NCBI RefSeq assembly: GCF_026967985.1
Contig: NZ_JAPVBJ010000006.1
Location: forward strand, 62,001-126,000
Origin: Modestobacter sp. VKM Ac-2984
GTDB taxonomy: Bacteria > Actinomycetota > Actinomycetes > Mycobacteriales > Geodermatophilaceae
Length of the DNA stretch: 64,000 nucleotides
Direction: 5' to 3'
This document shows, in pieces, positions 1-64,000 of this stretch. The stretch's first letter is position 1. Every line of letters starts with the position of its first letter. A program made the translations under genes and the position numbers. Below the pieces are notes generated by a model that was not told where the DNA came from, did not search any database, and worked only from the letters and a program-made list of their open reading frames with translations.

Positions 1-1290
1 GAGCGGATGCGCCCGGGCACGGTGCTGGACCCGCGCTGCGCGGTGCACCGGGCCTTCCACTTCCCCGAACCGCCGGACCTGGCGCTGCTCGGCCGGGCGC
101 TCACCGCGGTGGTGGCGCGGCACGACGGCGTCCGCACCGTGCCGGTCCCGGAGGACGACGGGGTGCGCCTGGTGGTGTGCCGTCCTTCGGCGGTGACGGT
201 CGAGATCGCGCCGCTGCCCCTGGGCGCCGGGGACGACGAGGTCCGCCGCGGCGTCCTCGCCGCCGCCACCGCCCCCTACGACCTGGCGGCCGGCCCGCTG
301 CTGCGGGCGGCCTGGCTGCCCCGCGACCGCGGCGGGACCCTGGTCCTGGCCCTGCACCACTGGGCCGGCGACGTCGCCGCCCTCGACGCGCTGCAGCAGG
401 AGGCCGCCGAGCTGTACGCGTGCCTCCGCGACGGCCGCCCGGCGCCGCCGGAGCCACCGGGCTACGCCGCCCTCGCCGCGGCCCGGCGGGCGGCGGACCC
501 GGCCGGGCACGAGGAGCTCTCGGCCTGGTGGCGGACGGAGCTGGCCGGTGCCCGCCGGGGCGCCCTGCCGGGCAGCGGGGCGGGCCGGACCGGCGGGGCG
601 ACCGGGCTGCTGGCCCGGCCGCTCGGCGGCCCGGCGTCGACCGCGTTGCTGGAGCTCACCGCCGTCCACCGCGCCTCGCCGTACATGGTGCTGCTGGCCG
701 CGATCGGTGCCCTGCTGGACGACGGCCGGGACGACCCGGACCACCTGGACGCCACCGTCTTCACCGTGGACGGCGGCCGGTCGGGGTCGGACCGCCGGGT
801 GATCGGCTTCCTGTCCGAACCGCTGCCGCTGCGGCTGCGGCTGGACCGGACCCAGCCGTTCGGTGCCGCGGTCGCCGCCGCACGGACCACGGTGCTGGCC
901 GCGATGGGGCACCGCGACGTCCCGTTCGTCCGGCTGCTGCAGACCGCGCCCCGCCTGGCGGTCGCCCTGCTCCGCGGGCGGCGGCCGGCCACGCTCGTGC
1001 AGTACTTCGCACCGGCCGACCTCGACCTCGGCGGCCGGCGGGGACACGTGCTGCCGACGTTCCCGGCCACCGGGGCGGTGGAGGCCCACCCGTGGGCGGT
1101 CCCGGTGGACCTGGACGTCACCGTGGAGCGGCAGGGCGCCGAGCACAGCGTGGCGGTGCTCTTCGACCCCGGGCTCTGGGACCGGGCCGACCTCGAGTCC
1201 GCCCTGGACCGGCTGGAGGCCGTGCTCACCGGCGGCCTGGCCGACCCGGTGCGGCCACTGGCCCGGCTCGCCGCCGGCGGGCCGCGATGA
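1..1290 (+). CDS. NRPS condensation-domain-like protein (5' end outside window)
   Basis: This is a stand-alone condensation-superfamily (chloramphenicol acetyltransferase fold) protein, expected to form an amide or ester bond using a carrier-bound acyl donor. The catalytic motif reads HHWAGDV near residue 117 counted from the ATG at 7. It matches HHxxxDG except that the last glycycl position is Val. The open frame begins GAG-CGG-ATG, so the protein reads ERM before that ATG. ERM looks like the C1 core motif (SxAQxRM), so the true start probably lies left of the window and the gene is cut. The C-terminal part has the VPVDLDVTV strand seen where condensation domains carry a KFDLTL-like segment. 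The stop overlaps the P450 start (ATGA). With the next three genes it forms a discrete peptide- or amide-synthesis unit. The product is unknown. Confidence 0.75.
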   Translation, partial: ERMRPGTVLDPRCAVHRAFHFPEPPDLALLGRALTAVVARHDGVRTVPVPEDDGVRLVVCRPSAVTVEIAPLPLGAGDDEVRRGVLAAATAPYDLAAGPLLRAAWLPRDRGGTLVLALHHWAGDVAALDALQQEAAELYACLRDGRPAPPEPPGYAALAAARRAADPAGHEELSAWWRTELAGARRGALPGSGAGRTGGATGLLARPLGGPASTALLELTAVHRASPYMVLLAAIGALLDDGRDDPDHLDATVFTVDGGRSGSDRRVIGFLSEPLPLRLRLDRTQPFGAAVAAARTTVLAAMGHRDVPFVRLLQTAPRLAVALLRGRRPATLVQYFAPADLDLGGRRGHVLPTFPATGAVEAHPWAVPVDLDVTVERQGAEHSVAVLFDPGLWDRADLESALDRLEAVLTGGLADPVRPLARLAAGGPR

Positions 1291-2504
1291 CCACCGGCGG
1301 GGCCGCGATGGCCACCGGTGCCACGGCGCCGGGCCCGGTGGACTGGTTCCCCCTCCAGCTGCCCGGTGTGCCGGCCGGCCCGCCGGCCGCCCGGGCGGCC
1401 GCCCTCGCGGGCAAGCGCGCCCGGACCCCCGTCGAGCCGATGGCCGCCTTCGGCGCGGACGGGGCGGTGTGGACGGTCTACCGGTACGACGACGCCGCCG
1501 CGGTCCTGGCCGACGACGCCCGGTTCTCCGTCGGGGTGGTCGAGGAGCGGTACGGCGCCGTCCTCGGCCGGTCGATGCTCACCGGGGCGCCGCGGGTCCG
1601 GCGGGCGCTGCGCCGGGTGCTCGCCACCCACCTGCACCCGGACGACCCGGCGGTGGCCGCCCTGGTCGAGTCGGTCGTCACCGAGCGGGTCGCGGCGCTG
1701 GCGCCGGCCCCGGACGGCCCGGTCGACCTTGCTCCGCTGCTGGGCGCCCAGGTGCCGGCGCGGGTGCTCGTCCGGCTGCTGGGGCTCCCGGCGGAGGAGT
1801 GGGCGGCGGTCGCCGGGCTGGCGTCGGCCGCGGCCGGCTTCCTGTCCGACCCGCGGGGTGCGCTGCGGGCGGCCCGGGCGCTGCGCCGGTCGTTCGCCGG
1901 GCAGCTGCACGCCACCGGACCGGGAGACGACGTGGTCACCGCCCTGGCGCAGCTGGAGGTCGACGGGGAACGGCTGGCCGAGGCCGAAGTGGTGGCGTCC
2001 CTGCTCCTGCTGGCCTGGGCCGGCACCGAGACCGCGCACCCGGCGATCCTGACCTGCCTGTACGCCGTCCTGGCCCACCCCGGGCTGGCGTCGGCGGTCC
2101 GCGCCGACCCGGCACTGGCCCTGGCGGCGGTCGACGAGGCGCTGCGCTGGGAGGCGCCGGTCCAGGTGACCTCCCGCCGGGCCGAGTGCGCGACCCGGGT
2201 CGGGGACACCGTGGTCCCGGCGGGCGCCACGGTCCTGGTGCACCTGGGCTCGGCGAACCGGGACGAGCGCCGCTTCCCCGACCCGGACCGCTTCGATCCC
2301 ACCCGCACCGGCGGCCCGGGCCACCTGGCCTTCGGCACCGGCGTGCACCGCTGTCTCGGCTGGCAACTGGCCCGCACCGAGGTCGCGACGTGCGTCCGGG
2401 TCCTGCTCGACCGCTGGCCGGACCTGCGGCTGGCCGAGGACTCCCCGCCACCCGAGGGCGCGGTGCTGCGCAGCCCCCGCCGACTGCTCGCGCACCTGCG
2501 CTGA
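1287..2504 (+). CDS. cytochrome P450 (natural-product type)
   Basis: A 405-residue soluble bacterial P450. The I-helix oxygen-binding motif is AGTET at residues 245-249, the K-helix motif is EALR, and the heme loop is FGTGVHRCLG with Cys356 as thiolate ligand, so it should be active. The ATG overlaps the stop of the condensation gene, which implies translational coupling. A second in-frame ATG lies at 1308. Because it sits between a condensation protein and a ligase/carrier pair, I infer that it oxidises a carrier-bound acyl or aminoacyl substrate, as known P450s in NRPS clusters do. The substrate cannot be read from the sequence. Confidence 0.88.
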   Translation: MTTGGAAMATGATAPGPVDWFPLQLPGVPAGPPAARAAALAGKRARTPVEPMAAFGADGAVWTVYRYDDAAAVLADDARFSVGVVEERYGAVLGRSMLTGAPRVRRALRRVLATHLHPDDPAVAALVESVVTERVAALAPAPDGPVDLAPLLGAQVPARVLVRLLGLPAEEWAAVAGLASAAAGFLSDPRGALRAARALRRSFAGQLHATGPGDDVVTALAQLEVDGERLAEAEVVASLLLLAWAGTETAHPAILTCLYAVLAHPGLASAVRADPALALAAVDEALRWEAPVQVTSRRAECATRVGDTVVPAGATVLVHLGSANRDERRFPDPDRFDPTRTGGPGHLAFGTGVHRCLGWQLARTEVATCVRVLLDRWPDLRLAEDSPPPEGAVLRSPRRLLAHLR

Positions 2505-2553
2505 GACCGCCCCGACCGCCCACCGAGCCCGATCCCCAGCCACCGGAGGACAC

Positions 2554-4122
2554 GTGCGACAGGTCCCGCTCCGTCCCAGCATGACCCTCGGCGAGGTCCT
2601 CGCCGCGGCCACCGCAGCGGCCGGGGACGCCCGGCTGGTCGCCGACGGCACGCAGGTGACCCTGCGGGAGCTCGCCGCCCGGGCGGCGGACCGGGCGGCG
2701 GAGCTGCGCGGCGCCGGCCTCGGGCCCGGGGACGCGGTGGGTCTGCTGCTGCCCAACGGGATCAGCTACGCCGAGGCCTTCTTCGCCACGGTCCTGCTCG
2801 GGGGCGTGGTCGTCCCGCTGGACGGCCAGTCGACCGACCGGGAGCTGGCCGAGGTCGGCCAGGCGGTCGACCTGCGCGCGACGGTCGGCGAGCGCGAGCG
2901 CCCGCCGGCGGCCGGCCGGGTCGACGTCCTCGCCACCGGTGAGGGCTGGCAGGTCCCCGGCGCCCCGCCGCCGGTGCCCGGGCCGCCGGCGGTGCGCCGG
3001 CGGGACGACACGGCCGCCGTCTTCTTCACCTCCGGGACCACCGGGGCCCCCAAGCCGGTGCCGCTCACCCACCACGCCGTCGTGCGTCCGCTGATCGCCC
3101 TGCAGCGGCTGCACGCCGCCTTCTTCGGCGGCTCCCCGGTCACCCGGGTGCGGAAGGTGGCCACGGTGACCGCGCGGCACGGCACCAAGCTGCTGAAGGC
3201 CAGCGGCCGGCAGACCTGGCTGACCGCCAGCCCGTTCCGCGCGATGGCGGGACACCAGGTGCTGACCGGGTCGCTGCTGCTGGGGCACGACCTGGTGACC
3301 ACCCCCAGCTTCGTCCCCCGCCGCGTCCTGGAGCTGGTCGACGCCCACGGGGTGAACGTGCTGGCCGGGACGCCGGCGATGCTGGAACTGCTGCTCCGCG
3401 TCGAGGACGTCTCGCGCTACGACCTGTCCTCGCTGCTGGTGATCGGGTTGGGCGGCGGGCCGGCGGCCCCCGACCTCGTGGAGCGGGCGCGCACCCGGTT
3501 CGGTTGCGCGGTCACGGTGGGCTACGGGTCCACCGAACTGGGCGGTGGGGTGCTGGCGACCCGCCTGGAGGACCCCCTCCGGGCCCAGGCGGAGACCGTC
3601 GGCCGGCCGTTCCCCGGCACGGAGGTGCGGATCGTCGACGAGTCGGGTGCCGAGGTGCCCGCCGGCACCCCGGGGGAGCTGCTGTGCCGGCCGCCGGGCA
3701 CGGCCGGGGACCAGCCCTGGCTGCACACCCGCGACCTCGGGGTCCAGGACGACGCCGGCAACATCCGGATCCTGGGGCGAGTCGACGACCTGATCGTCCG
3801 GGGCGGGCAGAACGTCCACCCCTCGGAGGTGGAACGGGTGGTCGCCGAGCTGCCGGGCGTGGAGCGGTGCGCGGCGGTCGGCGTGCCGGTGCACGGCGAC
3901 CAGCAGGTGTGGCTGTTCGTCGTCCCCGGCGGGGAGCAGGAACCAGCTGCCCAGGACGTCCGCCGGCACTGCCGGGCGCAGCTCGCCCCGGCCAAGCAGC
4001 CGGACCGGGTCCGTTTCGTGCCGGAGATCCCGGTGAACGAGTACGGCGAGGTGCGCCGGAACCGGCTGCGCGAACAGGCAGTCGCCGAACTGACGGGCGA
4101 GCGGGAAGGGGCCACGCAGTGA
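2554..4122 (+). CDS. AMP-dependent acyl/aminoacyl ligase lacking the A10 lysine
   Basis: A 522-residue ANL-superfamily adenylating enzyme. It starts at GTG 2554 behind the Shine-Dalgarno sequence GGAGGA. The phosphate-binding loop is TSGTTGAPK (from about residue 159), GYGSTE is the A5 motif, and the hinge region reads GRVDDLIVRGGQNVHPSEVE. The C-terminal A10 motif, normally PxxxxGKxxR, reads NEYGEVRR, so the catalytic Lys is Glu499 (codon GAG at 4048). In characterised members that lysine is needed for adenylation, so activity may be weak or changed. The stop overlaps the start of the carrier-protein gene (GTGA), which suggests that the ligase loads that carrier. A divergent CoA ligase is also possible. 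Confidence 0.85.
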   Translation: MRQVPLRPSMTLGEVLAAATAAAGDARLVADGTQVTLRELAARAADRAAELRGAGLGPGDAVGLLLPNGISYAEAFFATVLLGGVVVPLDGQSTDRELAEVGQAVDLRATVGERERPPAAGRVDVLATGEGWQVPGAPPPVPGPPAVRRRDDTAAVFFTSGTTGAPKPVPLTHHAVVRPLIALQRLHAAFFGGSPVTRVRKVATVTARHGTKLLKASGRQTWLTASPFRAMAGHQVLTGSLLLGHDLVTTPSFVPRRVLELVDAHGVNVLAGTPAMLELLLRVEDVSRYDLSSLLVIGLGGGPAAPDLVERARTRFGCAVTVGYGSTELGGGVLATRLEDPLRAQAETVGRPFPGTEVRIVDESGAEVPAGTPGELLCRPPGTAGDQPWLHTRDLGVQDDAGNIRILGRVDDLIVRGGQNVHPSEVERVVAELPGVERCAAVGVPVHGDQQVWLFVVPGGEQEPAAQDVRRHCRAQLAPAKQPDRVRFVPEIPVNEYGEVRRNRLREQAVAELTGEREGATQ

Positions 4123-4370
4123 CCGACGGACGACTGTCCCTGGAGGCGTTCCGGGACCGGCTGGCCGAGGAGCTGGAGGTGGACCTCGCCGACGCCGGAC
4201 CCGGCAGCCGGCTGGGTGACGACCTGGAGCTCGACTCGGTCCAGCGGCTGGAGGCCCTCGTGGCCGTGGAGGACCTGGGGGTCCACCTCCCCGACGACAG
4301 CGTCGGGCCCGAGCAGACCCTCGGGGGCCTGCACGAGCTCTACCTCCGGGAACAGCCGCCCCAGCCCTGA
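4119..4370 (+). CDS. acyl/peptidyl carrier protein
   Basis: An 83-residue carrier protein. The phosphopantetheine site is Ser40 in the motif LELDSVQ (DSL in most carriers), followed by the usual helix III and acidic surface (EALVAVEDLGVHLPDD). The GTG start overlaps the stop of the ligase gene. It is probably loaded by that ligase and presented to the P450 and condensation protein. It is too short for the search threshold of many gene finders, but its length is normal for a free-standing ACP. Confidence 0.88.
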   Translation: MTDGRLSLEAFRDRLAEELEVDLADAGPGSRLGDDLELDSVQRLEALVAVEDLGVHLPDDSVGPEQTLGGLHELYLREQPPQP

Positions 4371-4376
4371 GCTGCC

Positions 4377-4392
4377 GGTGCACCGGTGCACC
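4377..4392. repeat. 16-base palindrome after the carrier-protein gene
   Basis: GGTGCACCGGTGCACC is a perfect palindrome made of two head-to-tail GGTGCACC units, 7 bases after the ACP stop. It could form part of a terminator hairpin or be a protein-binding site. There is no U-tract. The remaining bases up to about 4497 show no further gene. Confidence 0.4.
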
Positions 4393-4497
4393 CCCGGCGG
4401 GTGACCTCCGCCACGGTCCGGCGCGCCGGCTCGCCTGGCGGGGCGGCTGGTGAACGGACCGTTACGCGACCGTGACGATCAACTTGGGGTGACGGGC

Positions 4498-4527
4498 TTG
4501 ACGGACCGGGGTTGTTAACGCTCACAC
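4498..4527 (+). promoter_or_regulatory. promoter with LacI-type operator for the arabinose importer
   Basis: A TTGACG -35-like hexamer lies at 4498-4503. The sequence TTGTTAACGCTCACAC at 4512-4527 falls where the -10 region should be. It matches the perfect operator at 9821-9836 in 14 of 16 positions and has the central CG typical of LacI-family sites. I infer that the LacI-family protein encoded at 8781-9812 binds here and blocks the importer genes in the absence of sugar. Confidence 0.7.
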
Positions 4528-4593
4528 TGTCTCAGCCCGCAGCGGCGGGCCTGCGCCATCAGGGGGCAGATGTCTCGAAGGAGAGATGTGGCA

Positions 4594-5745
4594 GTGAACA
4601 AGAAGCTCGGACTGACCGCCCTCGGCGCCTCGCTGGCGCTCACCCTCAGCGCATGTGGCGGCGAGGGTGCCGGCAGCAACACGAACACCGCGGACGCCGA
4701 CCCGTCGGACCTCACCATCGGCGTCTCGATGCCGACCGAGACCTCCGAGCGCTGGATCGCCGACGGCGCCAACGTCGAGGACCAGCTCGAGTCGGCCGGG
4801 TACGACGTCGAGCTGCTGTACGCCGGTGACGACATCCCGACCCAGTCGCAGCAGATCGACCAGATGATCGCCCAGGGTGTCGACGCACTGATCGTCGCGG
4901 CGATCGACGGCACCGCGCTCAGCGCGCAGCTGCAGAACGCGGCCGACCAGGACATCCCGGTGATCAGCTACGACCGGCTGATCCGGGAGACCGAGAACGT
5001 CGACTTCTACGTCAGCTTCGACAACTTCAAGGTCGGCGTCGCACAGGGCACTGCCCTGCTGAACGGCCTGGGCATCACCGACGAAGAGGGCAACCCGACC
5101 GGGGCCACCGGGCCGTTCAACATCGAGCTGTTCGCCGGCTCGCTGGACGACAACAACGCCGGCTTCTTCTTCGACGGCGCCATGTCGGTCCTGCAGCCCT
5201 ACATCGACAACGGCACGCTCGTCGTCAAGTCCGGCCAGACCGGCATCGAGCAGGCCGCCACGCTGCGCTGGTCGCAGGAGACCGCCCAGCGGCGCATGGA
5301 GGACCTGCTCACCTCCAGCTACAACGACGGCTCGGCCGTCAACGGCGTCCTGTCGCCCTACGACGGCATCTCCCGCGGCATCATCACCGCGCTGCAGAAC
5401 GCCGGCTACGGCCCGACGCAGGACGCCCAGCCCAAGCCGATGCCGGTGATCACCGGGCAGGACGCCGAGATCGCGTCGGTCAAGCTGATCGCCGACAACG
5501 TCCAGGACTCCACGGTGTTCAAGGACACCCGGCTGCTGGCCGAGCAGGCCGTCGCCGCCGCCACCGCCTACCTCGAGGGCGAGGTGCCGGAGGCCAACGA
5601 CACCGAGACCTACGACAACGGTGTCAAGGTCGTCCCGTCCTACCTGCTCCCGATCGAGACGGTCTACCAGGACGACATCGAGTCGGTCCTGATCGACTCC
5701 GGCTACTACACGGCCGAAGAGGTCGCCGCCGGTCAGACGGACTGA
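4594..5745 (+). CDS. chvE: ChvE-type sugar ABC transporter, substrate-binding lipoprotein
   Basis: Periplasmic-binding-protein-type lipoprotein of about 383 residues. The N-terminus has lysines, a hydrophobic stretch and lipobox LSAC with Cys21. The mature protein closely resembles Agrobacterium ChvE and multiple-sugar-binding proteins: SMPTETSERWIADG, AAIDGT and SYDRLIR are family hallmarks. I chose GTG 4594 because AAGGAG at 4578-4583 lies 10 bases upstream; GTG 4588 is an alternative, and ATG 4570 lies upstream of that ribosome-binding site. It is first in an importer operon followed by the ATPase and permease, next to araB-araD-araA, so L-arabinose (and perhaps related pentoses) is the likely ligand. 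Confidence 0.9.
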   Translation: MNKKLGLTALGASLALTLSACGGEGAGSNTNTADADPSDLTIGVSMPTETSERWIADGANVEDQLESAGYDVELLYAGDDIPTQSQQIDQMIAQGVDALIVAAIDGTALSAQLQNAADQDIPVISYDRLIRETENVDFYVSFDNFKVGVAQGTALLNGLGITDEEGNPTGATGPFNIELFAGSLDDNNAGFFFDGAMSVLQPYIDNGTLVVKSGQTGIEQAATLRWSQETAQRRMEDLLTSSYNDGSAVNGVLSPYDGISRGIITALQNAGYGPTQDAQPKPMPVITGQDAEIASVKLIADNVQDSTVFKDTRLLAEQAVAAATAYLEGEVPEANDTETYDNGVKVVPSYLLPIETVYQDDIESVLIDSGYYTAEEVAAGQTD

Positions 5746-5761
5746 CGTCCGTCCCCCAGTC

Positions 5762-5799
5762 CCGGCCGGGTCCGGCAGCATGCTGCCGGACCCGGCCGG
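5762..5799. terminator. 38-base perfect palindrome between binding protein and ATPase
   Basis: Each arm is 18 bases (5762-5779 and 5782-5799) with a central AT, so all 38 bases are palindromic. It begins 16 bases after the chvE stop and 100 bases before the ATPase start, with no U-tract. Hairpins at this place in sugar importer operons commonly act as partial terminators or 3'-end stabilisers that give more binding protein than membrane components. That role is inferred here. Confidence 0.65.
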
Positions 5800-5898
5800 T
5801 TCCACCCCACCTGCCGGTGGGGCGACCGCAGCTCCACACCCCGAGTGACCCGCACTCGGTCCATCCATCCCTTGTGAATGACGAGGACGACGGAGTCC

Positions 5899-7433
<1,535 letters not shown>

Positions 7434-7437
<4 letters not shown>

Positions 7438-8687
7438 CCAGGACCGTTCCCCCAGAAGCGGGCCAGACCCCGCCGAACGCCGAGTTCACGCCCAAGCCCG
7501 CCGGGCAGAGCGGTTCGGGCAACATGCGCGAGTTCCTCCGCAGCAACCTGCGCCAGAGCGGCATCTACATCGCCTTCATCGCGATCGTCGCCCTCTTCAC
7601 GTTCCTGACCGACGGCACGCTGCTCAGCGCCGGGAACGTCACCAACCTGGTCCTGCAGTACTCCTACATCCTGGTGCTCGCCATCGGCATGGTCATCGTG
7701 ATCATCGCCGGGCACATCGACCTCTCCGTGGGGTCGGTGGTCGCGCTCACCGGGGCGGTCTCCGCCGTGCTGGTCATCGACCGGGGCCTGCCCTGGTGGG
7801 CCGGCGTCCTGGCCGCCATCGCGGTGGGCCTGCTCGTCGGCGCCTGGCACGGCTTCTGGGTCGCCTACGTCGGCATCCCGGCGTTCATCGTGACCCTCGC
7901 CGGCATGCTGCTGTTCCGCGGGCTGACGCTGCAGGTGCTGGACAACGTCTCGCTGTCGCCGTTCCCGGCGGAGTACCGCGACGTGGCCAGCGGGTTCCTC
8001 AACGGCCTGCTCGGCGGCTACGGCTACGACACCTTCACCCTGGTCATCGGCGCCGTCGCGGTGGCCGGTTACGCGGTCAGCGGGTGGCGCTCACGTGCCG
8101 CCCGGACGCGCTACGGGCAGCCGGTCGAGTCCCTGGCGCTGTTCATCGTCAAGGTCCTCGCCGTCGGCGCGGTCGTGATGGCCTTCGCCTGGCAGCTGGC
8201 CAACGCCCGCGGCCTCCCCATCGTGCTGATCATCCTGGGTGTGCTGGCGATCGCCTACGGCCTGATCACCAAGAACACGGTGTTCGGGCGGCAGGTGTAC
8301 GCGATCGGCGGCAACCTCTCGGCGGCGACGCTGTCCGGCGTCAAGGTCAAGGCCGTCAACTTCTGGATCTTCGTCAACATGGGCTTCCTGTCCGCGGTGG
8401 CCGGGGTCATCTACTCCAGCCGCTCCAACGGTGCCCAGCCGGCCGCCGGTGAGATGTTCGAGCTGGACGCCATCGCCGCTGCCTTCATCGGTGGCGCGGC
8501 GGTCACCGGCGGTGTCGGCACCGTGGTCGGGGCCATGGTCGGTGGTCTGATCATGGCGGTCATGAGCAACGGCATGTCGCTCCTGGGCGTCGACCAGTCG
8601 ATCCAGTCCGTGGTCAAGGGCCTCGTGCTGCTGCTGGCCGTCGCCTTCGACGTCTACAACAAGCGGCGCGCCGGAGCCTCCCGCTGA
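7434..8687 (+). CDS. gguB: sugar ABC transporter permease (GguB/MmsB type)
   Basis: A 417-residue polytopic membrane protein of the BPD_transp_2 family, with about ten hydrophobic segments and the conserved [11 protein letters not shown] stretch near residue 95. The ATG overlaps the ATPase stop (ATGA). The insert around residues 195-235, between two halves of the membrane domain, is typical of the ChvE-GguAB class rather than RbsC. It should form the transmembrane channel of the importer. Confidence 0.9.
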
Positions 8688-8780
8688 CGTAGGTCGCGGA
8701 GCCACCAAGTCGAGGGCGGCACCGGCGCCGTCCTCACCTCGAGGACGGCATCGGCGCCGCCCTCTGCTGAAGGGGGAACC

Positions 8781-9812
8781 GTGCTGCCCGATGGAGCGCC
8801 GCGCGCGTTGGCACTGTCCGACGTCGCCGTGCACGCCGGCGTCTCGCACCAGACGGTGTCCCGGGTCGTCAACGGGCACCCGAACGTGGCGCCGGCGACC
8901 AGGGAACGCGTCCAGCGGGCCATCACCGAGCTCGGCTACCGGCCGAACGCGGCGGCCCGTGCCCTGGTCACCGGGTCCACCCGCTCGTTCGGGCTGGTGA
9001 TCTCGCACATCAACCAGTACGGGCCGGCGCAGACGCTGCTCGGGCTGGAGAAGGCCGCCCGCGCGGCCGGCTACTCCCTCGGCGTCGCCATCCTGGACGA
9101 CGACAGCGAAGCGGCGATGCGCGAGGCGGTCGACCGCTTCGTGGCCCAGTCCGTCGACGCGGTGGTCGCCCTCTCCACCTACGGCCAGGCGGTGGAGGCG
9201 CTGCGGCGGTTCGAGGCGCCGGTGCCGCTGATCGCTGTGCAGGTGGGCCGGGACGAGTCCCGGCCCACGGTGTGGGTCGCGCAGGAGGTGGGGGCCGAGC
9301 TGGCCACCCGCCACCTGCTCGAGCTCGGGCACCGCACGGTGCACCACGTCACCGGGCCACCGGACTCGCTGGAGGCCCGGGGTCGCGTGGTCGGCTGGCG
9401 TCGCGCCCTGGAGCAGGCCGGGGCCCCCGTGCCCGAACCACTGTGCGGGGACTGGTGGGCCTCCGCGGGGCACGCGGCCGGCCGGGCGCTCGCCGCACGG
9501 GTGCGGGCCGGGCAGGAGGACGTCACCGCCGTCTTCGTGGCCAACGACCAGATGGCGCTGGGACTGCTCAGCGCCCTGGCCGACGAGGGGCTGTCGGTCC
9601 CCGGGGACATCAGCGTCGTGGGCTTCGACGACGTGCCCGAGTGCGAGTACTTCAGCCCGCCGCTCACCACGGTGCGGCAGGACTTCGCCGAGCTGGGCCG
9701 CCGGGGCGTCGAGCTGGTGCTCGCCCGGCTGCGCGGAGAACCGCTGGAGTCCCAGCCGGTGCTGCCGCAGCTGATCGTGCGGCGGTCCACCGGACCGGCC
9801 CGCCGGGTTTGA
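8781..9812 (+). CDS. LacI-family transcriptional regulator, probable arabinose regulator
   Basis: A 343-residue repressor that starts at GTG 8781 behind AGGGGGAA. The N-terminal helix-turn-helix (LSDVAVHAGVSHQTVSRVVN) and hinge helix (YRPNAAARAL) are followed by a periplasmic-binding-like sensor domain. The gene lies between the importer and the ara catabolic genes. The two matching operators at 4512-4527 and 9821-9836 flank it, so it probably controls both operons and may itself be read through from the importer promoter. The effector is presumably L-arabinose or a close metabolite. Functionally it plays the part of AraR, but it belongs to the LacI family. Confidence 0.88.
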   Translation: MLPDGAPRALALSDVAVHAGVSHQTVSRVVNGHPNVAPATRERVQRAITELGYRPNAAARALVTGSTRSFGLVISHINQYGPAQTLLGLEKAARAAGYSLGVAILDDDSEAAMREAVDRFVAQSVDAVVALSTYGQAVEALRRFEAPVPLIAVQVGRDESRPTVWVAQEVGAELATRHLLELGHRTVHHVTGPPDSLEARGRVVGWRRALEQAGAPVPEPLCGDWWASAGHAAGRALAARVRAGQEDVTAVFVANDQMALGLLSALADEGLSVPGDISVVGFDDVPECEYFSPPLTTVRQDFAELGRRGVELVLARLRGEPLESQPVLPQLIVRRSTGPARRV

Positions 9813-9820
9813 CTGTGCTG

Positions 9821-9836
9821 TTGTTAACGCTAACAA
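9821..9836. promoter_or_regulatory. LacI-family operator upstream of araB
   Basis: TTGTTAACGCTAACAA has perfect outer arms (TTGTTA/TAACAA) around a central CG. It lies 9 bases after the regulator stop and 80 bases before the kinase start. The related site at 4512-4527 shares 14 of 16 bases. It should be the binding site of the LacI-family protein encoded just upstream, controlling araB-araD-araA. Confidence 0.75.
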
Positions 9837-9915
9837 TCGACCACCGTGCCGCGATCCGCAGCCGTCCGGCTCGCTGCGACCAGGCCCGGCACGGTGGGCG
9901 GAAAGGGCTCCTGAC

Positions 9916-11571
9916 ATGACGATGGACGCAGGCACCGCGATCACCTCCGGTCGCACGGCCCTGGGGATCGAGTTCGGCTCGACCCGGATCAAGGCGGTGC
10001 TGATCGGCCCGGACCACGCGCCGCTCGCCGTCGGCAGCCACGACTGGGAGAACCAGTTGGTCGACCGGCTCTGGACGTACTCCCTGGAGGACGTGTGGTC
10101 CGGGGTGCAGCAGAGCGTCGCGGCTCTGGTCGAGGACGTGCGGCGACGCCACGGGGTCGAGCTGGCCGGCGTCGGTGCGCTCGGTGTCTCCGCGATGATG
10201 CACGGCTACCTGGCGTTCGACGCCGACGGCGAGCTGCTCGCGCCGTTCCGCACCTGGCGCAACACGAACACCGGTCGCGCAGCCGAGCGGCTCAGCGCGG
10301 AGTTCGGGTGCAACATCCCGCACCGCTGGAGCGTCGCGCACCTCTACCAGGCCGTCCTGGACCGCGAGGAGCACGTGGGCCGGGTCGACCACCTGACCAC
10401 GCTGGCCGGGTACGTGCACTGGCGGCTCACCGGCGAGAAGGTCCTCGGCGTCGGGGACGCCAGCGGCATGTTCCCGATCGGCGCCGACGGCGGGTACGAC
10501 GCCGCGATGCTGGCCCGGTTCGATCAGCTGGCCGCCGAGGCCGGGGTCGAGCTGGGTCTCGCCGAGCTGCTGCCGGCCATCGCCGTCGCCGGCCAGCCGG
10601 CCGGCACGCTCACCGAGGCAGGCGCACGGCTGCTCGACCCCACCGGGGCGCTGCGCCCCGGCGTGCCGCTCTGTCCCCCGGAGGGTGACGCGGGCACCGG
10701 GATGGTCGCCACCAACTCCGTCGCCCCGCGCACCGGCAACGTCTCCGCCGGCACGTCGGTCTTCGCCATGGTCGTGCTCGAGCGCGAGCTCGCCCAGGTG
10801 CACCGCGAGCTGGACCTGGTGACCACGCCGGCCGGTGACCCGGTGGCGATGGTGCACTGCAACAACGGGGCCAGCGAGCTCAACGCCTGGGCCGGGCTGT
10901 TCGCCGAGTTCGCCCGCGCGCTGGGCGCCGAGGCCGACGCGTCCCAGGTCTTCGAGACCCTCTTCGCCGCCGCGCTGGGCGGGGCGAGCGACTGCGGCGG
11001 GATGCTCGCCTACAACTACCTCTCCGGTGAGCCGATCACCGAGTTCGAGGAGGGCCGGCCGCTCTTCCTGCGCTCGCCGGACAGCCCGCTGCACCTCGGC
11101 ACCTTCATGCGGACGCACCTGTTCTCGTCCCTGGCCACGCTCCGGATCGGCATGGACGTCCTGCAGAAGGCCGAGGGCGTGCGGCTGGACCGGATGTTCG
11201 CCCACGGCGGCATGTTCAAGACCGAGGGCGTGGCGCAGCGCTTCCTGGCTGCCGCGATCGACACCCCGGTCTCCGTCGGGGACGTCGCCGCGGAGGGGGG
11301 TGCGTGGGGCATCGCCGTCCTGGCTGCCTTCGCCACCCGGCGCGAGCCGGGCCAGAGCCTGGCGGACTACCTGGACGGCACCGTCTTCACCGACGCCGGC
11401 CTGACGACCGCCGAGCCCGACCCCGCCGACGTCGCCGGCTTCGACGCGTTCATGGCGCGGTACGTCGCCGCCCTCCCGGTCGAGCGGGCCGCCGTGGCGC
11501 ACGTGGCCGTCGGCGACCGGCAGACCGACCCGACCCCGTCCGCCGCCACCACCGAGGAGCAGCCGGCATGA
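9916..11571 (+). CDS. araB: FGGY-family carbohydrate kinase, probable L-ribulokinase
   Basis: A 551-residue FGGY kinase. The N-terminal phosphate-binding motif is GIEFGSTRIKAVLIG near residue 16, and the C-terminal ATPase motif contains HGGMFKTEG. By sequence alone the family could be called xylulokinase. Its position, translationally coupled (ATGA) to araD and then araA, argues for phosphorylation of L-ribulose to L-ribulose 5-phosphate. Start ATG 9916 follows GAAAGGG. An ATG two codons downstream is equally possible. Confidence 0.85.
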   Translation: MTMDAGTAITSGRTALGIEFGSTRIKAVLIGPDHAPLAVGSHDWENQLVDRLWTYSLEDVWSGVQQSVAALVEDVRRRHGVELAGVGALGVSAMMHGYLAFDADGELLAPFRTWRNTNTGRAAERLSAEFGCNIPHRWSVAHLYQAVLDREEHVGRVDHLTTLAGYVHWRLTGEKVLGVGDASGMFPIGADGGYDAAMLARFDQLAAEAGVELGLAELLPAIAVAGQPAGTLTEAGARLLDPTGALRPGVPLCPPEGDAGTGMVATNSVAPRTGNVSAGTSVFAMVVLERELAQVHRELDLVTTPAGDPVAMVHCNNGASELNAWAGLFAEFARALGAEADASQVFETLFAAALGGASDCGGMLAYNYLSGEPITEFEEGRPLFLRSPDSPLHLGTFMRTHLFSSLATLRIGMDVLQKAEGVRLDRMFAHGGMFKTEGVAQRFLAAAIDTPVSVGDVAAEGGAWGIAVLAAFATRREPGQSLADYLDGTVFTDAGLTTAEPDPADVAGFDAFMARYVAALPVERAAVAHVAVGDRQTDPTPSAATTEEQPA

Positions 11572-12251
11572 CCGCCACCCCCACCCGCACCGAGCAGGGG
11601 ACGTTGCGCGCGCAGCGCGAGCACGTCGCCCACCTGCACTCCTACCTCACCCGCTACGAGCTGGTCACCTGGACCTCGGGCAACGTCTCCGAGCGGGTCC
11701 CCGGCGAGGACCTGTTCGTCATCAAGGGCAGCGGCGTCGAGTACGACCAGCTGACCTGGGAGGGCATCACCGTCTGCGACCTGGACGGCAACGCCGTCGA
11801 CGGGGTCCGGGCGCCGTCGTCCGACACGGCCGCGCACGCCTACGTCTACCGGAACATGCCCGAGGTCAACGGCCAGGTGCACACGCACAGCACCTACGCC
11901 GCGGCCTGGGCGGCCCGGCAGGAGGAGATCCCCTGCGTGCTCACGGCGATGGCCGACGAGTTCGGCGGGCCGATCCCGGTGGGCCCGTTCGCGCTGATCG
12001 GTGACGACTCGATCGGCCAGGGCATCGTCGCGACGCTGCAGGGGCACCGCTCGCCGGCGGTGCTGATGAAGAACCACGGCGTCTTCACCATCGGCCCCTC
12101 GGCGAAGGCCGCGGTCAAGGCCGCCGTCATGACCGAGGACGTCGCCCGCACGGTGCACCTCTCCCGGCAGCTCGGTGAGCCGGTCCCGATCGCGCAGGCG
12201 GACATCGACTCCCTGTACGCGCGCTACCAGAACGTCTACGGACAACGATGA
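11568..12251 (+). CDS. araD: L-ribulose-5-phosphate 4-epimerase
   Basis: A 227-residue class II aldolase/AraD-family enzyme that converts L-ribulose 5-phosphate to D-xylulose 5-phosphate. The zinc ligands are visible in [12 protein letters not shown] and in [10 protein letters not shown], and the phosphate-binding TSGNVSERV lies near the N-terminus. ATG 11568 overlaps the kinase stop. The length is normal for the family. Confidence 0.92.
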
Positions 12252-12268
12252 GCACGAAGGAGCAGCAG

Positions 12269-13771
12269 GTGGCATTCGAGGGTCAGGAGATCTGGTTCCT
12301 CACCGGCAGCCAGGGGCTGTACGGCGAGGAGACGCTCCAGCAGGTCGCCGAGCAGTCGCAGCGGGTCGCCGCGACGCTGGACGGCGCCGACGCGGTGCCG
12401 GTCCGGGTGGTCTGGAAGCCGGTGCTCACCGACGCCGGGGCCATCCGCCGGATGATGGGGGAGGCGAACGAGGACCCGAACTGCCTCGGCGTCATCACCT
12501 GGATGCACACCTTCTCCCCGGCGAAGATGTGGATCTCCGGGCTGGACGCGCTGCGCAAGCCGTTGCTCCACCTGCACACCCAGGCCGACGCCGCCCTGCC
12601 GTGGGCGACGATCGACATGGACTTCATGAACCTCAACCAGGCCGCCCACGGCGACCGGGAGTACGGGTTCATGCTCACCCGGTTGCGCACGCCGCGCACG
12701 ACCGTCTCCGGCCACGCGGGCAACCCGCGGGTGCAGGCCCGGGTCGGCTCCTGGGTCCGCGCCGCCGCCGGTGTGGCCGCCGCCCGCGGTCTCAAGCTGG
12801 CCCGCTTCGGCGACAACATGCGGAACGTCGCGGTCACCGAGGGCGACAAGGTCGAGGCGGAGATCCGCTTCGGCATGTCGGTCAACACCTGGGGCGTCAA
12901 CGACCTGGTCGCCGTCGTCGAGCGGGTCGCCGACTCCGCCGTCGACGCGGTGGTGTCGGAGTACGGCGACCTGTACGAGATGGACGCCGACCTGCGCCCG
13001 GGCGGCGACCGGCACTCTCATGTGCGCTACCAGGCCCGGATCGAGGTGGCCCTGCGCCAGTTCCTCACCGAGGGCGGCTTCGGCGCCTTCACCACCAACT
13101 TCGAGGACCTCGGCGGCCTGCGTCAGCTCCCCGGCCTGGCCGTGCAGCGGCTGATGGCCGACGGCTACGGCTTCGGCGGCGAGGGCGACTGGAAGACCTC
13201 GGCGCTGCTGCGGGTGCTCAAGGTCGCGGCCCAGGGCCTGCCCGGTGGCACCTCCTTCATGGAGGACTACACCTACGACCTGGCCTCCGAGACCCCGAAG
13301 ATCCTCGGTGCCCACATGCTCGAGGTGTGCCCGACGATCGCCGGGGAGCGCCCGCGGCTGGAGGTGCACCCGCTCGGCATCGGTGGCCGTGAGGACCCGG
13401 CCCGGCTGGTGTTCAACGCCGCCCCCGGCACGGGCATCACGCTGGGCTGGTGCGACCTGGGCGACCGGTTCCGCTGGGTGGCCAACGAGATCGACGTCGT
13501 GGACCCGTCCGAGCCGCTGCCGAACCTGCCGGTGGCGCGGGCGGTGTGGGAGCCCCGGCCGGACTTCGAGACGGCGACCGAGGGCTGGCTGACCGCCGGC
13601 GGGCCGCACCACACGGTGCTGTCGACCCAGCTGGGGGCCGAGGAGCTCACCGACCTGGCCGAGGTCTTCGACACCGAGCTGGTGCTCATCGACGCCGACA
13701 CCACCCGGCGCAGCCTGGCCAAGGAGCTGCGCTGGAGCGCTGCCTACCACCGGCTCAACCAGCGCCTCTGA
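12269..13771 (+). CDS. araA: L-arabinose isomerase
   Basis: About 500 residues. It catalyses L-arabinose to L-ribulose, the first step of the pathway. The N-terminus [13 protein letters not shown] and the internal [10 protein letters not shown] segment are characteristic of AraA, and catalytic Glu and metal-binding His residues occur in the usual regions. I chose GTG 12269 because AAGGAG at 12257-12262 lies six bases upstream. An upstream ATG at 12248 overlaps the araD stop (ATGA) and is the alternative, adding seven residues. Confidence 0.95.
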
Positions 13772-13782
13772 GCGCCTGACGC

Positions 13783-13818
13783 ACGACGCCCCGCCCGGTG
13801 CTGCGGGCGGGGCGTCGT
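13783..13818. terminator. bidirectional hairpin terminator between araA and a convergent gene
   Basis: A perfect 15-base stem (13783-13797 with 13804-13818) closes a six-base loop, GTGCTG. It starts 12 bases after the araA stop and ends 5 bases before the stop of the minus-strand gene, so it can serve both. A short T-containing stretch follows on the plus strand. Confidence 0.85.
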
Positions 13819-13822
13819 CGTC

Positions 13823-14809
13823 TCACCCGTAGTTCCGGGCGACGCCGTCGAGCAGTGCGGTGAACGCCTCGGCGGCGGTGACCTCGCCGCCCTGGTCGGC
13901 TGTGGCGTCGAGCACCCAGGTGCCCTTGCCGCGGGCGTCGGGGACGGCCAGCTGGAACGACGCCTGGTCGACCGAGCTGCACCGGATCAGCACGCCACCG
14001 TCGGCGACGTCGGCCCGGGGGCAGGGGGTCGGATCGCCCTGGGGCACCCAGTCGAACGCATCGCGGGCGACGTCGGCGGGCGTCGTCCCGTCGCCCAGGA
14101 AGCCCACGCCCACCGTGAACGGGTAGTCGATGGTGTCGTACAGCAGCGGTACTGGCGCCCAGGTGCACGCGCCGGGCAGCGTGCCGGTCCAGTAGCTCAT
14201 CCGGGACCCGAGAGCAGCGGAGAGGCCGTCGGACAGCACCGGACAGGTGGAGAGGTCGTCCGCGGTGTCCCGGCCCGGGTACGGCTTGGGCTCCGGCAGC
14301 CACCGGTCCCACTCGGTGGGCGAGGGGAACGCCAGGGACGGCGGCAGGGTGTCGACCACCCGGTCCAGGTCGGCCTGGGCCTCGGCGGTCAGCCGCGCCT
14401 TCTCCGCCGCGGACACCACCGGGACCGGTTCCTTGCCGTAGGCCTCGGTCGCACCGCCGGTGCGGGTGGCGTCCCCCGCGTCGGCGGTGGCCGGGCTGTC
14501 GTCGGGCACCGGTGTCCCGGACGGCGTGTCACCCCCGGGCGGCGTCGGTGCCGTGGCCGGCGCCGACGAGGTGACCGTCGGGCGCACGGTGTCCCCGGGG
14601 AGCGGTGCGGAGGACTGTGGGCCGACGGCGACCGCGCCTCCGACGGCCACCGCGGCCACGCCGACGGCGACCGCCGTCACCGTCCGCCGGGTCCGGCGCC
14701 GGTGGCGCCAGCGGGCCACCGCGCCCGCGGCGTCGCCGCCTCCGCCGGCGGTCAACTCGTCGGCCAGACCGTGCAGCCGGCCGGCGAGGTCGCGCTCGTG
14801 GGGGTTCAC
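13823..14809 (-). CDS. single-pass membrane protein paired with a SigE-type sigma factor
   Basis: About 328 residues: a roughly 45-residue cytoplasmic N-terminus rich in Arg (RWRHRRRTRRT), one transmembrane helix (residues about 46-70), a Pro/Thr/Ser-rich linker and an extracytoplasmic domain with several Cys. The GTG start overlaps the stop of the sigma gene (GTGA). This order and topology match regulators that follow SigE-family ECF sigma genes in actinobacteria, so I infer an anti-sigma-like or signal-sensing role. I recognise no named domain in the C-terminal part. Confidence 0.72.
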   Translation of the reverse strand: MNPHERDLAGRLHGLADELTAGGGGDAAGAVARWRHRRRTRRTVTAVAVGVAAVAVGGAVAVGPQSSAPLPGDTVRPTVTSSAPATAPTPPGGDTPSGTPVPDDSPATADAGDATRTGGATEAYGKEPVPVVSAAEKARLTAEAQADLDRVVDTLPPSLAFPSPTEWDRWLPEPKPYPGRDTADDLSTCPVLSDGLSAALGSRMSYWTGTLPGACTWAPVPLLYDTIDYPFTVGVGFLGDGTTPADVARDAFDWVPQGDPTPCPRADVADGGVLIRCSSVDQASFQLAVPDARGKGTWVLDATADQGGEVTAAEAFTALLDGVARNYG

Positions 14810-15330
14810 GTGTGTCTCCGGGTGGTCCGTGCCGGCTCGGGGGAACGGTCCAGGACGGTGCGCAGCACGGCGAGGCCGCGGGAGACGTGCTTGCCGACCG
14901 TGCTCACCGAACAGCCCATCAGGCGTGCGGTGTCGGCCTCGCTGAGGTCGTCGAGGTAGCGCAGCACCACCGCGGTGCGCACCCGCGGGCTCAGCTCGCG
15001 CAGCGCGGTGCGCAACTCGTCGGCCTCGGCGTGCAGCGCCTGCAGGTCCACGCGGTCCGGCGAGTCGGGGAACCACTCGACCACCTGCTCGGTGTTGCTG
15101 AGCCGGCGCAGCCAGCTGAGGTGGCCGTTGACCAGCATCTTGCGCAGGTAGGCGACGGGGTCGTCGGCGCGGCGGACCGTGCCCCACCGGCCGTAGGCGC
15201 GGGCCAGTGCGGTCTGCAGCAGGTCCTCGCCGCGGCCGCGGTCACCGGTCAGCAGCACCGCGGTGCGCAGCAGTCGTGGGCCGTGCGCACCGACGAAGTC
15301 GGTGAACTCCTCGTCCTGCTCCTTCGCCAC
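14806..15330 (-). CDS. SigE-family ECF RNA polymerase sigma factor
   Basis: A 174-residue sigma-70 family factor with region 2 (FTDFVGAHGPRLLRTAVLLTG through YLRKMLVNG) and region 4 (LSPRVRTAVVLRYLDDLSEADTARLMGCSVSTVGKHVSRGL). Start GTG 15330 has GGAAGGGA directly upstream. An in-frame ATG at 15366 is less likely. It is co-translated with the membrane protein that follows. The stimulus is unknown. Confidence 0.88.
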   Translation of the reverse strand: MAKEQDEEFTDFVGAHGPRLLRTAVLLTGDRGRGEDLLQTALARAYGRWGTVRRADDPVAYLRKMLVNGHLSWLRRLSNTEQVVEWFPDSPDRVDLQALHAEADELRTALRELSPRVRTAVVLRYLDDLSEADTARLMGCSVSTVGKHVSRGLAVLRTVLDRSPEPARTTRRHT

Positions 15331-15472
15331 CGCGTCCCTTCCGCTGGTCCCACTGAGGAGACGCATCGGCAGTCCGGCTGGCCCCCAGGCCCCCCGGTCA
15401 CGATCCGGTAACGGCTCTGCGGGCGCGGCGTGTGGGCACCTGACAGGGGTCGGAGGACCTCGTCCGGGACGG

Positions 15473-15508
15473 ACGACGCCCCGGCCGGTTGCCCGGCCGG
15501 GGCGTCGT
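15473..15508 (-). terminator. hairpin terminator of the LysM gene
   Basis: A perfect 16-base stem (15473-15488 with 15493-15508) around loop TTGC lies 84 bases past the stop of the minus-strand LysM gene and upstream of the sigma gene. The ACGACGCCCC arm is also present in the terminator at 13783, a common GC-rich terminator form. Confidence 0.8.
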
Positions 15509-15591
15509 CGTGCCGGTGGTCCGGTCGCCCGGACCACCGGTCCGGGTCGGTCAGCGCCTGATCGCGCCGACCGACCCGTCGTTCTCGTCGA

Positions 15592-16455
15592 TCAGTACCA
15601 GTTGTTGGCCTGGGAGTGCGCCCACGCGGCGCACGGGGTGCCGTAGCGGTCGCTGATGTAGCCCAGACCCCAGGTGATCTGGGTCGCCGGGTTGGTGCGC
15701 CAGTCCGGGCCGGCCGAGGCCATCTTCGAGCCGGGCAGCGCCTGCGGGATGCCGTAGGCGCTGGAGTTGGGGTTGTCGGCCGTGGGGTTCCAGTTGCTCT
15801 CCTTCTCCCACAGGGCGTCCAGGCAGGCGAACTCGCCGGGGCCCCAGCCGCGCTCGGCGACCATGGTCCGGGCGATGGACCGGGGGTCACCGCTGGCGCT
15901 CCGGTCGGCGCTGCGGCTGGCGGCCTGCTGGACCGGCCGGCTGGGGGCCGGGGCCGCCGGGGCCGCCCCGCCGCCGAGGGTGAGCCGCTGCCCGACGCGG
16001 AGCACGTTCGGGTTGCCGCCGATGGTGCCCTGGTTGGCGGCGTAGATGCTCTGCCAGGTGGTGCCGTGCGCCGCGGCGATCTTGCTCAGCGTGTCGCCGG
16101 GTCGGACGACGTAGCTGCCGGACGCCGCCGCGGGTGCGGCCGCCGGTGCAGCCGCGGGGGCCGAGCCGCCGCCGATGGTCAGCACCTGGCCGACGCGCAG
16201 CACGTTCGGGTTGCCGCCGATGGTGCCCTGGTTGGCCGCGTAGACGGTCTGCCAGGTGGTGCCGTGGCTGCCGGCGAGCTTGCTGAGGGTGTCCCCGGGG
16301 CTGACGGTGTGGCTGCCGGTGTGGGCCTGGGCCGGTGCGATGACCCCGAAGGACATCGCTGCAGCTGCCGCGACCACCATGGCCGGGCGCGCCGCGGAAG
16401 CGAGGGCGGAACGCCCGGTGGAGCGGTCGCGCCGTGCCGTGAAGCGATTGAGCAT
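15592..16455 (-). CDS. secreted LysM/transglycosylase-like cell-wall protein
   Basis: 287 residues. There is an N-terminal signal sequence ending near APAQAH, then two almost identical LysM repeats (HTVSPGDTLSKLAGSHGTT and YVVRPGDTLSKIAAAHGTT) separated by an Ala/Pro linker. The C-terminal domain resembles small lytic transglycosylases of the resuscitation-promoting/aggregation-promoting type: FACLDALWEKESNW with a likely catalytic Glu, then AYGIPQALPG and TQITWGLGYI. It should bind and cleave peptidoglycan outside the cell. Expression is probably governed by the c-di-AMP riboswitch upstream, as known for actinobacterial rpf genes. Confidence 0.88.
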   Translation of the reverse strand: MLNRFTARRDRSTGRSALASAARPAMVVAAAAAMSFGVIAPAQAHTGSHTVSPGDTLSKLAGSHGTTWQTVYAANQGTIGGNPNVLRVGQVLTIGGGSAPAAAPAAAPAAASGSYVVRPGDTLSKIAAAHGTTWQSIYAANQGTIGGNPNVLRVGQRLTLGGGAAPAAPAPSRPVQQAASRSADRSASGDPRSIARTMVAERGWGPGEFACLDALWEKESNWNPTADNPNSSAYGIPQALPGSKMASAGPDWRTNPATQITWGLGYISDRYGTPCAAWAHSQANNWY

Positions 16456-16469
16456 GGGTGTGTGTGCCT

Positions 16470-16632
16470 CTCGCCGCCTGCGGAGTTAGCTGTCGGGTTC
16501 GGGCGAGAGCTGCCCGGCCGCGTACTGCGGCTTCACCCCAAGGCCCGGAGGCCTGGTCCTGCGAGGTGGGTCCCCCGCGCCTGCCCGTGGTCTCGTGACG
16601 TCCGGGCCGACGGTGGGCAGGTTCGGCGGTGT
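16470..16632 (-). ncRNA. c-di-AMP (ydaO-yuaA) riboswitch
   Basis: On the minus strand the leader of the LysM gene contains the conserved 3' block CGAACCCGACAGCTAAC followed by CGCAGGCGG. It also has the GGGGGACCC ... CTTGGGGTGAAG core and a 5' block CCGCCGAACCTGC, whose CCGCC can pair with GGCGG at the 3' end as the closing stem. These are the hallmarks of the ydaO-yuaA aptamer, which in actinobacteria sits before rpf and other cell-wall hydrolase genes and switches expression off when c-di-AMP is high. Boundaries are approximate. The 173 bases further upstream (16633-16805) hold no gene, and the promoter must lie there. Confidence 0.88.
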
Positions 16633-16805
16633 CGTCGTCCGGAGCCCGCCGTGTGGCGGACGCCTCAACGGTAGGCAGGCCATCGGCCGGAGGAACCGGT
16701 CGGCGACGAGCTTTCCCCGGCTTCCCGACGCGGTCAGCACCAGCTGTGACGGATCATGGACGCGGCGTCGACCGGTGCCCTGAGGTCGTCCCCCGGCGCA
16801 ACGGC

Positions 16806-18017
16806 TCAGTGGCCGGTGAGCACGACCGGCAGGTCCTGGAGCCCGCGGATGACGAACTCCGGGCGGCGTCGGGCCGGGCGGGCCAGTTCCAGCCGGGAGG
16901 TGCGGCTCAGCAGTGCACCGAAGGAGGCCTGCAGCTCCACTCGCGCCAGCGGGGCACCGATGCAGAAGTGCACCCCCGCGCCGAAGGAGATGTGCGGGTT
17001 CTCGGTGCGCCCCACGTCGAGGGTGTCGGGGTCGGCGAAGACGGCCGGGTCCCGGTTCGCGCTGCCCAGCAGGGCGGCGATCTTCTGCCCGTGGGCGACG
17101 GTGACCCCGCCGATCTCGACGTCGGAGGTGGCGGTGCGCTCGAACAGCTGCAGCGGCGAGTCGTAGCGCATCAGCTCCTCGATTGCGGTCGGGAGCAGGG
17201 TCGGGTCCGCACGCAGCCGGTCCAGCTGGTCGGGGTGCTCCAGCAGCGCCAGCAGGCCGTTGCCGCTCACGTTGACCGTCGCCTCGTGGCCGGCGTTGAG
17301 CAGCAGGATGCAGGTGGTGACCAGCTCGTCCTCGGTGAGCCGGTCGCCCTCGGCGTCGCGCACCGTGACCAGGTGGGTGAGCAGGTCCTCTCCCGGGGCG
17401 GTCCGCCGCTCGGCGGCCAGCTCCCGGAGGTAGGCGACGAACTCGGCGGCGGCCCGCTCGGCGTCGGCCTCGACCTCCGTGGTCCGGCCGTACTCGTACA
17501 TCTTCACGATCGCGTTCGACCACGGGCGCAGCAGTGGCCGGTCGGCCGCCGGCACCCCCAGCAGCTCGGCGATGACCGCCACCGGCAGCTCCTCGGCCAT
17601 GCCGGAGAGCACGTCGACGCCGGTCTCCCCGGCGGAGCGCTCGACGAGGGAGTCGACGAGGGAGTCGGCCAGCTCCTGCACCCAGGGCCGCAGCCGCTCG
17701 ACGTGGCCGCGGGCGAACGCCGCGCTGATCAGCCGGCGCAGCCGGGTGTGGGTGGGCGGCTCCATCTCCAGGATGGCGTTGCGGTGGATCAGGTTGAAGC
17801 TCTCGAACCGCTCGGCGGGGGTCCGGTCCGACCAGATCCGGCCCAGCCGCCGGTCCCGCAGGACGGCGTTGGCCTCGGCGTGGCCGAAGGCCAGCCACAT
17901 GCCCTGCTGGTCGTTCCACTGCACCGGCGCAACGGTGCGGGCTGCGGCGAAGGCCGGGTAGGGGTCGGCGACCACGGCGGCGTCGGTCAGGTCGAACGGA
18001 GCAGGGGCCGGCGTCAC
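16806..18017 (-). CDS. cytochrome P450
   Basis: A 403-residue P450 with I-helix [10 protein letters not shown]-helix EELMR and heme loop [15 protein letters not shown]. All key residues are present. Start GTG 18017 ([12 protein letters not shown]) lies about a dozen bases after TACGCT, so the mRNA may be leaderless or nearly so. It is monocistronic with no redox partner nearby. The substrate is unknown, and it resembles macrolide/fatty-acid-type soluble bacterial P450s. Confidence 0.88.
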
Positions 18018-18127
18018 CGGCAGCAGCGTAGTGAACGGCCTCGGCGGGACCGGACGTCCCGCCGCTGGGCCCGCCGTGACCCGGTGAGCGGCGGAGGCCG
18101 ACCGGACCGCTGGCTACCCTCGCATGC

Positions 18128-19060
18128 ATGGCCCGCACCACGACCCGCCGTCCCGCTGCCCCTGCGACAGCCGGCGAGACCAACCCGAAGGCGCCCTGCC
18201 CCTGCGGCTCCGGCCGCCGCTACAAGCACTGCCACGGCTCCGGCTACGGCCAGCCGGTGCTCCGCCCGTTCGAGGGCCTGCCCGGCGAGGTCGACTGGGT
18301 GGCGCTGCGCGAGCTCGTGCCGGCCGCCACGGCGCAGCTCACCACCACCGACGGCCGATCGGTCACGCTGGCCAGCGTCCTGCCCGGCGGCACGCCCGCC
18401 CTGGTGCGCGCCAACGGTGAGATCCTGCTCGGCGTCCAGCTCCAGACGTCCTCCGACGACGTCAGCCGCGACCTCGGCACCGCGCTCGCCGCCGCGCTCG
18501 AGGCGCCGGCCGGCGCCCCCGTCGACCCGGGGCCGATCGGCGCCGCCGGCTCGGCCGGGCCGCGGCTGCAGGAGCTGCTGGACCTCTCGGCGCCGTTCGA
18601 GGTCACCGTGCACGACGACTTCAGCTTCTGGCTGGAGGGTGCTGACGTCGACGCGGCCGCCCGGGCGAGCCTGCAGCAGGCCAACGAGATGGTGATGCCC
18701 ACGGTGCGACTGGCCGGCCTGGAGGCCGCGTACTGGTGCCGGCCGACCACCGAGCGCGGGCACGTGCGCTGGGTGCGCCCCGAGCCGGAGGAGGCGCTGC
18801 TGGACGCCCTCGCCCGGCTCGGCGCGGCCGAGCAGCTCAGCCTGGGGGAGGGCACCCGCTACGCCGGTGCCTTCCGTGCGCTGGGCCTCGCCGTCCCGGT
18901 GTGGGACGTGCCGGGCGAGGTGCCCGGCGCCGAGTGGGCCGGTCCCTCGGCGGAGCTGCACACCCGGCTGGAGGCCGCGCTGGCGGTCACCGAGCCGCTG
19001 AACGCGGACGAGCGACGGGCCCGCGCCGGCCTGCTGTCCCGGCAGGTCACGCTGCGCTGA
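18128..19060 (+). CDS. SEC-C motif, DUF5926-family protein
   Basis: 310 residues. The N-terminus carries a SEC-C zinc motif, CPCGSGRRYKHCHG (residues about 24-37), as in the SecA C-terminal tail. The rest matches what I remember of the actinobacterial DUF5926 family, of unknown function. TACCCT at 18115-18120 sits 7 bases before the ATG, which points to a leaderless transcript. The gene is divergent from the P450. Confidence 0.82.
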   Translation: MARTTTRRPAAPATAGETNPKAPCPCGSGRRYKHCHGSGYGQPVLRPFEGLPGEVDWVALRELVPAATAQLTTTDGRSVTLASVLPGGTPALVRANGEILLGVQLQTSSDDVSRDLGTALAAALEAPAGAPVDPGPIGAAGSAGPRLQELLDLSAPFEVTVHDDFSFWLEGADVDAAARASLQQANEMVMPTVRLAGLEAAYWCRPTTERGHVRWVRPEPEEALLDALARLGAAEQLSLGEGTRYAGAFRALGLAVPVWDVPGEVPGAEWAGPSAELHTRLEAALAVTEPLNADERRARAGLLSRQVTLR

Positions 19061-19067
19061 GCCGACG

Positions 19068-19107
19068 GGCCCGGCCCTCTCGCCGACTGCGGCGAGAGGG
19101 CCGGGCC
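19068..19107 (+). terminator. hairpin terminator after the DUF5926 gene
   Basis: A perfect 17-base stem (19068-19084 with 19091-19107) around the loop GACTGC begins 7 bases after the stop codon. There is no clear U-tract, which is usual in very GC-rich actinobacteria. Confidence 0.82.
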
Positions 19108-19152
19108 AGGCCTACCGTGGGAGCCACACAGCGGGGCTGAGAGAGGACTGAC

Positions 19153-20139
19153 GTGGGGCACGAGCACGGCGGCATGGGTTCGATGCACGTCCCGGAGCTG
19201 CCGCCGACCGCCGGCCGGGTGCTGGGACTGGACCTGGCCGCCGCCTCGCCGGTGGCCTGGGTCGCCGTGCTGCTGGCCGTCGGCTACCTGGTCGGGCTGT
19301 GGCGGCTGCACCGCCGGGGGGTGGCCTGGGCGCCGTCCCGCACGGTCGCCTGGCTGATCGGCTGCGCCGCCCTGTTCCACGTCACCGCCAGCGGCCTGCA
19401 GAGCTACGGGATGGTGCTGTTCAGCCTGCACATGGTGCAGCACATGGTGCTGAGCATGATCATCCCGCTGCTGTTGCTGCTCGGCGCCCCGGTCACCCTG
19501 ATGTTGCGTGCCCTCCCCGCAGCGCAGGGGCCCGCGGGGGTGCCGCGGCGGGCGCTGCTCGGTGCGCTGCACAGCCGGCTGGGCCAGCTGGTCTCCTCGC
19601 CGTTCTTCACCATCCCGCTGTTCATCGCCAGCCTCTACGGCGTCTACTTCACCCCGCTGTTCGACGACCTCATGTCGACGACGGTCGGGCACACGTTCAT
19701 GCTGCTGCACTTCCTAATCACCGGGCTGCTGTTCTTCGGCCCGATCATGGCCATCGACCCGTGGCCCCGGCGTTCCGGGCACGGTGCGCGGATGCTGGAG
19801 CTGCTGCTGCCCGCTCCGTTCCACGCCTTCTTCGGCGTGATCGTGATGATGAGCAGCTCGGTGCTGCTGACCAGCTACGCCACCCCGCCGGAGTCCTGGG
19901 GCATCGACCCGCTCTACGACCAGGGGGCGGCCGGCGGCATCGCCTGGTCGTTCGGTGAGTTCCCCACTGTGCTGGTGCTGGCGGTGGTCTTCTTCCAGTG
20001 GACCCGGTCCGAGGAGCGGGCCAACCGGGCCGCCGACCGGACGCGCGACCGGGCGATCGCCCGGGGCGAGAGCGGCGAGGACCCGGAGCTGGTCGCCTAC
20101 AACGAGCGGCTGCGCCGCCTGGCCGCCCAGCACCCCTGA
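19153..20139 (+). CDS. CtaG-family cytochrome c oxidase assembly/copper protein
   Basis: 328 residues with about seven transmembrane helices, matching the caa3-type CtaG family. The first 13 residues (MGHEHGGMGSMHV) are rich in His and Met, suggesting a periplasmic copper-binding tail. Further conserved His residues occur in HMVQHMVL and HTFMLLHFLI. The start is GTG 19153 after GAGAGGA, and TACCGT at 19112-19117 is a candidate -10. The family is thought to help deliver copper to the oxidase. No oxidase genes are nearby. Confidence 0.82.
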   Translation: MGHEHGGMGSMHVPELPPTAGRVLGLDLAAASPVAWVAVLLAVGYLVGLWRLHRRGVAWAPSRTVAWLIGCAALFHVTASGLQSYGMVLFSLHMVQHMVLSMIIPLLLLLGAPVTLMLRALPAAQGPAGVPRRALLGALHSRLGQLVSSPFFTIPLFIASLYGVYFTPLFDDLMSTTVGHTFMLLHFLITGLLFFGPIMAIDPWPRRSGHGARMLELLLPAPFHAFFGVIVMMSSSVLLTSYATPPESWGIDPLYDQGAAGGIAWSFGEFPTVLVLAVVFFQWTRSEERANRAADRTRDRAIARGESGEDPELVAYNERLRRLAAQHP

Positions 20140-20157
20140 CCGGCCGGGCCGAGAGCC

Positions 20158-20712
20158 TCAGGAGGGACGGCGGGTGCGGGGGTGGTCGGCCGCGACCAGC
20201 GCCTCGACCAGGTCCTCCCGGGCCCGGGCCACGCGCGAGCGGATCGTGCCGATCGGGCAGCCCACCACCTCCGCGGCCTCGGCGTAGGGCAACCCGATCA
20301 GCTGGGTGAGCACGAAGGCCTCCCGGCGCTCGGGCTCCAGCCGGTCCAGCACGTCCTGCGCGGCGACCGACCCGCCCACCTCGTCCTCCGGCACGTCGCG
20401 GACCAGGTCGGCCAGGTCGGTGTCGTCGGAGACCAGCACCAGGCCGCGGCGCTTCCGGGCCCGCAGGTGGTCGGCGCAGACCCGGCGGGCGATCGACAGC
20501 AGCCAGGTGCGCAGCGACGACCGCCCCTCGAAGCCCGGCAGCGCCGGGAGCGCCCGCAGGAACGTCTCCTGGGTGAGGTCCTCGGCGACCTGGCGGTCGG
20601 CCAGGTGCGCGCACAGCCGCCACACGTCGGTCTGCGTCTCCCGGATCAGCGCGGCCTGAGCCAGGCTGTCGCCCTCGGCTGCGCGGGCAGCGAGACGTTC
20701 CAGCTGCCCCAC
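20158..20712 (-). CDS. ECF RNA polymerase sigma factor
   Basis: 184 residues with sigma region 2 (DVWRLCAHLADRQVAEDLTQETFLRAL and LRTWLLSIARRVCADHLR) and region 4 (LEPERREAFVLTQLIGLPYAEAAEVVGCPIGTIRSRVARAR). It starts at GTG 20712 behind GGAGGG with a 5-base spacer. The longer frame upstream has no such signal. It is divergent from a zinc-finger anti-sigma gene 47 bases away, so the pair probably shares an autoregulated promoter region. Confidence 0.88.
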   Translation of the reverse strand: MGQLERLAARAAEGDSLAQAALIRETQTDVWRLCAHLADRQVAEDLTQETFLRALPALPGFEGRSSLRTWLLSIARRVCADHLRARKRRGLVLVSDDTDLADLVRDVPEDEVGGSVAAQDVLDRLEPERREAFVLTQLIGLPYAEAAEVVGCPIGTIRSRVARAREDLVEALVAADHPRTRRPS

Positions 20713-20759
20713 GTGGACCCTCCGGGAACTCTGCGGTCGTCGGCGGCGACTATGCCACC

Positions 20760-21533
20760 GTGAGCTGTGCAGCATGTCGTGAGGCGGTCTCCGCCGACCT
20801 GGACGGCGAGTCCCCCGGCCTGCCGCAGACCTGGGTCGACGAGCACCTGGGCAGGTGCCCGGCCTGCCGCGGATGGGCCGAGGCCGCGGCGGAGGTGACC
20901 CGGCGGGCCCGGCTGACCCCGGTCGCGGCGGTGCCCGACGTGACCGCCGCGGTGCTGGGCCGGCTGCCCGCGGTGCAGCCGGCGGTCCGCTCCCGGGCGT
21001 GGCTGGACGCCGCCCTCCGGCTCACCCTGCTGGCCGTCGGCGCCGGTCAGCTGGCGGTCAGCCTGCCGGCGCTGCTGGGCGCCGGTGGTGCGGCAGCCGC
21101 CCCGGTGCACCTGGCGCACGAGACGGGGGCCTGGAACCTGGGGCTGGCCGCCTGCTTCCTCGGCGTCGCCGTGCTGCCGCGGCTGGCGGCCGGGGCCCTG
21201 CCCTTCCTGCTGCCCTTCACCGCGGTGCTCGCCTGGGTCACCGTCGGGGACCTCGGGGCCGGTCACGTGCACACCGGCCGGGCGGTCGGCCACCTGCTGC
21301 TGCTCGGCGGGGCCGTGCTGGTCAGCTGGCTCGCGCTGCGCAACCGCGGCGCCCGCACCGGGCCGACCGGGGAGCGGGTCGCCCGACCGGTGACGCGGTG
21401 GGCCACGGCTCGCGACGAGGACCTCGGCCGGTGGGCCGGGCGTCGGGCCGCCGGGCCGGCCGCTCGGGCCGCCGGGCCGGCCGCCCGGGTCGCGGTCCGG
21501 GTCGACCACGGCGGTCGGCGCGAGGCTGCCTGA
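20760..21533 (+). CDS. zinc-finger (zf-HC2) anti-sigma membrane protein
   Basis: 257 residues. The N-terminal zinc anti-sigma domain shows MSCAACREAVSADLDGE and the HxxxCxxC motif HLGRCPAC. About four to five hydrophobic helices follow (residues 80-200), then an Arg/Ala/Pro-rich C-terminal tail with repeated AAGPAAR units. It probably holds the divergently encoded ECF factor at the membrane. GTG 20760 is preceded closely by TATGCC, so the transcript may be leaderless. Confidence 0.82.
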   Translation: MSCAACREAVSADLDGESPGLPQTWVDEHLGRCPACRGWAEAAAEVTRRARLTPVAAVPDVTAAVLGRLPAVQPAVRSRAWLDAALRLTLLAVGAGQLAVSLPALLGAGGAAAAPVHLAHETGAWNLGLAACFLGVAVLPRLAAGALPFLLPFTAVLAWVTVGDLGAGHVHTGRAVGHLLLLGGAVLVSWLALRNRGARTGPTGERVARPVTRWATARDEDLGRWAGRRAAGPAARAAGPAARVAVRVDHGGRREAA

Positions 21534-21616
21534 CCGGGGCGCGGCTGGTTGACTGCCCGCGGTGACCAGTTGACCGGCGCCGTCGGCGCGACCGGCAGCG
21601 AACACGGAGGAAGCTC

Positions 21617-23554
21617 ATGGACCGTCGCCTGGCCCTGGTGCCGCTCGCTGTCCTGGTCCTGGCCGGCTGTACCGGTGACGGCGAGGACGACAGCGCGGAC
21701 GCGGCGGGGACACCGTCGACCGCGGCGTCCCGCGAGGTCGAGTGGGGCGCCTGCGGGTTCGACGTCCCGGCCGGGATCGACATCGAGTGCGGCACCCTCG
21801 AGGTGCCGGCCGACCGCGACGACCCGGGCGCCGGCACGGTCAGCCTGGCCTTCGGCGTCGTCGCCGCAGCGGCCGAGGAGCCGGCCGAGGAGCCGCTCGT
21901 CTACCTCTCCGGCGGGCCGGGCCAGGGTGCGCTGGAGATCGTGCCGCTCGCGTTCGGCGAGCTGTACGAGCCGCTCGCCCAGGAGCGGGACCTGATCCTC
22001 CTCGACCAGCGGGGGACGGGGCTGACCGAGCCCTCGCTGGCCTGCACGGAGTACAGCTCGTGGGTGCGGGAGTCGCTGGGCTCGGACGAGCCGGTGGAAG
22101 AGCTGGCGGCCCAGGCCACCGCCGCGCTCGAGGAGTGCCGGCAGCCGCTGGTCGACGAGGGCGTCGACTTCGACGATTACGACAGCGCGGCCTCCGCCGC
22201 CGACCTCGAGGACCTGCGCCGGGCGCTGGGCCACGAGGAGTGGGACCTCTACGGGATCTCCTACGGCACGCGGCTGGCGCAGACCGCCATGCGCGACCAC
22301 CCCGAGGGCATCCGGGCGGTGGTGCTCGACGCCTCCTACCCGATCGACGCCGACCTCTACGAGGAGACGCCGGGCAACGCCGCCCGGGCGCTGGAGGGGC
22401 TGTTCGCCGCCTGCGCCGCCGATGCCGGGTGCGCCGAGCAGCACCCCGACCTGGAGCAGACCGTCACCGACCTCGTCGCGGAGCTGGACGCCGAGCCCGC
22501 GACGGTCACGGTGCTCGACCCGACCACCGGCGAGCGGGTGCAGGGCCCGCTGGACGGCGCCGGCCTCGTCGGGTTCCTGTTCCAGAGCATGTACTCGACC
22601 GAGCTGATCCCCTTCCTCCCGGAGGTCGTCGAGGCGGCGGCGAACGACGACTTCGGCATGATCGGCCTGCTGCTCGGCGCCTTCTCCCAGCAGCTGGACC
22701 TGGTCAGCGTCGGCCAGCAGCTGGCCGTGCAGTGCGAGGAGGAGGTCAGCTTCAGCGACCAGGAGGTGGTGGCGGCGGCCGCCGCCGAGCACCCCCTGGT
22801 CGAGAGCTTCTTCGACAACGCGCCCACGATGGGGCCGGCCGTCTTCGACGTCTGCGCCGACTGGAACGCCGGCGAGCCCGACCCGGTGGAGAACGAGGCG
22901 CTGACCAGCGACATCCCCACCCTGGTGCTGGCCGGAGAGCTCGACCCGATCACCCCGCCGCGGTGGGGCGCGCAGCTGGCCGAGGACCTGGGCGACAGCG
23001 TCTTCGTCGAGTTCCCGTCGACCGGGCACGGCTCGGTGGGGACCCACGAGTGCGCGGTGCAGCTGACCCGCGACTTCCTCGCCGACCCGGACAGCGAGCC
23101 GGACGCCTCCTGCGTCGACGACGTCGAGCTCCCCGCCTTCACCCCGGAGGGCGTGGAGGTGGAGATGACGGCCTGGGAGAGCGAGGAGCTAGGGGTCGCC
23201 GGTCTCCGGCCGGAGGGGTGGTCCGAGGTGCTCCCCGGGGCGTTCCAGCAGTCGCCGCTGGTCTCGCTGGTGCAGCAGGTGGTGCCCGGGGCGACGGCCG
23301 ACCAGGTGCTCCAGCAGGTGGCCGCGCAGCTGGGCACCGGTGAGCCCCTGGAGCCGGTGGACCAGCGTGAGACCGGGGCGGCCACCTGGGACCTGTACCG
23401 GCTCGACGACCTCGGCCAGCGGGTCGACCTCGCCCTGGCCGACACCCCGGCCGGGCTCGCCGTGGTGCAGCTGACCGCGAGCCCGGCGCGCAGCGACGTC
23501 TACCGGGAGCAGGTCTTCGACCCGGCCGTGGCAGCGTTCGCCCCCGGCGCCTGA
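21617..23554 (+). CDS. secreted alpha/beta-hydrolase lipoprotein, tripeptidyl-aminopeptidase family
   Basis: 645 residues. Lipobox LAGC puts the acylated Cys near residue 19. The hydrolase domain has an oxyanion region YLSGGPGQG, a nucleophile elbow GISYGT (GxSxG), an acid in LAGELDPITPP and a catalytic His in STGHGS, so the triad looks complete. This is the TAP/SlpD-like family that trims peptides outside the cell. The protein continues about 130 residues beyond the usual end of the family. I do not recognise that C-terminal domain, which starts near PAFTPEGVEVEM. A good Shine-Dalgarno (GGAGG) precedes ATG 21617. Confidence 0.82.
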   Translation: MDRRLALVPLAVLVLAGCTGDGEDDSADAAGTPSTAASREVEWGACGFDVPAGIDIECGTLEVPADRDDPGAGTVSLAFGVVAAAAEEPAEEPLVYLSGGPGQGALEIVPLAFGELYEPLAQERDLILLDQRGTGLTEPSLACTEYSSWVRESLGSDEPVEELAAQATAALEECRQPLVDEGVDFDDYDSAASAADLEDLRRALGHEEWDLYGISYGTRLAQTAMRDHPEGIRAVVLDASYPIDADLYEETPGNAARALEGLFAACAADAGCAEQHPDLEQTVTDLVAELDAEPATVTVLDPTTGERVQGPLDGAGLVGFLFQSMYSTELIPFLPEVVEAAANDDFGMIGLLLGAFSQQLDLVSVGQQLAVQCEEEVSFSDQEVVAAAAAEHPLVESFFDNAPTMGPAVFDVCADWNAGEPDPVENEALTSDIPTLVLAGELDPITPPRWGAQLAEDLGDSVFVEFPSTGHGSVGTHECAVQLTRDFLADPDSEPDASCVDDVELPAFTPEGVEVEMTAWESEELGVAGLRPEGWSEVLPGAFQQSPLVSLVQQVVPGATADQVLQQVAAQLGTGEPLEPVDQRETGAATWDLYRLDDLGQRVDLALADTPAGLAVVQLTASPARSDVYREQVFDPAVAAFAPGA

Positions 23555-23579
23555 CCGACCCGGCGCCTGACCGACCGGA

Positions 23580-24815
23580 CTACGCGGGGACGGCGTCGCG
23601 CAGCACCGGGCAGCTCATGCACCGCGGGCCGCCCCGGCCGCTGCCCAGCTCCGACCCGGCGATCGGGAGCACCTCGATGCCGGCCTTCTCCAGGGCGGCG
23701 TTGGTGACCGTGTTCCGCTCGTAGGCGACGGTGAGCCGCGGGGCCAGCGCGAGGGTGTTGTTGCCGTCGTCCCACTGCTCGCGCTCGGCGGTCACCGGGT
23801 CGAGGCCGGTGTCGATCACCCGCAGCCGGTCGATCCCCATCGCCTGCGCGGCGGCGATCAGGAACGGTTGCGGGCCCCGCACCGACAGCTCGCTGGTGTC
23901 GCCGGCCTCGGGCGACTGGTCGCCGGCCGTCACGGTCCAGGCCTGCAGGTGGTCGGCGATCGCCGGGTACATGACCATCGCGTCGACGTCGACCATGGTG
24001 GCGACGGTGTCCAGGTGCATGGTCGCCCGCTGCTGGGCGATCGGCACGACGAGCACCGTGTGCGCCAGCCCGCGGGCGAACACCCGCCGGGCCAGCCGCT
24101 CGGCACCGCCGGGCGTGGTCCGCTCGCCCACCCCGACGGCGACGACCCCCGCGGCCAGCAGCAGCACGTCGCCGCCCTCCAGGTGCTCCAGGTGCGGGCC
24201 GTAGAGCTGGCCGACCCCGGTGAACCGGGGGTGGTGGGTGTACAGCGCCGCGGTCAGCGCGCTCTCCCGGTCGCGGGCCGGCATGGCCAGCGAGGTGACG
24301 GCGACCTGCCCGCCGACCCACACCGAGGAGTCGCGGGTGAACATCAGGTTGGGCAGCGGCGGGACGACGAAGTCCCCGCGTCCCATCAGCTCGTAGGCCA
24401 ACCCCCTGCCGCCGCGCAGCTCGTCGTGCGCGACCCCGGTGATCAGCGCCGTGGCGAGGTCCTGGGGCGCCAGGCCGTCCAGGTGGGCGGTGGTGGCGTG
24501 CTGCAGGGTGGCGCCCAGCCGCGGCTCGTCGACGGCGGCGGCGATGACCTCCGCGCGGGCGGCCGGCAGCGCCATCACCTCGGCCAGCAAGCGGTCCAGG
24601 TACAGCACCTCGACCCCGCGCTCGGTGAGCGCCGCGGCGAACGCGTCGTGCTCCTCCTGCGCGCGGGCCACCCAGGGGACGCCGTCGAAGAGCAGCTCGT
24701 CGTTGTTGCGCGGGGTGAGCCGGCGCAGCTCGGCGCCGGGGCGGTGCAGGAGGACGGTGCGGAGCCGGCCGACCTCGCTGGTCACGCCGGGGGTCGCAGG
24801 GATCGGGGCAGACAT
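23580..24815 (-). CDS. arcA: arginine deiminase
   Basis: 411 residues. It hydrolyses L-arginine to citrulline and ammonia. Catalytic and substrate motifs of the guanidino-modifying fold are visible: FTRDSS, LEGGD, a histidine in [12 protein letters not shown], and the nucleophile Cys in the C-terminal RCMSCPV. The start ATG 24815 gives the family N-terminus [18 protein letters not shown]. No arcB, arcC or arcD is adjacent, so this is not an ADI fermentation operon. It may serve arginine catabolism or pH balance. Confidence 0.93.
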
Positions 24816-24917
24816 GCCCCGAGCCTGCTGGATCTTGCTCGGGTCGGCCAGCCCGGATCGGGTGAGTCCGCCGGTGCGGTCCCGCCGGGGAACCGGCGGT
24901 CGTGGTGGACTGCGGCG

Positions 24918-25172
24918 GTGACGCCTGCCGACCGCCTCGCTCCGCCGGCCGCCCGGGGCGGGCAGCCGCGCTGGCTCGTCGTGCTGCTGGCCGCGGGACT
25001 GTCGCTGCTCGTGGCCGCGCTGCTGCTCTTCCTGCTGGGGCTCCTCCAGGTGGTGCGGATCGGGTCGGCCGGGCTGCTGCTGGTGCTCGTCGTGGCCGCC
25101 GTCGCCGGTGGCTACGCCGCCCGTGCACTGGCGGCCAGGCTCCCGCCGCCGGGCTGGCGCCCGCCCGGCTGA
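24918..25172 (+). CDS. small two-helix membrane protein
   Basis: 84 residues from GTG 24918: a short polar N-terminus ([17 protein letters not shown]), two hydrophobic helices separated by QVVRIGSA, and a Pro-rich tail. A stem of CCGCCGG and CCGGCGG with GGAA loop (24882-24899) precedes it. I do not recognise the family. It is divergent from arcA with no obvious Shine-Dalgarno, so its coding status rests on the membrane-protein composition. Confidence 0.55.
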
Positions 25173-25280
25173 CCGGCGTGTCGGGCCGCTGGCGCAGAGT
25201 GGCTGGTCAGGGCGGAGCGCCCCGATCAGGGCAGCCTCTCCTGGCTGGCGGGCGTCCCGCGGAGCTGTCAGCCTCGGGTC

Positions 25281-25571
25281 ATGACCCAGATGCTGGACAT
25301 GCCCCAGGTGCAGGACTGCTCGGTCGACAGCTGTTCGTACAACGCCGACCACGCCTGCCACGCCGGCGCCATCACCGTCGGCGGCGACCACGCCCACTGC
25401 GGCACCTTCGTCGAGATCTCGTTCCGTGCCGGGCTCGAGCGGACCGGCGTCGTCGGCGCCTGCCACCGCTCGGACTGCGTGCACAACGAGGCCCTCGAGT
25501 GCCGTGCGTCCGCGGTGCAGGTCGGTTCGGGCGCTGACGCGGCCGACTGCCTCACCTACAGCACCCGCTGA
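25281..25571 (+). CDS. DUF1540 Cys-rich protein
   Basis: 96 residues with two copies of a Cys-rich unit. The first is [20 protein letters not shown] followed by HCGTF, the second [20 protein letters not shown] followed by DC. This pattern is that of the DUF1540 domain, presumably metal-binding, function unknown. It begins at ATG 25281. A terminator follows the stop closely. Confidence 0.8.
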
Positions 25572-25576
25572 CCCCC

Positions 25577-25602
25577 GCCGGCGTCCCTGCGGGGATGCCG
25601 GC
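25577..25602. terminator. bidirectional hairpin between convergent genes
   Basis: An 11-base stem (25577-25587 with 25592-25602, one G-U pair) with a four-base loop fills the gap between the DUF1540 stop at 25571 and the stop of the minus-strand gene at 25603. Confidence 0.75.
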
Positions 25603-26031
25603 TCATGCGACCAGCTGCTCCAGCTCGTCGGCGCCGGCCACCGGCTCCAGGGCCAACGTCGGCGTGCGCAGCACGCTGTCGGAGACCGAGAGCGCCGCGA
25701 TCGGGTCGCCGTCGTCGACCAGGACGGCGCGGCCCGCGGCCGCGACCGGTCGCAGTGCGGCGAGCACGGTGCGCCGGTCGTCCGCGGCCAGGCCGTCGGT
25801 CAGGTGGTCGACCAGGACGACGGACGCCGGCCCGGTGCGCGCTCCTTCGACGGCGTCCAGCCGCTGCTGCACGCCGTCGCCGGGTGCGGCGGTCAGTCGC
25901 ATCACGGCGAGGGAGGCGTGTCCTCCGGCGCACCGGGCGCTGCCCGGGTCCAGGGCGGCCATGGTCTCCGCCCGCGCCCCCGTCGGACCCAGCAGCACCG
26001 TGACACCGCCGACCGGCAGTCGCAGACCCAT
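25603..26031 (-). CDS. degenerate ABC-ATPase-like P-loop protein under an iron box
   Basis: 142 residues. The N-terminal segment [18 protein letters not shown] sits exactly like a Walker A region, but GxGK[ST] reads ARAE, so the nucleotide-binding Lys is missing. [11 protein letters not shown] resembles a Walker B/D-loop, and VDDGDP sits near where an H-loop would be. It therefore looks like a shrunken ABC ATPase domain that cannot bind ATP normally. An IdeR/DtxR-type box lies 22 bases upstream of the ATG. No transporter partner is adjacent. The function is unknown, and I infer an iron-regulated accessory or regulatory protein. Confidence 0.65.
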
Positions 26032-26052
26032 CACACCCACCCTCGCGTCGAG

Positions 26053-26071
26053 TGAGGCGAGGCTAACCTGA
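26053..26071 (-). promoter_or_regulatory. IdeR/DtxR-type iron box
   Basis: TGAGGCGAGGCTAACCTGA matches the consensus TWAGGTTAGSCTAACCTWA in 15 of 19 positions, with one half-site (GCTAACCT) intact. It lies just upstream of the minus-strand gene at 25603-26031, the position expected for repression by iron-loaded IdeR. Confidence 0.68.
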
Positions 26072-26108
26072 CCGGACCGCCCTGCGCCAGTCGCCGGGGC
26101 GAGAGTGG

Positions 26109-26474
26109 TCAGGAGGGTGCCGGCCGGTCCGGGTCTCCGGCGGCGGACGACGCTGCGCCGTCCCGGGGCAGCAGTCGGGACAGCCCGGCTCGCGCCAGCG
26201 CCGGCTGCAGTTCGGCGGGCACGGCCAGCAGCCGCAGTCGTCCCCCGTGGCGCTCGGGCTTGCGGCTGAGGTGCACCAGCAGCTGCAGCCCCGCCGCGTC
26301 GATCGCGGTGACCGCGGAGAGGTCCGCCCGGTCCGGCCAGGCCGACGGTGGGACCAGCAACCGGAAACGGCGCACGACCTCCCGGTCGATCCGGCCGGAG
26401 AGCCGCAGCAGCGGACCGGTCTCGTCCTCGCCCGGAACGACCTCGCCGGCGGCAGGATCGAGGCCGCTGGACAC
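26109..26474 (-). CDS. STAS-domain protein without a phosphorylatable serine
   Basis: 121 residues from GTG 26474. The STAS fold is seen in LRLSGRIDREVVRRF, ADLSAVTAIDAAGLQLLVHL and GRLRLLAVP. The segment normally carrying the regulated Ser (DSSG or DSAG) reads DAAG, so control by an anti-sigma kinase in the SpoIIAA manner is unlikely. A SigB/SigF-type promoter lies at 26484-26507, which makes the transcript leaderless or nearly so. It is probably part of the general stress or partner-switching network. Confidence 0.75.
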   Translation of the reverse strand: MSSGLDPAAGEVVPGEDETGPLLRLSGRIDREVVRRFRLLVPPSAWPDRADLSAVTAIDAAGLQLLVHLSRKPERHGGRLRLLAVPAELQPALARAGLSRLLPRDGAASSAAGDPDRPAPS

Positions 26475-26483
26475 AGTGCACCC

Positions 26484-26507
26484 GTACCCCGGTCGAGCTG
26501 CCGAAAC
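26484..26507 (-). promoter_or_regulatory. SigB/SigF-type stress promoter
   Basis: On the minus strand GTTT (26507-26504), a 14-base spacer and GGGTAC (26489-26484) match the actinobacterial SigB/SigF consensus GTTT-N14-16-GGGTA. The GTG of the STAS gene is at 26474, so transcription should begin at or within a few bases of the start codon. Confidence 0.72.
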
Positions 26508-26615
26508 GTGTCCGGGTGACGCCGACCACCTGCTGGGGGGTGTTCGTGCAACCGATCCCGTCCACCCAGCGGGAAGGGTGGTCCACTCTCTGGTCCGACG
26601 GTGCAGGGTGACGGG

Positions 26616-27410
26616 GTGGACACGTACACGCACGGGCACGCCGAGCCGGTCCTGCAGGCCCACCGGTGGCGCACGGCGGAGAACTCGGCGGGGTACCTGC
26701 TGCCCTGGCTGCGCCCGGGGCTCGACGTCCTCGACGTGGGCTGCGGCCCAGGCACGATCACCGTCGACCTCGCGGCCCGGGTGGCGCCGGGGCGGGTGGT
26801 CGGGCTCGACGTGTCGCCCGCGCCGCTCGCGGAGGCCCGGGCGCTGGCCGAGCGGGCCGGCGTGGCGGTGGAGTTCGGGGTCGGCGACGGCTACGCGCTG
26901 GCCGCCACCAACGACTCCTTCGACGTCGTGCACGCCCACCAGGTGCTCCAGCACCTCACCGACCCGGTCGCCGCGCTGCGCGAGATGGGCCGGGTCTGCC
27001 GGCCCGGTGGGCTGATCGCCGTCCGCGACGTCAACTACGCCGCCACCACCTGGTTCCCGGCGTCCGCGGGGCTGGACCGCTGGCTGGACCTCTACCAGAG
27101 CGTGGCCCGGGCCAACGGGGCCGAGCCGGACGCCGGCCGGCGGCTGCGGTCCTGGGCGCACGCCGCCGGGCTGCGGGACACGGTGGCGACGACGTCGGCC
27201 TGGTGCTTCGCGACCCCCGACGAGCGGGCCTGGTGGGGACGCTCCTGGGCCGGGCGGGCGACCGCCTCGGCCTTCGCCGAGCAGGCCGTGGGCGACGGGC
27301 TCGCCACCCCGGGTGAGCTGGAGACGATCGCCGCGGCCTGGTCGGACTGGGCCGAGGCCGACGACGGCTGGCTGGGCATGCTGCACGGCGAGCTGCTCAT
27401 CCGGGTGTGA
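26616..27410 (+). CDS. SAM-dependent class I methyltransferase
   Basis: About 264 residues. Motif I is VLDVGCGPGTIT, motif II lies around VGLDVSP, and motif IV is FDVVHAHQVLQHL, so it is a Rossmann-fold SAM methyltransferase of the Methyltransf_11 type. I chose GTG 26616 (VDTYTHGHAEPVLQAHRWRTAENSA), where relatives I recall begin. GTG 26601 is in frame and possible. The acceptor substrate is unknown. It is divergent from the STAS gene and convergent with the MFS gene. Confidence 0.85.
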   Translation: MDTYTHGHAEPVLQAHRWRTAENSAGYLLPWLRPGLDVLDVGCGPGTITVDLAARVAPGRVVGLDVSPAPLAEARALAERAGVAVEFGVGDGYALAATNDSFDVVHAHQVLQHLTDPVAALREMGRVCRPGGLIAVRDVNYAATTWFPASAGLDRWLDLYQSVARANGAEPDAGRRLRSWAHAAGLRDTVATTSAWCFATPDERAWWGRSWAGRATASAFAEQAVGDGLATPGELETIAAAWSDWAEADDGWLGMLHGELLIRV

Positions 27411-27422
27411 CGTCCGGCCGGG

Positions 27423-28670
27423 TCAGACCGGCGCGGGCACCGGCTGTTCGTCGGCGTGGGCGATGTGCCGCAGCGAGCGCCAGATGAGCACGACGAACAC
27501 GGCCGACCCGGCGAAGGCGAACCAGAACGGGGCGGTCACGCCCCAGTGCTGGGCGAGCACCCCGCCGATGCCCGAGCCGACCACCAGCCCGCCGTAGACG
27601 CCCACCACGTTGACGCTGCCCACCCGGCCCTGCAGCGCCGCCGGCACCGCCCGCTGCCGGACGGCGACCGACGTCGTCCCCCAGATGAAGGCGTGCGCCC
27701 CGAACACGAAGAAGACCGGCAGGGCGACCCACGGGCTGGAGGTCAGGGCCAGTGCCAGGTGGGTCAGCGTCTCCACGACCAGGCCGATCCGCATCAGGTC
27801 GCCCAGGCTGACCCGGCGGGTGATCCAGCCGTAGGTCAAGCCGCCGACGATGCCCCCGACCGCGCCCACGGTGGTCACCAGCCCGAAGCCGATCTCGCCC
27901 AGCCCGATCCGTTCGGTGGCGTAGAGCACCAGCACCGACCAGGCGGCGCCGAAGGTGACGTTGAAGATGGTGATGGTCAGCACCAGGGTGCGGACGGCGG
28001 CGTGGTGCCGCGCCCAGCGCAGCCCCTCGGCGATGTCGTGCCGCATCGCCGTCCGCCGGCCCGCGACGCGTTCCCGGGCGGGCAGCAGGACCCGGGTGAC
28101 CAACACCGCCCCGAGGGCCACCAGCACCGCCTGCGCGCCCAGCGCCCACGCCGCACCGACGGTGAACAGGGCGGCGCCCAGCGGCGGGCCGGCGAGCTGG
28201 TTCACCGTGATGAACCCGGTCTGCAGCCGCCCGTTGGCGACCGCCAGGTCCTCCCGGGCCACCAGCACCGGCACCAGCGTCTGCGAGCTGTTGTCGGCGA
28301 ACACCTCGGCGGTGGCCAGCAGGAACAGCGCCGCCAGCACCGCGGCGATGGACACCCGGTCGGTGGCCACCGCCAGGGTCAGCACGGTGAGGACGACGGC
28401 GCGGGCGAGGTCGACGGTCAGCACGATCAGCCGCCGGTCCAGCCGGTCGGTCAACGCACCGGCGATCAGGCCGAACAGCAGCGGCGGCAGCCACTGCACG
28501 GTCGCGGCGAGGGCGACCAGGAACGCGTCCCGGGTGAGCGAGGCGACCAGCAGGGGACCGGCGGCCAGCGCGACACCGTCCCCGAGGTTCGTCGTCCAGG
28601 ACGAGGCCAGCAGCCAGCGGAAGCTGGTGCCGAGCCGCGCCGGGACCAGGACCTCACCGATGCGGCTCAC
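27423..28670 (-). CDS. MFS transporter (EntS-like)
   Basis: A 415-residue transporter with about 12 transmembrane helices of the MFS_3 (EntS/MacB-type exporter) group. Conserved features include the loop GALTDRLDRR between helices 2 and 3. It starts at GTG 28670. TAAGGT lies about ten bases upstream on the minus strand, so the transcript may be leaderless. The cargo cannot be predicted, and there is no iron box here despite the EntS resemblance. Confidence 0.85.
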   Translation of the reverse strand: MSRIGEVLVPARLGTSFRWLLASSWTTNLGDGVALAAGPLLVASLTRDAFLVALAATVQWLPPLLFGLIAGALTDRLDRRLIVLTVDLARAVVLTVLTLAVATDRVSIAAVLAALFLLATAEVFADNSSQTLVPVLVAREDLAVANGRLQTGFITVNQLAGPPLGAALFTVGAAWALGAQAVLVALGAVLVTRVLLPARERVAGRRTAMRHDIAEGLRWARHHAAVRTLVLTITIFNVTFGAAWSVLVLYATERIGLGEIGFGLVTTVGAVGGIVGGLTYGWITRRVSLGDLMRIGLVVETLTHLALALTSSPWVALPVFFVFGAHAFIWGTTSVAVRQRAVPAALQGRVGSVNVVGVYGGLVVGSGIGGVLAQHWGVTAPFWFAFAGSAVFVVLIWRSLRHIAHADEQPVPAPV

Positions 28671-28706
28671 GAGGGTCAGACCTTAGCCGGGCTCAAGGAC
28701 GGACGA

Positions 28707-28729
28707 GTCCGCCTTCGCCGAGGGCGGAC
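28707..28729 (-). terminator. hairpin downstream of the FUSC-family gene
   Basis: GTCCGCC (28707-28713) pairs with GGCGGAC (28723-28729) around a nine-base loop, 32 bases past the minus-strand stop at 28761. The stem is modest. Confidence 0.5.
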
Positions 28730-28760
28730 GTGACAGGGATGGCCATCTCTGCCGGAAGGG

Positions 28761-29852
28761 TCAGGCGGGGGCGGGGAAGCGGACGTGCGCATCGAGCGTC
28801 TGCAGCGACCGGTGCATCCCGACGGTGACCGCGCCGAGGGCGAAGAACCCCTCGTCGTCGGCGATCTCGGAGCTGCGCAGCAGCGCGGTCAGCCGGTTCG
28901 ACGCCGACACCGCGGTGGCGATGGCGGCGTCCCGGTCGTCGGGCTGGTCCTCGGCGTCGTGGAACGGGAGCCGCACCACGCCGGCCAGGCCGTCCAGCGC
29001 GTCGGCGAGGACCCAGCCGGTGCCGTCGTCCACCCGGTCCAGCCCGCGCCGGTGCGGCTGGAACTCCACGACGAGCGTGGTGAGGTCGTCGACCAGGACG
29101 GCGACGCGGTCGAGCGCGCGGGACTGCGCCCGGATGCTGCCGGCGGTGCCCTGCCACCGGTTCGCCCGCGGGTTCGCCCGCCTGGCCCGCTCGACCTGCG
29201 TCTCGGCCCGGCGCATCTGGTCCAGGGCGGTGTCCAGCGCCTCGCCCTGCTCCTCCCACTCGTGCGGGGCCGGGAGCTGCCCGTCGCGCAGCGCCACGGC
29301 GATCGTCTCCAGGTGGGCGGCCAGCGTCTCCCGGGTCCGGGCGATCCGTTCGACGGCGGTGGTCAGCTGCAGCGGCGGGAACAGCGCCGTCGTCACCAGG
29401 ACGCCGATCGCGGCGCCCAGCAGGGTGAGACCGGCGTAGCGGAGGGCGTACTCGGCCGGGTCCGACGTCCCGACCGTCAGCATCAGGACGGCGGCGAAGC
29501 TGACCCAGCTGGCCTGTTCGCGGAACAGCGACCGCCACTGCTCGACCACGACGGCCAGGGCGACGATCAGCGCGATGGTCAGCGCGTTCGGCACCGCCCG
29601 GGTGACCTCGTAGACGACGACGGCGAGGGCGAAGCCCACCAGGATGGCGGCGAGGCTGCGCCACGCCGCCGAGGCGGAGTCGGCGATCGTCGGGCTGACC
29701 GCGATGACCGCACCCAGCGGCGCGTAGTAGGCGTAGTCCGACAGCATCGGTGGCAGCAGCAACGCCACCTGCCAGGACAGCCCGGCCGCCAGCGCCGCCC
29801 GGACCATCCGCTGCACCCAGGGCTGCTGTAGTCGCCCGATCACCCAACCCAC
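28761..29852 (-). CDS. FUSC-family membrane protein
   Basis: 363 residues. Six hydrophobic helices fill roughly residues 20-165, followed by a long helical cytoplasmic domain rich in Arg, Glu and Ala. This is half of the aromatic-acid exporter (FUSC/YccS-like) plan, a single membrane block plus soluble domain. The specific substrate is unknown. It starts at ATG 29852. Confidence 0.78.
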   Translation of the reverse strand: MGWVIGRLQQPWVQRMVRAALAAGLSWQVALLLPPMLSDYAYYAPLGAVIAVSPTIADSASAAWRSLAAILVGFALAVVVYEVTRAVPNALTIALIVALAVVVEQWRSLFREQASWVSFAAVLMLTVGTSDPAEYALRYAGLTLLGAAIGVLVTTALFPPLQLTTAVERIARTRETLAAHLETIAVALRDGQLPAPHEWEEQGEALDTALDQMRRAETQVERARRANPRANRWQGTAGSIRAQSRALDRVAVLVDDLTTLVVEFQPHRRGLDRVDDGTGWVLADALDGLAGVVRLPFHDAEDQPDDRDAAIATAVSASNRLTALLRSSEIADDEGFFALGAVTVGMHRSLQTLDAHVRFPAPA

Positions 29853-29914
29853 CCGACCAGGATGCGGCCCACCGTCCGGCCGACGGCGCTGGGGGGACGT
29901 GACGTCCCTCGCCC

Positions 29915-29966
29915 GAGGGGCTGCCCCTCACCCGAGGGGCCAAGATCGCGATTTTGGCCCCTCGGG
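29915..29966 (-). terminator. double hairpin terminator of the TipA-like regulator
   Basis: A strong hairpin has arms CCCGAGGGGCCAA (29931-29943) and its exact complement (29954-29966), and its loop ATCGCGAT is itself palindromic. A second small hairpin GAGGGG-CTG-CCCCTC (29915-29929) follows in the minus-strand direction. Both lie just past the minus-strand stop at 29972. Confidence 0.75.
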
Positions 29967-29971
29967 GGAGG

Positions 29972-30730
29972 TCAGCTCTGGCGGGCGGCGTTGGCCTGGA
30001 CGGCGGTGCTCACGTACTGCGCCAGACCGGGCGCGACCCGCTCGTAGTGGGCGGTGAACCGCTCGTCCTCGACGTACATCCGGCCGAGCCCGGCATGCAC
30101 CTCCGGCGAGCAGTCGTAGAAGTGCCGGCTGATCTGCTGCCGGTGCTCCTCGGCCAGGTCCTGCGCTGCGGTCGAGTCGGCCGGCACGCCGGCGGCCAGC
30201 GCCGCGGCGAACCGGCGCTCGACGTCGTCGGACTCGGCCTTGACCCGCTGCCAGTCCTCCTTGCTCATCGCCGCGGTGCGCCGTTGCGATTGCGCCCACG
30301 CCTCGGTGTCGCCCCACCTCTCCTCGGCCTCGGCGGCGTACTCCTCCGGGAGCCAGTCGCCGAACACCTCGAACCGTTCCTCCGGGGTCAGGGAGATCCC
30401 CATCTGCCGTGCCTCCATCTCCTTCTCCACGGCCGCGACCATCGCCTGGGTGCGCTCGAGCCGATCCCGCAGCAGCCGGTGCTGCCGGCGCAGGTGCACC
30501 GCGGGGTCGGCCTCGGGGTCGTCCAGCAGGGTCGCGACCTCGTCGAGGGGGAACCCGAGCTCGCGGTACAGCAGCACCTGCTGCAGCCGGTCCAGGTCGC
30601 GCGCGTCGTAGCTGCGGTGGCCCGCCGACGTCCGCTCGCTCGGCCGGACCAGCCCGATCCGGTCGTAGTGGTGCAGCGTGCGCACCGTGACCCCGGCCAG
30701 CCGGGCCAGCTCACCCACCGTCCAGCTCAT
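29972..30730 (-). CDS. MerR-family regulator with TipAS effector domain
   Basis: 252 residues: an N-terminal MerR helix-turn-helix (MSWTVGELARLAGVTVRTLHHYDRIGLVRPSER), a coiled-coil linker, and a C-terminal TipAS-like domain (FGDWLPEEYAAEAEERWGDTEAW through the conserved HFYDCSPEVHAGLGRMYVEDERF). TipA-like proteins bind thiopeptides or other small ligands covalently or tightly and activate efflux or resistance genes. ATG 30730 has GAGGAGGGG upstream. A 17-base palindrome 38-54 bases before the start is its probable autoregulatory site. Confidence 0.9.
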   Translation of the reverse strand: MSWTVGELARLAGVTVRTLHHYDRIGLVRPSERTSAGHRSYDARDLDRLQQVLLYRELGFPLDEVATLLDDPEADPAVHLRRQHRLLRDRLERTQAMVAAVEKEMEARQMGISLTPEERFEVFGDWLPEEYAAEAEERWGDTEAWAQSQRRTAAMSKEDWQRVKAESDDVERRFAAALAAGVPADSTAAQDLAEEHRQQISRHFYDCSPEVHAGLGRMYVEDERFTAHYERVAPGLAQYVSTAVQANAARQS

Positions 30731-30767
30731 CGCCCCTCCTCTCTCGTTGACAGAGACGACGCAACAG

Positions 30768-30784
30768 CCTGACGTCGCGTCAGG
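30768..30784. promoter_or_regulatory. TipA-type operator palindrome
   Basis: CCTGACGTCGCGTCAGG has perfect seven-base arms (CCTGACG/CGTCAGG). It lies between the divergent TipA-like gene and the haloalkane dehalogenase. On the minus strand TTGCAC directly precedes it, giving a MerR-like arrangement with the operator inside the promoter spacer. It resembles the tipA operator as I remember it. Confidence 0.65.
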
Positions 30785-30867
30785 TGCAACCCCCCCCCAA
30801 CCACCGAAATGGCCATTGTGGTGGCGCACGCGGTTCAGTCGGCGGAGTGACGGGGACACCCCAGGGC

Positions 30868-31767
30868 ATGGCCGACGACGTCCGCACGCCCGTGTCCGCC
30901 GACGACCCGTTCCCCCGCTCCCGGGTGCAGGTCGCTGACCAGGAGATGGCCTACGTCGACGTGGGGGAGGGCGACCCGATCGTCTTCCTGCACGGCAACC
31001 CGACGTCGTCCTACCTGTGGCGCAACGTCATCCCGCACGTGCGGCACCTGGGCCGCTGCCTGGCTCCCGACCTGGTCGGCATGGGGGAGTCGAGCAAGCT
31101 GGCCGACCCCGGGCCGGGCAGCTACTCCTTCGACCGGCACGCACAGTTCCTGGCCGAGTTCCTGAGCACCGTCGGCGCCACCGAGCGGGTCACCCTGGTG
31201 CTGCACGACTGGGGCTCCGGGCTGGGCTTCGACTGGGCCGCGCAGCACCCCGACGCCGTGCGCGGCATCGCCTTCATGGAGGCGATCGTCACCCCGATGC
31301 TCTGGGCGGACTGGCCGCGGGCGGCGAAGCCGGTGTTCCAGGCGATGCGTGGGCCGGACGGCGAGCGGAAGGTGCTCGACCAGAACGTGTTCGTGGAGAA
31401 GATCCTCGCCGCCGAGGTGCACCGCGGGCTGTCCGCGGAGGCGCACGACCGGTACCGGGCGCCGTTCCGGGAGCGCGCCGACCGCTGGCCGACGCTGGAG
31501 TGGCCGCGGCAGCTCCCGATCGAGCACGCGCCGCCGGGCGTGCACGACGTCGTCGACCGCTACGGCCAGTGGCTGGCGCACAGCGACGTGCCCAAGCTGT
31601 TCGTCAACGTCGAGCCGGGGTCGATCCTGGTCGGCCGCCAGCGCGAGAAGGTCCGGCGGTGGCCGGCGCTGACCGAGGTCACCGTGCCGGGTGGACACTT
31701 CGTGCCCGAGGACTCACCGGAGGAGATCGGCCGCGCGCTGGCGGAGTGGATCCCGACCCTGCGCTGA
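30868..31767 (+). CDS. haloalkane dehalogenase
   Basis: 299 residues of the alpha/beta-hydrolase fold, subfamily HLD-II (DhaA/LinB-like). It shows HGNPTSSYLW with the halide-binding Asn, the nucleophile Asp in VLHDWGSG with the following Trp, the acid Glu in FMEAIV, and the base His in GGHFVPEDSP. It should hydrolyse haloalkanes to alcohol and halide. ATG 30868 is chosen by family start. The open frame runs in frame back to 30784. It is divergent from the TipA-like regulator across the palindrome and a C9 tract, and may be controlled by it. Confidence 0.9.
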   Translation: MADDVRTPVSADDPFPRSRVQVADQEMAYVDVGEGDPIVFLHGNPTSSYLWRNVIPHVRHLGRCLAPDLVGMGESSKLADPGPGSYSFDRHAQFLAEFLSTVGATERVTLVLHDWGSGLGFDWAAQHPDAVRGIAFMEAIVTPMLWADWPRAAKPVFQAMRGPDGERKVLDQNVFVEKILAAEVHRGLSAEAHDRYRAPFRERADRWPTLEWPRQLPIEHAPPGVHDVVDRYGQWLAHSDVPKLFVNVEPGSILVGRQREKVRRWPALTEVTVPGGHFVPEDSPEEIGRALAEWIPTLR

Positions 31768-31776
31768 CCGGGCCGT

Positions 31777-32364
31777 TCAGTCGTCCTGGCCGGTGCCCTG
31801 GTGGCCGTGCTGGATCGAGGTCATCGCCTCGTTGGCCGAGGCCACCAGCGACTCCGGCGTCGAGGCCCGGCCGGAGAGCGCCACGCCGACGCTGAGCCGC
31901 ACGTGGTGCTCGACACCGGGTCGTGGCCGCAGCGGCGTGTCGAACGCGGCCGCGATGCGCAGCGCGATGCCCTGCGCGTCGTCGGCGGTCTGGAGGCCGG
32001 GGCACAGCAGCACGAAGGTCTGGGCGCTGATCCGGGCGACGACGTCCCCCTGCCGCACGGCGCCGACCAGCCGGCCGGCCGCCTCGGCGCGGGCGGCGTC
32101 GGCGACGGCGGAGCCGTGGGCGTCCTCCAGGACGGCCATGCCGTCGAGGTCGCAGGAGAGGACGGCGAGCCGGCCGGTGGTCGGGCCGGCGGCGGCCAGG
32201 GCGAGCTCCAGCCGGTCGATCAGCAGGCTGCGCACCGGCAGGCCGGTGAGCGGGTCGGCCACGGTCCGCTGCCGCAGCCGCTGCGCGAACTGACGCTGGG
32301 CGGCGACGACCGCCGCCGTCTGCACCAGCACGTCCTGCGACTCCTCGAGCCTGATCGCCTGCAT
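31777..32364 (-). CDS. degenerate GGDEF-domain protein with intact I-site
   Basis: 195 residues. A short helical lead (LVQTAAVVAAQRQFAQRLRQRT) is followed by a GGDEF fold: ADPLTGLPVRSLLIDRLELA and VLSCDLDGMAVLEDAHGSAVAD. The active-site GGDEF loop reads SAQTF, so cyclase activity should be lost. The inhibitory-site RxxD (RQGD) remains eight residues before it, in VRQGDVVARISAQTF. I infer a c-di-GMP-binding effector or regulator rather than an enzyme. The start ATG 32364 begins MQAIRLEESQDV. Confidence 0.8.
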   Translation of the reverse strand: MQAIRLEESQDVLVQTAAVVAAQRQFAQRLRQRTVADPLTGLPVRSLLIDRLELALAAAGPTTGRLAVLSCDLDGMAVLEDAHGSAVADAARAEAAGRLVGAVRQGDVVARISAQTFVLLCPGLQTADDAQGIALRIAAAFDTPLRPRPGVEHHVRLSVGVALSGRASTPESLVASANEAMTSIQHGHQGTGQDD

Positions 32365-32507
32365 GACCTCTCCCTTTTTCGCTCCGGCCGAGCGCCGGCC
32401 GTGCAGGGGGAGTCGACGGGTTCCCGCCCGTGCTTGACCGTCCCGGCCGGGGTCTGCCCCCTCCGAGTACCGCCGGGAGGTGCGCCCGACCCTCCTACGC
32501 TGCAGGG

Positions 32508-32726
32508 ATGGGTGAGGTCGTGCTGCTCGTGGTCATCGGGATGCTGCTGCTCGCGCTCGTCGGACTGGGGGTCCGAGCCGGGCGTGCCTCCCGCGGTGGG
32601 GACGCGGCCGGGCGGAACGGCAACGACCCGGCGCGCCCCGACGACCCCGCTGCCCCGGACGCCCGCGGCGCCGTCAACCGCAGCAGCTGGATGCTCGGCG
32701 GCGGTGGGGGAGGAGGCGGCGGCTGA
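32508..32726 (+). CDS. small single-helix membrane protein with Gly-rich tail
   Basis: 72 residues: one hydrophobic helix (residues 3-21), an Arg/Gly/Asp/Pro-rich stretch, the segment AVNRSSWMLGG and a terminal run of nine Gly. TACGCT at 32496-32501 lies seven bases before the ATG, as in leaderless actinobacterial genes. The family is unknown to me. The stop falls inside a terminator hairpin shared with the convergent gene. Confidence 0.55.
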   Translation: MGEVVLLVVIGMLLLALVGLGVRAGRASRGGDAAGRNGNDPARPDDPAAPDARGAVNRSSWMLGGGGGGGGG

Positions 32727-32748
32727 CCGGCGGGGCTCAGCCGGTCAG
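32723..32748. terminator. hairpin overlapping two convergent stop codons
   Basis: CTGACCGGC (32723-32731) and GCCGGTCAG (32740-32748) form a perfect nine-base stem with an eight-base loop. The plus-strand stop (32724-32726) is in one arm and the minus-strand stop (32737-32739) is in the loop. Confidence 0.65.
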
Positions 32749-33336
32749 GGTGCGGACGGTCTCCACCACCGCGATGACGGCGAAGAGCAGGAACAGGCCG
32801 GCGGCGACCCGGTGCAGCAACGCCACCGGGAGACGGTCGGCGAGCTTGCGGCCCAGGAACGCGGCCAGCCCGGAGATCACCAGCAGCGCCGCCCACGCCC
32901 CGACGAAGACCGACAGCGGCTCCTCGTAGCGGGCCGCCAGCCCGGCGGTGGCCAGCTGGGAGAGGTCCCCCCACTCGGCGGCGAACAGCACGCCGAAGGA
33001 GATCGCTGCCGCCCGCACGAACGAGGTCTGCTCCCGTGCCTGGACGGTGGCCTCGTCCTCGTCGCCGCCCTTGCGGGACTCCCGCCACAGCAGCACCGCG
33101 CCGGTCAGGAACAGCACGGCGACCACGGCGCTGACCACCGCCTCGGGCAGCAGCGAGAGCAGGCTGCCGGCGGTCACCGCGATCGCGACCTGCAGGCCGA
33201 AGGCCAGGCCGACGCCGACGAAGACCGGCAGCGGCGGGAAGCGGGTGGCCAGCACCAGCGTGGCGAACAGCGTCTTGTCGGGGAGCTCGACGGGGAGGAT
33301 CAGCACGAAGGCAGCCAGGACGACGGACAGGACCAC
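32737..33336 (-). CDS. UPF0016/GDT1-family transporter, probable Mn2+ exporter
   Basis: About 199 residues with six transmembrane helices in two halves. The family motif ExGD[KR][ST] appears as ELPDKT in the first half and EWGDLS in the second. A charged loop GGDEDEATVQARE separates them. Bacterial members (MneA/MnX-like) export manganese. The GTG start 33336 is preceded by AGAGAGAA. The Mn2+ riboswitch directly upstream strongly supports manganese as substrate. Confidence 0.88.
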   Translation of the reverse strand: MVLSVVLAAFVLILPVELPDKTLFATLVLATRFPPLPVFVGVGLAFGLQVAIAVTAGSLLSLLPEAVVSAVVAVLFLTGAVLLWRESRKGGDEDEATVQAREQTSFVRAAAISFGVLFAAEWGDLSQLATAGLAARYEEPLSVFVGAWAALLVISGLAAFLGRKLADRLPVALLHRVAAGLFLLFAVIAVVETVRTLTG

Positions 33337-33418
33337 GAGTTCTCTCTCTGCTCGCGCCGACCGGCGGGGCTGAGGGGCGCCTCCGTCCGGCAGCGCACCG
33401 ATGGGTGGACTGCGGGCG

Positions 33419-33512
33419 GAAGGTCTCGCCCACCCGCGGCGACGCGGGCCCGCTGACCGGGCGCGCGAACGCGCCAGCATGTCGACCAGCGGTCGGGGGG
33501 CTACTCCCCTTC
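33419..33512 (-). ncRNA. Mn2+ (yybP-ykoY) riboswitch aptamer
   Basis: On the minus strand GAAGGGGAGTAGC starts the aptamer and GGGCGAGACCTTC ends it, so GAAGG and CCTTC form the closing helix. This is the layout of the crystallised Lactococcus element (AAAGGGGAGUAGC ... GCAAGACCUUU). Between them are stem-loops around CGACCGCTGGTCG and GGCGCGTTCGCGCGCC. An 82-base segment (33337-33418), including GCCGGACGGAGGCGCC, then leads to the UPF0016 start and may be the expression platform. The UAG of GGGGAGUAG is also the larC stop codon. Confidence 0.88.
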
Positions 33513-34703
33513 TCGGTCCAGGAGCGTAGCCGACGTCCCCGGGTGGGCCCGGTGCGCGGCTGCGGTCGCCGCTCGCAGCACCTCCTTGGCCGGCAGCCCG
33601 AGCGAGCGGGCCAGGGCGGCCACGTCCTCGAACTCCACGCTCACGTTCACCACCCGGCCGTCGAGGCGCGCGACCTTCACGCCCACCGAGCCGCCGAGGA
33701 CCGCGACGCGGTGCTCGGTCCGCTGCAGCGCGACCTTCTGCACCGGCTGCGCCCGCAGCCCGATGGTCGAGGTCGAGGCCACGACGACGTCCTGCACCGC
33801 CGCGCGCGCCGCGGGCGGGCACAGCACCGACAACGTGTGCGCCGGGCGGCCCTTCTTCATCAGGATCGGGGTGAGCCAGGCGTCCGAGGCGCCGGCGGCC
33901 AGCAGGTCGGCGAGCACCCCGGGCCACAGCCGGGGGTCCAGGTCGTCGACGTTGGTCTCCAGCAGCAGGCCGGTGGCCGGCTCGTCCACCGGCTCGCCGA
34001 GCACCAGGCGCACCAGGTTGGGCAGCTGCTCCGGGTCCCGGCCGCCGGCGCCCGAGCCGACCCGGGCCACCCGCATCGGCGGCAGCGTCGTCCACTCCTG
34101 GACGTGCGCCGCCACCAGCGCCGCGCCCGTCGGGGTGCACGTCTCGGCCGGCACCGGCCCGGCGACCACCGGCACCCCGCGCAGCAGCTCCAGGACGGCG
34201 GGACCGGGCACCGGCACCACGCCGTGCGCGCCGCGGGCCGAGCCGCTGCCGAGTGCGACCGGGGAGGCGCTGAGCCGGTCGAGCCCGAGGTGGGCGAACC
34301 CGGCCACCACACCGACGACGTCGGCCAGCGCGTCCAGCGCGCCGACCTCGTGGAAGTGCACCTCGTCGGCGGGCACCCGGTGCACCCGGCCCTCGGCGAC
34401 CGCCAGCCGCTCGAAGACGGCTCGGGCACCGTCGCGGACCGCGGGGGGCAGGGCGGCGTCGGCCAGGATCGACCGGACGTCGGTCCAGGTGCGGTGGACG
34501 TCGCTGGGCGGGGCGTGCACGTGCACCCGGGTGGCGCCCAGCCCGTGCCGGGTCGTCGGCTCGGCGGTCAGCGTGACCGGCTCGACCGGCAGCGCGGCGA
34601 CGGCCCCCGCCAGCACCTCCAGCGGCACCCCGACGTCGACGAGCGCGCCGAGCAGCATGTCCCCACTCGCCCCCGCGGAGAGGTCCAGCCACCCGATGGT
34701 CAC
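33501..34703 (-). CDS. larC: nickel pincer cofactor biosynthesis protein LarC
   Basis: 400 residues, full length. It inserts nickel into the pyridinium-dithiocarboxylate mononucleotide to finish the nickel pincer cofactor used by lactate racemase-like enzymes. Typical LarC features are the start IGWLDLSAGASGDMLLGAL, DEVHFHEVGALDALADVVG, TPTGAALV and LLETNVDDLDPRLWPGVL. LarC is sometimes split by a programmed frameshift, but here it is one frame. It starts at GTG 34703 and its stop lies within the Mn2+ aptamer. larB (as a fusion) is immediately upstream. larA and larE are not in the window. Confidence 0.92.
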   Translation of the reverse strand: MTIGWLDLSAGASGDMLLGALVDVGVPLEVLAGAVAALPVEPVTLTAEPTTRHGLGATRVHVHAPPSDVHRTWTDVRSILADAALPPAVRDGARAVFERLAVAEGRVHRVPADEVHFHEVGALDALADVVGVVAGFAHLGLDRLSASPVALGSGSARGAHGVVPVPGPAVLELLRGVPVVAGPVPAETCTPTGAALVAAHVQEWTTLPPMRVARVGSGAGGRDPEQLPNLVRLVLGEPVDEPATGLLLETNVDDLDPRLWPGVLADLLAAGASDAWLTPILMKKGRPAHTLSVLCPPAARAAVQDVVVASTSTIGLRAQPVQKVALQRTEHRVAVLGGSVGVKVARLDGRVVNVSVEFEDVAALARSLGLPAKEVLRAATAAAHRAHPGTSATLLDREGE

Positions 34704-34705
34704 GC

Positions 34706-34738
34706 GCCGATCATGACGTGACGGAGTCGATCATCGGC
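34706..34738. repeat. imperfect inverted repeat between larB and larC
   Basis: GCCGATCATGAC (34706-34717) and GTCGATCATCGGC (34726-34738) form an imperfect hairpin. A third related unit, GCCGATGATCAAC (34776-34788), covers the larB stop. This may be an attenuator or a REP-like intergenic element. I cannot count genomic copies from here. Confidence 0.5.
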
Positions 34739-34783
34739 AGGTGGTCGCCCGACACGCCGCGCAGGGCAGCCGGACGCCGATGA

Positions 34784-37609
34784 TCAACTCGGGGGCAGTG
34801 CGGCAGTGCGGCGGGCGATGCGGGCGGCGAAGACGCCGGCGGACCAGCCGTTGTCGATGTTGCTGACCACGACGCCGGGCGCCGCGGAGTTGAGCATGGT
34901 GAGCAGCGCGCTGAACCCGCCGAAGGAGCTGGCGCCCTGGCCGGCCGACGTCGGGACGGCGACCACCGGCACCTCGGTCAGACGGCTGACCACGCTGGCC
35001 AGCGCCGCGTCCAGGCCCGCCACGACGACGAGGCAGTCGACGTCGGTTAGCAGCGACCGGTCGGTCAGCAGCGGGTGGATCCGGCTGCCGCCGACGTCGT
35101 CGACCCGCACCACCTCGGTGCCGGTGACCCGGGCGACGAAGGCCGCCTCGGCGGCGATGGGGGTGTCGCCGCTGCTGGCGCACAGCACGCCCACCCGGCC
35201 GACCGGCTCGGGCACCGGGCCGATCGCGGCGGACATCGCCGCCGCGTCCATCGTCGTGTAGGCGTCGTGCTCGGTGGCCAGCGCGACCAGGGTGTCGGCG
35301 CTGGCCCGCACCACCACCGCGGGGTGGCCGGGGTGTTCCCGGCGGGCCTCGCGCACCAGGGCGAGCACCTGCTCGGTGCTGCGCCCGGTGCCCCAGATGA
35401 CGTCCGGACCGGTGGCCAGGACCGGCGCGGCGGCGACCGGCGGCGGCACGGCGGCCGCGGCGGGGGCGGGGCTCGCCACCGGCTCGGCGACCCGCTGCGC
35501 TGCCGGGCGGGTCGAGGGGCCGCCGAACAGCTCGTCCAGCGGGCTGCGCAGCCGGACCGGCGGCTCGACGTCGGCCGGGGCGTCGCCACTGGCCGGCTCG
35601 ACCAGCAGCGGGGCGAAGCCGCCGGTGGCGTCCTCGGGCTGCTCGTCGCGGTCCTCGGGGAGCGGGGAGGTCACCTCGCCGACGGCGGACGACGTCGGGA
35701 CGGCCACCGGCGCCGTCTCCTCCGCGACCGGGCCGGTCTCGGCCACGTGGTCGTCGACGGCGACCGGGGCGGCGTCGGCGGCCCGCGTCTGGGTGACGCC
35801 GGACAGCCGGACGACCCGGTCCCGCCCGGCCCGCTTGGCGTCGTAGAGGACCCCGTCGGCGGCGGCGAACAGGGTGCGCCGGTCGTCGCCACGGGCCGCC
35901 TGGGCGATGCCGACGCTGATCCGCACCGGCACCTCGACGCCCAGGGCGGACCAGTCGTGCGTGGCGATCGAACGGCGGATGCGCTCCATCGCCCGCTCGG
36001 CCTGCTCGGAGGTGGTGTCCGGCAGCAGGATGACGAACTCGTCACCGGCCCAGCGGCACACCTCGTCGGTGTCCCGGCAACCGTCGACCAGCAGCTGACC
36101 GACCGCCCGGAGCACCGCGTCGCCGGTCGGGTGCCCGGCGGCGTCGTTGATCGCCTTGAACCGGTCGATGTCGACCACGGCCAGCGCCGGCAGCGCCCCC
36201 GCCGACAGCAGCCCGTCGAGTCGGGCCTCCGCGTAGCGGCGGTTGGGCAGGTGGGTGAGCGGGTCCTCGTAGGCCTGGCGGCGCAGCTGGCCGGCGGCCC
36301 GCTCGGTCTCCAGCAGGCTCTTGCGCCGGCCGAACAGCTCGACCCAGCGGGTGCGCCGCTCGTCGACCCGGTCCAGCTCGTCGGCGAGGTAGGCCTGCAG
36401 GTACGGCAGCGCCCGGGCCGCGTCGTCCAGCTCGGCGTGCAGCGTGCAGAGCTCGCGCAGCGCGGCCCGGCGCAACCGCGGGAGCCCGTGCTCGGTGGCG
36501 GTGGCCAGCGCGGTGGCCAGGTGGTCGTCGGCGGCCCGCGGGTCACCCGAGCGGCGCAGCGCGCGGCCCAGGCCCAGCTCCGCGGAGGCCAGGAGCGCGC
36601 GGTCATCGGCGCGGTCGGCGGCGGAGACAACGCTGGTCAGCAGCGACCGGGCGGCGGCGTGCTCACCGAGGCCGACCAGCGCCCAGCCGTGCACGACCTG
36701 GGCGTCCAGCAGCCCGGGGACGCCGGGGTGCAGCTGCCCCAGTGCCCGGACGGCGAGGTCGCGGGCCTCGGCGAAGTGCGGGGCCGCGGCGTCGGCGCCG
36801 CCGTCGTCGAGCAGCCCCTCGCCGACCTCGGCGCAGAGCGCGGCCAACCGGGTCGCGGCCTCGGCGGCGAGCGTGTCGACGGAGTCGGCCGCGGAGTCGG
36901 TGCCGGCCGCGCTGATCGCCTCGGCGGTCAGGTCGGCGGCCCGGCGCTGGTAGTCCAGGGCCAGCGGCATGAGCTCCAGGTCGGCCAGCACGGCGGCCAG
37001 CGAGCTCAGCGTGTGCACCAGCAGCGGGCTCGGCGGCAGGGCCGGGTCCAGCAGGCTGGCCGCCTCGACCGCCTCGTCCATCGCCGCGTCGACCCGGCGG
37101 GACAGCAGCTCGATCCGGGCGTGCCGGACCAGCCCGGCGGCCCGCTGCAGGTCGTCGTCCTGGGCGTCGAAGGCCGCGCGGGCCGAGCGGACCAGGGAGA
37201 TGGCCAGCGCCGCCTGCGTGGCCGACTCCGAGCGGCTGTCGCGGTCCACGGCCTCGTCCGGGGCGTGCAGGTCCAGCGGGCCCTCCTGCTCGGGGCCGCC
37301 CTCGACCAGGGGGTCGCCCAGCAGGGAGTAGCCGGCCCGCCGCAGGCGCCGGACCAGCAGCTCGGCGCGGAGGGTGTCGGCCCAGGCGCGGGCGAGCGAG
37401 GTGAGCGGTGCCCCCGAGTGCTCGTCGACCGGGGCGGCCGGCAGCTCGCCGTCGATCTCGCGCAGCAGCGTCTCGGCCGTCTCCAGCTGCCAGTTCGTGA
37501 GGGCTGAGCTCACTTGCTGGTGCAGCAGACCGGGTGGCACCAGGGCACTGTGCCCCGGAGCCGACGGCGTGTCACGCACCGGCGCGTCGGCCGGTCCCTC
37601 CTGCCCCAC
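34784..37609 (-). CDS. larB: TPR-diguanylate cyclase fused to LarB
   Basis: 941 residues from GTG 37609, which has GGGAGAGG just upstream. Residues about 30-420 are Ala/Leu-rich helical repeats of TPR type. Residues about 430-600 are a GGDEF domain with DPLTHLPNRR, VVDIDRFKAIND and RWAGDEF (near residue 523), and an intact I-site RDTD. Residues about 600-735 are a Pro/Ala/Val-rich linker. The last 200 residues are LarB/CpmA: VIWGTGRSTEQV, VGVLCASSGDTPIAAEAA, VVVAGLDAALASVV and VPTSAGQGASSFGG. LarB carboxylates nicotinate adenine dinucleotide in nickel-pincer cofactor synthesis. The fusion is in one uninterrupted frame, and the normal LarB N-terminal helix is replaced by the linker. larC follows after 80 bases. 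Confidence 0.85.
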   Translation of the reverse strand: MGQEGPADAPVRDTPSAPGHSALVPPGLLHQQVSSALTNWQLETAETLLREIDGELPAAPVDEHSGAPLTSLARAWADTLRAELLVRRLRRAGYSLLGDPLVEGGPEQEGPLDLHAPDEAVDRDSRSESATQAALAISLVRSARAAFDAQDDDLQRAAGLVRHARIELLSRRVDAAMDEAVEAASLLDPALPPSPLLVHTLSSLAAVLADLELMPLALDYQRRAADLTAEAISAAGTDSAADSVDTLAAEAATRLAALCAEVGEGLLDDGGADAAAPHFAEARDLAVRALGQLHPGVPGLLDAQVVHGWALVGLGEHAAARSLLTSVVSAADRADDRALLASAELGLGRALRRSGDPRAADDHLATALATATEHGLPRLRRAALRELCTLHAELDDAARALPYLQAYLADELDRVDERRTRWVELFGRRKSLLETERAAGQLRRQAYEDPLTHLPNRRYAEARLDGLLSAGALPALAVVDIDRFKAINDAAGHPTGDAVLRAVGQLLVDGCRDTDEVCRWAGDEFVILLPDTTSEQAERAMERIRRSIATHDWSALGVEVPVRISVGIAQAARGDDRRTLFAAADGVLYDAKRAGRDRVVRLSGVTQTRAADAAPVAVDDHVAETGPVAEETAPVAVPTSSAVGEVTSPLPEDRDEQPEDATGGFAPLLVEPASGDAPADVEPPVRLRSPLDELFGGPSTRPAAQRVAEPVASPAPAAAAVPPPVAAAPVLATGPDVIWGTGRSTEQVLALVREARREHPGHPAVVVRASADTLVALATEHDAYTTMDAAAMSAAIGPVPEPVGRVGVLCASSGDTPIAAEAAFVARVTGTEVVRVDDVGGSRIHPLLTDRSLLTDVDCLVVVAGLDAALASVVSRLTEVPVVAVPTSAGQGASSFGGFSALLTMLNSAAPGVVVSNIDNGWSAGVFAARIARRTAALPPS

Positions 37610-37635
37610 GGACCTCTCCCGGACCCGCCACGGCC

Positions 37636-39414
37636 TCACGAGGCGACCTCCGCGCCGTCGTCGAACGCCCAGCCCGGCCGCCGCGGGGTCGTGCCGAGCA
37701 CCTCCGCCACCAGGTCGTCGACCGAGGCGTCGGGTGGCAGCACACCGGACCGTGCGGTGGACGCGCCCCCCTGCTGCGCTCCACCCGATGCCCGGACCCG
37801 GTTGCGGCCGCCGCGCTTGGCACCGAACAGGTTCAGGTCGGCCCGGTCGAACAGCTCCCGCCAGGACCTCGGCCCCGGAGAGCCGGCCGGCCCGGTCGTG
37901 GCCACGCCGATGCTGACGGTCACCGGTGCGGGTATCTGCAGGTCGCCCCACTCGGCGCAGGCGACGGCGCTGCGCAGCCGTTCCGTGGCGACCAGGGCCT
38001 GGGCCTCGGTGGTGTTCGGCAGCACGACCACGAACTCGTCGCCGGCCCAGCGGAAGGCCTCGTCGCCGGTGCGGCTGTGCTGGCGGAGCAGCTCGGCGAC
38101 CCGGCGCAGCACCGCGTCGCCGTGCAGGTGCGAGTTCTGGTCGTTGACGGACTTGAAGCCGTCGACGTCCACGACGGCCAGCGACATCGGCTCGCCGTCC
38201 AGCGGCAGCTCGGCCAGCCGCCGCTCGGCGCTGCGCCGGTTGCCCAGGCCGGTCAGGGTGTCCTCGAGGGCGTGCCGGCGCAGCACGGCGGTCTGCCGCT
38301 CCGCCTCGCGCAACCGGCTGCGGCGCACGAACATCTCCGCCCAGAGCTCGCGCCCGCGCCGGTGCGCCCGGGTGGTCTCGGCCCGGTAGGCCTCCAGCCA
38401 GTGCAGCGCCTCGGTCGTCGACCCCATCGCCGCGGTGGTCTGCCCCAGCTCCAGCAGGCACTGCCGGTACCGGCGGCGGTCGTTGACGGCGGCGAAGGCG
38501 CCGGACGCGTCCACCAGCAGGCCGACGGCCTCCTCGCCCGCACCGCGGTCGGTGCCGGGCTGGGCGGCGCACGACCGGCTCAGCAGCCTGGCCAGGACCA
38601 GGTCGGTGTACCCGACCAGCCACACCCCGCCGTCGCCGGCGGCCAGGTGCCGGCGCACCCGGCGCAGCGGCGGCAGCGCGTCGTCGAGCTGACCGGCCAG
38701 GGTCAGGGCCCAGGCCTGGACGACGTCCAGCAGGTCGGCGTCGGCGTCGCTCGGGTCCCACGGCAGCGCGCGGGCGCTGGTCGCACACTCCAGCGCGGCC
38801 TGGGCCAGCTCGTGGGACCGCTCGGACTGGCCGCGCCGGTGCACCGTCTGGGCGAGCTCGGCGTGCTGCTGGGCGCACAGCCGGAGCAGCTGCCACTGGT
38901 CGCCGAGGTCGGGGAGGGCGGCGGCGACCCGGGCGCCGCGGAGCGACTGGGCCACGGCGAGCTCCTCGAGGTCCAGCCGGGTCAGTGCGAGGGACAGCCA
39001 GTGGTGGGCCTGGTGCAGCGGACGGCTGGGCGGCTCGTCGGACAGCTGGTCGGCGAGCAGGCTGGCGTCCACGGCCAGGTGCATCGCCGCGTCGAACCGG
39101 TCGGCGGCCACCTCCAGGTGCGCCAGGTAGGCCAGCGTCAGGGCGTGCTCGGCGGACGGGAGGCACTCTGCGAGCGCGGCCCGGGCGGCCCCCACGGCGT
39201 CCGCGGCGCCGTCCAGGTCGGCGTCGAAGAGGGCGGCGCGCGCGGTGAAGGCGGCCGACCACGCGTCCCAGCAGGGGTCGCCGGTGGCGCTCAGGTCGTC
39301 CGCGGCCCGGGCGAACTCGTCGGTGAACACCCGGGCGTCCTCGGCGGCGCTGGCGGTCAGCAGCCGCCAGCGGGCGGTCTGCAGCCGCTCGTCGGCGGGG
39401 AGCCCTGGGTTCAC
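37636..39414 (-). CDS. TPR-GGDEF diguanylate cyclase
   Basis: About 592 residues from GTG 39414, with GGAGGG four bases upstream; GTG 39426 is an alternative. The N-terminal 380 residues are helical TPR-like repeats. The GGDEF domain has DTLTGLGNRR, VVDVDGFKSVND and RWAGDEFVVVLP, with the first Gly replaced by Ala as in the neighbouring fusion protein. The I-site RTGD is present, so it should make c-di-GMP with feedback control. About 60 residues follow the GGDEF domain. It ends 26 bases before the GGDEF-LarB gene, so the two are paralogues and probably one operon. Confidence 0.88.
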   Translation of the reverse strand: MNPGLPADERLQTARWRLLTASAAEDARVFTDEFARAADDLSATGDPCWDAWSAAFTARAALFDADLDGAADAVGAARAALAECLPSAEHALTLAYLAHLEVAADRFDAAMHLAVDASLLADQLSDEPPSRPLHQAHHWLSLALTRLDLEELAVAQSLRGARVAAALPDLGDQWQLLRLCAQQHAELAQTVHRRGQSERSHELAQAALECATSARALPWDPSDADADLLDVVQAWALTLAGQLDDALPPLRRVRRHLAAGDGGVWLVGYTDLVLARLLSRSCAAQPGTDRGAGEEAVGLLVDASGAFAAVNDRRRYRQCLLELGQTTAAMGSTTEALHWLEAYRAETTRAHRRGRELWAEMFVRRSRLREAERQTAVLRRHALEDTLTGLGNRRSAERRLAELPLDGEPMSLAVVDVDGFKSVNDQNSHLHGDAVLRRVAELLRQHSRTGDEAFRWAGDEFVVVLPNTTEAQALVATERLRSAVACAEWGDLQIPAPVTVSIGVATTGPAGSPGPRSWRELFDRADLNLFGAKRGGRNRVRASGGAQQGGASTARSGVLPPDASVDDLVAEVLGTTPRRPGWAFDDGAEVAS

Positions 39415-39539
39415 GCGTCCCTCCACTCAGCTGTCGGGGCACGCGAGGTGCGCGTGTCCGGCCGGTGACGAGGCAGCTCCCCCCGTACCGGGGACCCGAC
39501 GGGAGTCGGTGTCCGATACGGCCGCACTACCCTCGCCGG

Positions 39540-40493
39540 ATGCCGACTGCACCACGCAGCACAGCCCCGACGGAGTTCGCCTATCTGGGCCCCGAGGGTA
39601 CCTTCGCCGAGGCCGCGCTCGGCACGGTCACCGGGGCGCTGGGCACGGTCGGCACCCGACCGGAGGCGAGCATCGCGGCCGCGCTGACGGCCGTCCGGAC
39701 CGGGGAGTGCGCCGCCGCCCTGGTGCCGCTGGAGAACTCCGTCGAGGGCTCCGTGCCGGCCACGATGGACGGGCTGGTCGCCGGCGACCCGCTGGTGATC
39801 ACCCGCGAGGTCTTCCTCGAGGTGGCCTTCGTGCTCGCCGTCCGCCCGGGGAGCGCCGCCGCCGACGTGCGCACCGTGGCCAGCCACCCGCATGCGCTGG
39901 CCCAGTGCCGCAGCCGGCTCGCCGAGTCCCTGCCCGGGGCCGACGTCGTCCCGGCCGCCTCCACGGCCGATGCCGCCCGCCGGGTCGCCGAGGGGGAGTT
40001 CGACGCCGCGGTCTGCGCGGCGATCGCCGCCGACCGCTACGGCCTCGACACGCTCGTCCCCGACCTGGCCGACCACCCGGGCGCCGTGACCCGCTTCGTG
40101 CTGGTGGAACCGCCCGGTGAGCTGCCGGCCCCGACGGGGGCGGACAAGACCACGATCACGGCCGTGGTGCACGACCGCACCGGTGCGCTGCTGGACCTGC
40201 TGGCCGAGTTCGCGGTGCGGGGCATCAGCCTGGCCCGCATCGAGTCCCGGCCCACCCGCGAGCGGCTCGGCGTCTACTCGTTCTCCATCGACGTCGAGGG
40301 CCACGTGACCGACCGGCGGGTGGGCGACGCACTGGCCGCGCTGCACCGGATCTGCGCCGAGGTGCGCTTCCTCGGCTCCTACCCCCGGGCCGACGACCAG
40401 CCGGGCAAACCGGTGGAGGAGCGGGTGGGCGACGAGGCCTTCGCCGCAGCCGAGGGGTGGGTGGCCCGGGTGCGCGCCGGGACGGCGGTCTGA
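39540..40493 (+). CDS. pheA: prephenate dehydratase
   Basis: 317 residues. It converts prephenate to phenylpyruvate in phenylalanine synthesis. The catalytic domain shows YLGPEGTFAEAA, ENSVEGSV and VTRFVLV. The C-terminal ACT domain with GALLDLLAEFAVRGISLARIESRPTRE binds phenylalanine for feedback inhibition. TACCCT at 39528-39533 lies six bases before ATG 39540, so the transcript is probably leaderless. Confidence 0.95.
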   Translation: MPTAPRSTAPTEFAYLGPEGTFAEAALGTVTGALGTVGTRPEASIAAALTAVRTGECAAALVPLENSVEGSVPATMDGLVAGDPLVITREVFLEVAFVLAVRPGSAAADVRTVASHPHALAQCRSRLAESLPGADVVPAASTADAARRVAEGEFDAAVCAAIAADRYGLDTLVPDLADHPGAVTRFVLVEPPGELPAPTGADKTTITAVVHDRTGALLDLLAEFAVRGISLARIESRPTRERLGVYSFSIDVEGHVTDRRVGDALAALHRICAEVRFLGSYPRADDQPGKPVEERVGDEAFAAAEGWVARVRAGTAV

Positions 40494-40528
40494 CCCACGT
40501 CCGGAACCCGCGCTCATGATCACAGAGT

Positions 40529-40544
40529 GTGCCCCCTCGGGCAC
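40529..40544. terminator. small hairpin between pheA and the convergent GroES-like gene
   Basis: GTGCCC-CCTC-GGGCAC forms a six-base stem 35 bases past pheA. A looser outer pairing (CAGAG with CTCTG) surrounds it. Nearby, a 13-base direct repeat (GCCGCTGGGTGCG at 40582 and 40599) has no obvious role. Confidence 0.45.
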
Positions 40545-40616
40545 CGACTGCACATCCTCTGGGCGGGACCGTCTCGTCACAGCCGCTGGGTGCGCACGGC
40601 CGCTGGGTGCGAGGCC

Positions 40617-40952
40617 TCAGAGGTAGAGGCCGGTCGACTCCTCGATCCGCTCGGCGGCGACGGCGTGCACGTCCCGCTCGCGCAGGATGATCAGGTCCTC
40701 GCCGTGCACCTCGACCTCGTGCTGGTCCTCGGGGGAGAACAGCACCTGGTCGCCGACCTTGACCTGCCGCACGCTCGGGCCGATGCCCTTCGCCTCGCCC
40801 CAGACCAGCCGCTTGGCGACCTGGGCGGTCGCCGGGATCAGGATGCCGCCGCTGGACCGGCGGTCGCCGTCCTCCTTGCGGAGGGAGACCAGCAGCCGGT
40901 CGTGCAGCATCTTGATCGGTAGCCCGCCGGTGTCAGCGTCGTCCTCAGGCAC
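40617..40952 (-). CDS. GroES/Cpn10-like co-chaperonin
   Basis: 111 residues with the GroES fold: LHDRLLVSLRKEDGDRRSSGGILIPATAQVAKRLVWGEAKGIG with the mobile-loop region, then VKVGDQVLFSPEDQHEVEVHGEDLIILRERDVHAV. No groEL is adjacent, and the sequence is divergent from canonical GroES, so it is probably a paralogue with a specialised role. GTG 40952 is preceded by TAGCGT at leaderless spacing. Downstream of the zincin gene on the same strand. Confidence 0.82.
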   Translation of the reverse strand: MPEDDADTGGLPIKMLHDRLLVSLRKEDGDRRSSGGILIPATAQVAKRLVWGEAKGIGPSVRQVKVGDQVLFSPEDQHEVEVHGEDLIILRERDVHAVAAERIEESTGLYL

Positions 40953-40990
40953 GTCATCGAACGCTACCCCTCGGTGTTGCCCTTGACCGG

Positions 40991-41041
40991 CCCCCTTGCA
41001 GGGGCCCGCCCCGAGCTCGCGAGGGGTGGGGGGCAAGGGGG
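40991..41041 (-). terminator. hairpin after the zincin gene
   Basis: CCCCCTTGC (40991-40999) and GCAAGGGGG (41033-41041) form a perfect nine-base outer stem enclosing a smaller CCCC/GGGG stem. It begins 3 bases after the minus-strand stop at 41045 and precedes the GroES-like gene. Confidence 0.65.
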
Positions 41042-41044
41042 TCC

Positions 41045-41392
41045 TCACGCCCAGCCGAGGGCGTGCAGCTTCTCCTCGTCGATGCCGAAGTGGTGGGCGA
41101 TCTCGTGGACGACGGTGATCGTGACCTCCTCGGCCACCTGCTCCTCGTCCGCGCAGATGTCGCAGATCGCCTCGCGGTAGATCATGATCCGGTCCGGCAG
41201 CGCCCCGGAGTGGTCCCAGCCGCGCTCGGTCAGCGCGTAGCCCTCGTAGACGCCCAGCAGGTCCGGTTCCTCGGGGTTCCGGTCCTCGACCAGCACGACG
41301 ACGTTGTCCAGCAGCGCCATCAGCTCCTCGGGCACCTCGTCCAGGGCGTCGGCGACGAGCTCCTCGAAGCGGCGGAGCGGGATCGCGTCCAT
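41045..41392 (-). CDS. small zincin-like metallopeptidase family protein
   Basis: 115 residues with the zinc motif [10 protein letters not shown] and Cys residues in [10 protein letters not shown]. The acidic N-terminal half and the ending LHALGWA match the actinobacterial DUF1025-type minimal metallopeptidase family. Physiological substrates are unknown. ATG 41392 follows guaB1 closely on the same strand, so the two are likely cotranscribed. Confidence 0.85.
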
Positions 41393-41402
41393 CAGCGCCG
41401 GG

Positions 41403-45170
<3,768 letters not shown>

Positions 45171-45178
<8 letters not shown>

Positions 45179-45980
45179 CTGGCGCCCGAAGCTCATCGTC
45201 AGCGACCTCGACGGCACGCTGCTTCGCAGCGACGAGACGATCAGCGACGCGACCCTGGCCGAGCTGCGGCGCTGGGCCGACGAGGGTGTGCCGCTGGTGC
45301 TGGCCACCGGCCGCCCACCCCGCTGGATGCTCGGGGTGCGGGACCGCCTCGGCGGCGGCACCGCGATCTGCTGCAACGGCGCGGTGCTGCTGGACCTGGG
45401 CGAGTTCCAGGTGCTCGAGGAGCACCCCGTGCAGCCGGAGGTGCTCCGGCAGATCACCGGCCGGCTCCGCGAGCACCAGCCTGACACCTGGTTCGCGGTC
45501 GAGTACGGCGACCAGTTCCGGCACGAGCCCGTCTACCGGCCGCGCTGGGACCGGGACGCCCCCGGGGTCGCGGTGGCCACCCTGGCCGAGATGGTCGCCC
45601 AGCCGGTGGCCAAGCTGCTGGCCCGGCACGAGCGGATGGGCCGCGACGAGTTCGTCGCCCTGGTCGCCGAGGTCGTGGGGGACACCGCCACGGTCACGTA
45701 CTCCTCGTCCGACGCGATGGCCGAGGTCTCCGCCGTCGGGATCACGAAGGCCACCGGTCTGGCCCGGCTCGCCGCCGAACGCGGGCTGACGGCGGCCGAC
45801 GTCGTCTACTTCGGCGACATGCCCAACGACCTGGCCGCCTTCGACTGGGTGCGGGAGGGCGGCGGTCGTGCCGTGGCGATGGCGCACGCCCACCCGGACG
45901 TGCTGGCGGCGGCCACCGACGTGACCGACTCGAACGACGCCGAGGGCGTGGCGATGCTGCTGGCCTCCCTGCGCGCCTGA
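45171..45980 (+). CDS. HAD-family (Cof-type) phosphatase, tandem paralogue
   Basis: 269 residues with motif [13 protein letters not shown], motif [17 protein letters not shown] and [11 protein letters not shown]. It is clearly related to the preceding gene and shares the [14 protein letters not shown] start, so the pair arose by tandem duplication. The overlap of eight bases with the upstream gene suggests translational coupling. Substrate unknown. Confidence 0.88.
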
Positions 45981-46099
45981 CCGGTCTCTCGGCGGACCGA
46001 TCCGTTCCGTTACCGGATCTCAGGTGGAGTCGTCCGTCCGTGGTGCCGATCCCATGGGCGAGGGGCGCGTCGGTGCGCCCGAGCGATGAGAGGCACGCC

Positions 46100-47743
46100 A
46101 TGGACGCGATGAACGACCACGACCCCGCCACGCATGCTCCTGACCCGGCGGACGAGCCCGGGCGCAACCCGCTGGCCCGGCTCGGACTGCGCGGCAGGCT
46201 GCTCGCGGCCTTCCTCACCGTCACCCTGATGACCCTCGTCGTCGGCGGCCTCGGCATCTCGCGGATGGCTCAGCTCAGCCACCAGGCCGAGGTGGTCTAC
46301 GAGGAGGGCGCCGTCCCGCTCCGCGACATCCTGCTGCTCCGTTCCACCTACTGGCAGTACCAGGCGACCATCTCCCGGTCCACGGGTGCGGGCCTCTCGC
46401 CGGAGATCGTGCAGACCCTGCAGGAGCAGATGGCGGCCATCCGGGAGACGCTGGACGGGCTGCGCGCCGACCTGGACGACGTGGCCCTCCGTCCGGACAC
46501 CGAGGCCGCGTTCCAGGACTTCCAGACCGCGATCCAGCTCTACGACGACACGAGCGCCCAGATGGCCGAGGTCGGTGCCGCCGGCGGCGACCCGATGTCC
46601 CTGCTGCCCACGCTGATCCAGGCCGAGACCAACGCCATCGATGCGCTCACGGCGGCCAGCGACGCGCAGATCACCGCCACCGAGGCCACCGTGCAGGAGG
46701 CTCGCGACGCGTACTCCTCGGCTCGAACGCTGACGCTGATGGGCGTGGCGATCGGCTTCGCGATCTCCGTCGCGCTGGCCGTGCTGATGGCCCGCAGCGT
46801 CACCCGCCCGGTGCAGCGGATCCGGGAGACCCTGGAGCAGGTCGCCGCCGGCGACCTGCGGGTGCGCGCCGGCCGCACCGGTGGTGCCGAGCTGGGTCAG
46901 GTCGCCGAGTCGCTGGACGAGACGCTCGACGCGCTCGGCGGCGTGCTCGCCCTGGTCAACAACTCGGCCGGGCGGCTGGCCACGGCCTCGCTGCAACTGA
47001 ACGCGGGTGCGGAGGCGATGGCCAGCAACGCGCGCAACGCCGCAGGTCAGGCCGACGTGGTGGTGGCCTCGGCCGGTGAGGTGGCCGCCAGCGTGGACAC
47101 GGTGTCCACCGGGTCGCAGCAGATGGAGGCGGCGATCCGGGAGATCTCGCAGAACGCCAGCGAGGCCAGCCGGGTGGCCGGCCAGGCGGTGAACGTCGCG
47201 GAGAACACCACCCGCACGGTCGGCAAGCTGGGTGACTCCTCGCAGGAGATCGCCACGGTGGTGAAGCTGATCAACGGGATCGCCGAGCAGACGAACCTGC
47301 TGGCGCTGAACGCCACGATCGAGGCGGCGCGCGCGGGTGAGGCGGGCAAGGGCTTCGCGGTGGTGGCCAGCGAGGTGAAGGAGCTGGCGCAGGAGACCGC
47401 CCGGGCGACCGAGGACATCTCCCGTCGGGTGGAGGCGATCCAGGGTGACACCGCCGGTGCGGTGGAGGCGATCGGTGAGATCAGCAACGTGATCGGTCAG
47501 ATCAACGACTACCAGGCCACCATCGCTGCGGCGGTCGAGGAGCAGACCGCGACCACCAACGAGATGAACCGCAACGTCGCCGAGGCGGCGGGCAGCTCGC
47601 GCAGCATCGCCACCGCGATCACCGGGCTGGCGGCCGGCACGGCGGAGACCAACCAGCGGGTCGCGGAGGCCCAGCAGTCGGCGGCCGAGCTGTCCCGGAT
47701 GAGCGACGAACTGCAGGACGCCGTCAGTCGGTTCACCGTCTGA
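46100..47743 (+). CDS. methyl-accepting chemotaxis protein
   Basis: About 547 residues: a cytoplasmic lead, TM1 ([22 protein letters not shown]), a four-helix-bundle sensor, TM2 ([19 protein letters not shown]), a HAMP domain ([22 protein letters not shown]) and the signalling domain with hairpin tip [40 protein letters not shown] 46100 is preferred (GAGAGG upstream). GCCGATCCCATGGG at 46045 resembles the sequence in the promoter of the next MCP. No CheA/CheW genes are in the window. Confidence 0.93.
47201..47420 (+). repeat. near-identical 220-base tract shared by the two MCP genes, copy 1
   Basis: This tract encodes the signalling hairpin and matches 49012-49231 in 216 of 220 bases. All four differences are third-codon synonymous changes. 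Sequence on both sides, especially the 5' sensor halves, diverges much more. Confidence 0.9.
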
Positions 47744-47756
47744 GGCAGTGCTGACC

Positions 47757-47800
47757 CGGCGGCGCCGGTCACCGCGATCCTGCGGTGGCCGGCGCCGCCG
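47757..47800 (+). terminator. hairpin terminator between the two MCP genes
   Basis: A 19-base stem (47757-47775 with 47782-47800), with one G-U pair, closes the loop GATCCT. It starts 13 bases after the first MCP stop, so the second gene needs its own promoter. Confidence 0.85.
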
Positions 47801-47839
47801 TCGTCTGACCCCATGACGACAGTCGCGCGGTACACGGGG

Positions 47840-47866
47840 TCAAGAACCCCCCGCCGCTGCCGATCA
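47840..47866 (+). promoter_or_regulatory. sigma-28 (FliA/WhiG)-type promoter of the second MCP gene
   Basis: TCAA (47840-47843), exactly 15 bases, then GCCGATCA (47859-47866) match the motility sigma consensus TAAA-N15-GCCGATAA. It lies 48 bases before the ATG. The first MCP has GCCGATCC at 46045-46052 in a similar context but a poor -35. Confidence 0.7.
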
Positions 47867-47913
47867 CATGGGTGGTGGGCCGCACGGGCGCGCCGTGGGC
47901 AGAAGAGGGACAG

Positions 47914-49554
47914 ATGGACGTCAGCGCGCAGGGAACGGCAACCGCCACCGAGTCGAGGAGAGGCGTGACCTCCGGGCTCGCCGGCCGGGTGGGGCTGCGC
48001 GGACGCCTCCTCCTGGCGATCCTGCTGGTGGCACTGACCACCCTGACCGTCGGTCTGGTGGGCATCCAGCGGATGTCGGTGCTCAGCGAGACCGCCGCCG
48101 AGGTCCACGAGGAGGGCGCCGTGCCGCTGGACGGGCTGCGTCAGCTGCAGGCCCAGTGGTGGGAGCTGCAGGCCTACTCCGCTCGGACGAGCATCCCCAC
48201 GCTGCCGCCCCAGACGCTCGCCGCGTCCGCCGAGGGCTTCGCCGCCGGGCTGGAGACCCTGGCCGCGCAGACCGCAGCCGTCGCGGACATGCCGCTGACC
48301 CCGGAGACCCGGGCGGCCTTCGAGACCTTCTCCGCAGGGACCGAGGAGTACCTGTCCCTGCTCACCCAGCTCAGGCAGGCCCCCCCGGGGGACATCGCGG
48401 CGGCGGGCCCGGTCATCCAGGCGATGGGCGCCGCCCAGGCCACCATCTCCGAGGCACTGGTCACCGCCACCAGCGCTGCCCGGGAGGCGGCTGTGGGCAA
48501 GGCGCAGGAGGCGGAGGACGCCTACACCAGTGCCCGCACCCTCACGGTGGCGATCATCGTCATCGGGCTGTTCGTCTCCGTGGTGCTGGCCCTGCTCGTC
48601 GTCCGGTCGGTGATGGGCCCCGTGCAGCGCCTGCGAGAGGTGCTCGACCGGGTCGCCGAGGGTGACCTCAGCGTCCGGGCCGGCGCCACCGGTGGCGCCG
48701 AGATCGGTGAGGTCGCCCGCTCGCTGGACTCGACCCTGGAGTCGCTGAGCGGCGTGCTGCGGTTGGTCAACGACTCCGCCGGCCGGCTGGCGGTGGCGTC
48801 GCAGGCGCTGAACACCGGCGCCGCCGGCATGGCCCGGAGTGCCCAGGCGGCGACCGGCCAGGCCGACGTCGTCGTCAGCTCCGCCGGGGAGGTCGCCGCC
48901 AGCGTCGACACCGTGGCCACCGGCTCGCAGCAGATGGAGGCCGCGATCCGGGAGATCAGCCGGAACGCCAGCGAGGCCTCCCGGGTGGCCGGGCAGGCCG
49001 TCGCGGTCGCGGAGAACACCACCCGCACGGTCGGCAAGCTGGGTGACTCCTCGCAGGAGATCGCCACGGTGGTGAAGCTGATCAACGGGATCGCGGAGCA
49101 GACGAACCTGCTGGCGCTGAACGCCACGATCGAGGCCGCCCGCGCGGGTGAGGCGGGCAAGGGCTTCGCGGTGGTGGCCAGCGAGGTGAAGGAGCTGGCG
49201 CAGGAGACGGCCCGGGCGACCGAGGACATCTCGCAGCGCGTGGAGGCGATCCAGGCCGACACCGCCGGGGCGGTCTCGGCGATCGGGGAGATCAGCTCGG
49301 TGATCGGCGAGATCAACGACTACCAGGCGACCATCGCCGCGGCGGTGGAGGAGCAGACCGCGACCACCAACGAGATGAACCGCAACGTCGCCGAGGCAGC
49401 GGGCAGCTCGCGGAGCATCGCCACCGCGATCTCCGGGCTCGCCGCGGGCACCCAGCAGACCAACGAGGGCGTGGCGGAGGCGCAGCGCTCGGCGGCGGAC
49501 CTGGCCCGGATGAGCGACGAGCTCCAGGACGCCGTCCGGCGGTTCACCGTCTAG
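47914..49554 (+). CDS. methyl-accepting chemotaxis protein, tandem paralogue
   Basis: About 546 residues with the same plan as the upstream receptor: TM1 (GRLLLAILLVALTTLTVGLVGI), a sensor bundle different in sequence from the first, TM2 (VAIIVIGLFVSVVLALLVV), HAMP (RSVMGPVQRLREVLDRVAEGDL) and an almost identical signalling tip. ATG 47914 is preceded by AGAAGAGGGA. The sensor divergence suggests a different ligand range. Confidence 0.93.
   Translation: MDVSAQGTATATESRRGVTSGLAGRVGLRGRLLLAILLVALTTLTVGLVGIQRMSVLSETAAEVHEEGAVPLDGLRQLQAQWWELQAYSARTSIPTLPPQTLAASAEGFAAGLETLAAQTAAVADMPLTPETRAAFETFSAGTEEYLSLLTQLRQAPPGDIAAAGPVIQAMGAAQATISEALVTATSAAREAAVGKAQEAEDAYTSARTLTVAIIVIGLFVSVVLALLVVRSVMGPVQRLREVLDRVAEGDLSVRAGATGGAEIGEVARSLDSTLESLSGVLRLVNDSAGRLAVASQALNTGAAGMARSAQAATGQADVVVSSAGEVAASVDTVATGSQQMEAAIREISRNASEASRVAGQAVAVAENTTRTVGKLGDSSQEIATVVKLINGIAEQTNLLALNATIEAARAGEAGKGFAVVASEVKELAQETARATEDISQRVEAIQADTAGAVSAIGEISSVIGEINDYQATIAAAVEEQTATTNEMNRNVAEAAGSSRSIATAISGLAAGTQQTNEGVAEAQRSAADLARMSDELQDAVRRFTV
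49012..49231 (+). repeat. near-identical 220-base tract shared by the two MCP genes, copy 2
   Basis: Partner of 47201-47420 at an offset of 1811 bases. See that entry for the comparison. Confidence 0.9.
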
Positions 49555-49581
49555 CGGCGGTCGCTGCGGACCACACCGCGT

Positions 49582-49610
49582 GCCCGGCGCCGTCCCCTGC
49601 GGCGCCGGGC
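49582..49610. terminator. hairpin between the second MCP gene and a convergent regulator
   Basis: GCCCGGCGCCG (49582-49592) pairs perfectly with 49600-49610 around a seven-base loop. It lies 27 bases past the MCP stop and 7 bases before the stop of the minus-strand gene, so it can serve both. Confidence 0.82.
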
Positions 49611-49617
49611 CGCTCCT

Positions 49618-51120
49618 TCAGTCGGCGAGCAGTCGAGCGCGGCGGACCGCCACCGCGGCCGACCGCGGGTCGGCGGGGGAGAGGAGCTCGGCCAGCCGGT
49701 CGTGGACGGCGCCGTCGTCCTCGCCCAGGGGATGGGTGCTGAAGGTGTGGAGCAGCTCGGGGTCGTCGGTGGCCAGCACGGCGCGGCGCAGACCCGCCGT
49801 GAGCTCGTCGCTCAGCTGCCGGATCTCCGGCGCCTCCGACCGGGGCAGCACCGGCCCGCGGCAGGCGCTGAGGGCCGCGCGCACGTGCCGGGCCGCCAGC
49901 GCCCGGCCCGCGGTGTCGACGTCGGTGCCGACCTCGGCCACCAGCCGGTAGGGCCGGGTCTGCAGCAGCTCCGCCCCGACCAGCGTGCGGAGCCGGCGGA
50001 TCTCACCGCGCACCGTCGTCTGGTTGCCGCGGTCGCCGTAGAGCAGCTGGGCCAGCTGCTCCCCGGTGAGCCCGTCGGGGTGCCGGGTGAGCATGAGGAG
50101 GACCTCCGCCAGGCGCAGCGGCAACGGGATCGCGCGGTCGTCGACGGTCACCGTGGGCGTCCCGGTCCCGGTGCACCGCAGCGACAGCACGTGCTCGACC
50201 GGACGGGGTGCCGACCGGGTGCGGCGGGCGGCGGTCCGGAGCAGGCAGCCGTCGGCGAACCGGTCGACGTGGGCCTCCCGGCCGTCGGGCAGGGCGACCC
50301 GGTCGCCGTCGCCGAGCTCGACGTGCGCCGGCCACCGGTCGGTGGGCTCGGCGGCCAGCACCCGGCCGCTGAGGGTGACGAAGGCGGTTGCGTCGCCGGA
50401 CCGGCCCGGCGGCAGCAGGTGCCGGAGCCGCCGGCGTTCGTCGGCGATCGCCAGCCGCACCCGCAGCTGGTCCTCCGCCAGCCGAGCGGTGGCCGCGACC
50501 AGTTGGGCCAGGGCGGGGTTCACCGCGTGCAGCGGACCGCTCACGTCGAGGACGCCGATGATCGCCCCGGTGTCCGGGTCGTGGACCGGAGCCGCGACAC
50601 AGGTCCAGGAGTGGTACGTGCGGACCAGGTGCTCCGCCGAGTGGATCTGCACCGGCGCCCCGACGGCGAGGGCGGTGCCCATCGCGTTCGTCCCGATGGC
50701 GGCCTCGCTCCAGTCGGTGCCGGGGAAGAGGCCGACCCGGTCCGCCTGCCCGAGGAGCTGCCGGTCGCCGTCGCGCCACAGGACGTGGCCCGCGGCGTCG
50801 GTCACCAGCACCAGGTGCATCGCGTCGTCGGCGACGTCCACCAACGCGCTGCGCAGCAGCGGCATGACGGCGTTCATCGGGTGGGCGGCGCGGAGGTCGT
50901 CCAGCTCGTCGGCCGCGTGGACCACCGGCGGTGTCCGGCGCTCGGGGTCGACGTGCGCGGCGAGGCTCCGCGCCCAGGACGCCGAGACCACCGGCCGGGG
51001 GGCCCGGCGGACGGTGCCCTGGGCGAGCACCGCGTCGAACGTCTCAGCCAGCGCCCGCGCGCGCTCGCGGGGGTCGAGGTGCTCGCCCTCGCCGGCCAGG
51101 TGCTCTGCATCGCACGACAT
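49618..51120 (-). CDS. GAF-domain transcriptional regulator (AcoR-like sensor, DNA-binding C-terminus)
   Basis: About 500 residues. A GAF sensor region (LVLVTDAAGHVLWRDGD, GTDWSEAAIGTNAMGTALA, CVAAPVHDPDTGAIIGVLDVSGPL) resembles the N-terminus of AcoR/DhaR activators. There is no AAA+ sigma-54 domain. Instead the C-terminal half carries a winged-helix-like segment (LPLRLAEVLLMLTRHPDGLTGEQLAQLLYG, TTVRGEIRRLRTLVG). Start ATG 51120 is preceded by GGGGGTG. ATG 51177 would add 19 residues. Next to the PduO-C-like gene and diol dehydratase operon, it probably controls them. Confidence 0.8.
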   Translation of the reverse strand: MSCDAEHLAGEGEHLDPRERARALAETFDAVLAQGTVRRAPRPVVSASWARSLAAHVDPERRTPPVVHAADELDDLRAAHPMNAVMPLLRSALVDVADDAMHLVLVTDAAGHVLWRDGDRQLLGQADRVGLFPGTDWSEAAIGTNAMGTALAVGAPVQIHSAEHLVRTYHSWTCVAAPVHDPDTGAIIGVLDVSGPLHAVNPALAQLVAATARLAEDQLRVRLAIADERRRLRHLLPPGRSGDATAFVTLSGRVLAAEPTDRWPAHVELGDGDRVALPDGREAHVDRFADGCLLRTAARRTRSAPRPVEHVLSLRCTGTGTPTVTVDDRAIPLPLRLAEVLLMLTRHPDGLTGEQLAQLLYGDRGNQTTVRGEIRRLRTLVGAELLQTRPYRLVAEVGTDVDTAGRALAARHVRAALSACRGPVLPRSEAPEIRQLSDELTAGLRRAVLATDDPELLHTFSTHPLGEDDGAVHDRLAELLSPADPRSAAVAVRRARLLAD

Positions 51121-51220
51121 CGCACCCCCGGGCGGGCTCATGGCGCAGACGCCGGCACTGGCGCCGGTGCGGATCATCGCTCACACCCCGACCCCCGGCA
51201 ACCACCGGCGGGGCGGCGGG

Positions 51221-51292
51221 AGCTCAGCCCAGGGCTGTCACGGCAGCTCAGCCCAGGGCTGCCGCGGCAGCTCAGTCCAGGGCTGCCGCGGC
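51221..51292. repeat. three tandem copies of a 24-base unit at the 3' end of the GlcG/PduO-C-like gene
   Basis: Units at 51221-51244, 51245-51268 and 51269-51292 differ from each other at only one to three positions (the first base set is AGCTCAGCCCAGGGCTG). The third unit contains the stop codon and last codons of the minus-strand gene. The other two repeat that end downstream, each with its own in-frame-style stop. Confidence 0.88.
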
Positions 51293-51676
51293 AGCGGTGG
51301 CCACGTCGACGTCCTGGGCCACCGACCCCGCGCTGACCCCGACGGCGCCCACCACCACGCCGTCCCGGCGCAGCGGGATCCCGCCGCCGAAGGTGACCAG
51401 CCCGCCGGAGGTCTGCTCCAGGCCGTAGAGCTCGGCTCCGGGCTGGACCAGGTCGGTCAGGGCCGCCGTGGGCGCGGCCATCAGCACCGAGGTGACGGCC
51501 TTGCGGGTGGAGATGTCGATGCTCGCCTTGATGGCGCCGTCCATCCGCCCGAACGCGAGCAGGTGGCCACCGTCGTCGACGACGGCGACGTTCATCGGCT
51601 GGCCGATCTCCTCGGCCCGGGCGAGGCCCGCGTCCAGGACCCGGCGGGCATCGGCGTGGGAGAGCGATGTGGTCAT
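51272..51676 (-). CDS. GlcG/HbpS family (PduO C-terminal-like, DUF336) protein
   Basis: 134 residues: LSHADARRVLDAGLARAEEIGQPMNVAVVDDGGHLLAFGRMDGA, IKASIDISTRKAVTSV, VTFGGGIPLRRDGVVVGAVGVSAGS. This is the GlcG/HbpS fold, also the C-terminal domain of PduO, which binds heme and corrinoids in known members. The start ATG 51676 is divergent from the dehydratase operon. The context suggests a corrinoid- or heme-linked accessory role in diol/glycerol use. Confidence 0.87.
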   Translation of the reverse strand: MTTSLSHADARRVLDAGLARAEEIGQPMNVAVVDDGGHLLAFGRMDGAIKASIDISTRKAVTSVLMAAPTAALTDLVQPGAELYGLEQTSGGLVTFGGGIPLRRDGVVVGAVGVSAGSVAQDVDVATAAAAALD

Positions 51677-51747
51677 CGTCACAGCCAAGCAGTCCTGCGG
51701 CCTCCCGGTACAGCCCCGCCGTGGAGGCAACGAAGAGGCAACGTGTG

Positions 51748-51758
51748 CTGTGTCACAG
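51748..51758. promoter_or_regulatory. small palindrome in the dehydratase promoter region
   Basis: CTGTGTCACAG is a perfect 11-base palindrome 36 bases before the dehydratase ATG. TCACAG recurs at 51679-51684 near the divergent gene. It is a candidate site for the GAF regulator. There is no cobalamin riboswitch in the 117-base gap. Confidence 0.35.
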
Positions 51759-51793
51759 TCCCGGTGCACGGACCGACTGGGAGGGATGCCCCG

Positions 51794-52252
51794 ATGAGCG
51801 CCTCGTTGGACACCGGACTGACCCGCGGGGACTACCCGCTGTCGGTCAACCGGCCTGAGCTGCTGCGGACCCCGACGGGGAAGCCGATCACCGCGCTGAC
51901 GATGGACGCGGTGGTGTCGGGTGAGCTGTCGGCCGAGGACCTGCGGATCGCCCCGGAGACCCTGGAGCTGCAGGCCCAGCTGGCCGACGCCAGCAACCGC
52001 CCGCAGCTGGCGATGAACTTCCGGCGGGCGGCGGAGATGTGCGCGATCCCCGACGCCGAGGTGCTCGGCATGTACAACGCGCTGCGGCCGCGGGCCTCCA
52101 CCGCCGCCGGGCTCGCCGCGCTGGCCGACCGGCTGGAGACGACGTGGTCGGCGCCGGTGTGCGCGGGCCTCGTCCGTGAGGCAGCCGAGGTGTACGCGCG
52201 CCGCGACCTGCTGGCCCGGGCCGGCGCCGAGGACGGAGAGGACACCCCATGA
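51794..52252 (+). CDS. pduE: propanediol/glycerol dehydratase small (gamma) subunit
   Basis: 152 residues. The conserved start LTRGDYPLSVNRPELLRTPTGKPITALTMDAVVSGEL and the LQAQLADASNRPQLAMNFRRAAE region identify the gamma subunit of B12-dependent diol dehydratases. It overlaps the large-subunit ATG (ATGA). Here it precedes the large subunit, whereas enterobacterial operons run large, medium, small. Confidence 0.92.
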   Translation: MSASLDTGLTRGDYPLSVNRPELLRTPTGKPITALTMDAVVSGELSAEDLRIAPETLELQAQLADASNRPQLAMNFRRAAEMCAIPDAEVLGMYNALRPRASTAAGLAALADRLETTWSAPVCAGLVREAAEVYARRDLLARAGAEDGEDTP

Positions 52253-53961
52253 CCACCGCCCAGCCGCGGCCCGCGGGCCAGCCCCGGCACTCGCTGCGCA
52301 CCGACATCTTGGAGGCCCGCCCGGTCAACCTCGACGGGTTCGTCGAGGAGTGGCCCGAGAAGGGCCTCGTCGCGATGGAGAGCGAGTTCGACCCGGCCCC
52401 CAGCGTGCGGGTCGAGGACGGCCGCATCGTCGAGCTGGACGGCCGGCAGCGCGCCGACTTCGACTTCATGGACTCCTTCATCGCCGACCACGCCATCGAC
52501 GTGGCGTCGGCCGAGGAGTCCAACGCCCTCCCCTCGGCCGAGATCGCCCGGATGCTGATCGACCCCCGGGCCTCCCGGGACGACGTGCTCGCGGTGACCC
52601 GCGGCCTCACCCCGGCCAAGGTGCTCGACGTCCTCAAGCTGATGAACGTCGTCGAGATCATGCAGGGGATGCAGAAGATGCGGGCCCGGCGCACGCCGGC
52701 CAACCAGGCGCACTCCACCAGCGCCCGCGACAACCCGGTGCAGGTGGCCGCCGACGCCGCCGAGGGCGCGCTGCGCGGCTTCGCCGAGCTGGAGACCACC
52801 CTCGGCGTGCTGCGCTACGCGCCCCTGGTGGCCATCGCCCTGCAGGTGGGCGCCCAGGTCGGCCGCGGCGGCGTGCTCACCCAGTGCGCGCTGGAGGAGG
52901 CGACCGAGCTGGAGCTCGGGATGCGCGGCATCACCGCCTACGCCGAGACGATCTCGATCTACGGCACGGAGTCGGTGTTCATCGACGGGGACGACACCCC
53001 GTGGTCCAAGGCGTTCCTCGCCTCGGCCTACGCCTCCCGCGGGATCAAGATGCGCTTCACCTCCGGCACCGGCTCGGAGGTGCAGATGGGCAACGCCGAG
53101 GGCAAGTCGATGCTCTACCTGGAGATCCGCTGCATCCTGATGGCGAAGGGGGCCGGGGTGCAGGGGCTGCAGAACGGCTCGATCAGCTGCATCGGGGTGC
53201 CCGGCGCCGTCCCCGGCGGGCTGCGCGCGGTGGCCGCGGAGAACCTGGTGGCCAGCATGATGGACCTGGAGTGCGCCTCCGGGAACGACCAGTCGTTCTC
53301 CCACTCGGCGATGCGCCGGACCGCCCGGATGATGCCGCAGCTCCTGCCCGGCACCGACTTCGTCTGCTCGGGCTACTCGGCGGTGCCGAACGCGGACAAC
53401 ATGTTCGCCGGGTCCAACTTCGACACCGAGGACTACGACGACTGGAACACCATCCAGCGCGACTTCCAGGTCGACGGCGGGCTGCGGCACGTGCGGGAGG
53501 ACGAGATCCTGCTCGCCCGGAGCAAGGCCGCCCGCGCCCTGCAGGCGCTGTTCGCCTACCTCGACCTGCCGGCGGTCACCGACGACGAGGTGGAGGCGGC
53601 CACCTACGCCAACTCCTCCGCCGACTACCCCTTCCGGGACGTGCTGGCCGACCTCAAGGGCGCCCAGGCGGTCATGGACCGCGGCATCACCGGCCTGGAC
53701 ATCGTCAAGGGCCTGGAGTCCGCCGGCTTCCACGACGTCGCCGAGAACCTGCTGACCGTGCTGCGCCAGCGGGTCTCCGGTGACCTGCTGCAGACCTCGG
53801 CGGTGCTCACCGCCGACTTCACCCCGCTGTCGGCGATCAACGACCCGAACGACTACGCCGGCCCCGGCACCGGCTACCGGCTGGAGGGCGAACGCTGGGC
53901 CGAGCTGAAGAAGCTGCGGCACGTCACGTCGGCGACCGACCCCGAGAGCGAGGTGGGCTGA
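52249..53961 (+). CDS. pduC: propanediol/glycerol dehydratase large (alpha) subunit
   Basis: 570 residues, the catalytic TIM-barrel subunit that uses adenosylcobalamin to turn 1,2-propanediol or glycerol into an aldehyde plus water. Family segments include RPVNLDGFVEEWPEKGLVAMESEFDP, the substrate and K+ region around ELELGMRGITAYAETISIYGTE, KMRFTSGTGSEVQMG and LECASGNDQSFSHSAMRRTARMMPQ. Diol versus glycerol preference cannot be told by eye. It is slightly longer than the usual 554 residues because of extra N-terminal residues. Confidence 0.95.
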   Translation: MTTAQPRPAGQPRHSLRTDILEARPVNLDGFVEEWPEKGLVAMESEFDPAPSVRVEDGRIVELDGRQRADFDFMDSFIADHAIDVASAEESNALPSAEIARMLIDPRASRDDVLAVTRGLTPAKVLDVLKLMNVVEIMQGMQKMRARRTPANQAHSTSARDNPVQVAADAAEGALRGFAELETTLGVLRYAPLVAIALQVGAQVGRGGVLTQCALEEATELELGMRGITAYAETISIYGTESVFIDGDDTPWSKAFLASAYASRGIKMRFTSGTGSEVQMGNAEGKSMLYLEIRCILMAKGAGVQGLQNGSISCIGVPGAVPGGLRAVAAENLVASMMDLECASGNDQSFSHSAMRRTARMMPQLLPGTDFVCSGYSAVPNADNMFAGSNFDTEDYDDWNTIQRDFQVDGGLRHVREDEILLARSKAARALQALFAYLDLPAVTDDEVEAATYANSSADYPFRDVLADLKGAQAVMDRGITGLDIVKGLESAGFHDVAENLLTVLRQRVSGDLLQTSAVLTADFTPLSAINDPNDYAGPGTGYRLEGERWAELKKLRHVTSATDPESEVG

Positions 53962-53963
53962 CC

Positions 53964-54548
53964 ATGACCACCGCCACGCCCGACCGCACGGTCAGCCTCC
54001 GCGAGCTGGGCCCGGCGACCCGCGGCACCCGGCCCGACGAGGTGGTGATCGCCGTGTCCCCGGCCTTCGCCGGCCACTTCAGCAAGACGATCGTCGAGGT
54101 CCCGCACGCCGAGGTGCTGCGCCAGTTGATGGCCGGCATCGAGGAGCAGGGCGTGGGCGCCCGGCTCGTCCGGGTCCGGGACACCGCGGACCTGGCGGCC
54201 ATCGCGCACATCGGGGCCAAGCTGTCCGGCTCCGGCATCTCCGTCGGGATCCTGTCCCGCGGGACGACGATGATCCACCAGAAGGACCTCGCCCGGCTGA
54301 GCAACCTCGAGCTGTTCCCGCAGTCCCCACTGCTGGACCCGGCGGTGTTCCGCATGATCGGCTCGAACGCCGCGCAGTACGCGAAGGGCGAGTCGCCCCA
54401 GCCGGTGCCCACCCGCAACGACCAGATGGCGCGACCGCGCTGGCAGGCGAAGGCCGCGCTCCTGCACCTCAAGGAGTTCGAGTGCATCGAGGCCGGGCGT
54501 GGCCCGGTGGAGGTCGAGGCCGTCTTCGAACTGACCGACGCGGGCTGA
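53964..54548 (+). CDS. pduD: propanediol/glycerol dehydratase medium (beta) subunit
   Basis: 194 residues. RPDEVVIAVSPAFAGHFSKTIVEVPHAEVLRQLMAGIEEQG and the C-terminal RPRWQAKAALLHLKEFE place it as the beta subunit, which helps hold the cobalamin cofactor. It begins two bases after the large-subunit stop. It lacks the long N-terminal extension of PduD that targets microcompartments, which fits the absence of shell genes. Confidence 0.93.
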   Translation: MTTATPDRTVSLRELGPATRGTRPDEVVIAVSPAFAGHFSKTIVEVPHAEVLRQLMAGIEEQGVGARLVRVRDTADLAAIAHIGAKLSGSGISVGILSRGTTMIHQKDLARLSNLELFPQSPLLDPAVFRMIGSNAAQYAKGESPQPVPTRNDQMARPRWQAKAALLHLKEFECIEAGRGPVEVEAVFELTDAG

Positions 54549-54549
54549 G

Positions 54550-56433
54550 GTGGGGGCGCCCCACCGCGACCCGTCGTCGGCCCGGCTGGTCGTCGGCGTC
54601 GACATCGGCAACTCCACGACCGAGGCGTGCCTGGCCGACCTGGCCCCGGACGGGTCGGTGGCGTACCTGGGCGCGGGCTTGACCCGGACCACCGGGGTCA
54701 AGGGCACCCCGGACAACACCGCCGGGGCGCTCCGGGTGATCCGGGACGTCCTCGCCCAGGCCGGACGGCGGCCCGACGAGGTGCACACCGTGCTGCTCAA
54801 CGAGGCCACGCCGGTGATCAGCGGCCTGGCGATGGAGACCATCACCGAGACGATCATCACCGAGTCCACGATGATCGGGCACAACCCGACGACGCCCGGC
54901 GGGCAGGGGCTCGCGGTGGGCACCACCGTGTCGATCGCCGACCTGGCGGGGCAGTCCCCGGGCGACCCGGTGGTCTGCGTGGTGCCGGTCGAGTGGGACT
55001 TCGACGACGTCGCGCGGGTGGTGAACGCCGCCGTCGCCCGCGGGGTGGCGGTGGTGGCCGCCGTCCTCGCCGGGGACGACGCGGTGCTGGTCACCAACCG
55101 GCTGGACCGCCCGGTGCCCGTCGTGGACGAGGTGCGCGCGGTCGAGAAGGTGCCGCTGGGCATGCTGGCCGCGGTGGAGGTGGCCGCACCGGGGCGGACG
55201 ATCCGCACCCTGTCGGACTCCTACGGGCTGGCCTCGGTGTTCGGCCTGAACCCCGAGCAGACCCGGGCGGTCTCCCCGGTCGCCCGCGCGCTCACCGGGA
55301 ACCGCTCCGCGGTGGTGGTGCGGACCCCGTCCGGGGACGTCACCGACCGGCGGATCCCGGTCGGTGAGCTGGTGCTGCGCGGGGCGGGGAAGGAGCTGCG
55401 GATCGACGTCGACGCCGGGGCCGAGGCGATCATGGCCACCATCGCCCGGCTGCAGCCGCTCGACGACGTGCACGGGGAACCCGGCACCCACGTCGGCGGG
55501 ATGCTCGCCCAGGTCCGCGACACCATGGCCGACGTGCTGCACGACGCCGACGGGTCGGCGCAACCGCCGGCGGAGATCGCCATCCGCGACGTCCTGGCGG
55601 TCGACACCTTCGTGCCGGCCGAGGTGCGCGGTGGGCTGGCCGGCGAGGTGGCGCTGGAGAACGCCGTGGCGCTCGCGGCGATGGTGCGGACCAGCCGCAG
55701 CCGGATGCAGCTGGTCGCCGACCAGGTGTCCACCCAGCTCGGGGCCTGGGCGGAGATCGGTGGCGTCGAGGGGGAGATGGCCGTGGGCGGGGCGCTGACC
55801 ACCCCGGGCGTCGACCGGCCGGTCGCCGTCCTGGACCTGGGCGGGGGCTCGACCGACGCGGCGTTGCTGACCCGGGACGGGGTGTGCACCGCCGTCCACG
55901 TGGCCGGGGCCGGGGAGCTGGTGACCAAGCTGATCGACTCCGAGCTGGCCCTGGGCGACCGGGAGGTCGCCGAGGGCGTGAAGTGGCACCCCCTGGCCAA
56001 GGTGGAGAGCTTCTTCCACCTGCGGCACGAGGACGGCACCGTCCAGTTCTTCGACCAGCCGTTCCCGCCGCACGTGTTCGCCCGCGTCGTGGTGCTCACC
56101 CCCGACGGCCCGGTGCCCGTCGAGACCCGGCACGGGCTGGACCACGTCCGGCGGGTGCGGCGGGCGGCGAAGAGCCGGGTGTTCGTGGTCAACGCCGTCC
56201 GGGCGCTGCGGCAGGTCGCGCCCGGGGCGGACCTGCGGGCGCTGGACTTCGTCGTGCTGCTGGGCGGCTCGGCGCTGGACTTCGAGATCCCCGAGCTGAT
56301 CGCCGACGAGCTCGCGCCCTACGGCATCGTCTGCGGGACGGGCAACGTGCTCGGCACCCAGGGCCCCCGCACCGCCGTCGCGACCGGGCTGGTCCGGGCG
56401 CACGCGGCCGCATCGTCGTGCCCGGCCGGGTGA
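54550..56433 (+). CDS. ddrA: diol dehydratase reactivase, large subunit
   Basis: 627 residues of the DdrA/PduG family, an ATP-dependent chaperone that exchanges damaged cobalamin for intact cofactor. The actin-like ATPase core is visible in VVGVDIGNSTTEACLADL and VAVLDLGGGSTDAALLTRDG. Other family segments are TRTTGVKGTPDNTAGA and LNEATPVISGLAMETITETIITESTMIGHNP. It starts at GTG 54550 immediately after the beta-subunit stop, and ends overlapping the small subunit. Confidence 0.95.
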   Translation: MGAPHRDPSSARLVVGVDIGNSTTEACLADLAPDGSVAYLGAGLTRTTGVKGTPDNTAGALRVIRDVLAQAGRRPDEVHTVLLNEATPVISGLAMETITETIITESTMIGHNPTTPGGQGLAVGTTVSIADLAGQSPGDPVVCVVPVEWDFDDVARVVNAAVARGVAVVAAVLAGDDAVLVTNRLDRPVPVVDEVRAVEKVPLGMLAAVEVAAPGRTIRTLSDSYGLASVFGLNPEQTRAVSPVARALTGNRSAVVVRTPSGDVTDRRIPVGELVLRGAGKELRIDVDAGAEAIMATIARLQPLDDVHGEPGTHVGGMLAQVRDTMADVLHDADGSAQPPAEIAIRDVLAVDTFVPAEVRGGLAGEVALENAVALAAMVRTSRSRMQLVADQVSTQLGAWAEIGGVEGEMAVGGALTTPGVDRPVAVLDLGGGSTDAALLTRDGVCTAVHVAGAGELVTKLIDSELALGDREVAEGVKWHPLAKVESFFHLRHEDGTVQFFDQPFPPHVFARVVVLTPDGPVPVETRHGLDHVRRVRRAAKSRVFVVNAVRALRQVAPGADLRALDFVVLLGGSALDFEIPELIADELAPYGIVCGTGNVLGTQGPRTAVATGLVRAHAAASSCPAG

Positions 56434-56780
56434 CCGACGCCGCGCAGCGGCCGACCGTGCTCGTGCACCGTGCCCCCGCGGCGCCGGCGGCGGTGCTGCG
56501 CGAGGTCTGCGCCGGCGCGGAGGAGGAGGGCGTGCCCACCGACGTCGTCGACGTCCCGGGCGGGCCCGCGGACGCCGTCGGGCTGGCGCACGCGGCCGCC
56601 CGGGGCTCCCAGCTGGAGGTCGGCGTCGGCGTCGACGCCGCCGGCACGGTGGCGGTGCACCACGGCAAGCTGCCCGCCCACCGTCCGGCGACGACGACCG
56701 GCCCGGACGCCGGCCCGCAGGACTGGCGCCGGACCGGCCGGACCGCGGCCCGGATCGTCAAGGGGCTGCCGCTGGGCTGA
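56430..56780 (+). CDS. ddrB: diol dehydratase reactivase, small subunit
   Basis: 116 residues of the DdrB/PduH family, which swaps with the dehydratase beta subunit during reactivation. It has VLREVCAGAEEEGVPTDVVDV, AHAAARGSQLEVGVGVDAAGTVAVHHGKLP and WRRTGRTAARIVKGLPL. GTG 56430 overlaps the large-subunit stop. GTG 56418 is in frame. It is the last gene of the operon; no aldehyde or alcohol dehydrogenase follows. Confidence 0.9.
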   Translation: MTDAAQRPTVLVHRAPAAPAAVLREVCAGAEEEGVPTDVVDVPGGPADAVGLAHAAARGSQLEVGVGVDAAGTVAVHHGKLPAHRPATTTGPDAGPQDWRRTGRTAARIVKGLPLG

Positions 56781-56786
56781 ACCCGG

Positions 56787-57317
56787 CTAGAGGTACTGGC
56801 CCCCGCCGGGGCGGTGCTCCTGGGCCGGTGCGCCGCCGGGGAGGGCCTTGCGGCGCATCTCCTCCAGCTGCGCCCGGGCGGCCATCTGCTGGGCGAACAG
56901 CGCGGTCTGGATGCCGTGGAAGACGCCCTCCAGCCAGCCGACCAGCTGCGCCTGGGCGATCCGCAGCTCGGCGTCCGAAGGGGTCTCGCCCTCGGTGAAC
57001 GGCAACGTGATCCGGTCCAGCTCCTCGCGCAGCTCGGGGGCCAGCCCCTGCTCCAGCTCGCGGATGGAGGAGGCGTGGATGTCGCGCAGCCGGTTGCGGC
57101 TGGCGTCGTCCAGGGGCGCCGCCCGGACCTCCTCGAGCAGCTGCTTGATCATCGTGCCGATCCGCATGACCTTGGCCGGCTGCTCGACCAGGTCACCGAC
57201 CCCGGCCATGCCCCCGTCCTCGCCCTCGGGCAGGTGCATGCCCCCGACCGGCTGCCCGTCCGGCCCCACGACGAGGACCTGCTGGGGGTGTGGTCCACCG
57301 GTGCCTGGTGCTGTCAT
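56787..57317 (-). CDS. bpa: bacterial proteasome activator Bpa (PafE)
   Basis: 176 residues, DUF2587 family. The core LVEQPAKVMRIGTMIKQLLEEVRAAPLDDASRNRLRDIHASSIRELE forms the four-helix bundle of the dodecameric ring. The C-terminus ends GGGQYL, the GQYL motif that docks into the 20S proteasome alpha ring and opens its gate without ATP. It implies that this organism has a proteasome, encoded elsewhere. ATG 57317 is divergent from the aminotransferase gene. Confidence 0.95.
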   Translation of the reverse strand: MTAPGTGGPHPQQVLVVGPDGQPVGGMHLPEGEDGGMAGVGDLVEQPAKVMRIGTMIKQLLEEVRAAPLDDASRNRLRDIHASSIRELEQGLAPELREELDRITLPFTEGETPSDAELRIAQAQLVGWLEGVFHGIQTALFAQQMAARAQLEEMRRKALPGGAPAQEHRPGGGQYL

Positions 57318-57403
57318 GCCCCCATCTTCCCCCGGCGCCGCGAGGCGCCGCCGGGGTGCCGGTCGCGGGCGGCACCGACCGGGCGACTGACTACGCTCCC
57401 CGC

Positions 57404-58621
57404 ATGTCGTCGGGGGAGGGCCAGCTGGACGTGGCCCGCATCCGGGGACTGTTCCCCGGGCTGTCCGACGGCCTGGTGCACGCCGACGGGCCCGGGGGCG
57501 CGCTGGTGCCGGAGAGCGTGGTGCGCGCCGTCTCGCAGGCGATGCGGGTGCCGATCGCCGGCCGGGGCGCCGTCTTCGCCTCCTCGGCCCGGGCCGAGCA
57601 GCTGGTCGCCGGCGCGCGGTCCGCGGTGGCCGACCTGGTGGGCGGCGTGCCCACCGGGGTGGTCCTCGGGCCGAACATGACCACGCTGACCTACTCGGTG
57701 GCCCGGGCGCTGGCCAAGCACTGGCGCCGCGGTGACGAGATCGTGGTGAGCCGGCTGGACCACGACGCCAACATCCGCCCGTGGCTGCAGGTCGCCGACG
57801 AGATCGGCCTGGGCGTGCGGTGGGCCGAGGTGGACATCGAGACCGGGGAGCTGCCGGACTGGCAGTACGACGAGCTGCTCACCGACCGCACCCGGCTGGT
57901 CGCCGTCACCGCGGCCAGCAGCGCGATCGGCACCCGGCCGCACGTCGCCTCGATCGCGGAGCGGGCGCACCGGGTCGGGGCGCTGGTCTTCGTCGACGCC
58001 GTGCACGCCGCACCGCACGCCCCCCTGGACGTCGACGAGCTGGGTGCGGACTTCCTCGCGCTCTCGGCCTACAAGTGGTGCGGTCCGCACGTCGGCGCGG
58101 TGGTCGCCCACCCGGGACTGCTCGAGGAGCTGTGGCCGGACAAGCTGCTGCCCGCCTCGGAGCGGGTGCCCGACCGGTTCGAGACGGGCGCCCCGCCGTT
58201 CGAGCTCTACGCCGGGGTGGCGGCCTCGGTGGACCACCTGGCGGCGCTCTGTCCCGAGGCCGCCGGCACCCGGCGGGAGCGGCTGCGCACCTCGCTGGCC
58301 GCGGTCAGCCGCTACGAGGAGGAGCTCTTCACCCGGCTGGACGCAGCACTGCGGGCGATGCCCCACCTGCAGGTGCTGGGCGACCCGGGGTGGACCACGC
58401 CGACGCTGTCGTTCAGCGTCGACCGGATGCGGCCCCGCCAGGCGGCCACCGAGCTGGCCCGGCGGGGCGTCTGCGCCTGGGACGGCGACTTCTACTCCCG
58501 GGAGCTGTTCGACGCGATCGGGGTGAACGAGACCGGCGGGGCGGTGCGCCTGGGCCTGATGCACTACAACACCGTCGAGGAGGTCGACCGCCTCGTCGAG
58601 GCCGTCGCCGACCTGCGCTGA
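57404..58621 (+). CDS. cysteine desulfurase-like class V aminotransferase
   Basis: 405 residues. The PLP-binding Lys lies in LALSAYKWCGPHVG, and the cofactor region is LVFVDAVHAAPHAPLDVDELGADF. N-terminal GLFPGLSDGLVHADGPGGALVPESV is typical of the family. A conserved active-site Cys loop like that of IscS/SufS was not located, so desulfurase activity is uncertain. TACGCT at 57392-57397 precedes ATG 57404 by six bases, a leaderless arrangement. Confidence 0.87.
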   Translation: MSSGEGQLDVARIRGLFPGLSDGLVHADGPGGALVPESVVRAVSQAMRVPIAGRGAVFASSARAEQLVAGARSAVADLVGGVPTGVVLGPNMTTLTYSVARALAKHWRRGDEIVVSRLDHDANIRPWLQVADEIGLGVRWAEVDIETGELPDWQYDELLTDRTRLVAVTAASSAIGTRPHVASIAERAHRVGALVFVDAVHAAPHAPLDVDELGADFLALSAYKWCGPHVGAVVAHPGLLEELWPDKLLPASERVPDRFETGAPPFELYAGVAASVDHLAALCPEAAGTRRERLRTSLAAVSRYEEELFTRLDAALRAMPHLQVLGDPGWTTPTLSFSVDRMRPRQAATELARRGVCAWDGDFYSRELFDAIGVNETGGAVRLGLMHYNTVEEVDRLVEAVADLR

Positions 58622-58624
58622 CGC

Positions 58625-59614
58625 TCAGCCCGGGAGCAGCAGGACCTTGCCGATGTGGCCGCTGGACTCCAGCAGGGCGTGCGCCTCGCCGGCCCGGGAC
58701 ATCGGCAGCCGGCGGTCCACGATCGGCCGGACGACGCCCCGCTCGACGTCGGGCCACACGTCGTGCCGCACCGCCGCCACGATCTCCGCCTTGCCGCCGG
58801 GCCCGGTCGCCGGCCGAGAGCGCAGCGTCGTCGCGTGCACCGAGCCGCGCTTGCGCATCAGCTTGCCGAGGTCGATCTCGGCCTTCGTGCCGCCCTGCAT
58901 GCCGATGCCCACCAGCCGGCCGCCGGTGGCCAGCAGGTCGAGGTTCCGGGCCAGGTACTTGGCCCCGATGATGTCCAGGACGACGTCCGCCCCGTGCCCG
59001 TCGGTGGCCTCCCGCACCACCTCGACGAAGTCCTGCTCGCGGTGGTTCACGCCGATCTCGGCGCCCAGCTCGCGGCAGAAGGCCAGCTTCTCGGCGCTGC
59101 CGGCCGTCGTCGCCACCCGTGCGCCGGCGCGCTTGGCCAGCTGGATCGCCATCGTGCCGATGCCGCTGGAGCCGCCGTGCACCAGGAAGACGTCGCCGGC
59201 CTGCAGCCCGGCGAGCATGAAGACGTTGGACCAGACGGTGCAGACCACCTCGGGCAGGGCCGCGGCGGTTGCCAGCTCGACCCCGGCCGGCCGGGGGAGC
59301 AGCTGACCGGCGGGGACGGCGACCCGCTCGGCGTACCCGCCGCCGGAGAGCAGCGCGCACACCTCGTCGCCCACCGACCAGCCGGTCACCTCGGCACCGA
59401 CCTCGCTGATCACGCCGCTGCACTCCAGGCCCAGCACCTCGCTGGCGCCCGGCGGGGGCGGGTAGTGCCCCTGGCGCTGCAGGGTGTCTGCGCGGTTCAC
59501 CGCGGTGGCGGCCACGTCGACGAGCACCTCACCGGGCCCGCAGACCGGGTCGGGCACCTCACCCCAGCCGAGCACCTCAGGGCCGCCAGGGGAGGAGATC
59601 GTCACCGCACGCAT
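58625..59614 (-). CDS. NAD(P)H-quinone oxidoreductase (zinc-free MDR, PIG3-like)
   Basis: 329 residues. The GroES-like N-terminal domain has AVNRADTLQRQGHYPPPPGASEVLGLECSGV. The Rossmann domain has VFLVHGGSSGIGTMAIQLAKRAGARVATTAGSAEK. Zinc ligands are absent, as in quinone oxidoreductases. TAGGGT lies just before ATG 59614 on the minus strand, so the transcript may be leaderless. It is convergent with the aminotransferase. Confidence 0.9.
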   Translation of the reverse strand: MRAVTISSPGGPEVLGWGEVPDPVCGPGEVLVDVAATAVNRADTLQRQGHYPPPPGASEVLGLECSGVISEVGAEVTGWSVGDEVCALLSGGGYAERVAVPAGQLLPRPAGVELATAAALPEVVCTVWSNVFMLAGLQAGDVFLVHGGSSGIGTMAIQLAKRAGARVATTAGSAEKLAFCRELGAEIGVNHREQDFVEVVREATDGHGADVVLDIIGAKYLARNLDLLATGGRLVGIGMQGGTKAEIDLGKLMRKRGSVHATTLRSRPATGPGGKAEIVAAVRHDVWPDVERGVVRPIVDRRLPMSRAGEAHALLESSGHIGKVLLLPG

Positions 59615-59712
59615 GCCCCGACCCTAGGGTCCCCGCCCGGCGTACGCGTCCCGCCGCCCTGGCCGTGGACGTCCACGAACACCGACACGACCAGCTGATC
59701 AGCCGGCTTCCG

Positions 59713-59738
59713 CTGACCCCGAGTCAGCCAGGGGTCAG
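59713..59738 (-). terminator. hairpin downstream of the ROK gene
   Basis: CTGACCCC (59713-59720) pairs with GGGGTCAG (59731-59738) around a ten-base loop, 34 bases past the minus-strand stop at 59773. A separate 14-base palindrome, CGTGGACGTCCACG, lies at 59664-59677 upstream of the oxidoreductase gene and may be an operator. Confidence 0.6.
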
Positions 59739-59772
59739 GACGGGGCCGGGGTCACCAGCCGCCCAGCGGTGA

Positions 59773-60759
59773 TCAGCAACCGTCGTCCTCCTGGGTGGGC
59801 GCCGTGCCCCGGTCACCGGTGGGCGCCTGCCACGAGGTGAGGACCGCGTGCAACCCGGCGGTCTCCAGGAAGTGCAGCGCGGCACCGTAGAGGCTCGCCT
59901 CCGCGCCCAGCGCCGAGATGGCCACCCGCGGGGGCTCGCGCCAGGCGAGACCGGCAGCCAGCGCGGTTCGGACGGGCCCCAGCAGGTGTTCGCCGGCCCC
60001 GGTGAGGCCTCCGGTCAGGGCGATCACGGCCGGGTCCAGGATCATGGTGGTCGTGACCAGCGCGCGGGCGAGGGCCTGGGCGCCCTCCTGCCAGATCCGG
60101 GCCGCCACCGGCTCGTGGAACGCGCTCGCGGCGATGTCCGCCGCGGTTCGGTCGGCAGCTCCTCCCGCGGCACGGTAGCGGCGGACGATCCCGCCGGCCG
60201 AGGCGTAGGCCTCCAGGCACCCGCGCTGCCCGCACGGGCAGGGCTCCCCACCGACGTGCACGGGCACGTGACCGAGCTCGCCGGCCGAACCTGCCGCGCC
60301 GGTGAGGAGACGTCCGCCGGTGACCACCCCGGCGGCGACCCCGGTGCCCAGGGCGATGACGACGAGGTCGTCGACGCCACGCCCGAGGCCCAGTCGATGC
60401 TCGGCCAGGCAGGCCGCGCGCACGTCGTGCTCCATGACCACCGGCGCACCCACGTGCTGCTGTACCGCAGCGGCCAGCGCGACGTCGCGCATCCCGAGGT
60501 TGGGGGCGTAGCGCACCAGGCCAGCCGCGGTGTCGAGCACGCCGGGGGCGCAGAGGCCGACGCCGACCGTCCCGGGGACGACGAGGGACCGAGCGACCTC
60601 ACCGACGGCGCTCACCACGGCCCCGGCTCCGGCGGCCACCGGTGTGGCCACGGTCCGACGCGCCTCCACCCTGCCGTGCAGGTCCAGCCGGGCCGCCTTG
60701 ATGCCCGTCCCGCCGAGGTCGACCGCGACCACGGTGCGCACCGGACCGGAAGCGGTCAC
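59773..60759 (-). CDS. ROK-family sugar kinase
   Basis: 328 residues. The ATP-binding motif DLGGTGIKAARLD is at the N-terminus, sugar-binding residues lie in AGELGHVPVHVGG, and the ROK zinc motif is CPCGQRGCLEAYAS. There is no N-terminal helix-turn-helix, so it is a kinase and not a repressor; glucokinase or N-acetylglucosamine kinase are the likely activities. GTG 60759 overlaps the stop of an upstream nagB remnant (GTGA), which favours an amino-sugar role. Confidence 0.87.
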   Translation of the reverse strand: MTASGPVRTVVAVDLGGTGIKAARLDLHGRVEARRTVATPVAAGAGAVVSAVGEVARSLVVPGTVGVGLCAPGVLDTAAGLVRYAPNLGMRDVALAAAVQQHVGAPVVMEHDVRAACLAEHRLGLGRGVDDLVVIALGTGVAAGVVTGGRLLTGAAGSAGELGHVPVHVGGEPCPCGQRGCLEAYASAGGIVRRYRAAGGAADRTAADIAASAFHEPVAARIWQEGAQALARALVTTTMILDPAVIALTGGLTGAGEHLLGPVRTALAAGLAWREPPRVAISALGAEASLYGAALHFLETAGLHAVLTSWQAPTGDRGTAPTQEDDGC

Positions 60760-60977
60760 CAGCCCTGCCGGACGAGCCGGTGGGCGGCCAGGTGCCGGTG
60801 GCGGTCCGCCCGTTCCAGGTGGCCGGCCGCGCGTCGGGTGAGCTCCTGGTGGGCCGCCGGCGGGGACGAGCCGGTGACCGGGCCCGACGTGCGGGCCCCA
60901 CCGACGAGCGTCTGCGGGACCACGTCGGCGACCGATCGCCCGACCTCTGCCGGGGACGGCACGATCACGACCTCCAC
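60756..60977 (-). pseudogene. remnant of glucosamine-6-phosphate deaminase (nagB)
   Basis: 73 codons from GTG 60977, behind a near-perfect AGGAGG. The first 50 residues read VEVVIVPSPAEVGRSVADVV and then PVTGSSPPAAHQELTRRAAG, matching the NagB N-terminus and its substrate loop (LATGSSPLPVYEEL). The remaining 23 residues (HLERADRHRHLAAHRLVRQGW) do not look like NagB, and about 190 residues of the enzyme are missing with no continuation in other frames. The stop overlaps the ROK start, so the remnant may persist as a translated leader. Confidence 0.65.
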
Positions 60978-61022
60978 GGAACCTCCTCCCGACGGGGTGG
61001 ACACGTCGGTCACGGCCGACGC

Positions 61023-61071
61023 TTGACAGGTTAGGGAGCCGCTGCCACGGTTGGCGAATCGATTCGCCAAC
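61023..61071 (+). promoter_or_regulatory. promoter and 22-base perfect operator of the carbohydrate importer
   Basis: A TTGACA -35 hexamer lies at 61023-61028. GTTGGCGAATC followed by its exact complement GATTCGCCAAC spans 61050-61071, with central CG as in LacI-family sites, about where the -10 and transcription start should be. It separates the importer from the divergent nagB remnant/ROK genes and could control both. The matching regulator is not in the window. Confidence 0.72.
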
Positions 61072-61098
61072 GAGGGTGGATCTCGCTTGGAGGTAGCC

Positions 61099-62421
61099 AT
61101 GCACGTAGCACGGGCACGGTGGGGCGTCGTCCTCGCCGCAACGTCGGTCGTCGCCGTCTCGGGCTGCAGCGGAGGTGGGACCGACAGTGGTGCGGAGCCC
61201 GGCAACGGCACGGGCGAGATCACGGTCTGGGCCCACCAGGGCCAGCCGGCCGAGGTCGACGCGCTGCAGCAGACCATCGACGACTGCAACGCCTCCCAGG
61301 AGGACGTCCAGGCGACGCTGCAGCTGATCCCCGAGGCCGACTACATGCGGACCGTGACGACGACGGACCCGGACGAGTTGCCCGACGTCCTCGAGTACGA
61401 CGGGCCGATGATGGCCTCCCTGGCCTACGCCCAGAAGCTCGCACCCGTGGGCGACCTGGTCTCGGCCGAGACGCTGGAGAACCAGACGGACTCGGTCCTG
61501 GCCCAGAACACCTACCCGGCCGACGGCGAGGTCTACGGCATCTCGCAGTACGACTCCTCGCTCGGCATCTACGGGAACAAGGCGCTCCTGGACGCCGCGG
61601 GGGTGTCCTACCCGCAGGGACTCGAGGACGCCTGGACGGCGGAGGAGTTCGAGGCCGCGCTGCAGACCCTCGCGGCCGCGGACCCGGACCAGAAGGTGCT
61701 CGACATCAAGGAGAACTACGGCGCGGAGTGGCCCACCTTCGGGTTCCTGCCGATCGTCTACTCCGCAGGTGAGCAGGTCGTGGAGGACGGCGTCGCGCAG
61801 GGGAACCTGAACAGCGCGCCCGTCGTGGAGGCCGTCGAGCGGTTCGCCGGCTGGCGCGAGTACATCGACCCCAACACCGACGACAAGGCGTTCGTCGACG
61901 GGCGGGTCCCGCTGAGCTGGGTGGGTCACTGGGTCTACAACACCTACGACGAGGCGCTCGGGGAGGACCTGGTCGTCCTCCCGCTGCCCGACTTCGGTGC
62001 GGGCCCGAAGAGCGGTCAGGGCTCGTGGGCGTGGGGGGTCAACCCCGCGACCGAGAACGGCGCGGCGGCCGGGGCGCTCCTGGACTGCCTCGCCTCGGAC
62101 GAGGCCGTCTCCGGCATGACCGACGCCAACGCCGCACCCCCGGGAACCACCAGCGTGACCGCTGGGAGCGAGCTGTACCAGGAGGGCGGGCCGCTCGAGC
62201 TCTTCGCCCGCCAGCTGGAGCTGACCTGCGGTGACGGTGAGCCCACGCCGGACTGCGTCGCGGTGCCCCGGCCGGTCACCCCGGCGTACCCGGTGATCAG
62301 CCAGCAGTTCTCCGAGGCGTTCTTCGGCGCCTACGACGGTGGCGATGCCCAGGAGCTGCTGGACTCGGCGGCCGAGCTGATCGACCTGGACTACCAGGAC
62401 AACGACAACTACGGGTCCTGA
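61099..62421 (+). CDS. carbohydrate ABC transporter substrate-binding lipoprotein
   Basis: 440 residues, family 1 extracellular solute-binding protein. The N-terminus MHVARARWGVVLAATSVVAVSGC gives a lipobox (VSGC). Mature segments such as EITVWAHQGQPAEVDALQQTIDDCN, PDVLEYDGPMMASLAYAQKLAPV and YGISQYDSSLGIYGNKALLDAAGV are typical. ATG 61099 has GGAGGT six bases upstream. With two MalFG-type permeases downstream and amino-sugar genes divergent, an N-acetylglucosamine or chito-oligosaccharide ligand is plausible but unproven. Confidence 0.9.
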   Translation: MHVARARWGVVLAATSVVAVSGCSGGGTDSGAEPGNGTGEITVWAHQGQPAEVDALQQTIDDCNASQEDVQATLQLIPEADYMRTVTTTDPDELPDVLEYDGPMMASLAYAQKLAPVGDLVSAETLENQTDSVLAQNTYPADGEVYGISQYDSSLGIYGNKALLDAAGVSYPQGLEDAWTAEEFEAALQTLAAADPDQKVLDIKENYGAEWPTFGFLPIVYSAGEQVVEDGVAQGNLNSAPVVEAVERFAGWREYIDPNTDDKAFVDGRVPLSWVGHWVYNTYDEALGEDLVVLPLPDFGAGPKSGQGSWAWGVNPATENGAAAGALLDCLASDEAVSGMTDANAAPPGTTSVTAGSELYQEGGPLELFARQLELTCGDGEPTPDCVAVPRPVTPAYPVISQQFSEAFFGAYDGGDAQELLDSAAELIDLDYQDNDNYGS

Positions 62422-62448
62422 CGGCAACGACGGGTCCGGGCAGGGCAC

Positions 62449-62486
62449 GGCGCGGAGCGCACGCGGACACGCGCGCGCTCCGCGCC
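62449..62486 (+). terminator. hairpin between binding protein and first permease
   Basis: GGCGCGGAGCGC (62449-62460) pairs perfectly with 62475-62486 around a 14-base loop that can itself partly pair. It lies 27 bases after the binding-protein stop. It probably limits read-through so that binding protein exceeds permease. Confidence 0.7.
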
Positions 62487-62515
62487 GGCTCCGGGCAGGG
62501 AGGAGACACCGAGCG

Positions 62516-63466
62516 ATGAGCACCTCAGGCCCCGCGCCGCTGCTCAGCCCGCGCAAGGCGGCCCGCGGACTGCGCCGCGACACCCTGCCGGCGGTGACGA
62601 TGGCCGCACCTGCTGCACTCGGGCTGCTGGCCTTCGTGGTGGTGCCGTTCGGGTTGGCGGTGTGGCTGTCGCTGCACAACGTGCGGCTGGACTCGCCCAC
62701 GCCGCCGGGCTGGTTCGGCCTGGAGCAGTACCGGCGCATCCTGTTCGACCCGAACTTCCGAGGCGAGTTCTACCGGGGCCTGCTCAACAACCTCGTCTTC
62801 GCCGCCGTCGTGGTGCCGGTGCAGACGGCCCTGGCCCTGGCCCTGGCCGTGCTGCTGAACCGGCCGCTGCGGGGGATGGCGTTCTTCCGCACCTTCTTCT
62901 TCATGCCCGTCGTCTTCCCCATGGCGCTGGTCGCGGTGGTCTGGAAGCTCATCTACGCCCGCGACGACCTCGGGATGCTCAACGCGTTCCTGGACACGGC
63001 GTCCTTCGGGCTGCTGGGCCCCTACGACTGGCTCGGCAACGAGAGCACGGCGCTGCTCTCGATCATCATCATGTCCATCTGGCAGGGCGTGGGGCTGCAG
63101 ATGGTGATCATCCTGGCCGGGTTGCAGGGGATCCCTGGAGACCTCTACGAGGCCGCGGCGCTGGACCGGGCCGGACGGTGGCGGCAGTTCGTGCACATCA
63201 CCCTGCCGGGCCTGCGGAACACGCTGATCTTCGTGGTCATGGTGACCACCATCCTGTCCTTCCGCCTGTTCGACCAGGTCTACGTGATGACCCAAGGCGG
63301 TCCACAGGAGGCCACCACCACGGTCATGTACCAGGCGGTGACCACGGCGTTCGACGCGAACAACGTCGGTAGGGCGTCGGCGATCACGGTGCTGTTCTTC
63401 GTCATCGTGCTGGTGGTCACCCTGGTGCAGCGCCGGTTGCTGCGTGAGGAGCGCGAGGTCGCATGA
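62516..63466 (+). CDS. carbohydrate ABC transporter permease, MalF type
   Basis: 316 residues with six transmembrane helices. The EAA loop that contacts the ATPase is EAAALDRAGRWRQFVHITLPGL. A Shine-Dalgarno (GGGAGGAG) lies upstream of ATG 62516. It overlaps the next permease by ATGA. The importer's ATPase is not in this window and may be a shared MsiK-type protein. Confidence 0.92.
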   Translation: MSTSGPAPLLSPRKAARGLRRDTLPAVTMAAPAALGLLAFVVVPFGLAVWLSLHNVRLDSPTPPGWFGLEQYRRILFDPNFRGEFYRGLLNNLVFAAVVVPVQTALALALAVLLNRPLRGMAFFRTFFFMPVVFPMALVAVVWKLIYARDDLGMLNAFLDTASFGLLGPYDWLGNESTALLSIIIMSIWQGVGLQMVIILAGLQGIPGDLYEAAALDRAGRWRQFVHITLPGLRNTLIFVVMVTTILSFRLFDQVYVMTQGGPQEATTTVMYQAVTTAFDANNVGRASAITVLFFVIVLVVTLVQRRLLREEREVA

Positions 63467-64000
63467 GCGCCACCGTCCACCGTCGCACCCACCGTCGCCG
63501 CGCGCAGGGCCGGGCCGGCCGCGCCGGTGCCTACCTCCTCCTCACCGTCCTCACCGTGGTCTTCGTCGCCCCGATCGCCTACATGGTCATCGGGAGCTTC
63601 AAGCCCGCCGGCGAGGTGATCGACGGGTTGTCCGGGTTCCTCCCGCGGGACCTCTCCCTGGGCAACTACACGGGCATGCTCGACCGGTTCGACAGCCCGG
63701 CGACCGGCCGCTTCAGCGACTTCTACCTCACGTCGCTCATCGTCGCCGGTGTCGTGGTCCTCGGCGGACTGGTCGTCAACTCGATGGCCGCCTACGCCCT
63801 GGCCCGGCTGCGCTGGCGGGGGCGGGACACGGTGCTGATGGTCGTGGTGCTGCTGGTGATCCTGCCCTTCGAGGCGATCGCGGTGCCGTTGTTCTACCTG
63901 CTCAACGACCACCGCAACACGTACTACGTGCAGTTCCTGCCGTTCGTGGCCAGTGCCTTCTCGATCTACCTCTTCTACTCGTTCTTCGCCGGCCTGCCGA
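63463..64000 (+). CDS. carbohydrate ABC transporter permease, MalG type (3' end outside window)
   Basis: The first 179 codons of a MalG-family permease. An Arg-rich N-terminus (HRRTHRRRAQGRAGR) is followed by TM1 (YLLLTVLTVVFVAPIAYMVIGSFKP), the PRDLSLGNYTGML segment and three further helices up to FYSFFAGLP. The EAA loop should lie just beyond the right edge. ATG overlaps the MalF stop. Confidence 0.9.
   Translation, partial: MSATVHRRTHRRRAQGRAGRAGAYLLLTVLTVVFVAPIAYMVIGSFKPAGEVIDGLSGFLPRDLSLGNYTGMLDRFDSPATGRFSDFYLTSLIVAGVVVLGGLVVNSMAAYALARLRWRGRDTVLMVVVLLVILPFEAIAVPLFYLLNDHRNTYYVQFLPFVASAFSIYLFYSFFAGLP

Follow-up and report, generated by a model that had tools for sequence, protein, structure and literature searches.

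In the synthesis of the nickel-pincer (NPN) cofactor, LarB carboxylates NaAD and hydrolyses it to give P2CMN, as stated in PMC11796402. GGDEF-type diguanylate cyclases, such as VCA0965 from V. cholerae, can carry an Ala in the first position of the GGDEF signature, and the resulting AGDEF loop is compatible with cyclase activity according to PMC3974145. Here we describe a gene of Modestobacter sp. VKM Ac-2984 that joins both kinds of domain. It lies in a 64,000-nucleotide stretch of contig NZ_JAPVBJ010000006.1 (positions 62,001 to 126,000), hereafter referred to as the window. The encoded protein resembles VCA0965-type cyclases in having an A in the first signature position and an RxxD site, but differs from them in having a TPR-like region at its N-terminus and a LarB-like domain at its C-terminus. 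The latter differs from LarB (NCBIfam NF033503; PDB 7mj0, 7mj1 and 7mj2) in the absence of the residues corresponding to Cys221 and Ser127, in a score below the equivalog cut-off for the window protein, and in its location behind a cyclase. Among the matches listed, PurE/AIR carboxylase (PF00731) shares 17–27% identity with the fused domain over ~130 residues; the domain is distinguished from PurE by its LarB-type N-terminal part and is closer to LarB.

Architecture of the fused gene

An earlier note on this DNA had described a continuous 941-codon frame without stating its strand. The frame belongs to the minus strand: it starts with the GTG at 37609, ends at 34784 and encodes 941 residues with zero stops. 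Stops are present in the plus-strand reading of the same interval. A second GTG, 10 codons further in, provides an alternative start. The features of the locus are collected in Table 1.

Table 1. Features of the fused gene and its neighbours, numbered by position in the window.
Feature	Position	Strand	Remarks
Fused gene, 941 aa	34784..37609	minus	GTG start with GGAGAGG just 5' of it; TPR-like region, probable signalling helix, GGDEF domain, linker, LarB-like domain
N-terminal TPR-like region, residues 1-435	36305..37609	minus	TPR_12 below cut-off; omega 0.21-0.47
Stretch before GGDEF, residues 410-445	36275..36382	minus	Alignment A2, 27 rows; probable signalling helix (role inferred)
GGDEF domain, residues 446-598	35816..36274	minus	Pfam E 7e-39; omega 0-0.18
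RDTD inhibitory site (RxxD; I-site), residues 512-515	36065..36076	minus	Read from sequence
AGDEF active loop, residues 521-525	36035..36049	minus	Read from sequence
Pro/Ala-rich linker, residues 601-735	35405..35809	minus	Omega 0.45-0.90; G+C at codon position 3 = 0.98
Linker motif GFAPLL, residues 664-669	35603..35620	minus	GFxxLL in 84/92 linkers
LarB-like domain, residues 736-933	34811..35404	minus	
Ala909, at the place of LpLarB Cys221	34883..34885	minus	Alignment with LarBs
larC, 400 aa	33501..34703	minus	LarC1 and LarC2 both over cut-off; sole larC found in the genome
Upstream GGDEF paralogue with an N-terminal region like that of the fused protein but lacking the LarB part	37636..39426	minus	
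GDT1-family cation transporter, downstream	32737..33450	minus	Pfam GDT1 E 8e-40; start uncertain

The match to the TPR repeats of the earlier note is weak, with TPR_12 in Pfam reaching 24.3 bits, below the gathering score of 30.1. The GGDEF domain is firmly assigned (PF00990, 133.5 bits against a curated cut-off of 23.8), and both the active loop of GGDEF type and the RxxD inhibitory site are present and look intact, as had been claimed. Residues 410-458 are nearly invariant across the 27 rows of alignment A2. In cyclases, the stretch just before the GGDEF domain is the usual place for a signalling helix. The Pro/Ala-rich linker was also found at its proposed length of ~135 residues; its G+C at codon position 3 equals that of its neighbours (0.98 against 0.96–0.97 in the other segments, all four segments compared), indicating that it is coding. 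The C-terminal part matches the NCBIfam LarB model over residues 735-933 (profile positions 12-208 of 209) with 165.3 bits, and the AIRC family of Pfam over residues 806-933. The proposed LarB domain retains the LarB fold, but its score is below the cut-off of 175 and both Cys221 and Ser127 are absent. Little importance attaches to the absence of the LarB N-terminus, as the chains in the six matched LarB structure entries cover only about residues 45-250.

As the earlier note had it, larC follows directly, its start being 80 nt beyond the stop of the fused gene. The upstream paralogue has the AGDEF loop and shares the layout of the fused protein as far as the GGDEF domain, but is devoid of a LarB-like domain. 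Further downstream, a small GGDEF-family protein is encoded at 31777-32364 (minus strand, Pfam E 1e-21), whose loop reads ISAQTF by eye; it is a third GGDEF gene near the fused one and probably inactive. A MerR regulator with a TipAS antibiotic-recognition domain is encoded at 29975-30727 (minus strand, Pfam E 2e-45). No promoter or terminator patterns were found at 32600-39600, which says little for such DNA.

Distribution in Geodermatophilaceae and beyond

A search of LarB homologues for the same architecture, as suggested in the earlier note, showed that the fusion is a family trait of Geodermatophilaceae, which are soil bacteria, and is present in 101 of the 112 genomes of the family sample. 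The fused class comprises 101 loci from 100 genomes (window included; one genome is represented by two fragments), and G107, recognised by eye, brings the number of genomes to 101. Both parts share one frame in 92 of the 94 loci that have both on the contig, and the window frame is likewise open, without a stop, between the GGDEF and LarB-like parts. Of the other nine among the 101 fused loci, seven are truncated at a contig end, whereas L051 (G092) and L076 (G047) change frame inside the linker between the GGDEF and LarB-like parts. In L092 (G032), a stop is located just before the GGDEF domain. These frame changes and the stop may reflect sequencing error or real splitting. A chance frame or an assembly artefact was considered and ruled out by the single frame in 92/94 loci.

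In each of nine genomes of genera g6-g8 (74–98% complete), the single LarB match is of the normal type, and the top hits for the TPR-GGDEF part were weak (6e-24 or worse) and mostly to GGDEF. In two further genomes, G098 and G081, the gene reaches the contig end within the linker, and these were counted as neither fused nor unfused; no LarB match was found anywhere in the genome of G081. Assemblies are often interrupted within or close to the G+C-rich linker, as in G098, G081 and seven of the fused loci, and such breaks may hide the fusion in draft genomes.

The loop is AGDEF in 87 and AGDEY in five of the 92 readable loci. Among the 87 I-sites tallied, RDTD (79) prevails over RDSD (5) and RGND (3), and the five AGDEY rows have RDTD as well. 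In 91/101 fused loci the upstream gene has a relative, the other ten being cut by contig ends, and the linker varies from 68 to 174 aa (92 loci). The nearest titled records are from Modestobacter, their LarB-like domains being up to 99% identical to that of the window. The fused LarB-like domain is also found, at 73% identity, in L166, a record whose title (UNVERIFIED_ORG Bacillus sp. AZ43) looks wrong.

In the order sample (249 genomes), no match from outside the family exceeded 244.7 bits, while fused matches gave 303.6–392.7 bits except for G005 (244.9) and G019 (231.1). No GGDEF domain was found in the LarB frame of the 18 outside-family genomes inspected, out of 47 with a match in this sample. 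The best match in the phylum sample (396 genomes), besides the own fused gene, reached 155.7 bits. An independent fusion elsewhere could be missed, given partial sampling and a profile derived from Geodermatophilaceae.

Lost and kept residues in the LarB-like domain

Alignment with the solved LpLarB chains placed MLNSAAPG of the window protein against MLNSCASG of LpLarB, in which the Cys is residue 221 by counting, and which we take to be the catalytic Cys forming the intermediate. The title of a 2021 paper by Rankin names a cysteinyl-pyridine intermediate. The columns that normal LarBs of the family keep do not include the second LpLarB cysteine in the aligned stretch, an indication that Cys221 is the residue forming this intermediate. 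Cys is found at this place in 53/53 unfused rows, consisting of 31 normal LarBs of the family (the one from the window's genome and the 30 best-scoring) and 22 from related groups (18 from the order sample and four from genera g7 and g8); two loci are common to both sets, giving 51 distinct unfused loci. In contrast, the 100 readable of the 101 fused loci show Ala (79), Ser (10), Thr (6), Gly (4) or Pro (1) and never Cys, and G107 has Pro as read by eye. An evolutionary intermediate, a fused LarB still with Cys, was thus not found among the 100 readable fused rows, and the divergent G005, G019 and G020 are more degraded, not less. Ser127 is kept in 51/53 unfused rows against 0/100 readable fused rows, with Gly in the window protein, although this difference may partly be an alignment matter because many fused rows have Ser (28/98, window included) or Thr (10) one place earlier.

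Nearly all fused rows carry the exchanges K57 to R, G156 to R and G181 to A. Several core positions are retained, with D128, E134, the PTS at 199-201 and D231 kept in nearly all fused rows and D151 in 97/98, so the LarB-like domain may still bind a substrate or carry out another chemistry. The fused matches of G094 (178.7 bits) and G091 (177.3 bits) even exceed the LarB cut-off of 175. Constraint on the domain is not uniform, as stretches of it have been lost in G005, G019 and G020 (genus g2) and in G107.

Selection and the linker motif

Pairwise omega values were estimated by the simple Nei-Gojobori method, on DNA whose G+C content is very high, for the window against 11 relatives, 10 of which belong to the same genus. 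The LarB-like domain gave 0.05–0.23, against 0.45–0.90 for the adjoining linker (values for the GGDEF domain and the TPR region in Table 1). Eleven pairs from three further genera, taken among genomes without detected NPN genes and having no linker or neutral control, gave 0.05–0.37 for the domain. These estimates indicate that the LarB-like domain is under purifying selection, including in genomes in which the nickel-pincer pathway was not detected.

Within the fast-evolving linker, GFxxLL occurs in 84 of the 92 readable linkers, compared with 0.09 expected when each linker is shuffled, an expectation that is no independent test since these very linkers, inspected by eye, supplied the motif and the sequences are related. 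Seven of the linkers without the exact motif show near forms (AFAPLL, GFAPLV and others), and one linker was only partly taken. Two patterns tried before it, a stricter GF motif and LDxLFG, are found in 45/92 and 18/92 linkers, respectively. GFxxLL is a probable short docking motif.

Nickel-pincer genes in genomes with the fusion

A normal LarB (237 bits), with LTACAPG at the place of the Cys, is encoded elsewhere in the window's genome, on contig 16, adjoining larE. Two larE matches were found in this genome, one beside the normal larB and the other on contig 15, ~13 kb from a LarA-family match; the LarA N-terminal family has two matches, on contigs 4 and 15.

Co-occurrence was scored at a threshold of 1e-15 (1e-10 for larA). 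Fusion, normal larB, larC and larE occur together in 63/101 genomes, of which 31 also have larA and 32 gave no LarA family match at 1e-10. Ten of the 101 genomes have the fusion and larC only, four of these being incomplete (67–80%). Normal larB, larC, larE and larA were all undetected in 28/101 fusion genomes, every one of them at least 95% complete. G096, G097 and G099 have a LarA match but miss part of the pathway, and these genomes are incomplete. Normal larB and larE occur in the same 73 genomes, with some larE matches being partial (G101 and G037). The fusion does not co-occur with larC and larE as a member of the NPN pathway would. Five others of the ten genomes with larC only, G002, G011, G013, G015 and G018, have a diverged larC (312–362 bits, compared with at least 396 for other full-length larC), which looks like decay after pathway loss.

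Origin of the fusion

In a tree including 31 of the 101 fused rows, the fused LarB parts form one clade with support of 100/100 and a stem of 0.84, so that the simplest origin is a single event that joined a TPR-GGDEF gene to a LarB gene; the point at which this clade joins the other LarBs is poorly supported (45/83). In unfused loci, larC lies close after larB in 20/22 cases (-1 to 16 nt between the final larB codon and the beginning of the LarC alignment), while one of the other two has a gap of 97 nt and one is without larC in the stretch. Fused loci with larC in the fetched stretch all have it downstream on the same strand (61/61), at up to 200 nt in 40, at 201–1000 nt in 13 and further away in eight; larC is absent from the fetched stretch in 40/101. 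Judging from this order in fused and unfused loci, the fused LarB part appears to have originally headed a larBC operon, and vertical descent from the operon larB is likewise suggested by gene order and not by the tree. Our preferred reading of the adjacent larC is as a remnant of a larB-larC operon, for which the unfused larB-larC operons in related groups offer a plausible before state.

A predicted role for the LarB-like module

Taken together, the fused protein is probably (at a rough probability of 0.68) a diguanylate cyclase with a catalytically dead LarB-like C-terminal module that serves as a tether, a scaffold or a ligand-binding part, and most likely acts in signalling instead of cofactor synthesis. 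On this reading, the ancestral LarB would have been the first gene of a larB-larC operon; the fused LarB part lost residues kept by unfused LarBs while keeping the LarB fold, and the fused protein would not make P2CMN. The TPR-like region would sense a partner and drive the cyclase through the conserved stretch before the GGDEF domain; it is taken as the input because this near-invariant stretch sits where signalling helices usually are. On its flexible linker of 68-174 residues, the LarB-like domain would act as a non-catalytic scaffold for gathering or positioning the cyclase, with a bound nucleotide possibly exerting control, and GFxxLL would be a probable docking site. LarB forms octamers, and PurE octamers are named in the titles of matched structure entries. 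Given the length and variability of the linker in front of it, the domain is more likely to be a docking module or a tethered scaffold than a rigidly coupled sensor.

A sensor, whose former active site would bind NaAD, NAD, AMP or some other nucleotide and thereby tune the cyclase, is nevertheless a tentative alternative. Structures of LarB with AMP and with NAD exist, according to the entry titles, and several core positions are conserved even though the Cys and Ser are not, but a domain located after GGDEF behind a fast-evolving linker has a poor route for rigid allostery, and stretches of it are lost in G107, G005, G019 and G020. It is doubtful that the domain is a dead partner that joins mixed oligomers with real LarB or binds LarC and thereby regulates NPN synthesis. 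Normal larB, larC and larE accompany the fusion in 63/101 genomes and larC lies downstream in the fetched stretch of 61/101 loci, as such a partner would lead one to expect, but this cannot be its general function because the 28/101 fusion genomes that show none of these genes keep the domain constrained.

The link suggested in the earlier note, understood as a working bifunctional protein whose active LarB domain would place NPN cofactor synthesis under the control of c-di-GMP or the GTP pool, is very improbable. The single chain, the retained LarB fold, the proximity of larC (80 nt in the window and within 200 nt in 40/101 fused loci) and the 63 genomes with normal larB, larC and larE are all compatible with it; against it, the Cys and Ser127 are gone in all 100 readable fused rows, the window's genome has a separate normal LarB beside larE, and NPN genes are undetected in 28/101 genomes that keep the fusion. 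A bifunctional NPN enzyme was rejected on account of the lost residues and the presence of the fusion without the pathway. Least probable of all is a functionless, vestigial passenger of an old fusion, as the loss of active-site residues, and of whole stretches in G107 and three g2 genomes, is outweighed by an omega of 0.05–0.23 beside a linker at 0.45–0.90, by 0.05–0.37 in pairs from three further genera, and by the one frame kept in 92/94 loci.

For a cyclase with a dead LarB-like module, the best reading of the nickel-pincer cofactor link is that it is historical and not functional. No description of a GGDEF-LarB fusion, of GGDEF together with AIR carboxylase or of a LarB pseudoenzyme was found in the titles and abstract starts of the open-licence literature, and the protein appears to be the first LarB pseudoenzyme and to carry the first LarB-like domain in c-di-GMP signalling. 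Annotation may call the fused protein LarB, and so credit a genome with NPN synthesis where the rest of the pathway is undetected, because in G091 and G094 the fused match scores above the LarB cut-off and both genomes are without other pathway genes. Many natural variants of the fusion exist across the family. More speculatively, and with low confidence, the dead LarB might act as a nucleotide-binding scaffold that senses NaAD or NAD and couples the pyridine-nucleotide state to local c-di-GMP synthesis throughout the family; if this were true, an enzyme of cofactor synthesis would have been turned into a control domain for a second messenger.
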